From: Hellea sp.
GTDB lineage: Bacteria; Pseudomonadota; Alphaproteobacteria; Caulobacterales; Maricaulaceae
Length of the DNA stretch: 64,000 bases
Direction: 5' to 3'
NCBI GenBank assembly: GCA_020629545.1
Contig: JAHDDC010000010.1
Coordinates: forward strand, 1 to 64,000
This document shows, piece after piece, positions 1-64,000 of this stretch. A program made the translations under genes and the position numbers. Under the pieces are notes generated by a model. It was not told the DNA's origin, made no database searches, and saw only the letters and a program-made list of their open reading frames with translations. Numbering within the stretch: position 1 is the first letter of the stretch; each line of letters begins with the position of its first letter.

Positions 1-22
1 AAGTATAATCCGTCTGCCAATG

Positions 23-445
23 CTATTTTGACGTCATCTCGACGGCTTCAACGGCGGCATCGAAAGCCAGCATAGTCGAAGTGTGACGGGCAGGATAAGA
101 AGCCACCCCAGCAAGTAAGGCGAGGTTTGCAAACCGGCCTTTCGGAGGAAGGCCGCCCTCTTTTAGTATCGCATAAAGCGCGTCCCGCGCTGACGTTATG
201 TCTTCCAACGTCGCTCCAATGATCTTTTCTTGCAGAATAGCAGCGCTCGCCTGACCTAAAGCGCAAGCTTGAACGCGAAGAGCACATTCCAATACTTTTC
301 CGTCAACGACTTTTACATCTATCTCAAGCCAGGAACCACATAATTTGGAAACCTTCCGCGAGCTACCAGAAGGGTTTTCCAAGCGTTCATTTTTTAGCGT
401 CGCGGAAAGTGATAAAATGTCAGAATTATAAAGCTCAGTGAACAT
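23..445 (-). CDS. NifU/IscU-like iron-sulfur cluster assembly scaffold protein
   Basis: ORF 140 aa; C-x-A-x-GQASAAI and 'PARHTSTMLAFDAAVEAV' patterns typical of the IscU/NifU_N family. Confidence 0.8.
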   Translation of the reverse strand: MFTELYNSDILSLSATLKNERLENPSGSSRKVSKLCGSWLEIDVKVVDGKVLECALRVQACALGQASAAILQEKIIGATLEDITSARDALYAILKEGGLPPKGRFANLALLAGVASYPARHTSTMLAFDAAVEAVEMTSK

Positions 446-527
446 GAAATGTATATAGGGCGATTATACCTTTCTTCCAGCCTGAAAAAACATTATAGAA
501 GGTCATCTTTTCCAGAAAATATTATTT

Positions 528-1709
528 ATGCGCTCTATCCAACATTATTTATTATTTTTATTAGCCTTCATTTTGATCACTCCTGCAATTGCGGCCGAGC
601 AGTTCCCGAAGCCCTCCGACGGAAAAATCCACGAAGGAACTTTTGTTCAATTCAAACCCACGCCGAGCAATGATCTAATTATCGATCACAGCTACTGGAA
701 CGCCTTTTTAGGCAAAACAGTTCTAGATACAGGTCCTTCAACGCGCATCTATTACAATCCACGAATTGCGACCACAGGCACGAATATCCGAACGGGTCAT
801 TCCTCCCGTTACGCAATGGAGGGAAATAAAATCAATTTTTACGACTTTGAAAAAGAACACATTGAGGCGGTCCGAATTTATCATAAGTCTTTGACCGAAT
901 TCGCAAACACATATGATGTGACCGTTTTCCCAAAGTCAGAACAACTTGCATTTTGGCTAAATTTACATAACTCGCTAGCCATAGGCTTGATCGCTGAAGC
1001 CTATCCAATCAGGCAACCCTCACGGATTTTTCTTAAGGAACATGACGAATATTTGCAGAATGCAAAAATTATTACAATTAAGGGTGTTCCGTTAAGCCTA
1101 ACAGATATCAGAGAGAAAATTGTTTATAAAAATTGGGAAGACCCTGTTGTATTTTATGGGTTCTTCCGGGGCGAAATTGGAAGCCCCTCTATCAACCCTC
1201 AAGCATTTACAGGTAATAATGTTAAATATCTCCTGGCGGACAATGCAAAGGAGTTTGTGAATGCATTGCGCGGATATGACAAAGGTAATGTTTCCAAACT
1301 CTATGAAGAAATTGCGCCTTATTATTTTAAAAACTACCGCTCGGATATGAAATCACATTTGTCAAATTACATGCGAGACGACGTTTCAGAAGAACTAGAC
1401 GAGTTTGGCATTATCGGATTCTCTAAATACTCTTATGACATCTGTGATTTATCTAGAGGGACGAGTACTGGGAGTCATCTCAACGTTCAAATTATGAATG
1501 GTTTGGAAGGCGTACGTTTGGATACAAGTGGCGCTGTGACCGGCATACAAGGAACAGGCGTGCAGCGTGGCTTATCAATTGGTACCGATCATAATTTTGT
1601 CGAAGAGCTCAATAAAAAATTCGAAAAATTGGAGGAGATGGGATTATTAGGCAGCCAAGGTGTTGTGACGATCGAAGACGTTCCAACCAAAGGAAACGTC
1701 GACGAATAA
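528..1709 (+). CDS. DUF547 domain-containing secreted protein
   Basis: Signal peptide; 'FWLNLHNSLAIGLIAEAYP...SLTDIREKIV' resembles the DUF547 core. Confidence 0.75.
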   Translation: MRSIQHYLLFLLAFILITPAIAAEQFPKPSDGKIHEGTFVQFKPTPSNDLIIDHSYWNAFLGKTVLDTGPSTRIYYNPRIATTGTNIRTGHSSRYAMEGNKINFYDFEKEHIEAVRIYHKSLTEFANTYDVTVFPKSEQLAFWLNLHNSLAIGLIAEAYPIRQPSRIFLKEHDEYLQNAKIITIKGVPLSLTDIREKIVYKNWEDPVVFYGFFRGEIGSPSINPQAFTGNNVKYLLADNAKEFVNALRGYDKGNVSKLYEEIAPYYFKNYRSDMKSHLSNYMRDDVSEELDEFGIIGFSKYSYDICDLSRGTSTGSHLNVQIMNGLEGVRLDTSGAVTGIQGTGVQRGLSIGTDHNFVEELNKKFEKLEEMGLLGSQGVVTIEDVPTKGNVDE

Positions 1710-1725
1710 TATTTGTGGGCTCAAC

Positions 1726-2241
1726 TTAGTCGTCCGCCTCTATCACTTCAATGACAACCTTCCCTCCTGAAATATCGACAACAGGTACAGCTATCCTTGT
1801 AAAGGGATGAAACCAATCTTTCTCACCCGGGGTTCGAATTTCAAGTAGGTCTCCGGCACCGAAGTTTTGGATAGCTTTCACATAACCACGCTGTGTTCCG
1901 TCATCTAGTTCAACGGCGAGTCCAATCAAATCAGAGTAATAAAATTCATCTTCATCAGGCGTCGGCAAAGCGCTCCGGGGCACATATAGTTTGGTCGATT
2001 TTAAGCTCTCAGCCTGTTCCCGGGATTTCACTTCCTTGCAATAGGCCGCGAAGAATTTTTTGACAGGCCGCGACTTGGTCGGGGTTAAAATAATATTCCC
2101 GGATAAGTTCATAAAAGGGCCATAGGAAAAACAATCAGCCGGAATCTCGGTAAATGACTTGATTTTCACCTCGCCTTTCACGCCAAAGGCGCCGGCAATG
2201 GCGGCTATGCAAATCATCTGTTCTGTTCTGTTTTCATTCAT
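1726..2241 (-). CDS. rimM: Ribosome maturation factor RimM
   Basis: 'ICIAAIAGAFGVKGEVKIKSFTE...YYSDLIGL...LLEIRTPGEKDWFHPFT'; start set at MNENRT (ORF extends to 2274). Confidence 0.9.
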   Translation of the reverse strand: MNENRTEQMICIAAIAGAFGVKGEVKIKSFTEIPADCFSYGPFMNLSGNIILTPTKSRPVKKFFAAYCKEVKSREQAESLKSTKLYVPRSALPTPDEDEFYYSDLIGLAVELDDGTQRGYVKAIQNFGAGDLLEIRTPGEKDWFHPFTRIAVPVVDISGGKVVIEVIEADD

Positions 2242-2289
2242 AAGAAACTTGCTAATATAGAATAGAAATAGCACGCGAAAGGATTTTCC

Positions 2290-2733
2290 ATGCGTATTCT
2301 GACATCTTCTTTGATCGCCTTATCTTTTTTAGCCGCGCCTATGGCGTTTGCCCATGACGTAAAAAAGGAAACACCAAAAGATCTCTCCGAGCTCAAACTC
2401 CCGACCGAAGCGGAAATTGAGCAGATCATAGATGAAATGCCTGACCTTAACGTGCTTATGGGCGCCATGATGAATATTGTTAAGGACGAAGATCTTCACG
2501 CTACCATGAAATCGGCCGGTGAAAGCTTTGCCGATCATATGAAAGATTCAGGTCTGACGGATATGGAACTTGAAGATGGTGAACTGCCTGATTTCAACAA
2601 AATGATGTCGACAATGCTGCGAACTTTCAGCAATGAGGACGTTATGGGCGGCATGCTTGATGTGATCGAAGAGTTGCAAGAGGCCATCGAAGACAACATC
2701 GACGAAGATATGCTGAAGCCAAAGAAAGACTAG
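2290..2733 (+). CDS. Secreted hypothetical protein
   Basis: ORF 147 aa with signal peptide; acidic; related to the next ORF. Confidence 0.6.
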   Translation: MRILTSSLIALSFLAAPMAFAHDVKKETPKDLSELKLPTEAEIEQIIDEMPDLNVLMGAMMNIVKDEDLHATMKSAGESFADHMKDSGLTDMELEDGELPDFNKMMSTMLRTFSNEDVMGGMLDVIEELQEAIEDNIDEDMLKPKKD

Positions 2734-2755
2734 AATCAGCTACAACCCCTTTCGG

Positions 2756-2780
2756 AGCCTGGCTTATTTGCCGGGCTTTA
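2756..2780 (+). terminator. Rho-independent terminator
   Basis: AGCCTGGC-TTATTT-GCCGGGCT followed by a short T run. Confidence 0.55.
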
Positions 2781-2864
2781 TTGTGTCAGACCATAAGCCC
2801 CTCATTTCCAAAAGCTTCTAAATGTGTTACGTTAGTTTCTAACTTCATTAAGGTAGAGATTTTT

Positions 2865-3233
2865 ATGCGCATCAATATCGTCTTCTCAACGATCTTATTC
2901 TTTTGCACCACTCCGGCATTCGCTGCTGGCAATAATCAGAATGTCGACAATAAGTCACAAAAAATATCTGATGAGGCGCGCGTAGAAGCCTTTATCGAAT
3001 CCATGCCAGATATGAACATCATAGCTGGAATAGCCAGCTCTGGCGCTGACACAATAAAACGTGCCAAATCCGGCGAAGACAATTGCAAGACTGTTCAAGA
3101 GGGGTACAAAACGATGATAAAGTCTGCCCTTGGCAAAGACAGCGAAGCGCCTCAAACGCCAGTATATGACTATAACGCAGCCCTCGCAGCAGCCATGCGA
3201 GAGGCAATAGCCGAAGACACTAAGCGCAAATAA
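2865..3233 (+). CDS. Secreted hypothetical protein, paralog of the preceding ORF
   Basis: Signal peptide from MRINIVF; shares 'xxExxIxxMPDxNxxxGxxxx' with 2290..2733. Confidence 0.55.
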   Translation: MRINIVFSTILFFCTTPAFAAGNNQNVDNKSQKISDEARVEAFIESMPDMNIIAGIASSGADTIKRAKSGEDNCKTVQEGYKTMIKSALGKDSEAPQTPVYDYNAALAAAMREAIAEDTKRK

Positions 3234-3310
3234 ATTCCATCAGTTTATAAAAAAGCCCCGTCTAATAAAATATCATATTATTAGGAAAAATTTAGCTTAC
3301 GAACGCTATT

Positions 3311-4984
3311 ATGCCTCAAAAGTGGTGGGGCATGTTCGACAAAAAATCTATAACATTGTGTCTAGGGCTCGTTATAGCCATTCCGTTATTCCTATGGGCT
3401 TTTCCGATACAATCTCCTGATAGCGATGAACCCGTTACCCCGCCGTCAACGACCAAAGAATTGCTGGCCCTTGCTCATAGCAACAAGGCCTCAAATCACA
3501 TCATAAACTCATTCGTAGAAAGTCAACCCGCGAATTCTGTAGCAACAGAACTCACCTCACATGCAAAATCTGGCGATCAATATGCTCAGACTTTACTATG
3601 CTTTTTGTGGTGGGAAGGCCGAAATAGTCTCCGAAATACAGAAGGCGCTATTCGGTATTGTCAAAAATCGGCGGCTCAAGGGAATGCCGCCGCAATGGTC
3701 AATCTCGGAATAATGCATGAAAATCAAAATGACCTCAAAGAAGCCCAAAAATGGTATAAGAAAGCCGGAGATCGCGGATGGTATTCATTATGGCGGATGG
3801 CGGCTACCGGAAAAATCTCTATGCGTCAAAAGCAAGCAGCCAGCTATTTAAGAGCAGCAGCAAAAGCCGAAGACGCGCACGCACAATATGAGATGGGCCG
3901 AATATTGAACTATTCCGGTTCCAAACCTAACGCCAGAAAATGGCTGAAAAAGGCCGCTGAAAATCATGACTATCGCGGGTTCGTCGAACTTGGACAAATA
4001 TATGAAGCTGGCGATGGTGTGACCAAAGACCGGGCTGCCGCAAAAAGGTTGTTTCTAAAAGCCGCTGAAGCTAATCATCCCGTAGCACTTTTAAGGTTGG
4101 GATATTTTCACTCGCCTCATATCAATCCAGACGCAACTATCCATGACTTAGCAGAAGCGATTAAATGGTTTGAACGGGCTGCAAAACATCCCGAAAGAAA
4201 ACATCGCTTGGAAGCTAAACAGCGCTTATCAACGCTATACAATCATCTAAACGATCCGGAGAAAGCAAAGGAATGGCTATTATCCGGCGCGAGAGATAAT
4301 AACCCCTCGGCACAGTTCGAACTTGGCCGTATTCTATCCAGTGATCAAAATGCAAGTGACGCCCAAAAACGTGAAGGCGTAAAATGGTTATTGAGAGCAA
4401 AGTTGCGCGGCAATAGTTCCGCCCACCATTATTTGTCATCTATGTATTACTACACAGGTTTTCAGAAACCATATGCGCCCTATATCGACTGGCTATCAAA
4501 AGACGCCAGAGCGGGGAACTCGTCAGCAGCTCTAGAACTAGCCAAATCCTATCTCGCGAAAAACGGAGTGGATGAGTCGACCTCCAAAGCTATAGAATAT
4601 TTGGAAATTTCAGCAACCGGCGGACAAATGGAAGCTCACCACCTGTTAGCGGTAGCCCTTCTTAATAAATATAGCGACGATCCAGACAAGCTATATAAAG
4701 CAATGCAACATGCGGAGTTAGCAGCTTCGAAAAATGTCACGTCAGCGCAATTGTTACTCTCCAATACGTACCTCCATGGGCGGGGCGTTAATAAGGATGC
4801 TGAAAAGGCCTATGCATGGTCTCTATTTGCAGCGGAGGCTGAACCGAATGAATATAATGTAAACTTTAAGAATGAAATTAAAGCGTCGCTAACACGTAGC
4901 CAGATTGAGCAGGCCGAACGAAGTGCGGAACAATGCGCCCGAAGTCGATTCAACAATTGCTCATTATTGTTCGTAAAGCTCTAA
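3311..4984 (+). CDS. Sel1-like repeat (SLR/TPR) protein with N-terminal membrane anchor
   Basis: Many repeats of the A..LG.IY..G.GV..D...A..W...AA type. Confidence 0.9.
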   Translation: MPQKWWGMFDKKSITLCLGLVIAIPLFLWAFPIQSPDSDEPVTPPSTTKELLALAHSNKASNHIINSFVESQPANSVATELTSHAKSGDQYAQTLLCFLWWEGRNSLRNTEGAIRYCQKSAAQGNAAAMVNLGIMHENQNDLKEAQKWYKKAGDRGWYSLWRMAATGKISMRQKQAASYLRAAAKAEDAHAQYEMGRILNYSGSKPNARKWLKKAAENHDYRGFVELGQIYEAGDGVTKDRAAAKRLFLKAAEANHPVALLRLGYFHSPHINPDATIHDLAEAIKWFERAAKHPERKHRLEAKQRLSTLYNHLNDPEKAKEWLLSGARDNNPSAQFELGRILSSDQNASDAQKREGVKWLLRAKLRGNSSAHHYLSSMYYYTGFQKPYAPYIDWLSKDARAGNSSAALELAKSYLAKNGVDESTSKAIEYLEISATGGQMEAHHLLAVALLNKYSDDPDKLYKAMQHAELAASKNVTSAQLLLSNTYLHGRGVNKDAEKAYAWSLFAAEAEPNEYNVNFKNEIKASLTRSQIEQAERSAEQCARSRFNNCSLLFVKL

Positions 4985-5013
4985 AAACGCCTTAACTGCA
5001 TTTAAACAAACAA

Positions 5014-5041
5014 AAAAAGCCCCGTTCAAAACGGGGCTTTT
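5014..5041. terminator. Bidirectional Rho-independent terminator between convergent genes
   Basis: AAAAGCCCCGTT-CAAA-ACGGGGCTTTT. Confidence 0.85.
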
Positions 5042-5061
5042 AGATATTGATTATCAAAGGG

Positions 5062-6261
5062 CTACTTCATCGCGGCTTTTAGCTCGTCAACGAGATCTGT
5101 GCGTTCCCAAGTAAATCCGCCGTCATTATCGGGCTTACGGCCAAAGTGACCATAGGCAGCCGTACGGGCATATACGGGAGCGTTTAGGTTTAAGTGTTTA
5201 CGGATGCCATACGGAGTCAGATCCATAGCTTTGCGAATTGCATTTTCGATTGCTTCGCCAGAAACAGCGTTTCCGTCAGGTACGTTGACGTAAATTGACG
5301 TCGGTTGCGCGACACCAATCGCATAAGACAGCTGAATATCGACCCATGGGGCGAAACCGGCCGCGACGATATTTTTCGCCAGATAGCGAGTCACATAAGC
5401 GGCTGAACGGTCAACCTTCGTCGGATCTTTACCAGAGAAAGCACCGCCGCCGTGAGGCGCCATGCCGCCGTAAGTATCAACGATGATTTTACGTCCGGTC
5501 AGACCAGTATCTCCGTCAGGGCCGCCAATCACGAATTTACCGGTTGGATTAATATGCCAGATCGTATCATCTGTGATCCAGCCATCAGGCATGACTTCAT
5601 GAATGTATGGCTTCACCAAGTCCGCCACATCAGCTGACGTCATAGTTTCGTCCAAATGCTGTGTCGATAAAACAATTGCATTTGCCCGAACAGGTTTTCC
5701 ATCTTCATATTGAACCGTGACCTGTGACTTGCTGTCAGGGCCGAGTTGTGTCTTGCCTTCATGCTTTCTGGCATGTGCCAATCGCTCAAGAATTTTGTGG
5801 GACAGGTGGACAGGAGCTGGCATCAGGTCTTCATTATCTTGACAAGCATAGCCAAACATGATGCCCTGGTCACCAGCGCCTTGAGCTTGGTGCAAACCAG
5901 CGCCCTCATCGACGCCTTGCGCAATATCCACAGACTGCGCGTGCAATAGAACGTCCACGTCTGCAGTCTTCCAATGGAAGCCTTCCTGCTCATAACCAAT
6001 GTCTTTAACCGCTTCGCGAGCGACTTCTTCAACCATAGCTTTGGTGATTTTATCAGTTCCGCGAGTTTCGCCGGCGATAACGATCTTATTCGTTGTTGTG
6101 AGCGTCTCAGCTGCAACACGAACGTCCCAAGGGTCCATGCCGTCTTTGATGGATTCGCGGAAAAAAAGATCGACGATTTCGTCGGAGATCCGGTCTGATA
6201 CTTTATCCGGATGGCCCTCTGATACTGACTCAGAGGTAAATTCGTAAGATTTGCGGCTCAT
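5062..6261 (-). CDS. metK: S-adenosylmethionine synthase
   Basis: '[22 protein letters not shown]', '[11 protein letters not shown]', '[19 protein letters not shown]'. Confidence 0.98.
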
Positions 6262-6367
6262 GGCACACTCCTCGGTTTTAAGGCTCTTCGCTTTTTATTA
6301 TTATTGTGCTGGAGGCTTGAAGGTTGAAGCGGCGGGTATCCCGCCGCCAGATTTGTTGTTAAATGAG

Positions 6368-7777
6368 CTAGTAGCGGTAATGCTCTGGCTTATAAGGACC
6401 ATCAGCCGACACGCCGATATAGTCCGCCTGCTCTTCTGACATCTTCGTTAGTTTTACACCGATTTTCTCAAGATGAAGGCGAGCCACTTTCTCATCCAAA
6501 TGCTTTGGCAGCATGTAGACCTTGTTTTCGTAACGCGGCGTGGACGCCTTGCTATCTTCCCAAAGTTCGATCTGCGCGAGAACTTGGTTTGTGAAGGAAG
6601 CTGACATCACGAATGATGGATGACCGGTCGCATTGCCGAGGTTCAGTAGACGACCTTGAGATAAGATGATCATACGATTACCTTTGGGGAATGTGACCAT
6701 ATCGACTTGGTCTTTAATGTTCGTCCACTCATAGTTCTTAAGAGCCGCGACCTGAATTTCATTGTCGAAGTGACCGATATTTCCGACGATGGCCATATCT
6801 TTCATTTCGCGCATATGCTCGACGCGGATCACGTCTTTATTTCCTGTCGTTGTAATAAAGATATCAGCGTCTTTTACTGTGTCCTCAAGCGTCGTGACTT
6901 CAAATCCGTCCATGGCAGCTTGAAGCGCACAGATCGGATCAATTTCCGTGACCTTAACGCGAGCACCCGCACCACGCAGTGAAGCTGCAGAGCCTTTACC
7001 AACATCGCCGTAACCCAAAACAACAGCCGTCTTACCGGCCATCATTGTGTCCGTTGCGCGGCGAATGCCGTCAACGAGTGATTCTTTACAACCATATTTA
7101 TTGTCGAATTTTGACTTCGTGACAGAGTCGTTCACATTGATAGCAGGGAATGGAAGCTGGCCTTTTTCAACCAGTTCATAAAGACGGTGAACACCTGTTG
7201 TTGTTTCTTCGGAAACGCCAACAATCTGCTCCCGCATTTTTGTGAACCAGCCTGGGCTCTCTGCCATGCGCTTTTTAATCTGCGCGAAAATAACTTCTTC
7301 TTCTTCGGATCCTGGCTCACCTTCGATAAGATGCGCTTCGCCGTTTTCGACACGAGAGCCTAGAATGATGTAAAGTGTTGCGTCGCCACCATCATCAAGG
7401 ATGATATTCGGACCTTCAGGGAATAGGAAAGACTTATCAAGGTAATCCCAGTGCTCTTCCAAAGTTTGTCCTTTGACAGCAAAAACCGGGACACCAGCCG
7501 CGGCGATAGCCGCTGCCGCATGATCCTGAGTAGAATAGATATTACAAGAAGCCCAACGAACATCAGCACCCAGCGCCGTCAGAGTTTCGATCAAAACGCC
7601 AGTTTGAATTGTCATGTGAAGTGAACCGACAATGCGGGCACCCTTAAGAGGCTGAGACGCCCCGAATTCTTCCCGGCATGCCATTAGGCCCGGCATTTCT
7701 GTTTCTGCAATATCCAGCTCTTTCCGGCCGAACTCAGCCAGAGAGATGTCCTTTACCATATAGTCTTTAGCGCTCAT
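6368..7777 (-). CDS. ahcY: Adenosylhomocysteinase
   Basis: '[27 protein letters not shown]', '[20 protein letters not shown]', C-terminal 'YKPEHYRY'. Confidence 0.98.
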
Positions 7778-7837
7778 CGATCTTTTCCTTTAAAACAGCC
7801 ATAGCTGAAGAGTCTTGATTTCGCGCGGCTCTTAGAT

Positions 7838-7849
7838 GGGAATCGTCCC
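7838..7849. promoter_or_regulatory. GGGA-N4-TCCC palindrome upstream of ahcY (candidate operator)
   Basis: Perfect GGGAATCGTCCC 61-72 bp upstream of the ahcY start; minus strand CGCGGGACGATTCCCATC closely matches CGTGGGACGGTTCCCATC upstream of cysD. Confidence 0.5.
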
Positions 7850-7859
7850 GCGGTCAATA

Positions 7860-7889
7860 GATATAAAGCATTTATTATATGTTTATATC
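7860..7889. promoter_or_regulatory. AT-rich inverted repeat upstream of ahcY (candidate operator)
   Basis: GATATAAA-N14-TTTATATC perfect 8-bp arms in the divergent ahcY/YceI intergenic region. Confidence 0.45.
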
Positions 7890-7991
7890 ATGTCTATTCA
7901 CTCACGAAATCTTGCAGTTTTGATTTGATTGTTTCTGTAGGCAGAACCAATTATTGTGTTAACATATGATCAAACTGAGTGAGGATGTTCC

Positions 7992-8765
7992 ATGAAAAAA
8001 CTTTTAACTACGGTCAGTGCCGCAATTTTAATGACCGCATGCGGCGCAGCCGAAAATACGGTTAAAGACGCAGGTGATGCTGTAAAGGACGCGGGAAGCA
8101 AAACGGCTGCAGTTGCGAAAGATGCCGGCGCAGCCACAAAAGATGCAGCAAGTAAAGTCGCAGATTATGTCGCGGACAAACTCCCTGGCAAACTCGAAGG
8201 CGCAGATGCGGGCACATATAGCGTTGATAAAGGCCATGCCTTTCTGACCGCTTCCGTGAGCCATGGCGGGCTATCTGATTACCGGATGGATTTCACTGAT
8301 TTTGATGCCACAATGACTTTCGATCCCAATGACGCTTCCAAGACATCGATAGAGTTTTCAGTCAACCCAGCAAGTGTCACCACTCATTATCCTGGTGATT
8401 ATAAAGCAGGCCACGCTAAAACAGGTTTTGAGACATGGGATGAGCATTTAAGCCGGGATGCCCGCTTTTTTAATACCGACAAATTCCCAAAAGCCTCGTT
8501 CAAATCGACTAATGTCAGACGCACTGGACCCTATACTGCGAAAGTCAAAGGCGATCTGAGTTTTCTAGGCGTTTCGAAGCCTGTGACTTTTGACGTCACC
8601 TATAATGGCGTTGGCAATAAACCCTGGTTTGGAGAACGAGATTTAATCGGATTTAACGCTGACACAACCATCAGCCGTGCCGCGTTTGGCCTTACGGCCC
8701 TCAAAGGCGGGATTGGCGATGAGGTCTCCATTTCGTTTTCAGGTGAATTCCTGCAGAACGAGTAG
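7992..8765 (+). CDS. YceI-family lipoprotein with N-terminal K/D/A/G-rich repeat linker
   Basis: Lipobox 'LMTACG'; 'VKDAGDAVKDAGSK...VAKDAGAATKDAAS' repeats, then YceI domain. Confidence 0.85.
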   Translation: MKKLLTTVSAAILMTACGAAENTVKDAGDAVKDAGSKTAAVAKDAGAATKDAASKVADYVADKLPGKLEGADAGTYSVDKGHAFLTASVSHGGLSDYRMDFTDFDATMTFDPNDASKTSIEFSVNPASVTTHYPGDYKAGHAKTGFETWDEHLSRDARFFNTDKFPKASFKSTNVRRTGPYTAKVKGDLSFLGVSKPVTFDVTYNGVGNKPWFGERDLIGFNADTTISRAAFGLTALKGGIGDEVSISFSGEFLQNE

Positions 8766-8770
8766 ACGCG

Positions 8771-9928
8771 ATGGAAATCACGCCCCAACGTTATTCTGCC
8801 GTCGCTATTGTGTTACATTGGCTAATGGCGGGACTGATAATTTTCATGATCTGGCTCGGTCAGAATATGGAAAATCATGAGGCGCGGTTTCAATTACATA
8901 AATCCATCGGGATCACGCTTCTGTTTCTGACTTTGGCCCGTATTTTGTGGCGGCTTTATAATAAGCCGCCACCTCTTCCTGCCGATGTTAAACCGCTCGA
9001 AGCGCGGCTATCTCACATTGTCCAGTTCGGATTTTATGCATTGATGATCCTCATTCCGCTGGGCGGTTGGGTCATGGTATCGATGTCGCCATTTGCTGTC
9101 CCAACAGTTTTGTTCGAAATGGTGAGCTGGCCGAACCTGCCATTGTCCAGAGACGAAAGCGGATACAAAGTTTTGGCCTTCTTACATGGCAAAGGCGCGA
9201 CAATCGGATTTCTCGGCCTTCTTTTTCTGCATGTAGCCGGAGCCATCAAACATCAGATCAGTGATGAGACAGGTGTTATCCGGCGCATATTACCGGGCAA
9301 AGGCTTACCAGCCGCGAAGTCACGGGGCGCAGTATTATCGGCTATTGTTCCCCTTGGCTTGTTTGCGGGCATTGCGATCCTGCCTAATCTGTCAAACGCG
9401 GGAGAAACGGTAAAAGTCCCCACGCAGACGGAACAGTTCGTTACCAATTGGACCACCGATAGCGGAAAGATAACGTTTTCGGGCGTCCATGATGGCAATG
9501 AATTTTCTGGAACATTTAGCGATTGGGAGACGCAAATAGCTTTTCATCCAGAGGATCTCAGAAAATCAAACGTCATCGTGACCATAGACTTAACAAGCGC
9601 AGCAACGGGCACAAAACTGTATGATGACAGCCTGAAAGCCGCAGAATGGTTTGATACCAAAACAAACCCAAATGCGGTCGTGCGCTTAACTGATTTCATA
9701 TCCACCAAAAATGGATATCAGGTGACAGCTAACCTAACCCTAAAAGACATAACCGTCAGCGCGCCGTTCAATTTCAACCTCGATATAAAAGACGGTATTG
9801 CGGTCATGAAAGGCGAAACGGTATTTACCCGCAAAGCGCTCAACCTTGGCCAAGCTTCAGATGCGGATGCTGAATGGGTTAGCGAAGAAATTGTGGTTGA
9901 TGTGGAAATGCAGGCAACCCAACAGTAA
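8771..9928 (+). CDS. Cytochrome b561 - YceI domain fusion protein
   Basis: N-term 'RYSAVAIVLHWLMAGLIIFMIWLG...LHKSIGITLLFLTLARILWR' (b561) followed by a YceI-like domain from about residue 210. Confidence 0.85.
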   Translation: MEITPQRYSAVAIVLHWLMAGLIIFMIWLGQNMENHEARFQLHKSIGITLLFLTLARILWRLYNKPPPLPADVKPLEARLSHIVQFGFYALMILIPLGGWVMVSMSPFAVPTVLFEMVSWPNLPLSRDESGYKVLAFLHGKGATIGFLGLLFLHVAGAIKHQISDETGVIRRILPGKGLPAAKSRGAVLSAIVPLGLFAGIAILPNLSNAGETVKVPTQTEQFVTNWTTDSGKITFSGVHDGNEFSGTFSDWETQIAFHPEDLRKSNVIVTIDLTSAATGTKLYDDSLKAAEWFDTKTNPNAVVRLTDFISTKNGYQVTANLTLKDITVSAPFNFNLDIKDGIAVMKGETVFTRKALNLGQASDADAEWVSEEIVVDVEMQATQQ

Positions 9929-9930
9929 CC

Positions 9931-11496
9931 CTACTCCGCAGCTTCCGCGATATCGACTGGTGGTGTCCATCGCAGGACAGGTTTCCTGGCGGCCTGAGTT
10001 TCGTCCAGCCTTCGCATGGGCGCATAGATCGGTGCGGCTTGGAAGCTTTCGGCATCACCGGATTTTGCCCGCTCTGCCAGACTACGCATCGACCCGATAA
10101 AACGATCCAGCTCCTGTTTGGATTCGGATTCAGTCGGCTCAATTAACATGGCACCGTGAACGACCAATGGGAAATACATAGTCATCGGATGATATCCCTC
10201 ATCGATCATAGCTTTGGCAAAATCGAGCGTCGTTACGCCTGTGTCTTCGAGGAAACGATCATCAAACAATGCTTCGTGCATACAGACACCGCCAAAGGCA
10301 GGGGTCATCACATCCGATAAGGACGCCTGAATATAATTGGCGTTCAGCACGGCATCTTCGGTGGCCTGCTTGAGACCATCAGAGCCATGGCTCATCATAT
10401 AGGTAAGCGCGCGGCTATACATGCCCATTTGGCCATGGAAGGCACACATACGTCCGAAGCTGGCTTTTCCAGCACCGTCTTTGTGTTCGACCAGACGGTA
10501 CTTATCACCGTCTTTAACAACAAAGGGCAGAGGCGCATGATCTTTGAGCGCATCTGAGAGCACAGTCGGCCCTGCGCCCGGGCCGCCGCCCCCGTGAGGC
10601 GTTGAGAAGGTTTTGTGCAAATTAAGATGCATCGCATCAATGCCAAGATCCCCGGGACGCACCCGCCCGACAAGCGCATTAAAGTTCGCTCCGTCACAAT
10701 AAAAATATCCGCCCACGGAATGGATCAGATCTGCAATCTCAATTATATCTGTTTCAAACAATCCGCATGTATTGGGATTTGTGAGCATTATCCCGGCGAC
10801 ATCGTCCCCGAGCTTGGATTTAAGGGCTTCTAGATCAACCCGGCCTTTATCATTGGCCGGAATTTCATCGATCGTAAAACCACATTGAGCGGCTGTCGCG
10901 GGATTTGTTCCATGCGCACTTTCCGGCACAAGAACACGGTGCTTATGATCCATGCCGTCCGCGTCAAGCTTGGCTCTTATGGCGGCCATGCCACACCACT
11001 CACCATGCGCGCCGGCTTTAGGCGTCATGGCGACGGCCGGCATACCGGTCAAAGTACAAATCCAGTGAGCAAGTTCATGAATGAGTTCAAGTGCACCTTG
11101 TGCTGTGCTCTCGGGCTGCAGCGGATGGACGTCCCCAAAGCCCGGCATGCGAGCAACTTTTTCATTAAGGCGCGGATTATGCTTCATCGTACACGAGCCC
11201 AGCGGATAGACACCCAGATCAATCGCATAATTCTTTTGTGACAAACGTACATAATGGCGCATGGTTTGGGGTTCCGACAATCCAGCCAGACCAATAATCT
11301 CCGTACGATCCATGCCGCCCAAACGGGATTTAACGTTTTTGGGTTCGGCAAGGTCGACCCCAGTTTGTTCCGTATCGCCAATCTCGAAAATCAAATTTTC
11401 AGCTTGAGACAACCCTTGATTGCCTGAATAAGTTGGCCGAGCTTCTGATGTTGCTGCCTTAGGTGTGGTCGGGCGACCTTGTTTATTCATGCTCAT
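9931..11496 (-). CDS. gcvPB: Glycine dehydrogenase (decarboxylating) subunit 2
   Basis: 'YPLGSCTMKHNPRLNEKVARMPGF', 'GAHGEWCGMAAIRA', 'LHKTFSTPHGGGGPGAGP'; start at MSMNKQG, overlapping the cupin stop. Confidence 0.95.
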   Translation of the reverse strand: MSMNKQGRPTTPKAATSEARPTYSGNQGLSQAENLIFEIGDTEQTGVDLAEPKNVKSRLGGMDRTEIIGLAGLSEPQTMRHYVRLSQKNYAIDLGVYPLGSCTMKHNPRLNEKVARMPGFGDVHPLQPESTAQGALELIHELAHWICTLTGMPAVAMTPKAGAHGEWCGMAAIRAKLDADGMDHKHRVLVPESAHGTNPATAAQCGFTIDEIPANDKGRVDLEALKSKLGDDVAGIMLTNPNTCGLFETDIIEIADLIHSVGGYFYCDGANFNALVGRVRPGDLGIDAMHLNLHKTFSTPHGGGGPGAGPTVLSDALKDHAPLPFVVKDGDKYRLVEHKDGAGKASFGRMCAFHGQMGMYSRALTYMMSHGSDGLKQATEDAVLNANYIQASLSDVMTPAFGGVCMHEALFDDRFLEDTGVTTLDFAKAMIDEGYHPMTMYFPLVVHGAMLIEPTESESKQELDRFIGSMRSLAERAKSGDAESFQAAPIYAPMRRLDETQAARKPVLRWTPPVDIAEAAE

Positions 11497-11497
11497 A

Positions 11498-11830
11498 TTA
11501 TGGCTCCTTCTTGGAGAAGACGACGAGAACTTTAAGGTCCTCGGTAATAGAATGGAAATGGTGCGGAATGTGCGCCGCGACAAAAATGGTGTCGCCAGGC
11601 CCAACCGCCCGGCTTTTGCCTTGGCTATCAAATTCCGCCGAACCAGAAATGATGAAATACAATTCATCTAGATCATGGGGCTTTTGTGGATCGACCTGCC
11701 CTGACTTTAATTCGTAAATTTCAGCGCTCATCGTTGGCTCATCCATGAACACATGAAAAGCCGTATCCGCGTCTTGCTTATTTGCTTGCGTGATTTCGTC
11801 GAGTGACCAGATGCCGGACTTTAATGTCAT
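11498..11830 (-). CDS. Cupin-domain protein
   Basis: '[44 protein letters not shown]' cupin motifs; lies between gcvPA and gcvPB. Confidence 0.85.
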
Positions 11831-13170
11831 GATAGAATCTCAGATAGAGCCGTTTCAAACGCAGCCATATCTTCGTCTGTGACAATCTCGGTTGCGGTGA
11901 CAAGCAGTAAATCTTTCTGATCACCGGTCAGGCGGGAGACAGGAACCCCGCCCAATATCCCTTTCTCGGCTAGCGCCTCGATAACGGCCGCAGCGTCGCT
12001 CGAAAGACGTAAGGTGAACTCATTAAAGAACGTATCATTCACAAGTTCAACACCATCGATAGCTGATAATCGATCTGCAAGCTCACAGGCCTTGGCATGA
12101 TTAAGCTTGGCTAGCTTTCGAAGGCCGGCTTCACCCAGCAAAGTCATATGAATTGTGAAAGCCAGACAACACAGGCCAGAATTCGTACATATATTCGATG
12201 TCGCTTTTTCGCGCCGAATATGTTGCTCACGCGTCGAGAGCGTCAGCACAAAGCCTCGTTCGCCATTAGCGTCTATGGTTTCCCCGCAGACGCGGCCTGG
12301 CATTTGCCGAACCAATTTCTGGCGACACGCAAACAGACCTACATGCGGCCCGCCAAAATTGAGACCAACACCAATGCCCTGCCCTTCGCCAACAACAATA
12401 TCAGCACCTTGCTCGCCGGGACTTTTGATAGCCCCAAGTGCAACAGGTTCATTAAAGACAGCGATCAACAGCGCGCCCTTTTCATGGGCAGCTTTGGCAT
12501 AGGGCTCAAGATCTATAATCTCGCCAAAAACATTCGGCGACTGCACAACAATACAAGCTGTCTGGTCGTCGATTTGATCAATTGTAGCTGCGTCCTGACC
12601 CGGCACGCTCGGATTATCGACAAGCTCAATGCCTAAATATTGCGCAACTGTTTGTGTGGCCGCCGCATAATGAGGGTGAAGCCCAGAAGCTAAGACTGCG
12701 CGTTTCTTTTTCCCGCGCGCCACGCGAGATGCCATGACCACTGCCTCGGCGCAGGCCGTCGACCCGTCATACATAGAGGCGTTTGCGACGTCCATGCCGG
12801 TTAGCAAAGCGACTTGGGTCTGAAATTCAAACAAAGCCTGCAAAGTACCTTGTGAGATTTCCGGCTGGTAAGGTGTATACGCTGTCAGAAATTCCGAACG
12901 CTGAATCAAATGGTCAACTGTTGCCGGAATGTGATGTTTATAGGCGCCGGCACCGCAGAAGAAGGGTACCGAGCTGGCAGAGACAGACTTCGCCGAAAGG
13001 CGCGACATATAACGTTCAACCGCTGCCTCGCTTTGATGTTTCGGAAGGTCGATCAAATCATCAAGAACGGCAGACTTCGGCACATCGACGAACAAGTCGT
13101 CGATCGATTTAACGCCGACCTTGGCAAGCATTTCAGCGCGGTCATTTTCATTGAGGGGTAAATAACGCAT
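11827..13170 (-). CDS. gcvPA: Glycine dehydrogenase (decarboxylating) subunit 1
   Basis: '[27 protein letters not shown]', '[48 protein letters not shown]'. Confidence 0.95.
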
Positions 13171-13181
13171 AGTTGTATCCC

Positions 13182-13370
13182 TTACTCTTGGTTTGATTTT
13201 CTAGATAAATAGATTGTGTAACTGCCTGTCAGGCTTAGAAACCCGACAATCGCAAACACCATCCGAAGCGGCGACGATGTTGTCGTAAAACAATTGAAGA
13301 TCATTATAAGGCCTAAAATAAGCAGTATAATGCTGGAGGCCTTTCTAATCGGGTTTTTTTGATCATTCAT
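13182..13370 (-). CDS. Small hypothetical membrane protein
   Basis: 62 aa, two predicted TM stretches, within gcv operon spacing. Confidence 0.5.
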
Positions 13371-13371
13371 C

Positions 13372-13749
13372 TCAGCCGCCTCTATTCTGAAGGATCAGAA
13401 ACGCGGTCAGAGCCGCAATGAGAAGCCCAACAATGTCAACCATAGCGATCTTGCCAAGCGGTCCAGACATCTGTCCTCGGGTAAATGTAAAGATCACAAA
13501 AGTTCCCATAGAAATGATCCCCCCGATTAGCGCTGGCCATCTAAGTTCCGGCATGTGCGCGGCAACGGCGAGAGTTACTCCGATTAGTCCTAATAAAAGT
13601 GCTCGATGCTGAAGCAATGTCATGAGGTCGGCACTCCCCGACGCAATACCATACAAGTCCTGAAGCTTAGATGGCATGACGGCCGAAACGACTGGCAATA
13701 GATTAATGATCGCCATCATCCAAAAAAGTATCGGAAGCGCCTTGCTCAT
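13372..13749 (-). CDS. Hypothetical integral membrane protein
   Basis: 125 aa, about four TM stretches, immediately follows gcvH. Confidence 0.6.
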   Translation of the reverse strand: MSKALPILFWMMAIINLLPVVSAVMPSKLQDLYGIASGSADLMTLLQHRALLLGLIGVTLAVAAHMPELRWPALIGGIISMGTFVIFTFTRGQMSGPLGKIAMVDIVGLLIAALTAFLILQNRGG

Positions 13750-14121
13750 CTAAAGACCTGCGCAATATTCCTTGTAGCCCGCCTCATCCATGAGGCTTTC
13801 AAGCTCGGACGAATCTGAGATTTTCATTTTGAAAAACCAGCCCGCACCGCCAGCATCTGAATTGACGGTTTCCGGCGCGTCTTCAAGTGTACCATTGGTT
13901 TCGGTGATTTCGCCGCCCACAGGCGCGTAAACATCTGATGCAGCCTTAACAGACTCAACGACGGCTGCGTCGTCACCTTTGGCAAAACTGGCACCAATAT
14001 CTGGCACTTCAACGAATACAATGTCGCCTAGAGCGTTTTGAGCGTAATCAGAAATACCAACGGTTCCGATATCGCCATCCACTTTAATCCATTCATGATC
14101 TTCGGTATAATAAATACTCAT
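13750..14121 (-). CDS. gcvH: Glycine cleavage system H protein
   Basis: 'YYTEDHEWI...[22 protein letters not shown]...[18 protein letters not shown]'. Confidence 0.97.
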
Positions 14122-14133
14122 ACGGGTTTCCTC

Positions 14134-15291
14134 CTATCCGCGATAATAATTGTGGGGCACAAATGGCATCTTCACGACCTTGGCCGGTCGGGCTTTGCCC
14201 CTGACGATTAAGTTTAGATCTGTTCCGGCTTTAGCATTAGCCCGTGTTACATATCCCATCGCTACTGGCCCGCCGATAGAAGGGCCGAAACCGCCAGATG
14301 TAATCTCGCCGATTGTGTTTCCATCCATGTCCTGAATTTCTGTGTGTTCACGAGCTGGCGCGCGACCTTCGGGTAAAATGCCAACAAGGCGTTTACTTTG
14401 CTTGTTCGCCAGGTCAGCCTCAACGCGTGCTGCACCGAAGTAATTTCCGCCTTTGCGACGATGTTTTTGTACCGACCAGATTAATCCGGCTTCTATCGGC
14501 GAAACGCTCGTGTCGATATCATGTCCATAAAGGCATAATCCAGCCTCCATTCGCAGACTATCTCTCGCACCAAGACCGATGAGCTCGACGTCATCATGGG
14601 CTAATAATTTACCAACGAGCTTTTCAGCGTCTTCATGTTTGACCGCAATTTCATATCCATCCTCACCCGTATAACCAGATCGGGAAACATGGCACCAAAG
14701 ATCAGCGGCCGTTTCTCCCAGGGGTAAGTCAGTGTGGGTCATGAACACCAACTCTTTGACTTTGGGGTTCAACGATCCGAGTACCTCGGCCGCTTTTGGG
14801 CCTTGCAAAGCGATCAAGGATAATGTGTCATCTGTAACATCCAGCTTCACATTTGTAGGCAAATGTTTTTGCATATGGGCAAAATCCTGATCCTTGCAGC
14901 CCGCATTGACGACCAAATATAATTTGTGTTCATGACCTTCAAATCCAAGCCTAGAGATCATCAAGTCATCAAGAATACCACCATCTGAGTCTAAAAATTG
15001 CGAGTAACGTTGCTGACCTGGCTCCAAGGATTGTATATCGGCAGGGACGAGCTTTTCGAGCGCAACTGCAGCCGTTTCAAACGTCCCGTCATCCGCTGCC
15101 AAGAAACACTGCCCCATATGAGACACATCAAAGAGCCCACATTTTTCACGCGTATGGAGATGCTCTTTCATAATACCCAGCGGATATTGAACTGGCATGT
15201 CATATCCGGCAAACGGCACCATTTTAGCACCTGATGCGACATGTAAACTGTGAAGTTTCGTTTGTTTTAATTCTGTTTTGTCTTCGGACAT
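14134..15291 (-). CDS. gcvT: Glycine cleavage system T protein (aminomethyltransferase)
   Basis: 'TKLHSLHVASGAKMVPFAGYDMPVQYPLGIMKEHLHTREKCGLFDVSHMGQ'. Confidence 0.97.
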   Translation of the reverse strand: MSEDKTELKQTKLHSLHVASGAKMVPFAGYDMPVQYPLGIMKEHLHTREKCGLFDVSHMGQCFLAADDGTFETAAVALEKLVPADIQSLEPGQQRYSQFLDSDGGILDDLMISRLGFEGHEHKLYLVVNAGCKDQDFAHMQKHLPTNVKLDVTDDTLSLIALQGPKAAEVLGSLNPKVKELVFMTHTDLPLGETAADLWCHVSRSGYTGEDGYEIAVKHEDAEKLVGKLLAHDDVELIGLGARDSLRMEAGLCLYGHDIDTSVSPIEAGLIWSVQKHRRKGGNYFGAARVEADLANKQSKRLVGILPEGRAPAREHTEIQDMDGNTIGEITSGGFGPSIGGPVAMGYVTRANAKAGTDLNLIVRGKARPAKVVKMPFVPHNYYRG

Positions 15292-15324
15292 AGGACACCT
15301 TTCGCGATTGATTTCGCTTCTGTG

Positions 15325-15495
15325 CCACCAGCTGTCCTTGCAGGCCTGAGAGATTTTACTCCGTCGGCGGGACCTTTCACCTATCGGGTCCTCTTTCCAG
15401 CTTTTATCTATCTATCGGTCCGTTTGCCTGAGCGTTTCCGGTAGCGGTTGCGCCTTCGGCGGTCGTTTATGACTGCGACTCTCTCCCGATTGATG
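15325..15495 (-). ncRNA. Tandem glycine riboswitch (gcvT element), two aptamers
   Basis: Minus strand GGGAGAGAGTCGC...CGCCGAAGGCGCAACC...AACGCTCAGGCAAACGGACCG, then GGAAAGAGGACCC...GCCGACGGAGTAAAATCTCTCAGGC; directly upstream of gcvT. Confidence 0.92.
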
Positions 15496-15784
15496 AAGTT
15501 TCTATAAAGTTCTGAACACTGGGAATCAAGCCCGAATGTCGCACCACTAAGACTGCGTTATTTTAGCATTTCTCTTGAAACATCAAAAACTATTACGGAA
15601 TTTTGGAATTAAGTCGAAGAATTAGGTGGAATAACCGAGATTAACCATGCCCCTTAATGCAATTATAAGGTGTTTGCTCGAACTTAAATTATAGATTGAA
15701 AAGCAGGGCGTTGAACTTTTTTGTGAAAATCATTTCACCGATTTAGGGGCTATTAACTCTTCGGCGCCCTGACAAGGTAGCTAT

Positions 15785-16651
15785 ATGACTGAAACGACAA
15801 CAATTACACATTTTGATAATCTATCAATTCTCATCATTGATGACGACGAACTCAATAGTTCAGTGTTATCAATGCAGCTGAAACAACATGGGATTGAACC
15901 TATAGTTTCCAAGAGAGCTTATGACGGATTTCAAGCATTAATCAGAGCAGCTGAAGCTGGAAAGTCGATACCCTTGATAATCTGCGATTTTCATATGTCT
16001 GATATGAATGGTTTGGGCCTCATCAAGTTATTACGTGAAAATGCTTTGACTAAGGATGTGAAAATAGTTTTTCTGGCCTCATATGGCCTTGGCGACCTAA
16101 CCAAAGAATTGGCCAACCTCAATGTCAGCCATATTCTAAAAAGACCCTGCTCAACAGACTCTCTGGTCGAAGCCATATCCGATTGCGTAAAAACGCAGGC
16201 GCCGAGCCCGAAAAAATACTTGGACAAGAGCGAGATTAGAATTCTTGCTGCAGATGATGACCCGATAAATCTCGCCGTACTAAAGGGCTTTTTGAACTTG
16301 GCCGGTTATTCAGTTGATACTGTAAGTGATGGTGCGGACGCCGTAAAAGCGTGTGAAAATATTCATTATGACCTTATCCTAATGGATATTTGTATGCCGA
16401 CAATGGATGGCGTTATTGCGACATTGCAAATTCGAACCAATGAAAAACGAAGCAATCGACTTCCTGTTCCGATTGTGGCCGTCACTGCGCATTTTTCACC
16501 AAGTCAGCGTGATCGTTATTTAGACGCAGGAATGAATGACGTCATGGCCAAACCTATTCGCAAAGACATTATCGATGAATGTTTACAAGAATGGTGCGTT
16601 CGTTATCCCGAAATTCACAATGACAATAAAGTTTTTGCCGCTGCCAATTAA
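15785..16651 (+). CDS. Dual receiver-domain (REC-REC) response regulator
   Basis: Two receiver cores: 'ILIIDDDELN..PLIICDFHMSDMNGL' and 'ILAADDDPINLAVLKGFL..DLILMDICMPTMDGV..PIVAVTAH'. Confidence 0.85.
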   Translation: MTETTTITHFDNLSILIIDDDELNSSVLSMQLKQHGIEPIVSKRAYDGFQALIRAAEAGKSIPLIICDFHMSDMNGLGLIKLLRENALTKDVKIVFLASYGLGDLTKELANLNVSHILKRPCSTDSLVEAISDCVKTQAPSPKKYLDKSEIRILAADDDPINLAVLKGFLNLAGYSVDTVSDGADAVKACENIHYDLILMDICMPTMDGVIATLQIRTNEKRSNRLPVPIVAVTAHFSPSQRDRYLDAGMNDVMAKPIRKDIIDECLQEWCVRYPEIHNDNKVFAAAN

Positions 16652-16657
16652 AGGGCT

Positions 16658-18109
16658 TTATTTATATCGCGTGAGATTCGAATTATTTATCATGCGTCCC
16701 CAATACGGGTCATAAGGGTGCACGAATTCAGTTTTGCCAGCAGTATCCACCAATGGCCGCCGATCATTGTGCCAGCCAAAAATTCCACCTTTGAGATTAT
16801 ATATTCTAACCCCGTCGATATTTTTCAGGCTAGATTGAAGCCGGTCCGCCATCGCGGATGAACGCATTCCAACGGAGCAATAGAAAACAACCTCTTTACC
16901 GGAAATCACATCTTCATAGCGCGATAGAAACTCCGCAGTGCTTAGGTCGGGGTCAATCCGTATCGCAGTTTGAATGTGACTTACATTATATTCACCAGCC
17001 TCCCTGACATCGAAATAAACCGTTCTATCACCCAGATCAGAGACCGATTGGCGATCAATATGATTAACATTTTGAAACCGTTTGGCGATCTTCTCCTGCG
17101 TTTTCACGAGAGCTGAGTTTTGCATAATTTGACCCTCGGGCTCAGAACGGATTTTTAGCTTGGCATAAATCGGTAGATGGTCTGATCCAACATCATTCAA
17201 CTCTGCACTTTGTATGACATCAATATTCTCGCTCACTTTAAAATGATCAATCGGAATACCTAAAATTCGCCCCATTTTAAACCAAGTTGAGCGAAGCCTT
17301 GGATCACCGGCTCGTTTTCCCGGTATCTTTGAAAACGCTGGCGTCCATGGAACCGTATTAAAATCACCGAATAGTATAAAATTTTCATCAGTGGAAATTA
17401 GTGAACCGAGTTTATCGAATATCAAATTGCGGCGGCGCATTCCTGCGAGTGACAAAGGTATTCGAGGGTGGGTCATAAATATATATATTTGATCATCAGA
17501 TTGAAGTCGTATTTTTGTGGAGATCACAGATCTTGGCCAACGCGGATAATCTTCTACAAAAAGTTCCGGTTCCGAGAATGGGAACTTGCTGATAAGCGCC
17601 ATTGTACTACCTAGTTCTCTTCCGTCAGGCGCCATACTAATTTGATAGATGTAAGGATAGTCTGGATAGTATTTTGACAGAACCTTATCGGTCCAGATTG
17701 GTGACAATTCGCTGAGCCCGATAATATCAACATCATGTTCATTTGAAATGACATTGACGATCGGCAGAGCCTTTTCCTGATTCCTAATATTCGCGAAAAC
17801 AATGCCAATGCATTGGTCCGCCTGACAGTCAGAATAACTTCCCAACTTATATTCAGAAAACAAAATGAGTGGCCAAAAGGCCAATAAGATTAAAGTCGTT
17901 GAGAATAACCCCATCAGTTTAGAAGCACGAAAACCTAAAATCAGTAGGAATGGGATTCCAATTATGACCTGTCGCGAAAAACTAGCAAATAGTTCAAACG
18001 GCCAGTTTGGGTTAAAAACACCAGTATTGGCAATGGCGATTAGAAAAAGGACAATGACATATGCCAATACAACCAGATTAGTAAAACCAGATATCGCGGC
18101 TTTAACCAC
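16658..18109 (-). CDS. Membrane-anchored endonuclease/exonuclease/phosphatase (EEP) domain fused to a C-terminal rhodanese domain
   Basis: EEP motifs 'GLSELSP', 'LFGDFNTVPWTPAF', 'SDHLPIYAKL'; rhodanese 'YFDVREAGEYNVSHIQTAIRI...EVVFYCSVGMRSSAMADRL..NLKGGIFGW'. Confidence 0.85.
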   Translation of the reverse strand: MVKAAISGFTNLVVLAYVIVLFLIAIANTGVFNPNWPFELFASFSRQVIIGIPFLLILGFRASKLMGLFSTTLILLAFWPLILFSEYKLGSYSDCQADQCIGIVFANIRNQEKALPIVNVISNEHDVDIIGLSELSPIWTDKVLSKYYPDYPYIYQISMAPDGRELGSTMALISKFPFSEPELFVEDYPRWPRSVISTKIRLQSDDQIYIFMTHPRIPLSLAGMRRRNLIFDKLGSLISTDENFILFGDFNTVPWTPAFSKIPGKRAGDPRLRSTWFKMGRILGIPIDHFKVSENIDVIQSAELNDVGSDHLPIYAKLKIRSEPEGQIMQNSALVKTQEKIAKRFQNVNHIDRQSVSDLGDRTVYFDVREAGEYNVSHIQTAIRIDPDLSTAEFLSRYEDVISGKEVVFYCSVGMRSSAMADRLQSSLKNIDGVRIYNLKGGIFGWHNDRRPLVDTAGKTEFVHPYDPYWGRMINNSNLTRYK

Positions 18110-18114
18110 TATTG

Positions 18115-19905
18115 CTACATCCGCTCCGGAACCTGAATACCGATTATGTTTAAACCTAGTTCAAGTTGCCGCAGAGTTAGATCGGCAAATGATAGACGTG
18201 AAGCCCTGACGGGGCCTGAAATCCCATCCTTTAATATTGGGCACTCTGTATAAAATCTCGAGAAACTCTGAGCTAAGCGATAAATATGTTCGCATAATAT
18301 ATGCGGCGCGCGCTTGGCAGCTGCCTGTGAAATCGTCCTATCGAAACCGTCGAGCGCCAAGGCAAGCTGGACTTCAGCTTTGTCAGTAATCGTAATCTCG
18401 CCGCTTAAAAACTCACTATCTTTGGCCTTTCGCAAAAGCGATTTTATTCGGACAGCCGCATATAAAAGATATGGTCCCGTTTTGCCTTCAAATGCGGTAA
18501 ACCGGTCAACATCAAACACATAGTTCGTAGTTCTTTGATTCTGAAGATCAGCAAATTTTAAAGCGGCCATCCCCACTTTCTCAGCAATATCAGCACGCTC
18601 TTCTGCTCCAAAGTCCTGGCCAATATTATTCTCCGCTAACTTCTTCGCCGCTGCCTCCCGCATCATTTCAGTCAGGTCAGCAAGACGCAAAACACCGCCA
18701 TCTCGGGTCGTAAACGGTTTTCCATCTTTGCCGTTCACAGTGCCAAAGCCTAAATGCTCTAATTGCTCAAGATTATACCACCCTGCTTTGTGAGCGGCGC
18801 GAAAAACCTGTTCGAAATGCATGGCCTGTCGCTGATCAACAACATAAAGAATTTCGTCCGGGTCAATCTCATTTTTTCGGTCAATTAAGGTTGCCAGATC
18901 TGTTGTGTGGTAGAGCACCGCGCCCGTTCTCGCCCGCAACATTACCGGCGGAATACCTTTGCGTTTTTCCGGATCATAATTGTCATCAACCGGAATAATC
19001 AGCGCGCCATCACTTTCCTCGGTGATCCCCAGACGAGTCATCTCGGCGATCATCTCGGGAATGAGCGGGTCGACGCTCGCCTCACCTTTCCACAGATCAA
19101 ATTCGACGCCTAACTCAGCATATCCTTTTTTCAAATATTCAATGGAAATACGAATAAAATGATCGAGCAGTGCCCGATATCCCGGGCGGCCAGCCTGCAG
19201 CTCGGCCGTGGCTTGCTGCGATAATTTCAACCTTTCCGGATCAGCCTTAGACTTCGCACTCGCCGCCGGATAGAGCCTAGCCATATCATCCATGGAGACA
19301 GGGCTTTCCTTTGGAAAACCATCCGTTTGTGCGGAATCAAAATAAGGTAGATCTGGCTTTTCGGACTCGAGCTCTGAAATAAGGTGCCCCATTTGAAGCC
19401 CCCAATCGCCAAGATGTACATCACCGATGACGTTATGGCCTTGAAACCGCAAAAGGCGTTTCAGAGCCTCACCTATAACTGCAGAACGCAAATGTCCAAC
19501 ATGCATAGGTTTAGCCACATTAGCACCGCCATAATCAATAACGATTGTTTTTGGGGACTGTTGGCTCGCACCGGTCCGATCGTCGGCAAGAAGCGTATTG
19601 GCGCGCTGCGCCACGATCGTCTCCGATGGCAAAATATTTATAAAACCCGGACCGGCAATTTCGAGGCCTGCAATAGATTGATCTGAACCTACAGCCTCAA
19701 TGATTTTTCCGGCAATTTCCCGCGGATTAGCTTTTACACCTTTCTTTTTGAGAATTCCGGCTGCCGCCATTGCGCCATTACATTGAAAGGGGGCCAAATC
19801 CGGACGGTCAGACTCCCGTACCTGTCCAATTTCAGGCGGAAAATCTAGATCGGAAAAAGCCTTTTCGAAGGCCACGTTTAACGTATGTAAAACAGAGTTC
19901 TTCAT
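18115..19905 (-). CDS. argS: Arginyl-tRNA synthetase
   Basis: 'VIDYGGANVAKPMHVGHLRSAVIGEALKRLLRFQGHNVIGDVHLGDWGLQMG'; C-term 'LNIIGIQVPERM'. Confidence 0.97.
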   Translation of the reverse strand: MKNSVLHTLNVAFEKAFSDLDFPPEIGQVRESDRPDLAPFQCNGAMAAAGILKKKGVKANPREIAGKIIEAVGSDQSIAGLEIAGPGFINILPSETIVAQRANTLLADDRTGASQQSPKTIVIDYGGANVAKPMHVGHLRSAVIGEALKRLLRFQGHNVIGDVHLGDWGLQMGHLISELESEKPDLPYFDSAQTDGFPKESPVSMDDMARLYPAASAKSKADPERLKLSQQATAELQAGRPGYRALLDHFIRISIEYLKKGYAELGVEFDLWKGEASVDPLIPEMIAEMTRLGITEESDGALIIPVDDNYDPEKRKGIPPVMLRARTGAVLYHTTDLATLIDRKNEIDPDEILYVVDQRQAMHFEQVFRAAHKAGWYNLEQLEHLGFGTVNGKDGKPFTTRDGGVLRLADLTEMMREAAAKKLAENNIGQDFGAEERADIAEKVGMAALKFADLQNQRTTNYVFDVDRFTAFEGKTGPYLLYAAVRIKSLLRKAKDSEFLSGEITITDKAEVQLALALDGFDRTISQAAAKRAPHILCEHIYRLAQSFSRFYTECPILKDGISGPVRASRLSFADLTLRQLELGLNIIGIQVPERM

Positions 19906-19962
19906 GGTCGGTCTTTAAAAAACGAATACCAATAAACCGTAAAGTCTAAACAGGAAATCAGC

Positions 19963-20544
19963 TTAATTTTGACCGGCTGAAACCCGGAAGCGTTTTCCCT
20001 CGGCATTAAATTTGCGCTGGGCGTCTGTCACAACAAAGCCAACAACGATCTCGAAGTTAACGCCTGATGTATTTTCTCCGGCACGCGGGATCGAAATCTT
20101 GTCAATTTTCTCTGTTCTAGCAACTCTGTTTTGGCCTGCTGGAAATTGAACAGTAATAGGAAAAACCTCTTTATGGATGACCGCAACATTCTTGCGGGTC
20201 ACGGCAATGAAATATTCGTAAGTTGCCGTATCGCCCTCAGCGACAGGGCCACGCCCAAACTCCATATCGATTTCCAAATCGGCAATAATAGGCTGCTCGC
20301 CATAATATCGACATAGGCTCCGAATTTTTCCCATTTCGCCCGTAAAGCCGACATTGGCAAACCGTTCTGGGCCTTTAAATTCGACAATCCGCTGTGCATC
20401 GTAAAGCGAAAATGCTCGCGGACACGGACCCGGGTTTTTTTCAGCTGCCTCTCCGATTTGAAATGCCTCTTTGGTTGAACGGCATCCAGACAACGCAATG
20501 ATCGCGACCAGTGCCGCTGCTGCAAAAACTTTCATTTTTCTCAT
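19963..20544 (-). CDS. Hypothetical lipoprotein
   Basis: Lipobox 'ALSGC'; 193 aa. Confidence 0.65.
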   Translation of the reverse strand: MRKMKVFAAAALVAIIALSGCRSTKEAFQIGEAAEKNPGPCPRAFSLYDAQRIVEFKGPERFANVGFTGEMGKIRSLCRYYGEQPIIADLEIDMEFGRGPVAEGDTATYEYFIAVTRKNVAVIHKEVFPITVQFPAGQNRVARTEKIDKISIPRAGENTSGVNFEIVVGFVVTDAQRKFNAEGKRFRVSAGQN

Positions 20545-20683
20545 TATATCGCCTTAATTAGGTTTGATATCGACTCGGCTATAGCCTGCTATCGCGTCGT
20601 CTGCTACAGCACGGCTTAGTCAATGTCTACTATCGGGTTACAGGCTAGCCTGCAACGAAGATTAATAAAATGAGGGTTTTTTA

Positions 20684-21640
20684 ATGCAGGCGGCAAAAGA
20701 CAGGCTTTCCAAAACCGTTTTACTCTCGGCGCCGCGTGGGTTTTGCGCGGGCGTTGACCGGGCCATTCAAATTGTTGAGCGTACAATCGAAAAATATGGT
20801 GCGCCGGTTTATGTTAGACATGAAATTGTCCACAACACGCATGTGGTTAGTCGACTGGAAGAATTAGGCGCAGTATTCGTTGAGGAATTGGATGATTGTC
20901 CTGATGATCGTCCGGTTGTTTTCTCAGCACACGGCGTTCCAAAATCTGTCCCAGCAGCGGCCCAAGCTCGAAATATGCATTATCTTGACGCGACCTGCCC
21001 ATTGGTCTCGAAAGTCCATGTCGAAGCCGAGAAACATCGGCGAGATGGACGCCATATTCTTTTAATTGGGCATGCCGGACATCCTGAAGTTATTGGGACT
21101 ATGGGACAAATACCTGACGGCGCTATGAGCTTGATTGAGGACGAAGCTGATGCCCGGGACTATAATGCTGCGGATCCCGAAAATTTGGCACTGGTGACAC
21201 AAACAACACTATCCGTTGATGACACGCAGGGGATAATAAAAGTCTTACAGGAACGGTTTCCATCTATTGCCCTGCCCTACAAAGAGGACATTTGCTACGC
21301 GACTACAAATCGGCAGGCTGCTGTCAAAGAAATCGCGGCGAATTGCGATTTATTTATGGTCATCGGGTCACCGACGTCTTCCAACTCAAAACGATTGGTT
21401 GAAGTAGCGGAAAAAGCAGGTGCCAATTCATCAATATTAGTTTCAGGCGCCGAAGCATTGGATTGGGATCTTATAGAGGGTAGTCCGACCATCGGATTAT
21501 CAGCAGGGGCCAGCGCGCCGGAATATTTAACGGACGGCGTCATCGCCGCCTTGCGGTCTCGCTATAACGTTACAGTGAATGAAATTAGAGTTACAGACGA
21601 GAATATTAAGTTTCATCTCCCCAGAGAACTTCGCACCTAA
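20684..21640 (+). CDS. ispH: 4-hydroxy-3-methylbut-2-enyl diphosphate reductase
   Basis: '[17 protein letters not shown]', '[10 protein letters not shown]', '[11 protein letters not shown]', '[11 protein letters not shown]'. Confidence 0.97.
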
Positions 21641-22083
21641 TGCCAAAAGATTTGGTAATTTATACTGACGGAGCTTGTTCTGGTAACCCAGGTCCCGGTG
21701 GCTGGGGAGTTCTAATGCGATACGGAACCGCTGAAAAAGAGATTTTTGGCGGAGAAGAAGAAACCACAAATAATCGTATGGAGTTAATGGCCGCCATTAT
21801 GGCCCTTCGCGCGATTAAACCTGGCTTTAATGGTAAGATAACCCTTTGGACTGACAGCACATATGTACTGAAAGGCATCACAGAATGGATACATGGCTGG
21901 AAAGCGCGTGGATGGAAAAAGTCAGATCGAAAACCCGTCGTCAATCGTGACCTTTGGGAAGAACTCGATGCGGAAAACCAAAAGCGCGATATCGATTGGA
22001 AATGGGTGAAAGGTCATGCAGGCGAAGAAGGCAATGAACGCGCTGACGAACTTGCGAGACGCGGCGTCCCAAAGGATGAATAA
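21640..22083 (+). CDS. rnhA: Ribonuclease HI
   Basis: '[23 protein letters not shown]', '[10 protein letters not shown]', '[19 protein letters not shown]'. Confidence 0.97.
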
Positions 22084-22084
22084 T

Positions 22085-22531
22085 CTAAATCAACACAAGT
22101 TCTGAGTCGAAATCTCCATGACCAGACGCGATAACGGGTAACTCATAGTCTATATTCCAGATTTTTGCGGCGAGAACATGGAGTGCAACCTCGCTGATGT
22201 GAAGTTCATCATCAGCCTTGGCTATATCAGTCATCGCCGTCAGAATTGAAGCTTTGTCCTCGACATTATTCAACTCATTCAAGCATTCTTTCAGCCATTC
22301 CTCGATGTCGTGTTTTACCACACGTCTAAACAAATCTTCCTTATGATTTTCATACCAGACCAAGAGGTCGGCTTCCGTCAGCAACGGGTTCACGAGGTTT
22401 TTACTTTGAAGATATTGTGCCGCTTTCACAAACCCAAAAATTTCGGCTGCATAGACAGTTTTATCCGCAAAAACTGTCATTGCGAGCAGACTCAATAGGC
22501 TTTCTGTTGTTCGTGTATTCATTAAGTTCAC
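22085..22531 (-). CDS. TerB-like protein
   Basis: Helical pattern 'LLSLLAMTVFADKTVYAAEI...AMTDIAKADDELHISEVALHVLAAKI'. Confidence 0.55.
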   Translation of the reverse strand: MNLMNTRTTESLLSLLAMTVFADKTVYAAEIFGFVKAAQYLQSKNLVNPLLTEADLLVWYENHKEDLFRRVVKHDIEEWLKECLNELNNVEDKASILTAMTDIAKADDELHISEVALHVLAAKIWNIDYELPVIASGHGDFDSELVLI

Positions 22532-22627
22532 CCTTTGGCGAAACCTAATGGTAAACCTCGTAAATTTCTATGAAAATGACGGAACCGGCCGACTATTTCA
22601 GTTTATATGGTAAATGAATTAAAAAGC

Positions 22628-23356
22628 CTAGTAAGCGCCAAAAACACGACGCAGGATTTCACTGGTGCGTTTTGCTGGATTATCTCGTATCGCTTTCTCT
22701 TCAACAGCAATATATTTGAACAAACCACCTAAACCATAGTTCACGCCATGGGCAATTAGGTCGCGCCGGGCATCCGCGCCAAGCTGCGGCGCAAATGGAA
22801 TATTTCGAAGATCCGATGTTACATCATCGAGCAGCCTTAAAGCGCCAGTTTGGCCCAAAGCATTTTCCATTATCGGCATGAAAAGACTAGCTAACCGACT
22901 TCCCGTCGATTTCTGCAAATAGTTAGTGGCTGCATTATCTGGGCCACGAACAATATTAATCGCATCGGTAATCGTGAGCGATGTAATGGCGTCTACAAAT
23001 ATATCTTTTGCAATAGGCGCGGCTTTCTCAGCGCCGCGATTGAGTTGCTGATGGAGTTCATTCAAAATCCCATCGGCCCCAACAACTTTGAGGGCAGATT
23101 GAACATCTCGTAGAGTTTTAGGGAGCGGGACCTGGATTTCGCCATTTCTCCAGAACCCGTCAAACACACCGACAGTACCGACAGCATGCCCAATTCCGTT
23201 ATTAAGCGCCGCTTTGATACCCAATGCTGCATCGGCTTGGGTTAGTCCGCCGAGTCCGCCCAAACCTTCAAGAATAGCCGGATCAAGGGTTTCGCAGGCC
23301 GTCAACAGAGTCGAAGACGATAGCCCAAGAATTACAAAACGTCGCTCTAAATCCAT
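22628..23356 (-). CDS. DUF4197 domain-containing protein
   Basis: 'QADAALGIKAALNNGIGHAV...VPLPKTLR...RGAEKAAPIAKDIFVDAITSLTITDA'. Confidence 0.8.
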   Translation of the reverse strand: MDLERRFVILGLSSSTLLTACETLDPAILEGLGGLGGLTQADAALGIKAALNNGIGHAVGTVGVFDGFWRNGEIQVPLPKTLRDVQSALKVVGADGILNELHQQLNRGAEKAAPIAKDIFVDAITSLTITDAINIVRGPDNAATNYLQKSTGSRLASLFMPIMENALGQTGALRLLDDVTSDLRNIPFAPQLGADARRDLIAHGVNYGLGGLFKYIAVEEKAIRDNPAKRTSEILRRVFGAY

Positions 23357-23421
23357 TTTTAGTCTCCTTTGTCCCTACTATGATTAACCGTAAAGCCCAA
23401 TCAAGTTACAAGAGCAGTCGA

Positions 23422-24330
23422 TTATGCGGCCTGGATATAAGGCTTTATAATGCGATCCAATGTCATACCAAGTTTAACAATCCCGCCCGTTCTCCATTCA
23501 AGACGCTTAAGCTTATCACAATTCATCGTACCGATATGGTCGGCATTTGCCCGTTTTGGTAGCTCATTTTGACAACCGGTTGCTTTTTGAAGAGGCGTCA
23601 GGATATCCTGACGATCGACGATCATATCCATGGCATTAAAAACGCCGCCTGAAACCCTGATACTTTCGGCTTCAATAATTAATAGAACGGCTCGGGCCAC
23701 ATCTTCACCGTGAACTTCGCAGCTTGCGCCTGGGTCAATTGGTTTTCCGCTAAGATAGGCCTGAAACAAAGAATCCCATTTTTGTTGATGTGAATTCATG
23801 GCAGGGCCATAGACGCTGGACAGACGCAAACTTGTTGTCGCAAATGCCGACGTTTTCATCGCCTGCAGAATTGTCTCAGTTTCAAGTTTTAGGAGCGCAT
23901 ATAAATTGGTCGGTGCTGCAACATCCGTTTCGTAAAATTGCGCACCGGGTTCACCGCGACCATAAACAGCCTGATCGGACAAAAACACAGCCTTCTGGAT
24001 GCCAGCTTTTTTTGCTTGCTTGAACAAAGCCGCCGTTCCGGCAAGATTTTTTAGCGCAAATCCTTTGGGATCGTTCCCTTCACCCCCGACATAAAGGCCT
24101 GGTTGATGGTCAAGAGCGGCATGGATATAGCAATCTGCCCCCTCAAAAATAGGTTGATAGTTGACGTTCTGACCGAGCACAGCCTGATAAAACTGAACAT
24201 CCGAAGAAAACATGTTCGCCGCTGGACGATGTCTTCCGATGATGGACACATCAAATCCCGATGCCAACAACTCTTCAGTAATGAATCGTCCGACAAAGCC
24301 AGTACCGCCAGATATGACGGCGCGCGGCAT
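23422..24330 (-). CDS. NAD-dependent epimerase/dehydratase family protein
   Basis: 'AVISGGTGFVGRFITEELL' Rossmann motif. Confidence 0.85.
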   Translation of the reverse strand: MPRAVISGGTGFVGRFITEELLASGFDVSIIGRHRPAANMFSSDVQFYQAVLGQNVNYQPIFEGADCYIHAALDHQPGLYVGGEGNDPKGFALKNLAGTAALFKQAKKAGIQKAVFLSDQAVYGRGEPGAQFYETDVAAPTNLYALLKLETETILQAMKTSAFATTSLRLSSVYGPAMNSHQQKWDSLFQAYLSGKPIDPGASCEVHGEDVARAVLLIIEAESIRVSGGVFNAMDMIVDRQDILTPLQKATGCQNELPKRANADHIGTMNCDKLKRLEWRTGGIVKLGMTLDRIIKPYIQAA

Positions 24331-24335
24331 CGCGA

Positions 24336-26123
24336 TTAATACACTCTCTTTTTGGGCTTAATGTAATCGATCTCGTCCGTCATCGTATAATCATGAACCG
24401 GGCGATAATCGATTTTTACTTTGCCGCTTTCCAAATCACAATAGGCCAGCGTGTGCTTCATCCATTTCTTGTCATCCCGTTCTGGATGATCCTCATGAGC
24501 ATGCGCTCCCCGGCTTTCTTTTCGATTGTGAGCAGAGTTGACAGTAACCATGGCATTGGCAACAAGATTTTCAAGCTCGAGTGTTTCGACAAGATCAGTG
24601 TTCCAGATCATCGTTCGATCCGAAACCTTCACATCTTTCAGTGTCTCATGTATCGCTGAAACTTTCTTCACGCCTTCAGCCAAGCTTTCTTCCGTTCGGA
24701 AGACCGCACAATGCTCTTGCATTGTACGCTGTAGACGATCACGAATTACCGCTGTCGGAGTACTGCCATTGGCATTGCGGGCCTTTTCAAGCCGCGCAAA
24801 ATGCTGATCCCCAGCGTCTTTTGGCAATTCTGGTTGAGACGCATTAGCTTTCAAAGTTTCACCAAGGCGCAATCCCGCCGCACGGCCAAAGACAACTAGG
24901 TCAATAAGCGAATTGGACCCCAGGCGATTAGACCCGTGGACGGAGACACAGCCGGCTTCACCTACGGCCATGAGACCAGGTACGACTGCATCCGGGTCTT
25001 TGCCTTTTTTGATAACGACTTCGCCGTGATAATTAGTCTGGATTCCGCCCATATTGTAATGGCAGGTCGGAATAACAGGGATCGGTTCCTTAGTCACATC
25101 AACGCCCGCGAAAATTTTAGCGGTCTCTGAAATTCCAGGCAAGCGCGCGGCAAGAACTTTGGGATCCAGATGATCTAGATGAAGGAAAATGTGGTCGGCA
25201 TTTTTACCAACACCGCGACCGTCCCGAATTTCCATTACCATGGCTCGGCTGACCATATCCCGCGGTGCAAGATCTTTAACGCTTGGAGCATATCGTTCCA
25301 TAAACCGTTCGCCTTCCGAATTTGTTAGATAGCCGCCTTCTCCGCGAGCACCTTCGGTAATCAAACAGCCTGCGCCGTATATTCCTGTTGGGTGAAATTG
25401 AATGAACTCTGTGTCTTGAACAGGCAGACCCGCACGAAGAACCATAGCATTACCATCTCCAGTACAGGTGTGGGCAGATGTACATGAAAAGAATATCCGT
25501 CCATATCCACCTGTTGCTAGAACAACGGATTGGGCTCGGAAACGGTGCAATGTTCCATCATCGAGCTTCCATGCTGTGATACCCCGGCAAGCGCCTTGGT
25601 CATCCATAATCAAATCAAGAACAAAATACTCGACAAAGAATTCCGCCTTACGTCTTACGCTTTGCCCATAAAGCGTATGGAGCATTGCGTGCCCCGTACG
25701 ATCTGCGGCGGCGCATGTCCGCTGAACCGGCGGACCTTCACCATATTCTGTTGTGTGGCCACCAAAGGGTCTTTGATAGATCTTGCCGTCTTCATTTCGT
25801 GAAAACGGCATGCCCCATTGTTCGAGTTCATAAACAGCATCAGGTGCGTGGCGACAGAGATATTCAATGGAGTCTTGATCCCCGAGCCAATCCGACCCTT
25901 TTACAGTATCATACATATGCCAGCGCCAATCATCCGGCCCCATATTGCCAAGGGAAGCAGCGATACCCCCTTGAGCTGCGACCGTGTGAGAACGGGTCGG
26001 AAAAACTTTTGTGACACAGGCGGTTTTTAAACCTTGTTGAGCCGCGCCAAGAGTGGCGCGCAGGCCGGAGCCGCCAGCACCGACGACAACAACATCATAG
26101 GTATGATCAATCCAATTGGTCAT
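24336..26123 (-). CDS. sdhA: Succinate dehydrogenase flavoprotein subunit
   Basis: '[48 protein letters not shown]', '[15 protein letters not shown]'. Confidence 0.97.
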
Positions 26124-26124
26124 A

Positions 26125-26469
26125 TCAGGCTCCTAGTCCCAGCCACATGGTGAGAATTACATAGGCTGCGGCAAGCCAGGCGAGAAAGGCAATTACACGA
26201 TTGGCCAAAAGGCCGAAACTGCGAAGACCACCATCGGTATAGTCCAGAATGACTTCGTCAAACTCTAGCTTACAATACCAGAGTGCTACGGCTAAAAATA
26301 ATAGCGATGTAACCGCACCAAAAGTTCCGCTAACCCAGTTTGAGAAACCTTCCGCACGACCAGAGACTGCTAACGTAAACCCTAGCAGAAAAAATGGCAG
26401 CAATATAATGGAGGCTGCACCTGTCATGCTGCGCAGGCGATGATGCGATGTTCCTGACCCTTTTGCCAT
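26125..26469 (-). CDS. sdhD: Succinate dehydrogenase membrane anchor subunit
   Basis: Position between sdhA and sdhC; three TM helices; start at [11 protein letters not shown]. Confidence 0.85.
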
Positions 26470-26471
26470 GC

Positions 26472-26858
26472 TTAGCTCCCTAGCGCCAAATATGTCGTTA
26501 GCGCCGCGAGAATCGCCGACACAATAATCATGATCCAAGACATTGTATTATTTGCGTCAGGTTCAAGATAAGCGCCGCGATCCCAAATTAGGTGACGTAG
26601 CTGAGCGGCAGCCATAAAAATAAATCCAAAAAATCCAACAAAAAATCCAAGCCATCCCAATGGCGAGTACAGCAGGCCTTCTAGCGGAACTTTTCCGGTC
26701 ATTTTGAAAAATAACAACCCAAGAGCTATTTTGAGAAGGAATGCGTAGCTTATAACCGCACAAATACGGTGCAAAATCGACGACAACATGGCCGGATGCC
26801 ATTTCCAAACCTGTAGGTGAGGTGCCATTGGCCGTTTATCATTCCATTGACTCGCCAT
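26472..26858 (-). CDS. sdhC: Succinate dehydrogenase cytochrome b556 subunit
   Basis: 'KRPMAPHLQVWKWHPAMLSSILHRICAV...FGFIFMAAAQLRHLIWD'. Confidence 0.92.
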   Translation of the reverse strand: MASQWNDKRPMAPHLQVWKWHPAMLSSILHRICAVISYAFLLKIALGLLFFKMTGKVPLEGLLYSPLGWLGFFVGFFGFIFMAAAQLRHLIWDRGAYLEPDANNTMSWIMIIVSAILAALTTYLALGS

Positions 26859-26982
26859 ATAAGGAGCTCCGTTGTGAAGGCGTAAATTACAGCCCGCCCA
26901 GCCTAAGTCAATGATTACACCTTCCCTCTTGGCGTACACATTGTCGCGCAGTATAAGACTCGCTTGTCAAGGATCTACAACA

Positions 26983-28845
26983 ATGAAAAAATCATTCCTA
27001 AGCGCGGCTTTCTTAACGCTATTTTTGCCTGTATCGGCAAACGCAGAGCAAACACCGTTTTGCGAAAATGGCGAGGTAATTATCCTGGATGGAGCGGAAA
27101 CCTGTATAAAAAGGGACAGTCTTTTACAGCTGATAACCGACTATCAGGATTATATGGTTTCTAGTAATCCTTATTCCGCTGGCGAGAAGGGTGATAAAGA
27201 AGCTTTAAGAAAGCTCCCAGATGTCAGCCCCGAGCAATTCCAAGCTCGAATCGAAACTTTCGAAAACTTTAAGGACCGGCACCAAAAAATAGATGCTGAA
27301 TCTTTGAATTCAGAAGATCGTTTGAACTATGATCTGTTTGGGTTTGTCTTAAATCAGTTCAGCCGACGAGCCCCATTTGATGAAGCCCGCATTCCCTTCA
27401 CGAATGATTCAGGTTTTTTTAATGAGCTCAGTTATGTCAGCCGTCAGACTCGGTTTGAAACCTCCTCCGATTATGAAGCCTATGCCGCGCGATTGTCTTT
27501 TCTTCCGCAATATTTTGGGCAACATCAAGCGAATATGCGGCGAGGAATTGTGAGTAATTACACGGCTGCAGCAGAAATCTTGACCGGTATAATTGATATG
27601 GTCAAAGCATTATCCGAATACGAAGCGGAACAGCATCCATACTTTGCCCCATTTAAGAACATTCCAGACAAAATTGAACCATCGGAGCAAGATAGGCTGA
27701 AGGCTCTCGGGGTCGCGGCACTGGATAATGCTGTTCTGCCAGCCTATCGGAACTTACACAAATTTCTGGAAGAAGAATATTTACCCAAAGCCCGGCCAGC
27801 GGTTGGAATAGGGACAACCGCCGAAGGACGTGCCCATTACGCGTCACTAGTTCGATATTATACAACTCTCGACATGACACCTGACGAAGTCCATGAGCTG
27901 GGTCTTCGCGAAGTCTCACGAATTCGAAGTGAAATGGACGCAATAATCCAAGAGGTCGGATTTGAAGGGGGTTTTGCCGCTTTTCTTGAATTTTTACGCA
28001 CGGACCCACAATTCTACGCCGAGAGTGAAGAAGAGTTATTAAAGGAAGCCGCGTGGCTAGCCAAACAGGTTGACGGCAAAATGCCAGAGTTTTTTAAGAC
28101 TCTTCCGCGTCTATCTTACGGAGTAATTCCCGTACCGGCAGAGATCGCTCCAAACTATACGACAGGCCGTTATTGGGGCGGCAACCCAGGACAAGGCAAA
28201 GCCGGAAATTATGTCGTAAATACCCATAATTTGACTCAGCGTCCGCTCTATAACCTTCCCGCCTTGACCCTGCATGAAGGTGTTCCAGGACACCACCATC
28301 AAATCAGTCTTGGACAGGAACTCGAAAATGTACCTGAGTTCCGAAGAAATTTGTACCCGACTGCTTTTGGAGAAGGTTGGGGATTGTATTCGGAGAAGCT
28401 CGGCGTTGAAATGGGTTTGTACAAGACACCTTATGAAAACTTCGGACGACTTTCCTATGAGATGTGGCGGGCTTGCCGCCTAGTTGTGGATACAGGAATG
28501 CATTGGAAAGGCTGGACACGAGATCAAGCGGAAAATTGCTTTTTGGAAAATTCTGCCTTGGCCAAACATAATATCAAAACCGAGGTTGAGCGTTACATTA
28601 GCTGGCCAGGGCAAGCCTTGGCCTACAAAATTGGAGAGCTAAAAATCATCGAACTTAGGGAGCGAGCCGAAAAAGCACTTGGAGATGATTTCTCAATCCG
28701 AGAGTTCCACGACGCCGTTTTGCTTAAAGGCGGCTTGCCCCTAAGTGTACTGGACACCAGAATCGATAATTGGATCGCCGAACAACAGAAAGAGTTTGCA
28801 GAAGGCGTTGATATCGTAAAGTCCGTGGAAGGTAGTCCAGAATAA
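26983..28845 (+). CDS. DUF885 family secreted protein (putative metallopeptidase-like)
   Basis: 'LTLHEGVPGHHHQISLGQEL...FGEGWGLYSEKLGVEMG..YENFGRLSYEMWRACRLVVDTGMHWKGW'. Confidence 0.88.
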   Translation: MKKSFLSAAFLTLFLPVSANAEQTPFCENGEVIILDGAETCIKRDSLLQLITDYQDYMVSSNPYSAGEKGDKEALRKLPDVSPEQFQARIETFENFKDRHQKIDAESLNSEDRLNYDLFGFVLNQFSRRAPFDEARIPFTNDSGFFNELSYVSRQTRFETSSDYEAYAARLSFLPQYFGQHQANMRRGIVSNYTAAAEILTGIIDMVKALSEYEAEQHPYFAPFKNIPDKIEPSEQDRLKALGVAALDNAVLPAYRNLHKFLEEEYLPKARPAVGIGTTAEGRAHYASLVRYYTTLDMTPDEVHELGLREVSRIRSEMDAIIQEVGFEGGFAAFLEFLRTDPQFYAESEEELLKEAAWLAKQVDGKMPEFFKTLPRLSYGVIPVPAEIAPNYTTGRYWGGNPGQGKAGNYVVNTHNLTQRPLYNLPALTLHEGVPGHHHQISLGQELENVPEFRRNLYPTAFGEGWGLYSEKLGVEMGLYKTPYENFGRLSYEMWRACRLVVDTGMHWKGWTRDQAENCFLENSALAKHNIKTEVERYISWPGQALAYKIGELKIIELRERAEKALGDDFSIREFHDAVLLKGGLPLSVLDTRIDNWIAEQQKEFAEGVDIVKSVEGSPE

Positions 28846-28846
28846 A

Positions 28847-28876
28847 AAAAGCCGCCTCAAAACTTAGGCGGCTTTA
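28847..28876. terminator. Rho-independent terminator
   Basis: AAAAAAAGCCGCCTCAAAACTTAGGCGGCTTT. Confidence 0.85.
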
Positions 28877-28899
28877 ATTTCTATTGTCTAGGTTATTGC

Positions 28900-29748
28900 C
28901 TAGAAGCGGTATCTTCCCCGCAGCATGACAGGAACCGTCCAGCTAGCGCTGCCATTATTTGATCCGGCTAACGGCACACTTGTTGTCAGATCGGACGTAT
29001 CAGTCTTAAGAAGTCCGGTATACCGAACCCCAGTTTCGAGTCCGAGGGTTGCGCGGTTAAACACAGGTGCTTCAACGCCTACTAAACCGGCACCTGTTGG
29101 AACCCAGCCGCCTTCATAGAGGTTGACGTTACCACCATTATACGGGTTATTTCTGTATGTTGCGTTTTCTAAGGCAATGTCATCAACATGAGCGGCACCT
29201 ACGCGTCCTTCGACATATGGGCGCACAGAACCGAATACAGGTGCTGATGTCGGAGTGAAATACTGGCGTAATCCGACTTCAACGCCATAGCGTTCATAGT
29301 CTGATAGCTGACCTGTGACGTTGCGATCGTTGATTGACCCTAAAATCACATCGTTACCTTCGGCTTTGGCGTAATTTCCCATCAGCGTGACTTTACGGTT
29401 TGGATTAAGCGCGTATGAACCACCGAGTTCATAACGCATACCATCCTCATAGCCTGTGTCGAAGCTAACGTTTTCAGATGTTACACCGGGGATCGCGTTA
29501 ATTTCGTCGCCCGTGATGATGTCACCACCAACAATAAATTCCGGCCCGATTGCGCCTTCCAAGTTCCATCTCGCTAGGCGCTTTCCGCCTACGCAGCAAG
29601 GATCTTGCTTGTGTTTTGTAGTATGTTGACCACTATAATAGCCTTGATTATAGCCGTTATAGGTAGAACTTGAATGGTGATTTGAACCACCGAGCCAAGA
29701 ACACCCAGAAAGTGCGATTGCAGCTGCACCTAATAGCAAAGTACGCAT
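28900..29748 (-). CDS. Outer-membrane beta-barrel protein with lipobox-like signal
   Basis: 'AAIALSGCSWLGGS'; C-terminal 'PVMLRGRYRF' OMP-like end; homologous to next ORF. Confidence 0.7.
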   Translation of the reverse strand: MRTLLLGAAAIALSGCSWLGGSNHHSSSTYNGYNQGYYSGQHTTKHKQDPCCVGGKRLARWNLEGAIGPEFIVGGDIITGDEINAIPGVTSENVSFDTGYEDGMRYELGGSYALNPNRKVTLMGNYAKAEGNDVILGSINDRNVTGQLSDYERYGVEVGLRQYFTPTSAPVFGSVRPYVEGRVGAAHVDDIALENATYRNNPYNGGNVNLYEGGWVPTGAGLVGVEAPVFNRATLGLETGVRYTGLLKTDTSDLTTSVPLAGSNNGSASWTVPVMLRGRYRF

Positions 29749-29860
29749 TGTTACCATCCATATGTTGTTCTGATTTGGCACAATTGCCGTTCACGTCAGA
29801 TTTCAGAGCGATCCGATGCAAGGACGAGGCCAAATCTTGTTTATTGGGCTGGATTTAAAT

Positions 29861-29885
29861 GCAAAAAACCCGGCCATTGCCGGGT
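29861..29885 (-). terminator. Hairpin terminator between paralogous OMP genes
   Basis: aaaaaaCCCGGCcattGCCGGGtctt. Confidence 0.7.
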
Positions 29886-29910
29886 CTTGTAATCTAAATT
29901 GGTAAAAATT

Positions 29911-31305
29911 TTAGAAAGAGACGCGTCCGCGTAGTCTTACTGGCACAGACCATCGATCATCAGACACGAAGTTAGAGTCTAGATCGTCGGTCCATCGGAT
30001 GCCGGTTTCAACACCAATCGCTGATCTGTTCCCCATGGCCCATTCCGCACCAATAAGTCCAGATGCAGTTGGAGACCATCCTCCATCGACATAAGTCTGG
30101 GTGAAAACAGCTGGGTCAACCAAGGTTGCTGACGCTTGGGTCAGATCAACATCTTTTGTTTTAACAAAACCTGCCGTACCGCCAATATAAGGGCGCATTC
30201 CTGTCGGATAGCCCATATATTTACGGAAACCACCTTCGATCGTGTATTGCTCCAAGTCGCTGAATTCGGCGTATAGATCTTCTGTAACCGTACCACCGTC
30301 GGTCACTGTGCCGACTTTCAGCGCGTTACCATCAGCTTTCGTATATCCAACACGGCCAAGGAGAGTCATATTGTGATTGACATCATAGGTCGCTGTTAAA
30401 TCTACACCTTTGGCGTTATCAAAAGCATCGGCATAGCCGATTGGGATGAGGTCTGACACGACCCCAGTAGCTCCAACTGGAGTTGTTCCGCCAGTTCCAC
30501 CAAATGGTTTTGACACATCTCCAGGGAAAATATCACCACCGACGATGAAATCCTGTCCACCACCGAGTTCCAAACCGAATGGAAGCGATCCGCCGCCAAA
30601 GCCACCGCCATAGTTATAGCCGCCGCTGTAACTCTGGGCTTGATAATAGGCTGGATATGGCTGTGGGACATAGATCGGTGCGCCTTGAACCGTTTGAACT
30701 GTACCGCCGCCTGGAAGAGTTTGAATTCCACCGACAGCAGCCCCGTAAGGTGCTGCGCTACTTAATGTGGTGATTCCGCCGCCGCCAAATCCTGATCCTG
30801 CGCCATATGCGCCAGCTCCAAGACCAGCAACACCTGCTCCGAGGCCGCTAATGCCCGTTCCGCCGCCAAAAGCTCCGGCTCCGCCAGGCGCGTACATCCC
30901 TGCACCGCCCAAACCGCCAGCACCTTGCAGTCCAGTTCCATACCCATTTACGCCATATGCGCCGCGAAGTCCTGCTCCGCCAACACCCATGCCTGACCCT
31001 GCGCCATACATGCCTGCTCCAGCGCCATATGCGCCGCCGCCTGCTCCGTACATTCCGCCTCCAGCGCCATACATCCCGCCGCCGTGAGCTACGCCATATC
31101 CAGCGCCCTGAGCACATCCCCCGGCACTGCCGCCAGCGTATCCGTATCCAGCGTTAGCGAAGTTTGCACTTGCGCCGCCCTGCATACAGCCATTGTATAC
31201 TCCATTATATCCGTACCCGTAGGAGTCGCCGTAGCTACCTCCACTTCCAAGCCATGAACAGCCAGATAATAATACGGCGGATAGTGCGCAAGCTGCTAAT
31301 CGCAT
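29911..31305 (-). CDS. Glycine-rich repeat outer-membrane beta-barrel protein
   Basis: 'LLSGCSWLGSGG' then repeats 'GAGGGMYGAGGGAYGAGAGMYGAGSG' and C-terminal barrel ending 'RLRGRVSF'. Confidence 0.7.
   Translation of the reverse strand: MRLAACALSAVLLSGCSWLGSGGSYGDSYGYGYNGVYNGCMQGGASANFANAGYGYAGGSAGGCAQGAGYGVAHGGGMYGAGGGMYGAGGGAYGAGAGMYGAGSGMGVGGAGLRGAYGVNGYGTGLQGAGGLGGAGMYAPGGAGAFGGGTGISGLGAGVAGLGAGAYGAGSGFGGGGITTLSSAAPYGAAVGGIQTLPGGGTVQTVQGAPIYVPQPYPAYYQAQSYSGGYNYGGGFGGGSLPFGLELGGGQDFIVGGDIFPGDVSKPFGGTGGTTPVGATGVVSDLIPIGYADAFDNAKGVDLTATYDVNHNMTLLGRVGYTKADGNALKVGTVTDGGTVTEDLYAEFSDLEQYTIEGGFRKYMGYPTGMRPYIGGTAGFVKTKDVDLTQASATLVDPAVFTQTYVDGGWSPTASGLIGAEWAMGNRSAIGVETGIRWTDDLDSNFVSDDRWSVPVRLRGRVSF
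30830..31130 (-). repeat. Degenerate tandem repeat encoding (M/A)YGAG(G/A)G
   Basis: Plus-strand text repeats gcgccatacatgcctgctcca / gcgccatatgcgccgccgcctgct / ccgtacattccgcctccagcg etc. Confidence 0.75.
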
Positions 31306-31688
31306 TTTGGACTCCTCTTCCCTAGTTTTTTTCATTTCGTAATCCTGTTAACCATATGATGCTTAAGAAAAGGTTTTTAAAAAGAAAACAAAACCTTAAG
31401 ACGTCAAAAACCTTTTGTTAAAAATTGAAATTGGCCGATTGAGCGAAAAGAGACCGCCCCAGGCGGTCAGCTTCGAGTTCTTCAGAGGGAGTGAAATTTT
31501 CAGGGTAGCGAACGTGCTTTGCGGTCGCGTTTCATCGACTTTACGAAAACTTACAGTTTGAAATGTCGCCGTTGCGATGTGCATGGTCACTCCGATTGAT
31601 AATGCGAATTGCATTATGGTTAACAGAGTGATGAACTGCTTTGCTTAACAAGGTGTTTAAAACAGAAAGAAAAGCCAAAAAATAGTTT

Positions 31689-32033
31689 TTAGAGCAATTT
31701 CAATACGTTTTCAGGTGGTCGGCCCAATATGGCTCTACTGTTTTTGATGACGATCGGTCTTTCGATCAGTTTTGGATGTTTGGCCATAGCACTAATAAGG
31801 ACATCCTCATTATTCTCATCTTTAAGACCCAATTCTTTATATATAGGTTCACCTTTACGAAGCAGGTCACGCACATTTTGTAAATCTAAGGCTTTTAGGA
31901 TATCTCGAATTTCAACTGCGCTTGGCGGTTCCTGTAAATATAAAATAATTTCAGGTTCAATCCCGGACTCCCTCAACAAGTTGAGAGTTTGGCGAGATTT
32001 TGAGCATCTCGGATTGTGATAAATTTTATACAT
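31689..32033 (-). CDS. arsC: ArsC family (glutaredoxin-type) arsenate reductase
   Basis: 'YKIYHNPRCSKSRQTLNLLRESGIEPEIILYLQEPP'; start may be MTSLDK at 32051. Confidence 0.88.
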   Translation of the reverse strand: MYKIYHNPRCSKSRQTLNLLRESGIEPEIILYLQEPPSAVEIRDILKALDLQNVRDLLRKGEPIYKELGLKDENNEDVLISAMAKHPKLIERPIVIKNSRAILGRPPENVLKLL

Positions 32034-32802
32034 CTTGTCCAAACTCGTCATTCTTTATCAGAGACGCCCTCATATCCTTACGCATTTTGTTAGAATGATT
32101 GACATACTCATCTATAATCTCGGCCGCTGTACCAGCTTTTCGGATAACGCCCCTATCTAACCAAATAGCTTTTGCACAATATTGTTTGACAATATTAACA
32201 TTGTGACTCGCCAAAATAAATCCTCTGGATCCTGTAATCATGTTATTTAAGCGCTTCTCAGCTTTATGTTTAAATCTTTCATCTCCAGCGCCGATCCATT
32301 CATCAATCAATAGAATTTCAGGTTGTAGCGACGTGGCAACAGCAAAGCTTAAACGCATGCCCATACCCCTAGAATAAGTTCGAACAGGCTGATCAATAAC
32401 AGGCTCAAGTTCCGCGAATTTAAATATTCCAGGAACAGATTGTTCGGCTTCGGCGCTACTCTTCCCGCCAATCATACTCATAATAATGGCATTCTGACGC
32501 CCGGTAAGCTCAGGCTTCATTCCGATTCCCATATTAAAGAGTCCCTGAATGGAGTTACCAAAGGTCTCAATCACCCCCGCCGATGGCGGATAAACACCGG
32601 CTAAAACCCTCAGCAAAGTCGACTTCCCAGAACCGTTCGGACCAATAAGGGCCAGATTTTCACCTTCTCGCAACTCTATGGAAATATTTTTTAGAGCCAT
32701 AGTATGGCCCATCTTTTGTTGACGAAATAATCCTAGGCCTGTTGTTGTATCAGGATAGGCTAGGCTCAAACGATCTGTTTGTAAGAGTAATTTGGCCATC
32801 AC
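32026..32802 (-). CDS. ABC transporter ATP-binding protein, polysaccharide exporter type (Wzt/KpsT-like)
   Basis: Walker A 'IGPNGSGKSTLLRVLAGVYPPSAG', 'YSRGMGMRLSFAVATSLQPEILLIDEWIGAGDERF'. Confidence 0.92.
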   Translation of the reverse strand: MMAKLLLQTDRLSLAYPDTTTGLGLFRQQKMGHTMALKNISIELREGENLALIGPNGSGKSTLLRVLAGVYPPSAGVIETFGNSIQGLFNMGIGMKPELTGRQNAIIMSMIGGKSSAEAEQSVPGIFKFAELEPVIDQPVRTYSRGMGMRLSFAVATSLQPEILLIDEWIGAGDERFKHKAEKRLNNMITGSRGFILASHNVNIVKQYCAKAIWLDRGVIRKAGTAAEIIDEYVNHSNKMRKDMRASLIKNDEFGQDV

Positions 32803-33576
32803 CTAAATCCAGAAAGCCAGATTTTTTGATCTGGTTTTCACCAGATATAAAGCTAAGGCCCAGCCAATAATTGTTATACATGTCACGACAATCCACGCCA
32901 AACTCGAAACGGCTCCATTGACAAGCGGCTCTCTTATAATGGCCAAATAATGCGTAAATGGATTAAAATCCATGATGAACGCTTTTGGACCCAATTGCTG
33001 CGGCAGGTATAAAATCGGTGTAACAAAAAACATCACATGCATGATCGCTCGAACCAAATGCAAAAGATCTCGGAAACGAGTACACAAAATTCCAAAAGCA
33101 ATGTGCACCCACATCGAATTCAGTACCAGAATCAGAAATCCTGGGATTATAGTAAGCGTAACCCATGACTGATCCCACGAATGAAAAACAAGCAGAGCCA
33201 AACTGACCAACGACACTAATCCAAAACCAATCAGATGACGCATAATATTTTCGGCGACAAAAGTCCCCAGGGATAGCTGAGTCCCTAAGATCCAAGACCT
33301 CGAGGTAACGAAAACATTACATCCGTCTGTGACTGACGCTGTGATAAACGTCCAAATCGCGTAACCTATCGTCACCCAAAGCGAATACATAGCCGTATCA
33401 AGACCAGCGATTTCACCAAAGATAAAAATCTTGACCCCGATAAACATAATAAAAGAGATGCTGATCCAAAATATGCCGATTATGCTTCGGCGATAAATTT
33501 GGTTCATGTCGGCCCATGCCAACCGCCACCAGAGCGGTACATTTAGAAACCCGCTAAAAAACGATTTTAAGACCAT
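32803..33576 (-). CDS. ABC-2 type polysaccharide export permease (Wzm/KpsM-like)
   Basis: 'DMNQIYRRSIIGIFWISISFIMFIGVKIFIFGEI...PILYLPQQLG..MDFNPFTHYLAIIREPLV'. Confidence 0.92.
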   Translation of the reverse strand: MVLKSFFSGFLNVPLWWRLAWADMNQIYRRSIIGIFWISISFIMFIGVKIFIFGEIAGLDTAMYSLWVTIGYAIWTFITASVTDGCNVFVTSRSWILGTQLSLGTFVAENIMRHLIGFGLVSLVSLALLVFHSWDQSWVTLTIIPGFLILVLNSMWVHIAFGILCTRFRDLLHLVRAIMHVMFFVTPILYLPQQLGPKAFIMDFNPFTHYLAIIREPLVNGAVSSLAWIVVTCITIIGWALALYLVKTRSKNLAFWI

Positions 33577-33597
33577 CTCTGTCTTTCCGCAGCTATT

Positions 33598-36069
33598 TTA
33601 CGTTAATAGCTTCTCGAATAATGGGGCAACATTTTGATAGGCGTAATTTTCGTTGTGGTAAATGACGCCACTGGTTGATGCTTTTTCCCATTTCTTTTCG
33701 TCGGAATAGAGCGCATGACATAATTTTGCAAACTCAGCAGGCTTATTCGCTGCGAAACGAATGTCCTTAAGTCCTTTGGACGCCATGCCTTCAAACGCAA
33801 TATCCGTTCCAACACAAGGCACACCGGCACCGATACTAGAGGCGACTTTTCCTTTTAATCCTGCACCAAATCGGAGAGGCGCTATCGTTAGTCTGAGCCC
33901 TGCTAGAAAATCCTCAAGGTCAGGAATAAACCCATCTATAACCACACTGTCCGACGCAAATTCGTAAAACTCTTTTGGCATATGCGAACCGCAAATGCGT
34001 AATTTCGCATTAGGTAATTTCTTTGAGATAGATGGCCAGATTTCTTTCACCATCCAATGTACGGCATCAACATTAGGGGGATGTCGATAGCCACCTATAA
34101 ACGCGATGTCCTCACGCTTTTCATAACCGCCCCGGCGCTCTGCCTCGTTACGTATTAATGGAATGGTAGATATTTTTGATGCGGGAACATTATGTTCTTT
34201 CGACAGCAGGTCTCGTTCGTGTTCACTGATGACGATGATTTTATTGGCTTTCTCGATATAAGATAATTCCTGCGACTTCATACTCTTCGCCGCTTTCATA
34301 TCAGCCGACTTTCCTGATATTTCTGCCTCACGCATCATCCGTAAAAAATGAAGATCAACAGTATTATAAATGATTTTGGCAGATGGACACTTCTTACGAA
34401 TGATATCAAGATAGTGTTCACACGACTCCGCTCGAGACAAAACCACGTAATCAAACATATCCCCACGCTCTTCAAGCAATGCGTTCATGTTCGTATAAAA
34501 TGGCGCATAAATACATTCAACGCCCATCCGTTCAAGATTCTCGGTCGCTTCACCCCAGTGCGCAAAATTCGACCCCGGCACAAAATGAACGCGATGCCCT
34601 TGGGCACTTAGAATTTTCATCGTGTAAAATGCGTCAACAGAACCAGAATCTTTGTCTGGCTCGGGTGTTACAGCGTCCACATATAATATGTGTGACCGAG
34701 CCATGCGGTCAGATGCAATTTCCGGAGTAGTACCATTGGCCAGGTGAGTACCCAAGGCATCCGCCCATATCCGGCGAAATGTTCCCCGATTAACTTCCTG
34801 GTATTTCTTAGCGCCGGATGTAACATCTGTTCCGGAACTTAGGCCTTCAATATGGATAACCGAAGATGCGGGTTGATATAAAACGCGCTGCCGCATTGAT
34901 CTAACTTTGAAGCAAATATCAGTGTCTTCATAATAGGCTTTTTCAAGTTCAGTATTGAACCCACCTATTTCTTCCCACAGGTCCCGCCTGATCATTAATG
35001 ACGCTCCGGAAACATAATCGACGTCACGGACATAGTTGTATTTTGGATGCTCTGGATTTTGACCACGGCCCCAATTCCATCCCGATGCATCTTCCCAAAT
35101 AATCCCGCCAGCCTCCTGAAGAGATCCGTCGGGGAATATAAGCTTCGACCCAACGATGCCGACATCACCATGTTCTTGGAAGGTACGATAAAGCAACTCC
35201 ATCCAGCCTGGATTGACCAGCGTATCATTATTCAAAAAGATAATGTAATCGCCGCGAGCCAATTTAGCATTCTCATTACAGTTATTCAAAAATCCGAGGT
35301 TCTCAGGATTTCTATTATACCTTAATCCCGGAATGGTTTTCAAAATCGTATGAAATGGATCTGGCGACGTGTCATCTGCCAAAATAACTTCGTAATCGAC
35401 GCTCACATGCTGTTGGCTAATCGATTTAAGACAGGCAATCGTCTGTGATATTTCATTGTAAACCGGAACAATAATAGAGACCACAGGCTTATCGGTTTCC
35501 ACAAAGGAAAACTTGATTTCGGTGTTTTCAATATCGATATCTGAATCAGGTTTGGGAATTCGATTGCTCTCAGGCGCGCCGCCTAACCGGATTGCAACAC
35601 CCGTCATTTTTCTGGCCATACGCAATTTCATCAGTTCAGGGAGCGGCATGGCATGTCTGACATATCGAAGCGTATTATAAGCGGCGCGTTTTGTGGTCGC
35701 GCGAATAGGATGTTTTTCGTAATAGTCGAGTTTGTGCGTCAGATGTGTGTTGACTATGCTCAGATCTTTCTCGACCATCTCCGTACGTTTCGTATTCAGC
35801 CGACTCTTAAGCTCATTTGATTCATGTAGCTTTCTGAATTGCGTATTTTCATTTTCGGCAACGTTAAGTTTTTCTCTGACATCATAGAGCTCTTCGCCCA
35901 TTGATTTGAGTTGAGCTTTGAGTTTCTCAAATTCTGCCTCGATTTTGGCGCTGCGTTCAGACGTTTTGGAAAGCTTCGCCTTGAGTGTACGCAATTCTTT
36001 GATTAATTCTGCTTTGGTCTTTTTGGTCATTGTTAGCCTCGGGCGCCTATTTTGAGGCCCATAATTCAT
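33598..36069 (-). CDS. Two-domain glycosyltransferase (GT2 + GT4-like) with N-terminal coiled coil
   Basis: GT2 'SIIVPVYNEISQTIACLKSI...FLNNDTLVNPGWMELLY'; C-terminal GT4-like 'NVDAVHWMVKEIWPSI...PLRFGAGLKGKVASSIGAGVPCVGTDIAFEGM'. Confidence 0.88.
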   Translation of the reverse strand: MNYGPQNRRPRLTMTKKTKAELIKELRTLKAKLSKTSERSAKIEAEFEKLKAQLKSMGEELYDVREKLNVAENENTQFRKLHESNELKSRLNTKRTEMVEKDLSIVNTHLTHKLDYYEKHPIRATTKRAAYNTLRYVRHAMPLPELMKLRMARKMTGVAIRLGGAPESNRIPKPDSDIDIENTEIKFSFVETDKPVVSIIVPVYNEISQTIACLKSISQQHVSVDYEVILADDTSPDPFHTILKTIPGLRYNRNPENLGFLNNCNENAKLARGDYIIFLNNDTLVNPGWMELLYRTFQEHGDVGIVGSKLIFPDGSLQEAGGIIWEDASGWNWGRGQNPEHPKYNYVRDVDYVSGASLMIRRDLWEEIGGFNTELEKAYYEDTDICFKVRSMRQRVLYQPASSVIHIEGLSSGTDVTSGAKKYQEVNRGTFRRIWADALGTHLANGTTPEIASDRMARSHILYVDAVTPEPDKDSGSVDAFYTMKILSAQGHRVHFVPGSNFAHWGEATENLERMGVECIYAPFYTNMNALLEERGDMFDYVVLSRAESCEHYLDIIRKKCPSAKIIYNTVDLHFLRMMREAEISGKSADMKAAKSMKSQELSYIEKANKIIVISEHERDLLSKEHNVPASKISTIPLIRNEAERRGGYEKREDIAFIGGYRHPPNVDAVHWMVKEIWPSISKKLPNAKLRICGSHMPKEFYEFASDSVVIDGFIPDLEDFLAGLRLTIAPLRFGAGLKGKVASSIGAGVPCVGTDIAFEGMASKGLKDIRFAANKPAEFAKLCHALYSDEKKWEKASTSGVIYHNENYAYQNVAPLFEKLLT

Positions 36070-36802
36070 CTTTTACAAAATGGTATAGCTCCATATCAAG
36101 AGCGTTTAGCTGCATCAAATTTATAAATGTCAGTCGACCAATTTTCTCTTCGAACGTTTTTAACTTCTCATGGACTGTTTTGCCCTTCTTCGTCATCGCA
36201 TTAGCTCGAACATTTAATAACTCAAAATCCGGAAAATGAGGGCGAATAAGTTCTCCAAACTTTATCATAGATTCATCGAATCGTTCTACCAAACCAACGA
36301 CCGGGAGGCTTTTGAGGGCCTCTATAGATCTAGGCCGAAAATGTTGTGGCTCTCTGTTCAACGTATCAACCCGAAAATCCTTGAGCCTAACGGCGTGAAA
36401 ATTGACGACTTGAGTCAACATAGGTGTTGATAGGCGCCACGCGAGATAATGTGCAAAATCACCAGCTTTTGCTGCCTTTGATCCTGGACTATCTGAATCC
36501 TGAACGCGCTCGAACTCATAAGCAGATTGAATGCGCCCAAGCGGATGCCGGAAGAAAAAGATCGGTAAGATCTGAACACCCGGAATTTCGGGCAGACGTA
36601 CCACCGCTGTATGAGAAGAAATCGCCTTCTTTTCTGGATTGTCCAGAATATATTCTGTCATCATTTCAGGCGTTAACTTTTTATTGTTGGGCCCTTCGAT
36701 TTCCGCCCATTCCGAGCCAAAATTGTGCTCAAGAATAGCGTCAACTGATGATCCAGCATTTTTAAATAAATGATAGTGTATGATGACACCACGGTCCGTC
36801 AC
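36047..36802 (-). CDS. Sulfotransferase family protein (probable GTG start)
   Basis: 'IIHYHLFKNAGSSVDAILEHNFG...SSHTAVVRLPEIPGVQILPIFFFRHPLGRIQSAYEFE'; GTG at 36802 preceded by GGGAG; 251 aa, the same length as paralog 43418..44173. Confidence 0.8.
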   Translation of the reverse strand: MTDRGVIIHYHLFKNAGSSVDAILEHNFGSEWAEIEGPNNKKLTPEMMTEYILDNPEKKAISSHTAVVRLPEIPGVQILPIFFFRHPLGRIQSAYEFERVQDSDSPGSKAAKAGDFAHYLAWRLSTPMLTQVVNFHAVRLKDFRVDTLNREPQHFRPRSIEALKSLPVVGLVERFDESMIKFGELIRPHFPDFELLNVRANAMTKKGKTVHEKLKTFEEKIGRLTFINLMQLNALDMELYHFVKDELWASK

Positions 36803-36942
36803 GTCTTGCTCCCAGAATTTCGCCCCTGTAATGAGGGCCAAATATAGGAAATGAACGATATGTAAAGTGCTAGGCTGCATAAGAATTTTATAAGGGGAAT
36901 AAATGGCGCCATATTCACCGGAGAATAGCAAGGAAGACGAAC

Positions 36943-37869
36943 ATGATTGCAAAAGCTCTCGAGACCGAAATTGAAGCGATACTCAATGAATATGGTCCGC
37001 TAACTGGACGGAAATTGGCGGAAAAACTCGGAGACTGCGAGCCTATACTCCTTTGGAAAGCGTGTTACCAGTCAAACAAGTTCAGGGTCATTAACTTCGC
37101 GCGATATTATTTGCGGTACGACGTTACGCGCGAGGATTTGATTCGTCTCAGTCCATCTGTCCTCCGAGACTTTTTATCCTTCACACTGATCTATAAAACA
37201 GGGCAAAGAAGCGATGCAACAGATGAAGCCGCTATCCTTGCCAATAAACACCGCTTAATCAGCCTAAAGAAGCTGAAATTTGCCCGTAACACCCTGCTTT
37301 CACTCTCCCCAGAAAGTTTAGAAATGCTCCATTATAAGTCCTGCTGTTTTATCGCAGGGGATATTTCCTACTTTCTGGCGCATGAAGAACCGCGCATACA
37401 TGCCCCAACCGGTGCGAAATTATATGGCTCGGATATTGATATTATCGTTGTCTATGAGAATGATACAGACCCAGATATCATTCGGCGCGCAGAACAAGAA
37501 GTTCTGACCTATAAGCATCGCTGCATCAAAGACCCGGGAATCGGTCAGGAAATCGATTTTATCTTCAAACCCGTCCAGAAAATGCTCAGCCAGTTCTCTT
37601 ACGCTGACATTCACCAAAAAATTGCCTGCAAGATTCTGTATGAAAGTTTCTTTTTATATGGACGGCTTGATCTCTATGAAAAACTGACAACGGATCTCGA
37701 TTTTTCTGGAACGGTCAGAAAAATCGAAGACGATTTCGCCAAAGCCCTTGCCGGCCGAAAAGCAACGATAAAGAAGATCCTGAAACTCGAACAAGATGAG
37801 CTCGATAAAATGGATAAGAACACTCAAAGCCTGTTCTTCTTCTCCCAAGAGCGTCTCGAGTTTCAGTAG
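36943..37869 (+). CDS. Uncharacterised protein: winged-helix-like N-terminus plus nucleotidyltransferase-fold-like core
   Basis: 'GPLTGRKLAEKLG' wHTH-like; 'LYGSDIDIIVVYEND...EIDFIF' GS-x-DxD...D arrangement. Confidence 0.5.
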   Translation: MIAKALETEIEAILNEYGPLTGRKLAEKLGDCEPILLWKACYQSNKFRVINFARYYLRYDVTREDLIRLSPSVLRDFLSFTLIYKTGQRSDATDEAAILANKHRLISLKKLKFARNTLLSLSPESLEMLHYKSCCFIAGDISYFLAHEEPRIHAPTGAKLYGSDIDIIVVYENDTDPDIIRRAEQEVLTYKHRCIKDPGIGQEIDFIFKPVQKMLSQFSYADIHQKIACKILYESFFLYGRLDLYEKLTTDLDFSGTVRKIEDDFAKALAGRKATIKKILKLEQDELDKMDKNTQSLFFFSQERLEFQ

Positions 37870-37997
37870 CAAGATTGCATTTCGCGTTTGCGCTCAAAGC
37901 TATGCGCAGCGCTTAAACATTCATAGCTTTCCTTTTCATAGTTACTGCTCTTCTGTTGAAAATTGACAACATCGGAGTTTGCTTTACATCCAGTTAG

Positions 37998-38957
37998 ATG
38001 ACACCATTGAAATCTGGCTTACCTGTTATTTTGAGTGCAATTGTCCTGTCCATGACAGCTTGCAAAGGAATGTCGTCAAAACAGGATCCTATCAATACAA
38101 GCCCCGTTCGTTTTGTGACCGAAGACGCTGAACGCTTCGCAGAACTCTATACCAGACACGGAAATGCTCTGACAGCCGAACAATTACAATCCGGTTATCT
38201 CGACGCTGGGACACAAGGCGTCGTGATTTTCACCCCCAACAGAATTCATAGCGCAGAGAACCTAGCCTATACTGTCGCGAATGATCCGGCTCTTTATCAA
38301 CGGGCCATTAAGGTCTGCCTTCCGGCGGCGCAGAATGCCGGCCCTGAACTGGCAAAGATATATCAAAAATATTCGGACCTTCTCGATTCACCCGAAATGC
38401 CCAAAGCCTATGCGGTTATTGGCGCAGATAATTCTGGCGGAACGGCCGCGGACGGCGCTTTTGTCATTGGGCTCGAGGTTATATGTAGATTGACCGACGG
38501 CGATGAACAGGATGTATCCACTTGGCTCAATCGGTTTTTTGCCCATGAAACCGCCCATGTCTTCCAATCCCATTCCCGTACACCGTCTCTACTCGCGGGC
38601 GTCCTCAGAGAAGGCGGCGCAGATTTTATCGCTGAATTGGTCTCTGGCGGTACACTCAATGAAGACACGGCGCGCTGGTATCACAACAACAAAACCAAAG
38701 TCTTGAACCGGTTCGAAACCGATATGGCATCTCTGACCGGAAATGAATATGGCCTCTGGCTCTATGCGGGCGAAGATGACCGACCCGCTGGATGGCCTAT
38801 GGATCTCGGCTATGTCATAGGCGCCGAAATCGCTCGAAGTCATTACGCAAAAGCCTCTGATAAAAAACAAGCCATCAAGGAAATATTATCAGCAGAACTC
38901 AATCCTGAAAAATTTCTGCGCGATAGTGGCTATCTGGAAACCATATCAAAAGAATGA
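37998..38957 (+). CDS. Lipoprotein with predicted Zn-metalloprotease motif
   Basis: 'LSMTACKG' lipobox; 'FFAHETAHVFQSH...REGGADFIAELVSGG' HExxH-like with downstream E. Confidence 0.65.
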   Translation: MTPLKSGLPVILSAIVLSMTACKGMSSKQDPINTSPVRFVTEDAERFAELYTRHGNALTAEQLQSGYLDAGTQGVVIFTPNRIHSAENLAYTVANDPALYQRAIKVCLPAAQNAGPELAKIYQKYSDLLDSPEMPKAYAVIGADNSGGTAADGAFVIGLEVICRLTDGDEQDVSTWLNRFFAHETAHVFQSHSRTPSLLAGVLREGGADFIAELVSGGTLNEDTARWYHNNKTKVLNRFETDMASLTGNEYGLWLYAGEDDRPAGWPMDLGYVIGAEIARSHYAKASDKKQAIKEILSAELNPEKFLRDSGYLETISKE

Positions 38958-39003
38958 AATCAGGCCTATGCCAGAGGATTAAATCATTCGGCACCAATCA
39001 GAG

Positions 39004-39015
39004 GGACCATTCCCA
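39004..39015. promoter_or_regulatory. Operator-like palindrome 1 upstream of cysD
   Basis: GGGACCATTCCC. Confidence 0.65.
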
Positions 39016-39093
39016 CAAATCGCATAAAACCCTCACATTTCCTCTTCACAAACCTTTCTTAATCCGCTAATCGGCCTCGAATCTGCTTATCGT

Positions 39094-39105
39094 GGGACGG
39101 TTCCC
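39094..39105. promoter_or_regulatory. Operator-like palindrome 2 upstream of cysD
   Basis: GGGACGGTTCCC. Confidence 0.65.
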
Positions 39106-39108
39106 ATC

Positions 39109-39139
39109 GGATAAATCGCCTCACATGAGGGATTTATCC
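39109..39139 (+). promoter_or_regulatory. Leader hairpin overlapping operator 3
   Basis: GGATAAATC-g-CCTC-ACAT-GAGG-GATTTATCC: 13 bp stem with one bulge, 4-nt loop. Confidence 0.65.
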
Positions 39140-39140
39140 C
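39129..39140. promoter_or_regulatory. Operator-like palindrome 3 upstream of cysD
   Basis: GGGATTTATCCC. Confidence 0.65.
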
Positions 39141-39188
39141 ACAAAGGATCGCCCAGACACTGATAAGCCCCTAAAACGAGGACCGACA

Positions 39189-40292
39189 ATGGATATTCAG
39201 GATTTGGTGACACGGGCGGAGGCCCTGGCGGAGACGAGCGGGCAGTCGCTCTCGACCGTATCGCGGAAAATTTTAAATGACGGCAAGGGCCTGACCCGCC
39301 TTAAGGAGGGCGGACAGTGCACGCTCAAGACTTTTGACAGCGCCATGGCGACCCTCAAGAAACTCGAGGTAGAGGCGGATGTGAACGCCTCGCTCAACCT
39401 GACCCACCTTCAACGTCTGGAAGCCGAGAGCATCCATATTATGCGCGAAGTGGCCGCCCAGTGCGAAAACCCCGTCATGCTTTATTCCGTTGGTAAAGAC
39501 AGTTCGGTTATGTTGCATCTGGCCGAGAAGGCTTTCTTCCCGTCCCGTCCGCCATTTCCGCTTATGCATGTGGACACGACCTGGAAATTCTCTGAGATGA
39601 TTGAGTTTCGTGATCGCCGCGCCAAAGAGGTAGGCATGGAGCTGATTGTCCATATCAACCAAGACGGTGTGCGCGATGGGGTTGGCCCGTTCAGTCACGG
39701 CTCAGCCGTCCACACAGACGTTATGAAAACACAAGGCCTGAAACAGGCGCTGGATAAATACCGCTTTGACGCGGCCTTTGGCGGCGCGCGCCGAGACGAA
39801 GAGAAATCCCGCGCCAAGGAACGGATCTTCTCTTTCCGGAATGAAAACCACCGCTGGGACGCGAAAAACCAGCGCCCTGAGCTTTGGAATATTTACAATA
39901 CACGCGTTCAAAAAGGTCAGAGCATGCGGGTCTTCCCTATGTCTAACTGGACTGAGCTTGATATCTGGCAGTATATTTACAAAGAAAATATTCAGATCCC
40001 ATCGCTGTACCTGTCTAAGAAGCGCCCGGTCGTCGAGCGCGACGGTGTCTTAATCCTGGTCGATGATGACCGCCTGCCGCTAAGAGATGGTGAAACACCG
40101 ATGGAAAAAATGGTCCGGTTTAGAACGCTGGGCTGTTATCCGCTAACCGGCGCTGTCGAAAGCGAAGCCGCCACCCTGCCCGAAGTCATTCAGGAAATGC
40201 TCCTGACCAAAACATCCGAACGTCAAGGCCGGGTCATCGATTCCGATGCCGGAGCCTCAATGGAACAGAAAAAAGAAGAGGGATATTTCTAA
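39189..40292 (+). CDS. cysD: Sulfate adenylyltransferase subunit 2 with N-terminal HTH-like domain
   Basis: Residues ~69-367 are canonical CysD ('[62 protein letters not shown]'); residues 1-65 '[56 protein letters not shown]' are extra. Confidence 0.93.
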
Positions 40293-42202
40293 TGTCACAC
40301 CTCGACTCGCTTATTGCCGAAGATATTATTGCCTATCTGGACGCCCAGGAAAATAAGAGCTTCCTGCGCTTCATTACCTGCGGTTCCGTTGATGACGGTA
40401 AATCAACACTCATTGGCCGCCTGCTTTACGATTCAAAACTGATTTATGAAGATCAACTCGCCGCTATTGAGCGCGATAGCAAGAAGTCAGGTACGCAGGG
40501 CGACAAAGTCGATTTAGCTCTGCTGGTGGATGGTCTGGCTGCCGAGCGCGAACAGGGCATTACCATCGATGTTGCCTATCGTTTCTTCTCGACGGACAAG
40601 CGTAAGTTCATCGTCGCCGACACGCCTGGCCACGAACAATATACCCGCAATATGGCGACAGGCGCATCAACGGCTGATGTAGCTATATTGCTGATCGATT
40701 GCCGATACGGCGTTCAGGTTCAAACCCGCCGCCACGCCTTTATCGCCTCGCTTCTGGGGATTAAGCACGTCGTTTGTGCGATCAATAAAATGGATCTCGT
40801 CGATTTTGACCAAAAAGTCTTTAACGACATCGAATATGAATTCCGTGAGTTTTCCAAAGACATGGGATTCCAGGAAATCACTTGTATTCCGATGTCCGCT
40901 TTGGACGGGGATAATGTCACCACATCGTCGGAACGCGCATCATGGTATAAAGGCCCAGCGCTTTTGGAATATCTCGAAGATGTCGACGTTGATAGCGCCG
41001 ATCTGGAACGTCCCTTCCGCCTGCCCGTTCAGTGGGTCAACCGCCCAAATCTGGATTTCCGCGGATTTTCCGGAACAGTTGCTTCTGGCATCATCGAAGT
41101 CGGCGACGAGATTATGGTCGTTCCGTCGGGCAAACGCTCCACGGTCAAGTCCATTGTGACCTATGACGGCGAGCTCGACAAAGCCCGCGAAGATATGGCC
41201 ATCACCCTGACCCTAAAGGATGAGATTGACATTTCGCGCGGAGACGTGATTTGCAAAACTGATAGCCCGTGTGAACAAGCCGATCAATTCCAGGCTCATA
41301 TTCTTTGGATGACCGAGAAGGAACTGTTCCCGGGCCGTCAATATCTGGTCAAGACATCCAACAAAACCGTTCCGGCCAGTATCACCAATATCAAGCACCG
41401 TGTTGATGTGAACGATCTATCGGAAACGGCGGTCAAGACTCTCGGCCTGAACGAAATCGGTGTGTGTACCATTCAAACCGGCGCGCCTGTCGCCTTTGAT
41501 GCCTATAAAGATAACCGCAATACTGGGAACTTTATCGTCATCGACAAAGCCACCAATGAAACCGTTGGGGTTGGCATGCTCGATTACGCGCTACGCCGAG
41601 CCAAGAATGTGCACTGGCAGGATCTCGACGTCTCCAAAAAAGTTCGCGCCGCCCAGAAAAACCAGAAGCCAGTCATGCTTTGGTTCACCGGGCTTTCTGG
41701 CTCTGGTAAATCGACGATTGCCAATCTGGTTGAAAAGCGTCTGCTCGATCTCGGGCGTCATACTTATACGCTGGACGGCGATAATGTTCGTCACGGCCTG
41801 AATAATGATCTGGGCTTCACGAAGGCCGACAGGATTGAAAATATCCGCCGGATTGCCGAAGTCGGAAAGCTGATGGTCGATGCTGGCTTGATCACCTTGA
41901 CATCCTTTATCAGCCCTTATGCGCAGGAACGCCGTATGGCGCGCGACCTTCAAGGCGAGGGTGAATTTATCGAGATTTTCGTTAACACGCCGCTCGAAGT
42001 CGCCGAAAAGCGCGACGTCAAAGGTCTTTATGCCAAGGCCCGTGCCGGAGAGATCAAAAACTTCACCGGGATTGATAGCGAATATCAGGAACCGGAAAAT
42101 GCTGAGATCACAATCAACACGGTTGATATGACCGCGGACGAAGCCGCTGAGCAGATCGTGACCTATCTGACCGATCACGGCTATCTGGAAGGCGAAGCTT
42201 AA
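40292..42202 (+). CDS. cysNC: Bifunctional sulfate adenylyltransferase subunit 1 / adenylylsulfate kinase
   Basis: GTPase '[19 protein letters not shown]', '[17 protein letters not shown]'; C-terminal APS kinase '[36 protein letters not shown]'. Confidence 0.97.
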
Positions 42203-42204
42203 AT

Positions 42205-43152
42205 ATGGCCGCCTTCGATGTCTTTAATGGTGACGCTGACGGCGTCATCTCATTGGTCCAAATGCGTCGCGCGGATCCGCGCCCGGAGGCCAAATTAATC
42301 ACGGGCCGAAAGCGCGACATCAATCTTTTGAAGCGCGTAAAAACCAAAGCCGGTGATCAGGTTACTGTACTAGACATTTCTTTGCGCTCAAATCTTGATG
42401 ACCTGAACCGGATCCTGACATCCGGCGCGTCTGTATTTTACGCCGATCATCACAATGCGGACGGACAGCCAGAGCATGACAATCTGCAAGCCTGTATCGA
42501 TGTTTCGCCGGAAGTTTGCACAGCTCTGATCATCGATGATTGTCTTGAAGGCGCTTATAGAGCCTGGGCCGTCACAGCCGCTTTTGGCGATAATTTCCCC
42601 AAAATAGCCAAGGCCAAAGCCGCCGGTTTGGACCTTCCGCTGGAGCAGCTGGAGCGGCTCGGCATGCTCGTCAACTATAATGGTTACGGCGCGGACACCT
42701 CTGACCTGCACTTTCACCCAGCTGATCTTTACAAAGCGCTCGCGCCTTTTGATACGCCCATGGAATTCCTGGAAGGCAACAAAGAAGTCTACCAAAAACT
42801 CGATGATGGTTATGAATCTGACCTGAGCGCGGCGAAGTCTGCAAAAGTTTTAGATGAAAGCGTAAAAGGTCTCGTGATTGAGCTCGCTGATGATGCCAGT
42901 TCGCGCCGTATATCTGGCGTCTATGGCAATCAACTCGCACAAGAAAATCCGGGTCGCGCGCATGCCGTTCTGACACGCACTGGTGAGAATTATCTCGTTT
43001 CCGTCCGCGCGCCGCTATCCAACCGGACCGGCGCCGACAAGTTATGTCTGCAATTTGAAACAGGCGGTGGCCGCGCCGCAGCCGCCGGCATCAACGTCTT
43101 ACCTGAGCGCGATGTAGACAGATTTATCGACGCCTTTATCGGCGCATTTTAG
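42205..43152 (+). CDS. DHH-family phosphoesterase
   Basis: 'DVFNGDADGVISLVQMRRADP', 'YADHHNAD', C-terminal 'FETGGGRAAAAGINVLP' (DHHA1-like). Confidence 0.8.
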   Translation: MAAFDVFNGDADGVISLVQMRRADPRPEAKLITGRKRDINLLKRVKTKAGDQVTVLDISLRSNLDDLNRILTSGASVFYADHHNADGQPEHDNLQACIDVSPEVCTALIIDDCLEGAYRAWAVTAAFGDNFPKIAKAKAAGLDLPLEQLERLGMLVNYNGYGADTSDLHFHPADLYKALAPFDTPMEFLEGNKEVYQKLDDGYESDLSAAKSAKVLDESVKGLVIELADDASSRRISGVYGNQLAQENPGRAHAVLTRTGENYLVSVRAPLSNRTGADKLCLQFETGGGRAAAAGINVLPERDVDRFIDAFIGAF

Positions 43153-43244
43153 GGCAAAATTGGGGTCATGCCGTTTGTATAAATCTAAGCTTTTAGACTT
43201 TTAATCTTCGGAGGAATGGCTACTCTCCGCACTGTGAGGGACCT

Positions 43245-43421
43245 ATGAAGAAATCTCAGCTAGTTGTTTTAAGCTTGATCTATCTGGCTATCGTTATAAC
43301 GGGGCTATTCTTTGCTTTTAAGGTTTTTATGACAGGAATCGAAGAAGGCGTATCTGGTGTGGAGGATGCTGTCGAAGCCGAAAGTCAGATGGAATTAAAT
43401 TCTGACGACGCAGAGCCTTAA
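43245..43421 (+). CDS. Small single-TM protein (58 aa), not in supplied ORF track
   Basis: ATG after GTGAGGG; translation MKKSQLVVLSLIYLAIVITGLFFAFKVFMTGIEEGVSGVEDAVEAESQMELNSDDAEP. Confidence 0.55.
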   Translation: MKKSQLVVLSLIYLAIVITGLFFAFKVFMTGIEEGVSGVEDAVEAESQMELNSDDAEP

Positions 43422-44173
43422 GTTAGCCCATACCATGATCGAACAATGTCGTAGATTTTGAGATCCACGGCATTTTTATCGCAATATTTCTGGAATAACT
43501 CTTCCCCTATATCCGCGCGTATCACGGCAATCCGGTCCTCTGTCGAAATGTTGAGATCTGAGTTCACATTATCCCTCTGGTCCGAAACTTTCAGTTCCAG
43601 CCCATACCGAGAAACCTGCTTGGCCAGCATTTGAAGCGATAGCTCGAACTTCTCAACAAATCCGATAAACGGCAAACGATTTAGCGCTTCCAATGCCAAA
43701 GCTTCCATGTCGTCTTTTTCCGTTACTCGGCCCCGTTCTGGGCGCAATAAATGCGTCAGTCGGTTAGCCTGAAAGTTTCGGATACTGGAATCAAGCGGTC
43801 GCCGGATACGCCAGCGAATATAATCGCCAAAGTCAACCTTCTTAGCCATGATTGCGCCGGGTGTCTGAGCGTCCTGATTGACCTCATAACGATAGCCCGA
43901 ATAAAGCCTGATCAGAGGATGCCGGATAAACATAACGGGAATAATGTTTACATCCTCAATATCCGGCATCGGCAATCGCGCCGTATGAGAAGAATACGCC
44001 CGCATATCCGTGGTGTCCCGGATCCAGTTTTCGATTTCATCATAGGGAAGCCGCTTACGCGTAAAGCGAAACTCTCTCTCCTCCCAGCGTCCAGGAAAAC
44101 TTTCCCTCAGGACACTGTCAAACGAGCTGCCAGCGTTTTTGAATAGGTGAAGATGAAATATAACGTGCCGCAT
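43418..44173 (-). CDS. Sulfotransferase family protein
   Basis: 'VIFHLHLFKNAGSSFDSVLRESFPGRW...SSHTARLPMPDIEDVNIIPVMFIRHPLIRLYSGYRYE'. Confidence 0.8.
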   Translation of the reverse strand: MRHVIFHLHLFKNAGSSFDSVLRESFPGRWEEREFRFTRKRLPYDEIENWIRDTTDMRAYSSHTARLPMPDIEDVNIIPVMFIRHPLIRLYSGYRYEVNQDAQTPGAIMAKKVDFGDYIRWRIRRPLDSSIRNFQANRLTHLLRPERGRVTEKDDMEALALEALNRLPFIGFVEKFELSLQMLAKQVSRYGLELKVSDQRDNVNSDLNISTEDRIAVIRADIGEELFQKYCDKNAVDLKIYDIVRSWYGLT

Positions 44174-44185
44174 TGAAATAAAGTT

Positions 44186-47100
44186 CTAAACGGGCTTCGC
44201 CTTGTCGGATAAGCCCACGGTATTTTCCAAAATTTCGGAGACTAGATGTCCTCTTGCTTCCCAGGTGATAGCTTGCAACACCGCATTAAATTCTTTTCCG
44301 GATTGCTTAGGGGCCTCCAGACTTGCCTTAAGTAAAGTCGCGAACTCACCTCCATTTTTAGCAAATTGAATAAAAGGAGTCATTTCATGATCGATATCTT
44401 GAACCTCTGTCACGACAATCGACTTTTGGCTTGCAAAATAACTGTAAATCGTCGTCAGTCCGCCCCCTTTAAGACCTGTTAAGTAAGGAAGAATGCAAAC
44501 ATCGAAAGCCGCAATAAAGGCATCAAACTTCTCCGGCGAAATATTTTCCATTACCTTGATGTTTTCTCTTAGATCTTCTCGCTTGATGTCGCTGTTCAGC
44601 ATGCCGTTCGCCGCCACTACAAATGTAAAGTCCGAAGCATGATAAGCTGCTTCGGTGAGAAGCTCCCAATCTATTGCATCAAACGTGTGCCCGACAAAAC
44701 CAGCTATTGGGGATTTTAATGATTTAAGTGCCTTATATGGTTTAACATCACCGGGAATATCCGTCCCGTTGGGGACAAGATGAATTGACAGTTCTTGGGC
44801 TTTCAAAACTTTCTGAACGTCATGTCCGAGCGAGTCGATGGCCCGACTGGTGAGGACACAATCCGCTTTGGGTAACAAACGACTTAGATTCTTATTCAAT
44901 CGCTCAACAACCGCTTCGTCCTGCTCATAGATGTTAAAGGTAGCATCTGAAATATCCAAAACAAGGCTATCAAACGGCACCTGTGCCGCAACATTTGGAA
45001 TTGAAAACACAGGTAGAGAAATCCAAGCAACCGTGTTTTCCGGCACCAATCCCATGGCTTCCATCTGTTCCATTATATAAGCCGGATATACATCCGTCGT
45101 TGTACCGTCGATAAAGGCTGGTCTGGATTGATGATCACTCCAGAAAAATCGGCGCTTGAAGAGACGCTCAGTGTCATCTTGATGGTACTTTAGACGAAAT
45201 TCCTCAGTAACATTTCGCGTATTGACCCCGGATATACGTAAACTTGCAGCTAGGGTTTCAAAATTTATCGGCGCTCCAAATTCCAAAATACGGCCGAATT
45301 TATTGCTGTCCAGGAAATGCTCCGCAAATTTCTCTGATCGTTTCTGATCAGCAAAAGCGTCATGCTCAGCGGAGAAAATTACCAGATCCTTTTTACCCTT
45401 TCTAGGCTTTATGAGACGTTTAACTCTGGGGTCAGCCATTTCCCGATAGGTTTCATCAAGGCTGGCGAGCAAATGGACCAATCCGGACTTTAAGGGTTCA
45501 GATTTTCGCCTTGCTGTTTGTATGACATTATCAAGTCGAACGCGGTTGATCCGATAGCTCATCTCTGTCTCAAAACCCAACCGCCTGTGGGATCGCTTTT
45601 TTTCCGCATCCTCCGTATTCTGCAACTCATACAATTCCAATAAAGTGTCGGCAAAATAATCGGGATGAATTACATCTATATACCCTAATGTCTCTAGATC
45701 ATAGAGAGGCCTTAGCTCAGTCGCGACGACAGGAACTCCAAAACTCAGAGCATCAGAAATTTTGGACGGCACTTCAAAATGTGAGGCATTATGCTCATCA
45801 TCCAGCAAAGCTGGAACAACATCAGCCCCGGAGAGATAATGCGGTAATTCATCAAAACGGCATGGCGGAAAAAATAAAACGCGCGCGTTGGTTAAGCTCT
45901 CGAGGTCAGATTGAAGCTGAGGTGGCTCGACGTCCCCGACAACACACAACACAAATCTGTCATCATCCATTTCATCAAGAGTCTCAGCAACCTTTCGAAG
46001 GCCTTTATACTCATCGGTGGAACCGGCATACAAAATGCAAAAATCGCGATCCGTTAATCCCATCTTTTTTCGTGCGATCTTCCTATCGTATAACTCTGGG
46101 TTAAAAAGGTTTTCGTCACGGGCATGCCGGATTACGGCCCCACCATACGCTTGCTGCAAGACGGAATTAGATACGCAGAGTCCATCAAATTCGTGGATCA
46201 ATTCCCGACAAATCTGCGTAGCTTCCGGCGTGAATGGAGTTTTCAATAACTTCCGTAACGCACTCTTTCCATATTTGGGCGGTGTCTCATCGTCTTCTAG
46301 TGCGTCAAACCGTTGATCATCAATATCCAGAACAATGGGACAATCACTATGATTTTTTATCATTGCTCCCAAAGCGAAAGCCGGAACGCTTGGTTTTGAG
46401 ATCAGGGCCAAATTATAATGATTGGACTGCGCGAAAATATTCGCTTTGGGATAAAAGTCCCTTAGATCTTTACATTCGAGCAAGCGTATATTTCGCCAAG
46501 ACTTCTCGATTGACGTCCAGATTTTCGAACCGTTCTTTTGCCATATGGGGGCAATCAATTCGACATCCCAATCTACGGATAGCAAGTCGTAAAGGGAAGC
46601 GGCGCGAGCGGCTTCGGTTGAAGAAAGATCAGACGCAATAATGGCGGCGCGACCCTTTTTCATTTGCTGCGCCGACTGCTGAGTGAGCGCGTTTCCAGAA
46701 GCTGCAAATCTGTCCCTGCCTAAAACTTCATCTAGCTGTTGTGGATCGGCAATATTTTCTCGTAAATATGCCTCAAGTTCTACGAGACGGGACTGCAATA
46801 TTTCAGCCTCATGGTTTTCAGATAAAATAGTGTCATATAATGGCTTGGGGATTGAGACCGTTTGATCAGATTTCGGTAATAATGTTGGCTGACTTGCAAC
46901 AGACTGAGTGCGCTCCAAATACTCAGGGCGTTGCAAATATCCACGGATAAAGGGTTTAAGCTCCGCAATCGTCAGTCCATCCGAATGGTCGTTTACCGCC
47001 TTTAGGTAATCGTTGTGCAATGGCGAGGACAGCGCTTTTTGACGTCGGTCCCCTCGGATTATTTGATCAATCTGATTGACAAGATTTGTATTTACGACAC

Positions 47101-47863
47101 TATCAAATCGACCCGAAATTTTAGTTAACTCCAAAAGAAGATTATAGCCATCAAGTCCGATCAACTTTTCATAAATTAGAACGCTATCTAAATCGCTTAA
47201 CTGAGACATTGCGGTCGCGAGATAAGTTAATGCATTGAGACGCCCATCAATCAACTCCAGACCATTTCGGCGATGAAGCGAAGCCGCAATCGACTCAGGG
47301 GAACGCACAATCAAAACCTTTTTCAGCGGTCGCCCCAGAACTTCTGCGACCCGTTCCCAAATCGGTAAAAATATGCAAATTCTTGGATCTTTGATCAGAG
47401 TCGGGTCCCGCTCATCAAAATCAGTTTCCAAAATGTCTATTATTTGCTCTACTGCTGACTGCGCCGCAGGGCTATCGGACCAGTTTTTGGGTAGAAAGTT
47501 GGCGGTCGTCCAATCCTTATCAAAGGTTTTGAGAATACCTTCATGGACGGCGACAATTTTTTGATTCTCCCAAAATCCTCGAGGGTTATCAAATGACGGT
47601 AACATCAATGACCGACCTAGATCTTGGCCTGTCACACTTAAAACTTTAGCTAAAAAAGAAGTTCCAGATCGGTGGGCTCCGATGAGGAGTGTTATAGGCA
47701 TGATCTGTTCACGACGTGCCGGCTTCGCAAACCCCGCATCGGCTAACGCTGCAAGATCGTCTTCCCGCAATTGATCGATACTCTCAGCCGTTTGAGATCC
47801 AATTCGTGCAATAGCTTGTTGAAGATTATACTTCAGCATTTTTATTTTTTGAGACTCGGTCAT
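44186..47863 (-). CDS. 1225-aa multidomain protein: N-terminal sulfotransferase-like domain plus two glycosyltransferase regions
   Basis: 'ITLLIGAHRSGTSFLAKVLSVTGQDLG...RGFWENQKIV...KDPRICIFLPIW'; GT4-like 'ILYAGSTDEYKGLRKVAETLDEM..' and C-terminal 'IAGFVGHTFDAIDWELLTEAAYH...ILPYLTGLKGGGLTTIYSYFA'. Confidence 0.85.
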   Translation of the reverse strand: MTESQKIKMLKYNLQQAIARIGSQTAESIDQLREDDLAALADAGFAKPARREQIMPITLLIGAHRSGTSFLAKVLSVTGQDLGRSLMLPSFDNPRGFWENQKIVAVHEGILKTFDKDWTTANFLPKNWSDSPAAQSAVEQIIDILETDFDERDPTLIKDPRICIFLPIWERVAEVLGRPLKKVLIVRSPESIAASLHRRNGLELIDGRLNALTYLATAMSQLSDLDSVLIYEKLIGLDGYNLLLELTKISGRFDSVVNTNLVNQIDQIIRGDRRQKALSSPLHNDYLKAVNDHSDGLTIAELKPFIRGYLQRPEYLERTQSVASQPTLLPKSDQTVSIPKPLYDTILSENHEAEILQSRLVELEAYLRENIADPQQLDEVLGRDRFAASGNALTQQSAQQMKKGRAAIIASDLSSTEAARAASLYDLLSVDWDVELIAPIWQKNGSKIWTSIEKSWRNIRLLECKDLRDFYPKANIFAQSNHYNLALISKPSVPAFALGAMIKNHSDCPIVLDIDDQRFDALEDDETPPKYGKSALRKLLKTPFTPEATQICRELIHEFDGLCVSNSVLQQAYGGAVIRHARDENLFNPELYDRKIARKKMGLTDRDFCILYAGSTDEYKGLRKVAETLDEMDDDRFVLCVVGDVEPPQLQSDLESLTNARVLFFPPCRFDELPHYLSGADVVPALLDDEHNASHFEVPSKISDALSFGVPVVATELRPLYDLETLGYIDVIHPDYFADTLLELYELQNTEDAEKKRSHRRLGFETEMSYRINRVRLDNVIQTARRKSEPLKSGLVHLLASLDETYREMADPRVKRLIKPRKGKKDLVIFSAEHDAFADQKRSEKFAEHFLDSNKFGRILEFGAPINFETLAASLRISGVNTRNVTEEFRLKYHQDDTERLFKRRFFWSDHQSRPAFIDGTTTDVYPAYIMEQMEAMGLVPENTVAWISLPVFSIPNVAAQVPFDSLVLDISDATFNIYEQDEAVVERLNKNLSRLLPKADCVLTSRAIDSLGHDVQKVLKAQELSIHLVPNGTDIPGDVKPYKALKSLKSPIAGFVGHTFDAIDWELLTEAAYHASDFTFVVAANGMLNSDIKREDLRENIKVMENISPEKFDAFIAAFDVCILPYLTGLKGGGLTTIYSYFASQKSIVVTEVQDIDHEMTPFIQFAKNGGEFATLLKASLEAPKQSGKEFNAVLQAITWEARGHLVSEILENTVGLSDKAKPV

Positions 47864-48516
47864 ATCATTCTAATCAAGTCCCCTGCCGGAAACCAGTCAA
47901 GCATGTCTGGATTAAATTCTACGAGAATTGCCCCCAATCTCCGGTCATCATCATTATTGTTTTCCGGATACTCACACTGAATTCTCAAATCGGCCCGACC
48001 ATAAAACTTATCCGGAATATCTATCCAAATTTCTGTTGTCTCGCCTCTGGGCAGCATGGCAGTTTTTACAGGATCATTGCAAAGCAGAAAGTCAACTTTC
48101 TTTTCGCTCAGATTATTGTCTTCTGGTACGAACATTCGCAATCCGAGCGTTTTAAAATTTGACATGACGAATTCAGAATTGACGTCAATCCAGCGGTCTT
48201 GGTGGACACCGAAACGCGGTTCTAGAATATGGTAGTCAACATATTCTGATGTTATTTTGACGGTTTTAGAAATAATTGTCGGATCATTTGATTGCAGTGT
48301 TACTACACAACCATTGGGTTCTATTGTTTTAATGAGAGCTGTCCCCAAAACCTGCCTATCGGTTCCAAGATCAATCATATTGGTGAAATGGATCTTTTGA
48401 AGGCTGGAAAGTTCCGAAACATCCGAGACTAAGGGAATAGTCCAATATCCTCCGTCGGTATCAAGGAGCCATTCCTTGTTATCCGAATTATATAAGAGCC
48501 TGTCATTATTGGGCAC
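47860..48516 (-). CDS. Hypothetical protein (beta-rich), translationally coupled to the 1225-aa protein
   Basis: ORF 218 aa with 4-nt overlap to the downstream gene; no family recognised. Confidence 0.55.
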   Translation of the reverse strand: MPNNDRLLYNSDNKEWLLDTDGGYWTIPLVSDVSELSSLQKIHFTNMIDLGTDRQVLGTALIKTIEPNGCVVTLQSNDPTIISKTVKITSEYVDYHILEPRFGVHQDRWIDVNSEFVMSNFKTLGLRMFVPEDNNLSEKKVDFLLCNDPVKTAMLPRGETTEIWIDIPDKFYGRADLRIQCEYPENNNDDDRRLGAILVEFNPDMLDWFPAGDLIRMI

Positions 48517-48687
48517 TTGTAACCTCTTTGGGAATTATCAGGCTTTCAAAGATATAGCCCTGTACGGCCTGTTCCATGCCTTTTTATAGGTCTAGTCAAT
48601 TCCCAAAGCCAGCAAATTCTCTGCAGATCAACACTTGTTTCAGATCGCTTTTCATCGCATAGGGCAAGAAAACTAAAGGTGGGCAAA

Positions 48688-49569
48688 ATGAGCCGTAAAG
48701 GTATAATTCTCGCAGGCGGTAGTGGAACAAGACTTTACCCCAGCACAATTTCAGTCTCGAAACAATTAATGCCGGTTTATGACAAACCGATGATTTATTA
48801 TCCTTTATCAGTTCTGATGAGCGCAGGCATGCGGGAAATTATGATTATTACAACACCGCAAGATCAAGCGGCTTTTCAGAACCTCCTTCGTGATGGATCA
48901 CAATGGGGTATCGAAATCACTTGGGCCGTACAGCCGAGCCCAGACGGACTTGCGCAAGCGTTAATAATAGCCGAAGATTTTCTGGACGGTTCCCCGAGCG
49001 CGCTCATACTGGGTGATAATTTATTCTTTGGCTCGGAATTTGATGACGTATTGCAATCGGCCAAAGATGTCACTGAAGGCGCGACCGTTTTTGGCTATCA
49101 TGTCAATAACCCTGAGAGCTATGGAGTAGCCGAGTTTGATGCAAATCAGAAGGTGATTTCAATTGAGGAAAAACCGGAAAATCCAAAGTCCAATTATGCA
49201 GTGACCGGGCTTTACTTATATGATGGCCATGCCCCGAAATATGCCAAGACGATAACACCATCTGCCCGAGGCGAATTGGAAATCACAGCGCTCAATCAGA
49301 TCTACCTGCAACGAGACGAGCTTCAATGCGCTATGTTGGGTGAAGGCACATCCTGGCTCGACACAGGCACTCATCGGTCACTCCTTCAAGCGGCTCAATT
49401 TGTCAGCGTTATGGAAGAACGTCAGGGGCGCCGAATTTGTTGTCCGGAAGCTCACGCTTATCAGCAAGGCTGGATCACACGCGAGGAATTACATGAATTA
49501 GCTACCCCCCTGAAGAAAAGCGGTTACGGCGAATATTTATTCAAAATTTCCCAGGCAGATTCTAAATAA
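48688..49569 (+). CDS. rfbA: Glucose-1-phosphate thymidylyltransferase
   Basis: 'KGIILAGGSGTRLYPSTISVSKQLMPVYDKPMIYYPLSVLMSAGMREIMIITTPQD'. Confidence 0.96.
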   Translation: MSRKGIILAGGSGTRLYPSTISVSKQLMPVYDKPMIYYPLSVLMSAGMREIMIITTPQDQAAFQNLLRDGSQWGIEITWAVQPSPDGLAQALIIAEDFLDGSPSALILGDNLFFGSEFDDVLQSAKDVTEGATVFGYHVNNPESYGVAEFDANQKVISIEEKPENPKSNYAVTGLYLYDGHAPKYAKTITPSARGELEITALNQIYLQRDELQCAMLGEGTSWLDTGTHRSLLQAAQFVSVMEERQGRRICCPEAHAYQQGWITREELHELATPLKKSGYGEYLFKISQADSK

Positions 49570-49613
49570 CACACCTTGCGACGCTTAGACTGCGCCGTTA
49601 AACGTCCCCGATT

Positions 49614-50432
49614 ATGAATAGGGTACTCGTTATATCTTCGCTCGTAGCCGCCAGCTCTGTTGGCGCCAATAACAGCGCGTTTTGTCTTCGTCGTCTTGGT
49701 ATGGAAACAGTTATTCTACCGACCGTTATTTTGGGACGTCATCCAGGATGGGGAACACCTGGGGGCTCCGCGACACCGTCCGCCCTTTTGTCTGATATTT
49801 GGGATGGTATAAACGCACAAAATCTAAAATTTGATGCAGTCTTAACCGGGTATATCGGAACACCTGAAAATCTGGATCTAACTGAACAGATTATCCGGCA
49901 GATCAAGCAAAAGAACCCCAATGTAAAGGTCATTGTGGATCCTGTGATGGGCGACCACGGAAAACTCTATGTACCAGTGGATGTTGGAGAGGGCATTATT
50001 AGCCGGCTTGTTCCTTATGCCGATATTATAACACCTAATGTCTGGGAATTTTCTCACTTGATGCGATCTGACATTACGGGACTGGACGAGCTTGGGGATG
50101 CCCTAAGAGACTATGGTGGATGCGCCCTCATTACATCAGTTATTGATGGTGATCGGATAGGGGGTTTAAGTTATCATCCTGAAGGATTATCGTATATCGG
50201 TCATGAAAAGTTCGCGTCCGTACCTCACGGAGGCGGAGACGCCATTGCAGGGTCTTTACTAGGCCATATTCTTTTAGGAGATAGCGAAGAGGTAGCCGCT
50301 CAAAAAGCTGTTTCTTCCGTCTTTAGGATCATGAGACTTGCCGTAGAAAATGGCCTCGAGGAGTTCCCATTGACAGAAGGGCAAAACGAGCTGGTCTTAG
50401 CACCCCAATTGCCTTTGCGAAAACTGTCATGA
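49614..50432 (+). CDS. Pyridoxal kinase (PdxK/PdxY-like)
   Basis: 'VLVISSLVAASSVGANNSAFCLRRLGMETVILPTVILGRHPGW...VIVDPVMGDHGKLYV...ITPNVWE'. Confidence 0.85.
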   Translation: MNRVLVISSLVAASSVGANNSAFCLRRLGMETVILPTVILGRHPGWGTPGGSATPSALLSDIWDGINAQNLKFDAVLTGYIGTPENLDLTEQIIRQIKQKNPNVKVIVDPVMGDHGKLYVPVDVGEGIISRLVPYADIITPNVWEFSHLMRSDITGLDELGDALRDYGGCALITSVIDGDRIGGLSYHPEGLSYIGHEKFASVPHGGGDAIAGSLLGHILLGDSEEVAAQKAVSSVFRIMRLAVENGLEEFPLTEGQNELVLAPQLPLRKLS

Positions 50433-51571
50433 ATAATACCAACATACCATTCTCCGTATCTACGGATGAGCAGTTTTTTCCAGTCGTCGACGTGTTCAAA
50501 GCAAATTTTTTTAAGGATTTTGAGCATGGGGCTAGTGTTCACGTCATGCGAGACGGCGAAACACTGATTGATATGCATGGCGGCTGGGCCGATAAATCGA
50601 AGAGTATACCCGTAAACAATTCCCATTTGTTCTCTATTTACTCGTCTGGAAAAGCTGCGGCAGCAATCGTAATCGCCCATCTGGCAGAACAGGACATGCT
50701 CGGGTACAACCAACTAGTTTCAACCGTCTGGCCCGAATTTTCAGGCGGTGGAAAAGAGTGTCTTACAATCGGCCAGGTTATGTCCCATCAAACTGGGATT
50801 CCCGGCATTACTGACCGAAATTTCAAGGCAGCTGACTGGTATAATTGGAATAAAACTGTTCATACACTTGAAAATCAAATGCCTTTGTTTCCGCCCGGAA
50901 GCGCCAGCGGATATTCGCCTGTAACCTACGGATTTTTTGCTGGCGAAATCGCGCGCCGGACAGACAAATATGGGCGGCATCTTGGTGATATTCTCCGTCA
51001 GGATATTTGCGAACCGCATAATATTGATGTCTGGATCGGAACCCCCGAAACCGAAGATTCACGTTGTGTTGATATGCAAAAACCCCGGCGATTAGCTGAT
51101 CTTGGGGAAATAAACTCCGCGACGAAAGCTGCATTTTTGGAGAAATGGTCATCACCAGGAACTCTTGGTGTAAAAACCTGGCGCCGCGCACAGCTCGCCG
51201 GGTCCAACTGTCATGCTACGGCTAAAGGCATGGCTGAACTTATGCAGGTCTATGTCGATGGCAGGATTAACGGCGAACAGGTTTTATCCGAAGATATATT
51301 AGGCTTTGCACGGGCTGAACGGATAAGTGGCCCGGATCAAGTTTTGCCTTTTGATCTGAGCATAGCTGCAGGCGTTATGCGCAATTATCCCAATTTTTTC
51401 TACGGACCAAATCCCGAAACCGTTGGACACAGTGGATGGGGCGGCTCTTGCGTATTTGCCGATCCCGACACGGGTATTACCTTTTGTTACGCCATGACTC
51501 GGCAAGATAACTCACTTATGGGAGATCCACGTCCGGTCCGTATCATTGAAGCCCTTTATGACGTTCTATAA
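50429..51571 (+). CDS. Serine hydrolase, beta-lactamase/esterase EstB-like
   Basis: 'FSIYSSGKAAAAIVI' SxxK, 'GYSPVTYG' YxxxY-like, 'GHSGWGGSCVFADPDTGI'. Confidence 0.88.
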   Translation: MNNTNIPFSVSTDEQFFPVVDVFKANFFKDFEHGASVHVMRDGETLIDMHGGWADKSKSIPVNNSHLFSIYSSGKAAAAIVIAHLAEQDMLGYNQLVSTVWPEFSGGGKECLTIGQVMSHQTGIPGITDRNFKAADWYNWNKTVHTLENQMPLFPPGSASGYSPVTYGFFAGEIARRTDKYGRHLGDILRQDICEPHNIDVWIGTPETEDSRCVDMQKPRRLADLGEINSATKAAFLEKWSSPGTLGVKTWRRAQLAGSNCHATAKGMAELMQVYVDGRINGEQVLSEDILGFARAERISGPDQVLPFDLSIAAGVMRNYPNFFYGPNPETVGHSGWGGSCVFADPDTGITFCYAMTRQDNSLMGDPRPVRIIEALYDVL

Positions 51572-51613
51572 ATAGACGATTGTGGTATTTTCGGCACATT
51601 CAACCATAAAAAT

Positions 51614-51654
51614 CGCTGAAATCGAATTAGATAAGGTCATTTTCAGCGCTTTTT
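51614..51654 (+). terminator. Rho-independent terminator after serine hydrolase gene
   Basis: CGCTGAAA-N19-TTTCAGCG-CTTTTTG. Confidence 0.55.
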
Positions 51655-51698
51655 GCTTTACCTTCTCAGATTCTCCCCCTAAAAGCCGCGCAAGAATG

Positions 51699-51724
51699 AG
51701 GCTCCAAGAGGGGCCTTTATTTAT
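51699..51724 (+). terminator. Hairpin with T-rich tail in the rpsU leader (terminator/attenuator-like)
   Basis: AGGCTCC-AAGA-GGGGCCT-TTATTTATT. Confidence 0.45.
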
Positions 51725-51753
51725 TAAACACACTAGAAAGTAGTTGATATTAC

Positions 51754-51990
51754 ATGATCGAGATTTACGTCCGTCAAAACAATGTGGACCAGGCACTCCG
51801 CGCACTCAAAAAGAAACTTCAGAACGAAGGTGTTTTGCGCGAAATGAAAGCTCGTAAGCATTACGAAAAGCCATCAGAAAAGCGCGTCCGCGAAAAGGCA
51901 GAAGCTATCCGCCGCGCCCGCAAACTGGCACGGAAGCGCGCTCAGATCGAAGGCCTTATCCCTTCCAAAAAGCGTAAGCCTCGCCGGTAA
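51754..51990 (+). CDS. rpsU: 30S ribosomal protein S21
   Basis: '[60 protein letters not shown]'. Confidence 0.97.
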
Positions 51991-52014
51991 GCGCTGACAC
52001 AGTCAGAAACCAAG

Positions 52015-52039
52015 ACCGCCTTCACTTGGCGGTTTTTTT
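52015..52039. terminator. Rho-independent terminator
   Basis: ACCGCC-TTCACTT-GGCGGT-TTTTTT. Confidence 0.8.
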
Positions 52040-52442
52040 ATGTCCGGATGATTTTAAGCGTTGTCTTACGCCCGGCTGCATCCATTTTATCACGAATTGT
52101 TAGGACTGGATCCCATTTGGCCCGATGGTCAGCGATCAGCACGATCGCCGCATTGGGTTTATCGGCCAATAACCCTTCAACCGCAAAAGCAACCGCTGAT
52201 AGTTCGATTCGGTTTTCATCTACGGATATTCTGTTTTGGGAATCGATAACAATTTGGATGGCAGGAAGCGGCTTAATGGGGCTTTCAATATTATTGGCCG
52301 GAATTTTAAAATCCAAACCGCGTTCATCCAAAAATACGGATGTGACTATGAAAAATATCAGCAAGATAAAGACTATATCCAGCATTGGCGTCATGTTGAC
52401 CGCCGTATCCCTCTCGATTCTATTGCGTTTTTTAAATGACAT
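52038..52442 (-). CDS. ExbD/TolR-family biopolymer transport protein
   Basis: 'AVNMTPMLDIVFILLIFFIVTSVFLDERGLDFKIP'. Confidence 0.93.
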   Translation of the reverse strand: MSFKKRNRIERDTAVNMTPMLDIVFILLIFFIVTSVFLDERGLDFKIPANNIESPIKPLPAIQIVIDSQNRISVDENRIELSAVAFAVEGLLADKPNAAIVLIADHRAKWDPVLTIRDKMDAAGRKTTLKIIRT

Positions 52443-52640
52443 ACTCTCCTCCTCCTTGCTGAATTTATAACATAATTACATAACATTTTCAAGCGTTGCG
52501 AGTAATTACACCTTGCGGCCCGATTCACAATCGATGCTAGAGGATCAATCAAAGAGCTCAGGACTTCCTCTCACCAGATATATTTGGTTGACTCATCCAC
52601 GCTGTTTAATAAGAAGACGGCCAAAGTCGGGACACTTTCA

Positions 52641-53195
52641 ATGCAATTCACAGCTTTGGACATAGAGGGCGTATTTCTCGTTGAGCCACGCCGGTTTAGC
52701 GATGATCGAGGATTCTTTTCAGAAACGTTTCGAGAAAGCGTTTTTGAACGCGAGACCGGAATCAAAGCAGAGTTTGTTCAGGATAATTTTTCCTATTCCA
52801 AGCATCGGGGGACGGTCCGGGGACTGCATTTCCAAACGCCGCCGCATGCTCAAGGTAAACTTGTGCGCTGCTTACGCGGCGAAGTTTCGGATGTGGTTGT
52901 AGATGCACGCCGAAAGTCCCCCACATTCGGACAACATGTCAAAGTTATTTTATCTGCGGAAAATGGTCATCAGATTTGGGTGCCTGCAGGTTTTTTGCAC
53001 GGTTTTGCAACACTGACATCTGACTGTGAAGTGGCCTATAAAGTTACCGATTATTATTCTAAAGAATGCGACGGGAGCGTCCGCTGGAATGATCCAATGC
53101 TCGGTATTGATTGGGGCATTACAGATGACGAAGCTGTGCTATCAGAGAAAGACAATGTCGCACCGCTATTTGCAGAATTTGATAACCCCTTCTGA
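52641..53195 (+). CDS. rfbC: dTDP-4-dehydrorhamnose 3,5-epimerase
   Basis: 'VEPRRFSDDRGFFSETFRESVF...FVQDNFSYSKHRGTVRGLHFQTPPHAQGKLVRC'. Confidence 0.96.
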   Translation: MQFTALDIEGVFLVEPRRFSDDRGFFSETFRESVFERETGIKAEFVQDNFSYSKHRGTVRGLHFQTPPHAQGKLVRCLRGEVSDVVVDARRKSPTFGQHVKVILSAENGHQIWVPAGFLHGFATLTSDCEVAYKVTDYYSKECDGSVRWNDPMLGIDWGITDDEAVLSEKDNVAPLFAEFDNPF

Positions 53196-53230
53196 CGTGA
53201 TTTCAATGGGGCAAGGGACAGGATTTTAAC

Positions 53231-54280
53231 ATGAAAATACTCGTGACAGGCGGCGCCGGATTCATCGGCTCTTCAGTAGTTCGTATGGCAATGGAACAGG
53301 GCCATGAGATCGTAAATCTCGATAAAATGACCTATGCCGCTAATTTAGAAAATGTCGCGATGGTCGCGGACAAGCCGGGATATGCATTTGAGAAAGTCGA
53401 CATTTGTGACGCAGAAGCGGTAGACGCCGTCATTCAAAAACATAAACCTGAGGGCATTATGCATCTGGCAGCAGAGAGCCATGTTGATCGCTCCATCGAC
53501 GGGCCAGCCGCCTTTATCGAAACCAATGTAATGGGAACTTTTAATCTCCTTCAATCCGCTCGCAAACATTGGGATAGTCTGAGCGGCGCAGCCAAGGATA
53601 ATTTCCGTTTCCACCATGTCTCAACGGACGAAGTTTATGGTGATCTCCATGTTGGAGATCCGGCATTTGAAGAGACAACACCTTATGACCCGAGCTCTCC
53701 CTATTCCGCATCCAAAGCGGCGTCGGATCACCTTGTTCGGGCCTGGGCAAGAACCTATGGATTACCCACGGTTCTGACCAATTGCTCCAATAATTACGGG
53801 CCATATCAATTTCCGGAAAAGCTCATACCTGTCGTCATTTTGAAGGCATTACACAAACAGGATATCCCAGTTTACGGAACGGGCGAAAACATTCGTGATT
53901 GGCTCTATGTTGATGATCATGCGGATGCGCTTTTAACAGTCCTCACCAAAGGCAAGCTTGGCGAAACCTACAATATCGGCGGCAATAACGAACGAACTAA
54001 TCTGGAACTTGTCAAAACGATTTGTAATTTGATTGATGATCGCAAGCTGCACAATACGCCTTGTGAAAGCCTAATTACTTATGTGACCGATCGACCGGGA
54101 CATGACTATCGCTATGCAATTAATGCAACTAAAATCGAGTCAGAATTGGGATGGACTCCATCGGTATCTTGGAACGAAGGGTTTGAGAAAACGATTGATT
54201 GGTACCTCAACAATGAGGCGTGGTGGAAGCCCCTCATGAAGAAAAAGATTTTTGGGGAACGGCTCGGCACAAAGGCCTGA
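53231..54280 (+). CDS. rfbB: dTDP-glucose 4,6-dehydratase
   Basis: '[38 protein letters not shown]...[11 protein letters not shown]...[14 protein letters not shown]'. Confidence 0.97.
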
Positions 54281-54284
54281 TCCC

Positions 54285-55190
54285 ATGCAATCCCATGTTA
54301 TCGTAATCGGGAAAACGGGTCAGCTCGCCCGGGCGTTAATTGCGCGTGCCGGACAGCATGACATTCAATTAACCGCTTATGGCCGAAACGAATGTGACCT
54401 ATCGAGTGAAACCGCGATCATTACCAAATTTGCCAAAGATATGCCGGCATGTGACGGGATCATTATGGCGGCTGCTTATACAGCCGTTGATGCCGCCGAA
54501 GATGATCTAGACACCGCCGCTCAAGTGAATTCGGTGGTTCCAGGAATATTTGCAAGTGAATGCGCCGCGCGAAATATTCCAATCGTGCATATTTCAACAG
54601 ACTATGTTTTTCCGGGGGATGGGACGCGCCCACTTAAGCCCGGCGAACCAACAAGTCCCGTCAACGCTTACGGTGCAACAAAACTCGGCGGTGAACGCGC
54701 AGTCAAATCATCCAAAGCCCGTCATGCAATATTGCGTACCAGCTGGGTGTTCGATGGAACCGGTAAAAATTTCATGACAACTATGCTGCGTCTGGCTGAA
54801 AATAGGGATAGCCTTAACGTTGTGGCCGATCAGATTGGACGGCCGACATATGCTGGACACTTAGCTGATGCCAGCCTTTCTGCCCTTAAAAAAATGATCA
54901 GTAATCATGAGTTTTCAGGCGGTACATACCATGTTTCAGGTACCGGCCCGGTGATCAGCTGGGCCGACTTTGCGGATGCGATATTCACGCGCGGCGTGGC
55001 TCACATTCCGCATACAATGCACGTCGGCCGAATTCCTTCAAAAGATTATCCAACACCCGCCAAGAGGCCAGCCTACTCCGTTTTAGATATAGAGGCCTTT
55101 GAGCAGGATTTTGAACATCGCTTACTGAGTTGGGAGGCCGGACTGGATGCTGCTTTTAATGAATGGGTAGAAGCACGCAACACTAATTAG
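54285..55190 (+). CDS. rfbD: dTDP-4-dehydrorhamnose reductase
   Basis: 'VIVIGKTGQLARALIARA...IMAAAYTAVDAAEDD...STDYVFPGDGTRPLKPGEPTSPVNAYGATKLGGERAV'. Confidence 0.95.
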   Translation: MQSHVIVIGKTGQLARALIARAGQHDIQLTAYGRNECDLSSETAIITKFAKDMPACDGIIMAAAYTAVDAAEDDLDTAAQVNSVVPGIFASECAARNIPIVHISTDYVFPGDGTRPLKPGEPTSPVNAYGATKLGGERAVKSSKARHAILRTSWVFDGTGKNFMTTMLRLAENRDSLNVVADQIGRPTYAGHLADASLSALKKMISNHEFSGGTYHVSGTGPVISWADFADAIFTRGVAHIPHTMHVGRIPSKDYPTPAKRPAYSVLDIEAFEQDFEHRLLSWEAGLDAAFNEWVEARNTN

Positions 55191-56592
55191 GCGGCACGGG
55201 CTCGCCGCCAAGCGCTAGATAGGTATCAATCTGCGCGTCGAGCAAACGACGCTGGGTTGAGATATAAGACGCTAAAATTGAATTTACGCGTCTTTGCACA
55301 GTTAAGACATCAAGAATAATACTCTCGCCTAGATCATATTTGATCTTCTCAAGCTCTAACGCTTTATTGGCAGCGAGGCTCCCGCGCTCAAGGGCTTCAA
55401 GTGAGCGGCGGGCAGCGGCGATCCGATCAAAACCACTTTCCACGTCCAGCACCGCATTTCGAAGAGTCTCATCATAACTTATCAGCGCTTCGTCAAGACC
55501 AGCCCGAGAACTTTCAATCCGAGCATCCTTGCGACCTCCGTCAAACAATGTGGCCGCGAGTGACGCACCTAGGCTGGCAAGGTAGCCATCTATATCAAAT
55601 AGATCTTGGATTCCGACCCCTCCTCCCGATAATCGTCCGGACAATGACAAGCTTGGCCAATTTAATCTCTCTGCCTGTCTAAAACCAGCAATGCTACCAG
55701 CAATACGCGCCCGGCTTGCGGCAACGTCAAAACGACGGCCCAAGACTTCCGCCGGTAAAATCGACAGGTTAAGATTGGCTGGTTTAGGAAGATCGGACGC
55801 GACTTTCAGTTCAGCATCAGGATTATCCCCAATCAAGACGGCTAGCGTCCGTCTCAGATTTCTAGCGCTAAGCTCTAGGGATGCGACATTGGCCTCGGCA
55901 TTGGCAGTTTCAAGCTGCGCCAAAGCAAATTGATCCCTGGCGATATCGCCGGCGGTAAACCTCGCTTCTGAGATACGCAGGGTTTCCCCGATAAAGTCCA
56001 AATTTTCATTGGCTAATCGAAGTTGATATTCTGTCTCGATAATTTGAATATAGGTCCTGGCGACCTGAGCCATGACAACCCGTCGTACACGTTCTGTGTT
56101 GGCGCGGCTGGCGTCCAATAGACTTTCGGCCTGGGAAATTTCTATACCGTTACGTCCAAACAAACCCGGATCATAACTCGCCGATAACCCATCGCTAAAA
56201 CTTTCGCGGATATTGATCTCATCAAGACCGCTAACACCGGACATTTGAAAGTCGCTCCGAAGAATTGGCGCCAAAATAGAACGCGTTTCCTTAAGACCTG
56301 CTTCGGCTTGTCTTACCCGAATTATTGCCCGGCCAATATCGGGATTTCGGGTTTGAGCGCGCGCCATATAAGACGTTAGCAATTGATCATTGAATAACCC
56401 CATCCAGCTTTGAGGGATGGCCCCCTGCCCTAGACTGACCTGCCAGTTATCGGGCAACTTCATTTCAACTGCGGCTTGTTCGGATTTAAACGTTTCAAAC
56501 GATACTGTCTGACAGCCTTGTATGGCCAAAACAGACGCAGCAAAAAAGAAACCTATAGACTTATTCATTACGAAGTGCCTCCACCGGATCAA
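55183..56592 (-). CDS. TolC/NodT-like outer-membrane efflux lipoprotein
   Basis: 'LAIQGCQTVSFETFK'; outer membrane factor repeats, 'VPSDLPKPANLNLSILPAEVLGRRFDVAASRARI'-type motif. Confidence 0.88.
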   Translation of the reverse strand: MIRWRHFVMNKSIGFFFAASVLAIQGCQTVSFETFKSEQAAVEMKLPDNWQVSLGQGAIPQSWMGLFNDQLLTSYMARAQTRNPDIGRAIIRVRQAEAGLKETRSILAPILRSDFQMSGVSGLDEINIRESFSDGLSASYDPGLFGRNGIEISQAESLLDASRANTERVRRVVMAQVARTYIQIIETEYQLRLANENLDFIGETLRISEARFTAGDIARDQFALAQLETANAEANVASLELSARNLRRTLAVLIGDNPDAELKVASDLPKPANLNLSILPAEVLGRRFDVAASRARIAGSIAGFRQAERLNWPSLSLSGRLSGGGVGIQDLFDIDGYLASLGASLAATLFDGGRKDARIESSRAGLDEALISYDETLRNAVLDVESGFDRIAAARRSLEALERGSLAANKALELEKIKYDLGESIILDVLTVQRRVNSILASYISTQRRLLDAQIDTYLALGGEPVPPN

Positions 56593-57790
56593 GTCGCGAA
56601 GCTCTGAAAGCCGGAATGAAACCGGATATTACGCCCGTAAGAAAGGATGAGAGAAATGCCAGACCGGCCCCCATGCGCGTATAAATAACCTTCATGTCTT
56701 GCGTACTCGCTAGGTACTCGGCAGCATAATATCCAGCGACAAGCCCAATGACTCCAGATATCATGGCTATAATTACGGCTTCAGAGAGGAATAAAGATAA
56801 AATATCGAAGCGACGAGCTCCAAGAGCCTTCCGTAACCCAATTTCTCGCGTCCGTTCGGTTACCGTAGCCAGCATGATATTGATGACGCCCACACCGCCG
56901 ACGATCAATGCCACTGCCGAAAACAGTTTAAACATAAAATCAATCGTTTGATCAGCTTTTGCGCGGTTTTGTCGATTGGCCGAGAAATTAAAAATCCGGT
57001 AGTCCGGAGGTTCATCTGCAGATAGGCCACGCGAGCGCCTTAGGATTAAATCGACATCTTTTTCTATCTGCTTCAGAACACTTTGTGTTTCGCCGACAAT
57101 TGTGATGCCCCTAACCTGTTGCCGGGCCAATCGGTTATCACCAAAAATTCGGGCACGTCCGGTCGTACGCGGGATCAAGATAAAGTTGTCCTCATCGCGC
57201 CCGCGCCATCCTTCACCGCCTTTTTCCTGTGTAAGGCCAATAATTCGAAAAGGGATGTTTTGAATTTTGACCCGTTGTCCAACTGGGTCCTGATTGGGAA
57301 ACAATGACCGTGCGGCGCTTGAGCCTATAACGGCAACTGCAGCGCTGTTGATGATATCAATATCGGAAATTTCGATACCTCTATCCATCTTTAAATCTTG
57401 TGCCTTGAGATAGGAAGTATCGATACCGCGTACATCGGTGTTCCAATCGCTGGCCTCTGTCACAACAGTAATTTGACTATCGAGATTTCCAGTCGCTGCA
57501 AATACTCCGTTGAGGGCTTGAATTTCCAGAAGGTCATCTTCAGTGAACGGGCGCCAGGGTCGCTGACGACTTGAGCGACCTGTCCAGTTGGGAAAGATAC
57601 TCATAGTTCTAGCATTAACGCTATCAAGATTTTTGCGGATTTCTTCCTTGCTGGCCTCGCCCAGAGAGATACTAATGAAGACTGCTGCAACCCCGCACAC
57701 GATACCCAGCATCGTCAAAAGCGATCGAAACGGTCTTTCGATAAAAGATGCCATGGCCGAACTTATCAGCCCTAATCCAGGTATTCTCAC
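56561..57790 (-). CDS. MacB-like ABC transporter permease
   Basis: 'LTMLGIVCGVAAVFISISLGEASKEEI...GGVGVINIMLATVTERTREIGLRKALGARR'. Confidence 0.93.
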   Translation of the reverse strand: MRIPGLGLISSAMASFIERPFRSLLTMLGIVCGVAAVFISISLGEASKEEIRKNLDSVNARTMSIFPNWTGRSSRQRPWRPFTEDDLLEIQALNGVFAATGNLDSQITVVTEASDWNTDVRGIDTSYLKAQDLKMDRGIEISDIDIINSAAVAVIGSSAARSLFPNQDPVGQRVKIQNIPFRIIGLTQEKGGEGWRGRDEDNFILIPRTTGRARIFGDNRLARQQVRGITIVGETQSVLKQIEKDVDLILRRSRGLSADEPPDYRIFNFSANRQNRAKADQTIDFMFKLFSAVALIVGGVGVINIMLATVTERTREIGLRKALGARRFDILSLFLSEAVIIAMISGVIGLVAGYYAAEYLASTQDMKVIYTRMGAGLAFLSSFLTGVISGFIPAFRASRLDPVEALRNE

Positions 57791-58488
57791 GCGGCAATCT
57801 CCTGAGAGGTATCGGAGATGATCTTCCCATCTTTAAGCGTGATTACCCGCTGAGACGCCTGAGCCACTTCGGGATCGTGCGTAATAATAATAACCGTCTG
57901 TCCATTTGCATTAAGTTGGTGCAGGAGCGCCATAATGTCCTCGGATGTCTTGGAGTCGAGAGCTCCCGTTGGTTCATCAGCTAAAAGAATGTCAGGTTCC
58001 CCCACAAGAGCCCTGGCAATTGCAACGCGCTGCTGTTGACCGCCCGATAATTGGGTCGGCTTGTGATCCATTCTGTCTGACAGGCCGACATCGTTCAGGC
58101 ATTTAATGGCCCGCTCCCTTTCATTTGCCAGACGGGGTCGTCGGAATTGCAACGGCATCATAACATTTTTAAGGGCCGTACGACGCGGCATAAGTTGAAA
58201 TTGCTGAAAGACAAATCCAACCATTTTATTTCTAAAATCGGCCAACTGTTTTTGGGAACGCCGAGACAATTCCTGACCACTAATGATGATGCTTCCTTCC
58301 GTTGGTCGATCAAGTGCACCCAGCAGATTCATTAAGGTTGATTTTCCTGACCCGGACGAACCAATAATGGCGACAAATTCCCCGGCTTTGATATCAAAGC
58401 TGACACCGTCCAAAGCCGCAACTCGAGCGGCTCCTTTCCCATATATTCGAGAAACATTTTTGACAGATAATAGGGGGGCTTCTCTCAT
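57787..58488 (-). CDS. MacB/LolD-like ABC transporter ATP-binding protein
   Basis: 'IIGSSGSGKSTLMNLLGALDRPTEG...LSGGQQQRVAIARALVGEPDILLADEPTGALDSKT'. Confidence 0.95.
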   Translation of the reverse strand: MREAPLLSVKNVSRIYGKGAARVAALDGVSFDIKAGEFVAIIGSSGSGKSTLMNLLGALDRPTEGSIIISGQELSRRSQKQLADFRNKMVGFVFQQFQLMPRRTALKNVMMPLQFRRPRLANERERAIKCLNDVGLSDRMDHKPTQLSGGQQQRVAIARALVGEPDILLADEPTGALDSKTSEDIMALLHQLNANGQTVIIITHDPEVAQASQRVITLKDGKIISDTSQEIAA

Positions 58489-58494
58489 AGGTGA

Positions 58495-60033
58495 TCAGGG
58501 TTTTTTTCCTGGGCGGCCGCCTGGTCGACCTCCTGGCCGTCCACCTCGCTTGGCACCACCAATTCCCGTAACGACCTTGTCACCTTCGGACAGCCCCGAC
58601 ACGAGTTCCACAAATGCACTATCTGAGAGTCCAAACTTGACCGGAACTTTTTTCATTTTATCAGCACCCGATAAAACCCACAGTTCACCCAGGCGAATAT
58701 TCTTCTCGGCCTGAACCAGAGCATTATATTTCGAAAACTCTTCCGGGGTTAACTGACTTTTCAAAATGTTCGATGTAAGATCTGCGAGTTGAATTTTCAT
58801 GGGCGTGTGCATGAATGATTTTGTTGGATCATTGATGATATCCAGAAGCGGCCGGGTAGATTGCTCCAGCACGCGCCGCGATTGATCAATCTTCCCGTTA
58901 GGGACGCCCGCCCGTTCCAGCCTTTCATAGACCTGATCAAGTGCGCCGGCTTCTTCAGATTGACTATCTGAATCTTGCCATCTCGCGATTTGTTCTGGTG
59001 AAGGGCGAAAACGCTCGGCTGATATTGGCAGCCGCGTTACGCCGGCCCTCACATCAGCGGTTATTTCCAGATTTGCTGTCATCCCCGGCAAGAGGATTCC
59101 ATCTTCATTACGCACCGAGACAATCGCGACATATGTCACAATATTATTTTCGGTTTTGGACATAAAGCGAAGCTGTTCAACTTTGCCCTCAAACGTAATA
59201 TCAGGATAGGCATCAACCGTAAATTTGACCATATCGCCTTGATCGAGCCCAGCGACATCGCTCTCAACAATTTGGGCCTCAACCCGCATGTTTGACAAAT
59301 CCGCAGCGATAACAAAAAGCTCAGGCGCAGAAAAACTCGCGGCGACAGTTTGCCCTGGATCTATCTTTCTTTCGATAATGACCCCGTCAATGGGACTTCT
59401 TATAACGGTTCGGCGTAAGTCCGTTTGGGCGTTTCGAATTTGCGCCTTGGTTTGTTCGATTGTCGCTTTAGCGCTTTCCAATCGGGCTTCAGCCAATTTT
59501 ACATCAGCCTCTGAAACGCCGACCGTACGTTCAGCTTCCTCAAGTCTGGCCTTAGATACGGCTTCCTGTTGAAACAGGCTAGATTGACGCGAAAGCACTT
59601 TGCGGTTTTGCTCAAGACTAACGCGAGCGCGATTAATCGAGGCTTGCTGTACTAGGATGTCCGCCTCCGCGCTTTTCAGGCGTCCACGCAATTGTTCAAG
59701 AGTATTATTAAATTTCTCGGCATCGATTTCAGCCAGGACCTGCCCTTTTTTTACCGGGGAATTATAGTCAACCATCACATCGACGACCCGCCCGGATACT
59801 TCTGAACCGACCATGACCTGTTCTTGCGGTATGACCTTGCCCGAAGCATTAACGACCCGCGTGACGTCGCCCTTCATAACACCCACTGACTGCAGGCTCA
59901 TCTGTGCCGCCCCAGCTTCCGCGCCCGGCGGCGGCCCTTTAGTTTTTTTTCCGGGATTACCAGTTTCATTGTTACAACCTGCAAGGCTGAACATTAATGC
60001 GGCAATGCCGTAGACTAAGAACTGTTTTGTCAT
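58495..60033 (-). CDS. MacA-like periplasmic adaptor (HlyD/RND-type) with GGRP-repeat C-terminal tail
   Basis: 'VGSEVSGRVVDVMVDYNSPVKKGQVLAEID...RSPIDGVIIERKIDPGQTVAASF'; tail 'KRGGRPGGRPGGRPGKKP'. Confidence 0.92.
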   Translation of the reverse strand: MTKQFLVYGIAALMFSLAGCNNETGNPGKKTKGPPPGAEAGAAQMSLQSVGVMKGDVTRVVNASGKVIPQEQVMVGSEVSGRVVDVMVDYNSPVKKGQVLAEIDAEKFNNTLEQLRGRLKSAEADILVQQASINRARVSLEQNRKVLSRQSSLFQQEAVSKARLEEAERTVGVSEADVKLAEARLESAKATIEQTKAQIRNAQTDLRRTVIRSPIDGVIIERKIDPGQTVAASFSAPELFVIAADLSNMRVEAQIVESDVAGLDQGDMVKFTVDAYPDITFEGKVEQLRFMSKTENNIVTYVAIVSVRNEDGILLPGMTANLEITADVRAGVTRLPISAERFRPSPEQIARWQDSDSQSEEAGALDQVYERLERAGVPNGKIDQSRRVLEQSTRPLLDIINDPTKSFMHTPMKIQLADLTSNILKSQLTPEEFSKYNALVQAEKNIRLGELWVLSGADKMKKVPVKFGLSDSAFVELVSGLSEGDKVVTGIGGAKRGGRPGGRPGGRPGKKP

Positions 60034-60132
60034 GAACTCCCCACGTCTCTGATCATTTTGGTAATCAGCTATTGCGCTCAAGGCAAATTAATTTCTTTAA
60101 AGTTTAGGAGAATGTCATACGCAGAAAAGCAA

Positions 60133-60159
60133 AAGCCGCCGATCATAGACCGGCGGCTT
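60133..60159. terminator. Rho-independent terminator
   Basis: AAGCCGCCG-ATCATAGAC-CGGCGGCTT. Confidence 0.7.
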
Positions 60160-60177
60160 CCCTAAGCACTTGATGTG

Positions 60178-60732
60178 TTATGCTGCTACTGTCAAAGTTT
60201 TGGTCTCTACAACGGGAAAATCAATGTCCGTTTCCGCAGCGTGGTTAAGGTAATTTGTCAGAATATTTGCCGCGACATTGGCAATAACTTCTGTAACCGC
60301 TCCGTCATCATAACCCGCCGCTTTGAAATCAGACAGATCTTGATTTGAAACATTTCCGCGATTGACAACAATTTTTTGCGTAAATTCTAGTAACGCGGCG
60401 AGTTTGGGGTCAGATGACTGGCCTGACAATTGTTTCGAAATTTCAGTTTGATCAACCTTTAGAGATTGTGAAATAGCGCTATGAGCGGAGGCACAATAAT
60501 CACAGCTATTGGCGCCAGCTACAGTCAAAGCGATAGCTTCGCGAGTCTTCGCGTTAAATGAACCTTGCGACAGGGTTCCGCTGATAGATAAATATGTATC
60601 GAGCACGGCGGGTTGGTTAGCCATTACCTTCATTAAGTTGGGAACAATGCCCATGCTGGCCTTAACTTTTCCGAGTAACTCGGCCGCTTTTCCAGTAGCT
60701 GATTCTAGACTAATGAGATTTAAACGAGACAT
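60178..60732 (-). CDS. Carboxymuconolactone decarboxylase/AhpD-like peroxidase-related protein
   Basis: 'REAIALTVAGANSCDYCASAHSAISQ' CxxCxxxH motif. Confidence 0.92.
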   Translation of the reverse strand: MSRLNLISLESATGKAAELLGKVKASMGIVPNLMKVMANQPAVLDTYLSISGTLSQGSFNAKTREAIALTVAGANSCDYCASAHSAISQSLKVDQTEISKQLSGQSSDPKLAALLEFTQKIVVNRGNVSNQDLSDFKAAGYDDGAVTEVIANVAANILTNYLNHAAETDIDFPVVETKTLTVAA

Positions 60733-60764
60733 GATTTTTCCTTTCGTTTCGTTTGAGGATGGAT

Positions 60765-61034
60765 TCAGGCATGAGCCGTAAGTTTTAAACGGGGGTCGAG
60801 TTGTCCAGCCGCGTCGAGTTCGAAGAGATCGCTGGCGCCGCCAACATGGAAATCATCAATAAAGATTTGCGGGACTGTTGTCCGACCAGATCTCTCAATC
60901 ATCTCGCGGGTCAGGGCGGCGTCATCAGTGATTTCAAATTCCGTAAACGTGACGTTTTTGGATTTCAGAAGCGCCTTGGCGCGATGACAGAAGGGACAAT
61001 GACCCTTTGTGTATAAAACTATATTGGGTTGCAT
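60765..61034 (-). CDS. grxC: Glutaredoxin (Grx3-like)
   Basis: 'IVLYTKGHCPFCHRAKALLKSKNVTFTEFEI...RTTVPQIFIDDFHVGGASDLFELD'. Confidence 0.93.
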   Translation of the reverse strand: MQPNIVLYTKGHCPFCHRAKALLKSKNVTFTEFEITDDAALTREMIERSGRTTVPQIFIDDFHVGGASDLFELDAAGQLDPRLKLTAHA

Positions 61035-61155
61035 ATTATTCTCCTAGATAAAGGGTGAGGTTTGTGTGAAAAAAGCGAACTTGATGAGCAATACATTCAC
61101 CCCGAGCATCACGCTGAGGGTCAATGATTGAGAAAATATTTTTGAGCTTTCCATC

Positions 61156-61623
61156 TTACGACAGTGACCCACCGCCCCATAAAACCGAATAAGCTTCACA
61201 GTGGACAAGTACGCTACTAAAATTGGAGAGATTGACGTTTTCGGGAATTATATACGTCTGCGACCCCTTGCTTGATTTTAATACATCCAGCTTTAACGCT
61301 CCGCGTGTCGCTGTTTTTCCTGAGACATCGGACAGGTTTTGTGGCGATAAAAACACTTTTAGGTCGGGACCATTTGCAGCTTTGAAGTCAGAAGAAAAGA
61401 TCAACTTGGTTTGACCATTTTCGCGGACGATTTCCCAATCACCTCGGATTGCTTTTTGCTTTTTAGAAAATTTTCCGGCGACAATTTTTGAAGTGTTTAT
61501 AGTTTGAGCGCTGGAATAGTCCTGCGCTGCGGCTGACACTGAAATGGATTTGCCGGGAAGAGCCGACACGGCACTCAGGATAATAAGGCCTGCAAAGCCG
61601 GACTTTAAAAACTGATTAGACAT
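61156..61623 (-). CDS. DM13 domain-containing secreted protein
   Basis: 'AIRGDWEIVRENGQTKLIFSSDFKAANGPDLKVFLSP...YIIPENVNLSNFSSVLVHCEAYSVLWGGGSL'. Confidence 0.8.
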   Translation of the reverse strand: MSNQFLKSGFAGLIILSAVSALPGKSISVSAAAQDYSSAQTINTSKIVAGKFSKKQKAIRGDWEIVRENGQTKLIFSSDFKAANGPDLKVFLSPQNLSDVSGKTATRGALKLDVLKSSKGSQTYIIPENVNLSNFSSVLVHCEAYSVLWGGGSLS

Positions 61624-61642
61624 TTGTTTTCCTTTTTATTAT

Positions 61643-61656
61643 TGACCAAACGGTCA
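61643..61656. promoter_or_regulatory. Palindromic operator 1, probable TetR site
   Basis: TGACC-AAAC-GGTCA. Confidence 0.8.
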
Positions 61657-61703
61657 CTTTTTAGATATGAGTTAATTCGTAATGATTGTGATATAGATAT
61701 TTG

Positions 61704-61717
61704 GAACCAAACGGTCA
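61704..61717. promoter_or_regulatory. Palindromic operator 2, probable TetR site
   Basis: GAACC-AAAC-GGTCA, 61 bp from the first copy. Confidence 0.75.
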
Positions 61718-61749
61718 ATATTCAAGTTATCACAAGTTTGTGAGGTAAA

Positions 61750-62337
61750 ATGGCAGGTCACGTAGGACGCCCTAGAGAGTTTGATGAAGACGAAATTATT
61801 TCCAAAATAATGGGTGTTTTTTGGAAACTAGGTTATGAGGGTACTGGGCTTTCGGACATCATGGAAGCGACAGGACTAAAAAAGGGTAGCCTTTATAAGG
61901 CATTTGGCAGCAAGCATGGAATGTATATTAGAGCGTTGAAGCATTATGAGCTGATGGTCGTTGATGGTGGTGTTACTATGCTGACAACATCAACTGAACC
62001 TCCTGACGTTCGCCTTAAAACTTTTATGTCTGCACCGATTGAAGCGGCTTGGCGAGAAAATGACTGGCGAGGGTGCTTCCTCTGCAATGCATCGGCCGAT
62101 CATGCGGCAATGGACGAAATTACCCGGCAACAGGTAAAACGCGGTTATGACAAATTGGAAAAAGCCCTAAGACTACCAATCGCAGAGATACAGCCCGAAT
62201 GGTCAAGCGAAAAGGTGGCGAAAAACGCTCAGCTATTGTTAAGTGTCTATGCCGGAATGCGTGTCATGGCCCGTTCTGCTGTTGAAAGACAACGCCTTGA
62301 AGGGGCCAAAGATATGGCCTTAGACCACGTACTTTAA
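61750..62337 (+). CDS. TetR/AcrR-family transcriptional regulator
   Basis: 'GRPREFDEDEIISKIMGVFWKLGYEGTGLSDIMEATGLKKGSLYKAFGSKHGMYIRAL'. Confidence 0.95.
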   Translation: MAGHVGRPREFDEDEIISKIMGVFWKLGYEGTGLSDIMEATGLKKGSLYKAFGSKHGMYIRALKHYELMVVDGGVTMLTTSTEPPDVRLKTFMSAPIEAAWRENDWRGCFLCNASADHAAMDEITRQQVKRGYDKLEKALRLPIAEIQPEWSSEKVAKNAQLLLSVYAGMRVMARSAVERQRLEGAKDMALDHVL

Positions 62338-62338
62338 A

Positions 62339-62689
62339 TCAGTCTAGGCTTTGCCAAAAACCGAATTGGTTTTTACCTTGAAATACGATTGAAAACTTAC
62401 ACAGGCCGGGCAGCTCATGAACCGGATGGGCTAGCTCTGCCCCATCATTAATGGCTGCTTGGGTAGCGTCTTCGATTTTATCTGTTCTAAAGTAGGTGCG
62501 GGTTACTGGCTCTTCAGCGTCATGCATAGGCGCTCTCACACCGACTAATCCGCCATCTGGTGTTGAAACGGTATAAGCATTTCCTAATAGCGGGTTTGGC
62601 TTATCAAATTTTTCCCCTGTCGACTTCTCAATCATCCTGCAAACATGCTGGACGTCGGGAGTCACTATTTCTAAATAACCGATCCGCAT
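62339..62689 (-). CDS. VOC (glyoxalase-fold) family protein
   Basis: 'MRIGYLEIVTPDVQHVCRMIEKSTGEKF...TRTYFRTDKIEDATQAAINDGAELAHP..'. Confidence 0.75.
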   Translation of the reverse strand: MRIGYLEIVTPDVQHVCRMIEKSTGEKFDKPNPLLGNAYTVSTPDGGLVGVRAPMHDAEEPVTRTYFRTDKIEDATQAAINDGAELAHPVHELPGLCKFSIVFQGKNQFGFWQSLD

Positions 62690-62691
62690 AA

Positions 62692-63819
62692 CTATCCTTG
62701 GTAAAAGCCTCTAACGGCCGCGCAAATTGTATCCTGATCTTTTTCCGTCAGATAGGCATGCATTGGGAGCGCAGCCGCATACGACTTTATCCGATTAGTT
62801 TCCGTAAGCCCTGAAGACACAATAGGATAATCTAGATAGGCGGTTTGCTCATGAACCGGTCGCGGATAATAGGCTGCAACAGGAAGCCCCTGGCTCCGCA
62901 TATAAGTCAAAAAGGCATCTCGGTCATCAACCTCAATCGCGTATTGCGCCCAGGTCGAGACACACCCTTTAGCAATCTTAGGCGTCGCTTTTATGATTGA
63001 ACCCAACTTTCTATCATATCTGTTTGCGACCACATTGCGTTTTTCTATCTCACTTCCAAATATTTTGAGCTTTTCGATCAAAATGGCGGCCTGTATTGAG
63101 TCAAGCCGTGAATTAAATCCGATTTTGTCATGATCAAAAGGCGTGGCACTGCGGCCATGAAAAGCTAGTGAACGGATAAGGCCTTCAAGGCGATTAGTCT
63201 TTAAAAGAATCGCACCTCCATCCCCGTAGCAGCCAAGTGGCTTGGCGGGGAAAAAACTGGTAGTGGCAATATCAGCATATTCAACCGTGCTTTTCCCGCC
63301 GATCCGACTCCCGATCGACTGAGCATTATCGGAAATAAGCGGTAAGGCATACTTGGCAGCAATAGTTGAGAGATCCAGATAATTCGCTGGGTGACCGAAC
63401 AGATCCACCGCCAAAACAGCCGCGGGTTCATATTCACCACCCTTGATCATATCCTCAATTGCTGTCGCTAAGGACGTGGCAGACATGGTATGACTATCAA
63501 CATCAATATCGACAAAAACTGGAGTCGCACCAGCCAGCACTATCGCTTCTGCCGTTGCCGTATAAGTATAAGAAGGACAGAATACGGCTTGCCCGGCCCC
63601 CACACCTAGCGCTCGAAGCGCCAAAACTATTGCATCTGTCCCATTTGCACATCCAATGACGGCCGAAGCGTTTTCAAACGCGCCAAGCTGCTGCTCAAAG
63701 GTCGTTACTTCTGGGCCTAAAATAAATTTTCCATGCTCCAATACGGCCGCGATCGCTGCATCCACAGCAACTGCTATTTGCGCACGTTGCGTTTGAAGAT
63801 CAATGAATGGGATAGTCAT
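62692..63819 (-). CDS. DegT/DnrJ/EryC1/StrS sugar aminotransferase family protein
   Basis: 'IPFIDLQTQRAQI...GCANGTDAIVLALRALGVGAGQAVFCPSYTYTATAEAI...SDNAQSIGSRIGG...TTSFFPAKPLGCYGDGGAIL'. Confidence 0.95.
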   Translation of the reverse strand: MTIPFIDLQTQRAQIAVAVDAAIAAVLEHGKFILGPEVTTFEQQLGAFENASAVIGCANGTDAIVLALRALGVGAGQAVFCPSYTYTATAEAIVLAGATPVFVDIDVDSHTMSATSLATAIEDMIKGGEYEPAAVLAVDLFGHPANYLDLSTIAAKYALPLISDNAQSIGSRIGGKSTVEYADIATTSFFPAKPLGCYGDGGAILLKTNRLEGLIRSLAFHGRSATPFDHDKIGFNSRLDSIQAAILIEKLKIFGSEIEKRNVVANRYDRKLGSIIKATPKIAKGCVSTWAQYAIEVDDRDAFLTYMRSQGLPVAAYYPRPVHEQTAYLDYPIVSSGLTETNRIKSYAAALPMHAYLTEKDQDTICAAVRGFYQG

Positions 63820-64000
63820 AATATCGCCCAAATAATGAACAGTCCCCCTATCAGAACTATTTCACCCCTGCCATTGGCTTTTACAGCTTGGAAACGAATA
63901 CTAACGAGAAGTGATTGAAGCGCGTATTTGGGGTTGATTCCGATAAAAAAGTGCTTATTTTGCCCGCGCTTAGCAATAGACCCGAGGAGGTCTTGCGTCA

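Follow-up and report, generated by a model that had tools for sequence, protein, structure and literature searches.

Trigger enzymes, in which an intact enzyme domain and a DNA-binding domain share one chain, are few and have each been discovered singly. NadR joins an N-terminal lambda-like helix-turn-helix (HTH) to an NMN adenylyltransferase and a kinase, and PutA contacts DNA through a ribbon-helix-helix domain. Five trigger enzymes are listed for Escherichia coli K-12, and the same source lists NadR as a trigger enzyme and gives PutA's own intergenic region as its sole E. coli target (PMC8249747). In the biotin ligase BirA, it is the adenylate product that causes the protein to dimerise and bind DNA, and biotin ligases without an HTH exist beside the HTH-bearing BirA (PMC4016012). 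Closer to sulfur metabolism, transcriptional activity is reported for the PAPS reductase of the fungus Tuber melanosporum (PMC4848566).

Here we describe a computational analysis of a 64,000-nucleotide stretch of a Hellea sp. contig (JAHDDC010000010.1; hereafter the window), in which CysD, the small subunit of sulfate adenylyltransferase, carries an N-terminal HTH-like domain (HTH-CysD). Like BirA, which represses its own pathway, this protein has an N-terminal HTH on an adenylate-forming enzyme and coexists with HTH-less enzymes. By contrast, BirA is a biotin ligase with a winged HTH that represses bio genes, whereas HTH-CysD combines a lambda/XRE-like HTH with CysD and has a palindrome ahead of its own gene; only CysD/PAPS-reductase families match its enzyme part, and no biotin ligase catalytic domain was found there. 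PutA would be similar as a single-target autoregulatory trigger enzyme, if HTH-CysD regulates itself as we propose, but is an unrelated enzyme, a proline dehydrogenase and repressor of proline catabolism. NadR likewise carries a lambda-like HTH at the N-terminus of an enzyme that transfers nucleotides, and differs in serving NAD genes at multiple targets. The Tuber PAPS reductase is another enzyme of sulfur assimilation for which a role in transcription is proposed, but it is fungal and a different enzyme (PMC4848566). In the literature searched, mostly outside subscription journals, no earlier description of a CysD with a DNA-binding domain was found.

The open reading frame at 39189-40292 encodes 367 residues, comprising a complete CysD and about 66-70 additional N-terminal residues (Table 1). 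NCBIfam TIGR02039 (CysD) matches it at 506 bits against a cut-off of 396.6, over model positions 1-294, and begins only at residue 74, so that some 66-70 residues are surplus to CysD; across the NCBIfam CysD models the match sets in at residues 62-74, and the closest CysDs lacking the extension align from about residue 70. The top PDB match of the CysD part, 1zun_A (Pseudomonas syringae CysD, 69% identity), is without the N-terminal domain, and we know of no described CysD that has one. The family match and conserved residues indicate that the enzyme domain is intact, and, as in other CysD/CysNC ATP sulfurylases, the complete CysD is followed by its CysNC partner. These results bear out the initial annotation, which had read an uninterrupted frame, with the sequence and coordinates of extension and CysD as found here, and had put the excess over canonical CysD at about 65 residues, in agreement with the TIGR02039 onset.

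Table 1 Features of the HTH-CysD operon and its upstream region in the window
Feature	Coordinates	Strand	Basis
Operator-like palindrome 1, GAGGGA-ccat-TCCCAC	39001..39016	.	One mismatch; -188 from ATG
Operator-like palindrome 2, GTGGGA-cggt-TCCCAT	39092..39107	.	One mismatch; -97
Operator-like palindrome 3, GAGGGA-ttta-TCCCAC	39127..39142	.	One mismatch; -62; PWM score 22.5
Shine-Dalgarno-like GAGGA	39178..39182	+	Sequence; 6 nt 5' of ATG 39189
Predicted N-terminal HTH domain, residues 1-66 of HTH-CysD	39189..39386	+	phrog_7669 E 3.7e-9; AF2 pLDDT 93.9; kept in 33 loci
CysD, sulfate adenylyltransferase small subunit, complete, catalytic motifs intact	39396..40292	+	TIGR02039 506 bits; 1zun_A
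CysNC, CysN GTPase + APS kinase fusion	40292..42202	+	NF004035 1051 bits; start overlaps cysD stop
DHH/DHHA1-type phosphoesterase (putative), third gene of the operon	42205..43152	+	Pfam DHHA1 4e-4, weak

A fusion of this kind could arise as an artefact, either from a sequencing indel joining two genes, which the initial annotation had named as a possible refutation, or from misplacing a start that really lies at ATG 39345, and the assembly of the window's genome is indeed fragmented (155 contigs, 7.5% contamination). Yet the same frame recurs in dozens of independent assemblies and in the isolates H. balneolensis DSM 19091 (L008), R. antarcticum DSM 21748 (L019) and A. arctica KCTC 32513 (L030), and the full fusion is read through in 33 of 80 loci of genome contigs, with tblastn matches starting at residues 1-6, which rules out a joining indel. 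The start at ATG 39189, favoured from the outset for its preceding GAGGA, is upheld: M1 and the residues that follow can be aligned across 34 loci, whereas Met53, encoded by ATG 39345, is not kept among them, and the later start was rejected on that ground. Across 34 sequences M1, T23, R26, K27, N30-K33, R37, L38, G41, G42 and T48 are invariant, and within-genus substitutions in the extension fall mostly at third codon positions (14/7/33 for the window against L001, 6/5/29 against L014). An artefact is thus left with a negligible chance and, judged by this pattern of conservation, the extension is a real, translated and conserved domain.

No Pfam or NCBIfam model matches the extension (residues 1-72). 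The sole profile that covers it is PHROG phrog_7669, of unknown function (E 3.7e-9, profile positions 9-62 of 105), whose members are stand-alone proteins whereas the window's copy is fused to CysD. A profile search of PDB sequences found no relative, and the extension had no match among INPHARED phage records and no confirmed match among IMG/VR viral contigs; a recent phage gene as its origin was rejected accordingly. A stand-alone relative of the HTH, used as query, gave one weak match. By AlphaFold2, the extension alone is predicted with high confidence (pLDDT 93.9, pTM 0.80) as four helices (residues 3-17, 21-29, 34-39 and 46-69); in the full-length protein it keeps a pLDDT of about 81-90, and the remainder matches 1zun_A. 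Nearly all of the top 50 Foldseek matches in the PDB are of the lambda-repressor/XRE type, including 434 repressor, HipB, ClgR, C.Esp1396I, SinR and DdrO, each of them weak (E 0.8 or worse, TM-score 0.45-0.63). We read the predicted structure as a divergent member of this fold, which would place a DNA-binding domain in the same chain as the enzyme on the strength of a four-helix arrangement whose nearest, individually weak neighbours are XRE-type.

The initial annotation had likened the segment to small alphaproteobacterial HTH proteins and had proposed structure prediction and an HMM search of residues 1-65. The likeness holds, in that the domain is conserved and HTH-type and has stand-alone relatives; the prediction gave an HTH-like four-helix fold (pLDDT 93.9), and the profile search yielded phrog_7669 but no HTH family of Pfam or NCBIfam. 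Its LacI-like TVSR motif probably forms the first helix of the HTH; by analogy with XRE proteins, and from the predicted helix boundaries, the recognition helix would instead be the one that follows, GKGLTRLKE.

The palindromes that the initial annotation had seen just upstream of ATG 39189 proved to be three copies of GTGGGA-N4-TCCCAC with one mismatch each, none of which overlaps the Shine-Dalgarno element; a scan of the window found no sigma-70 promoter consensus. A similar palindrome stands upstream in all 33 fused loci first examined as well as in the window, with the consensus cGTGGGA-N4-TCCCACg and half-site centres 10 bp apart. A position weight matrix (PWM) trained on sites from the window's family (f1) and applied to 21 fusions of family f5, outside the training set, found strong sites in 17 of them, with 0-1 of 500 shuffles scoring as well, and in none of 12 unfused cysD genes of the two families. 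Over 100 distinct CysDs, the palindrome accompanies 62 of the 66 fused and none of the 34 unfused sequences, against 1.4% of random windows. Three of the four fused exceptions form a single f5 clade (L127, L129 and L130), and the remaining one, L121, has a weak site with a score of 10.4. Members of that clade carry a variant HTH (GGGMTEKT), and their TCCCAC half-sites do not form a palindrome but are repeated in the same orientation at a distance of 32-33 bp.

Exact copies of the palindrome were counted in 118 genomes. The 29 fused genomes that have any contain 32, all of them immediately upstream of HTH-cysD; genomes without the domain contain two copies (in 2 of 72). With one mismatch allowed, seven fused genomes have few further sites away from HTH-cysD; seven of these were read in their context, and each falls within an open reading frame. 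A wider sulfur regulon was rejected for these reasons, and the confinement of the copies to HTH-cysD makes the palindrome look like a dedicated autoregulatory operator.

The initial annotation had also called for a search for the HTH-CysD architecture in relatives. In the window's family the domain is present in 46 of 118 genomes, 45 times as the CysD fusion and once on an NAD synthetase (G029), and HTH-CysD occurs in at least three other families (f5, f95 and f127). On a tree of the CysD core the fused sequences fall mainly into two groups, one of f1 and one of f5, with unfused f5 CysDs adjoining the f1 group; the best tree requires seven changes between the fused and unfused states. Two unfused CysDs (L031 and L035) are nested within the f1 group and have neither HTH nor palindrome. 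Independent fused/unfused pairs, two on well-supported branches and seven on the best tree, are all concordant but not significant alone, since a phylogenetically corrected test with only two supported pairs is powerless by itself. L031 belongs to a second CysD-CysNC of the Hellea MAG SS_bin_43, unfused, without the palindrome and on a short contig, the fusion copy of that MAG being L001; this second CysD is either a paralogue or contamination.

The gene order cysD-cysNC-DHH is kept in most fused f1 relatives, the DHH gene following cysNC in most f1 fused loci at 46-84% identity. The DHH/DHHA1 protein could be a pAp phosphatase (NrnA-like), clearing the by-product of PAPS use. Weak Sulfotransfer_2 matches (36047-36952 and 43418-44173, minus strand) flank this PAPS-making operon, beside large glycosyltransferases; a sulfated polysaccharide locus is possible.

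Outside CysD, distant relatives of the HTH are either stand-alone proteins of about 55-110 aa or fused to other enzymes, and among 299 Pseudomonadota genomes all matches to a wider profile of the domain are alphaproteobacterial. Of 30 such carriers, 13 have NNNGGA-N4-TCCNNN in the roughly 150 bp upstream, where 0.18 would be expected, under a rule refined after examples had been seen (an earlier version, with the core off by one base, gave 12 of 30 against 1.3); the same rule with gaps of 2, 3 or 6 finds none, and with a gap of 5, one. Stand-alone HTHs of family f17 (55-75 aa; L241, L244, L246, L248, L249 and L182) have TAGGA-N4-TCCTA 45-92 bp upstream, which differs from the CysD-type TGGGA-N4-TCCCA by one base per half-site with equal geometry. 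This shared geometry indicates that the palindrome follows the HTH, not sulfur genes.

Among the fused forms, the HTH of G029 (L139:2945-5302) precedes a full-length glutamine-dependent NAD synthetase (1040 bits), and AAGGGA-tttg-TCCCTT lies immediately before the start of the HTH. A protein of 450-500 aa that we read as methyltransferase-like carries the HTH in L132, L133, L134, L135, L156-L158, L232-L240, L251 and L252; for L132 and L135 no Pfam or NCBIfam family was found. Its genes adjoin metK and sahH (L135) or MetE-like genes (L132, L133), and L158 and L233 have a perfect GTGGGAAATATCCCAC upstream. The HTH also precedes a class II fumarase (L162:1474-2970, 692 bits, one genome), where a doubtful palindrome overlaps the start, and an AMP nucleosidase (L176:1299-2972, 610 bits, one genome), where there is none. 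Sought in relatives, HTH-NadE and HTH-FumC were single cases in the samples, the FumC carrier's family being a single genome. On balance we lean slightly towards an uncatalogued alphaproteobacterial HTH family, often preceded in its stand-alone form by its own NNNGGA-N4-TCCNNN, that was grafted onto the N-termini of CysD, NAD synthetase, the methyltransferase-like protein near metK and sahH, fumarase and AMP nucleosidase, the palindrome accompanying it in several cases, and gave rise to autoregulatory trigger enzymes.

The conserved HTH domain and its almost perfect co-occurrence with the palindrome make self-binding by far the best reading. With good confidence, we propose that HTH-CysD is an autoregulatory trigger enzyme, one that would bind the palindrome in front of its own gene and adjust transcription of cysD-cysNC-DHH, probably as a repressor. 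Its C-terminal part would be a working sulfate adenylyltransferase subunit, while the N-terminal lambda-repressor-like HTH, as a dimer or pair, would bind cGTGGGA-N4-TCCCACg in its own promoter or leader, the half-sites lying one helical turn apart, as suits an HTH dimer on one face of the DNA, and would tune transcription to demand. In fused loci a site is commonly found between -16 and -37 relative to the ATG, and there is often another some 55-130 bp further upstream; sites over the start region plus a second upstream suggest repression, possibly with DNA looping across the promoter. The signal would most likely be the state of CysD itself, either free of CysNC or bound to APS or ATP when sulfate activation exceeds demand; by analogy with the adenylate-driven binding of BirA, bound APS or absent CysNC are the first candidates. 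HTH-CysD would thus work like trigger enzymes of the BirA and PutA type, with a different enzyme, operator and (uncatalogued) HTH family.

Co-occurrence cannot by itself identify the binder, and sulfate genes often have dedicated regulators, CysB for example, so that a separate sulfur regulator might own the palindromes while the HTH of CysD does another job, such as oligomerisation or binding elsewhere. We consider this improbable, because in 29 fused genomes the exact palindromes stand at HTH-cysD alone, cysDs of these families that have no fusion have no such site either, and the HTH relatives that stand alone or sit on NadE or the methyltransferase-like protein share the geometry although they are not sulfate-activation genes. 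Still less credible is an mRNA hairpin that controls translation near the start, with the HTH irrelevant or RNA-binding: many sites do cover the ribosome-binding region at -16 to -37, but many others lie 90-190 bp upstream, and the arms are kept as sequence and not merely as pairing, GGG/CCC being nearly invariant over 52 sites whereas one-sided changes often disrupt the outer pair (GAGGGA..TCCCAC; GTGGGA..TCCCAA).

A larger share of our doubt concerns what binding would do. HTH-CysD might activate, or might autoregulate constitutively without sensing a metabolite (homeostatic autorepression), given that the operators flank candidate promoters, that TTGAC lies between two palindromes in several fused loci, and that computation gives no pointer to an effector. 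We hold this somewhat unlikely, since many loci have sites that cover the start region, which favours repression, and known enzyme-fused DNA-binding domains respond to ligand (PMC8249747, PMC4016012).

As an autoregulatory trigger enzyme, HTH-CysD would be a first-step assimilation enzyme with its own probable repressor and an operator read straight from comparative genomics. Because those genomes have this operator at no other place, cultured strains would allow tests of binding and sensing together. Should the wider pattern prove true, a single small HTH module would have made several unrelated enzymes into sensors for the pathways they serve, and new regulators would have a simple route by which to evolve; for these marine alphaproteobacteria, HTH-CysD suggests how sulfate activation is controlled.
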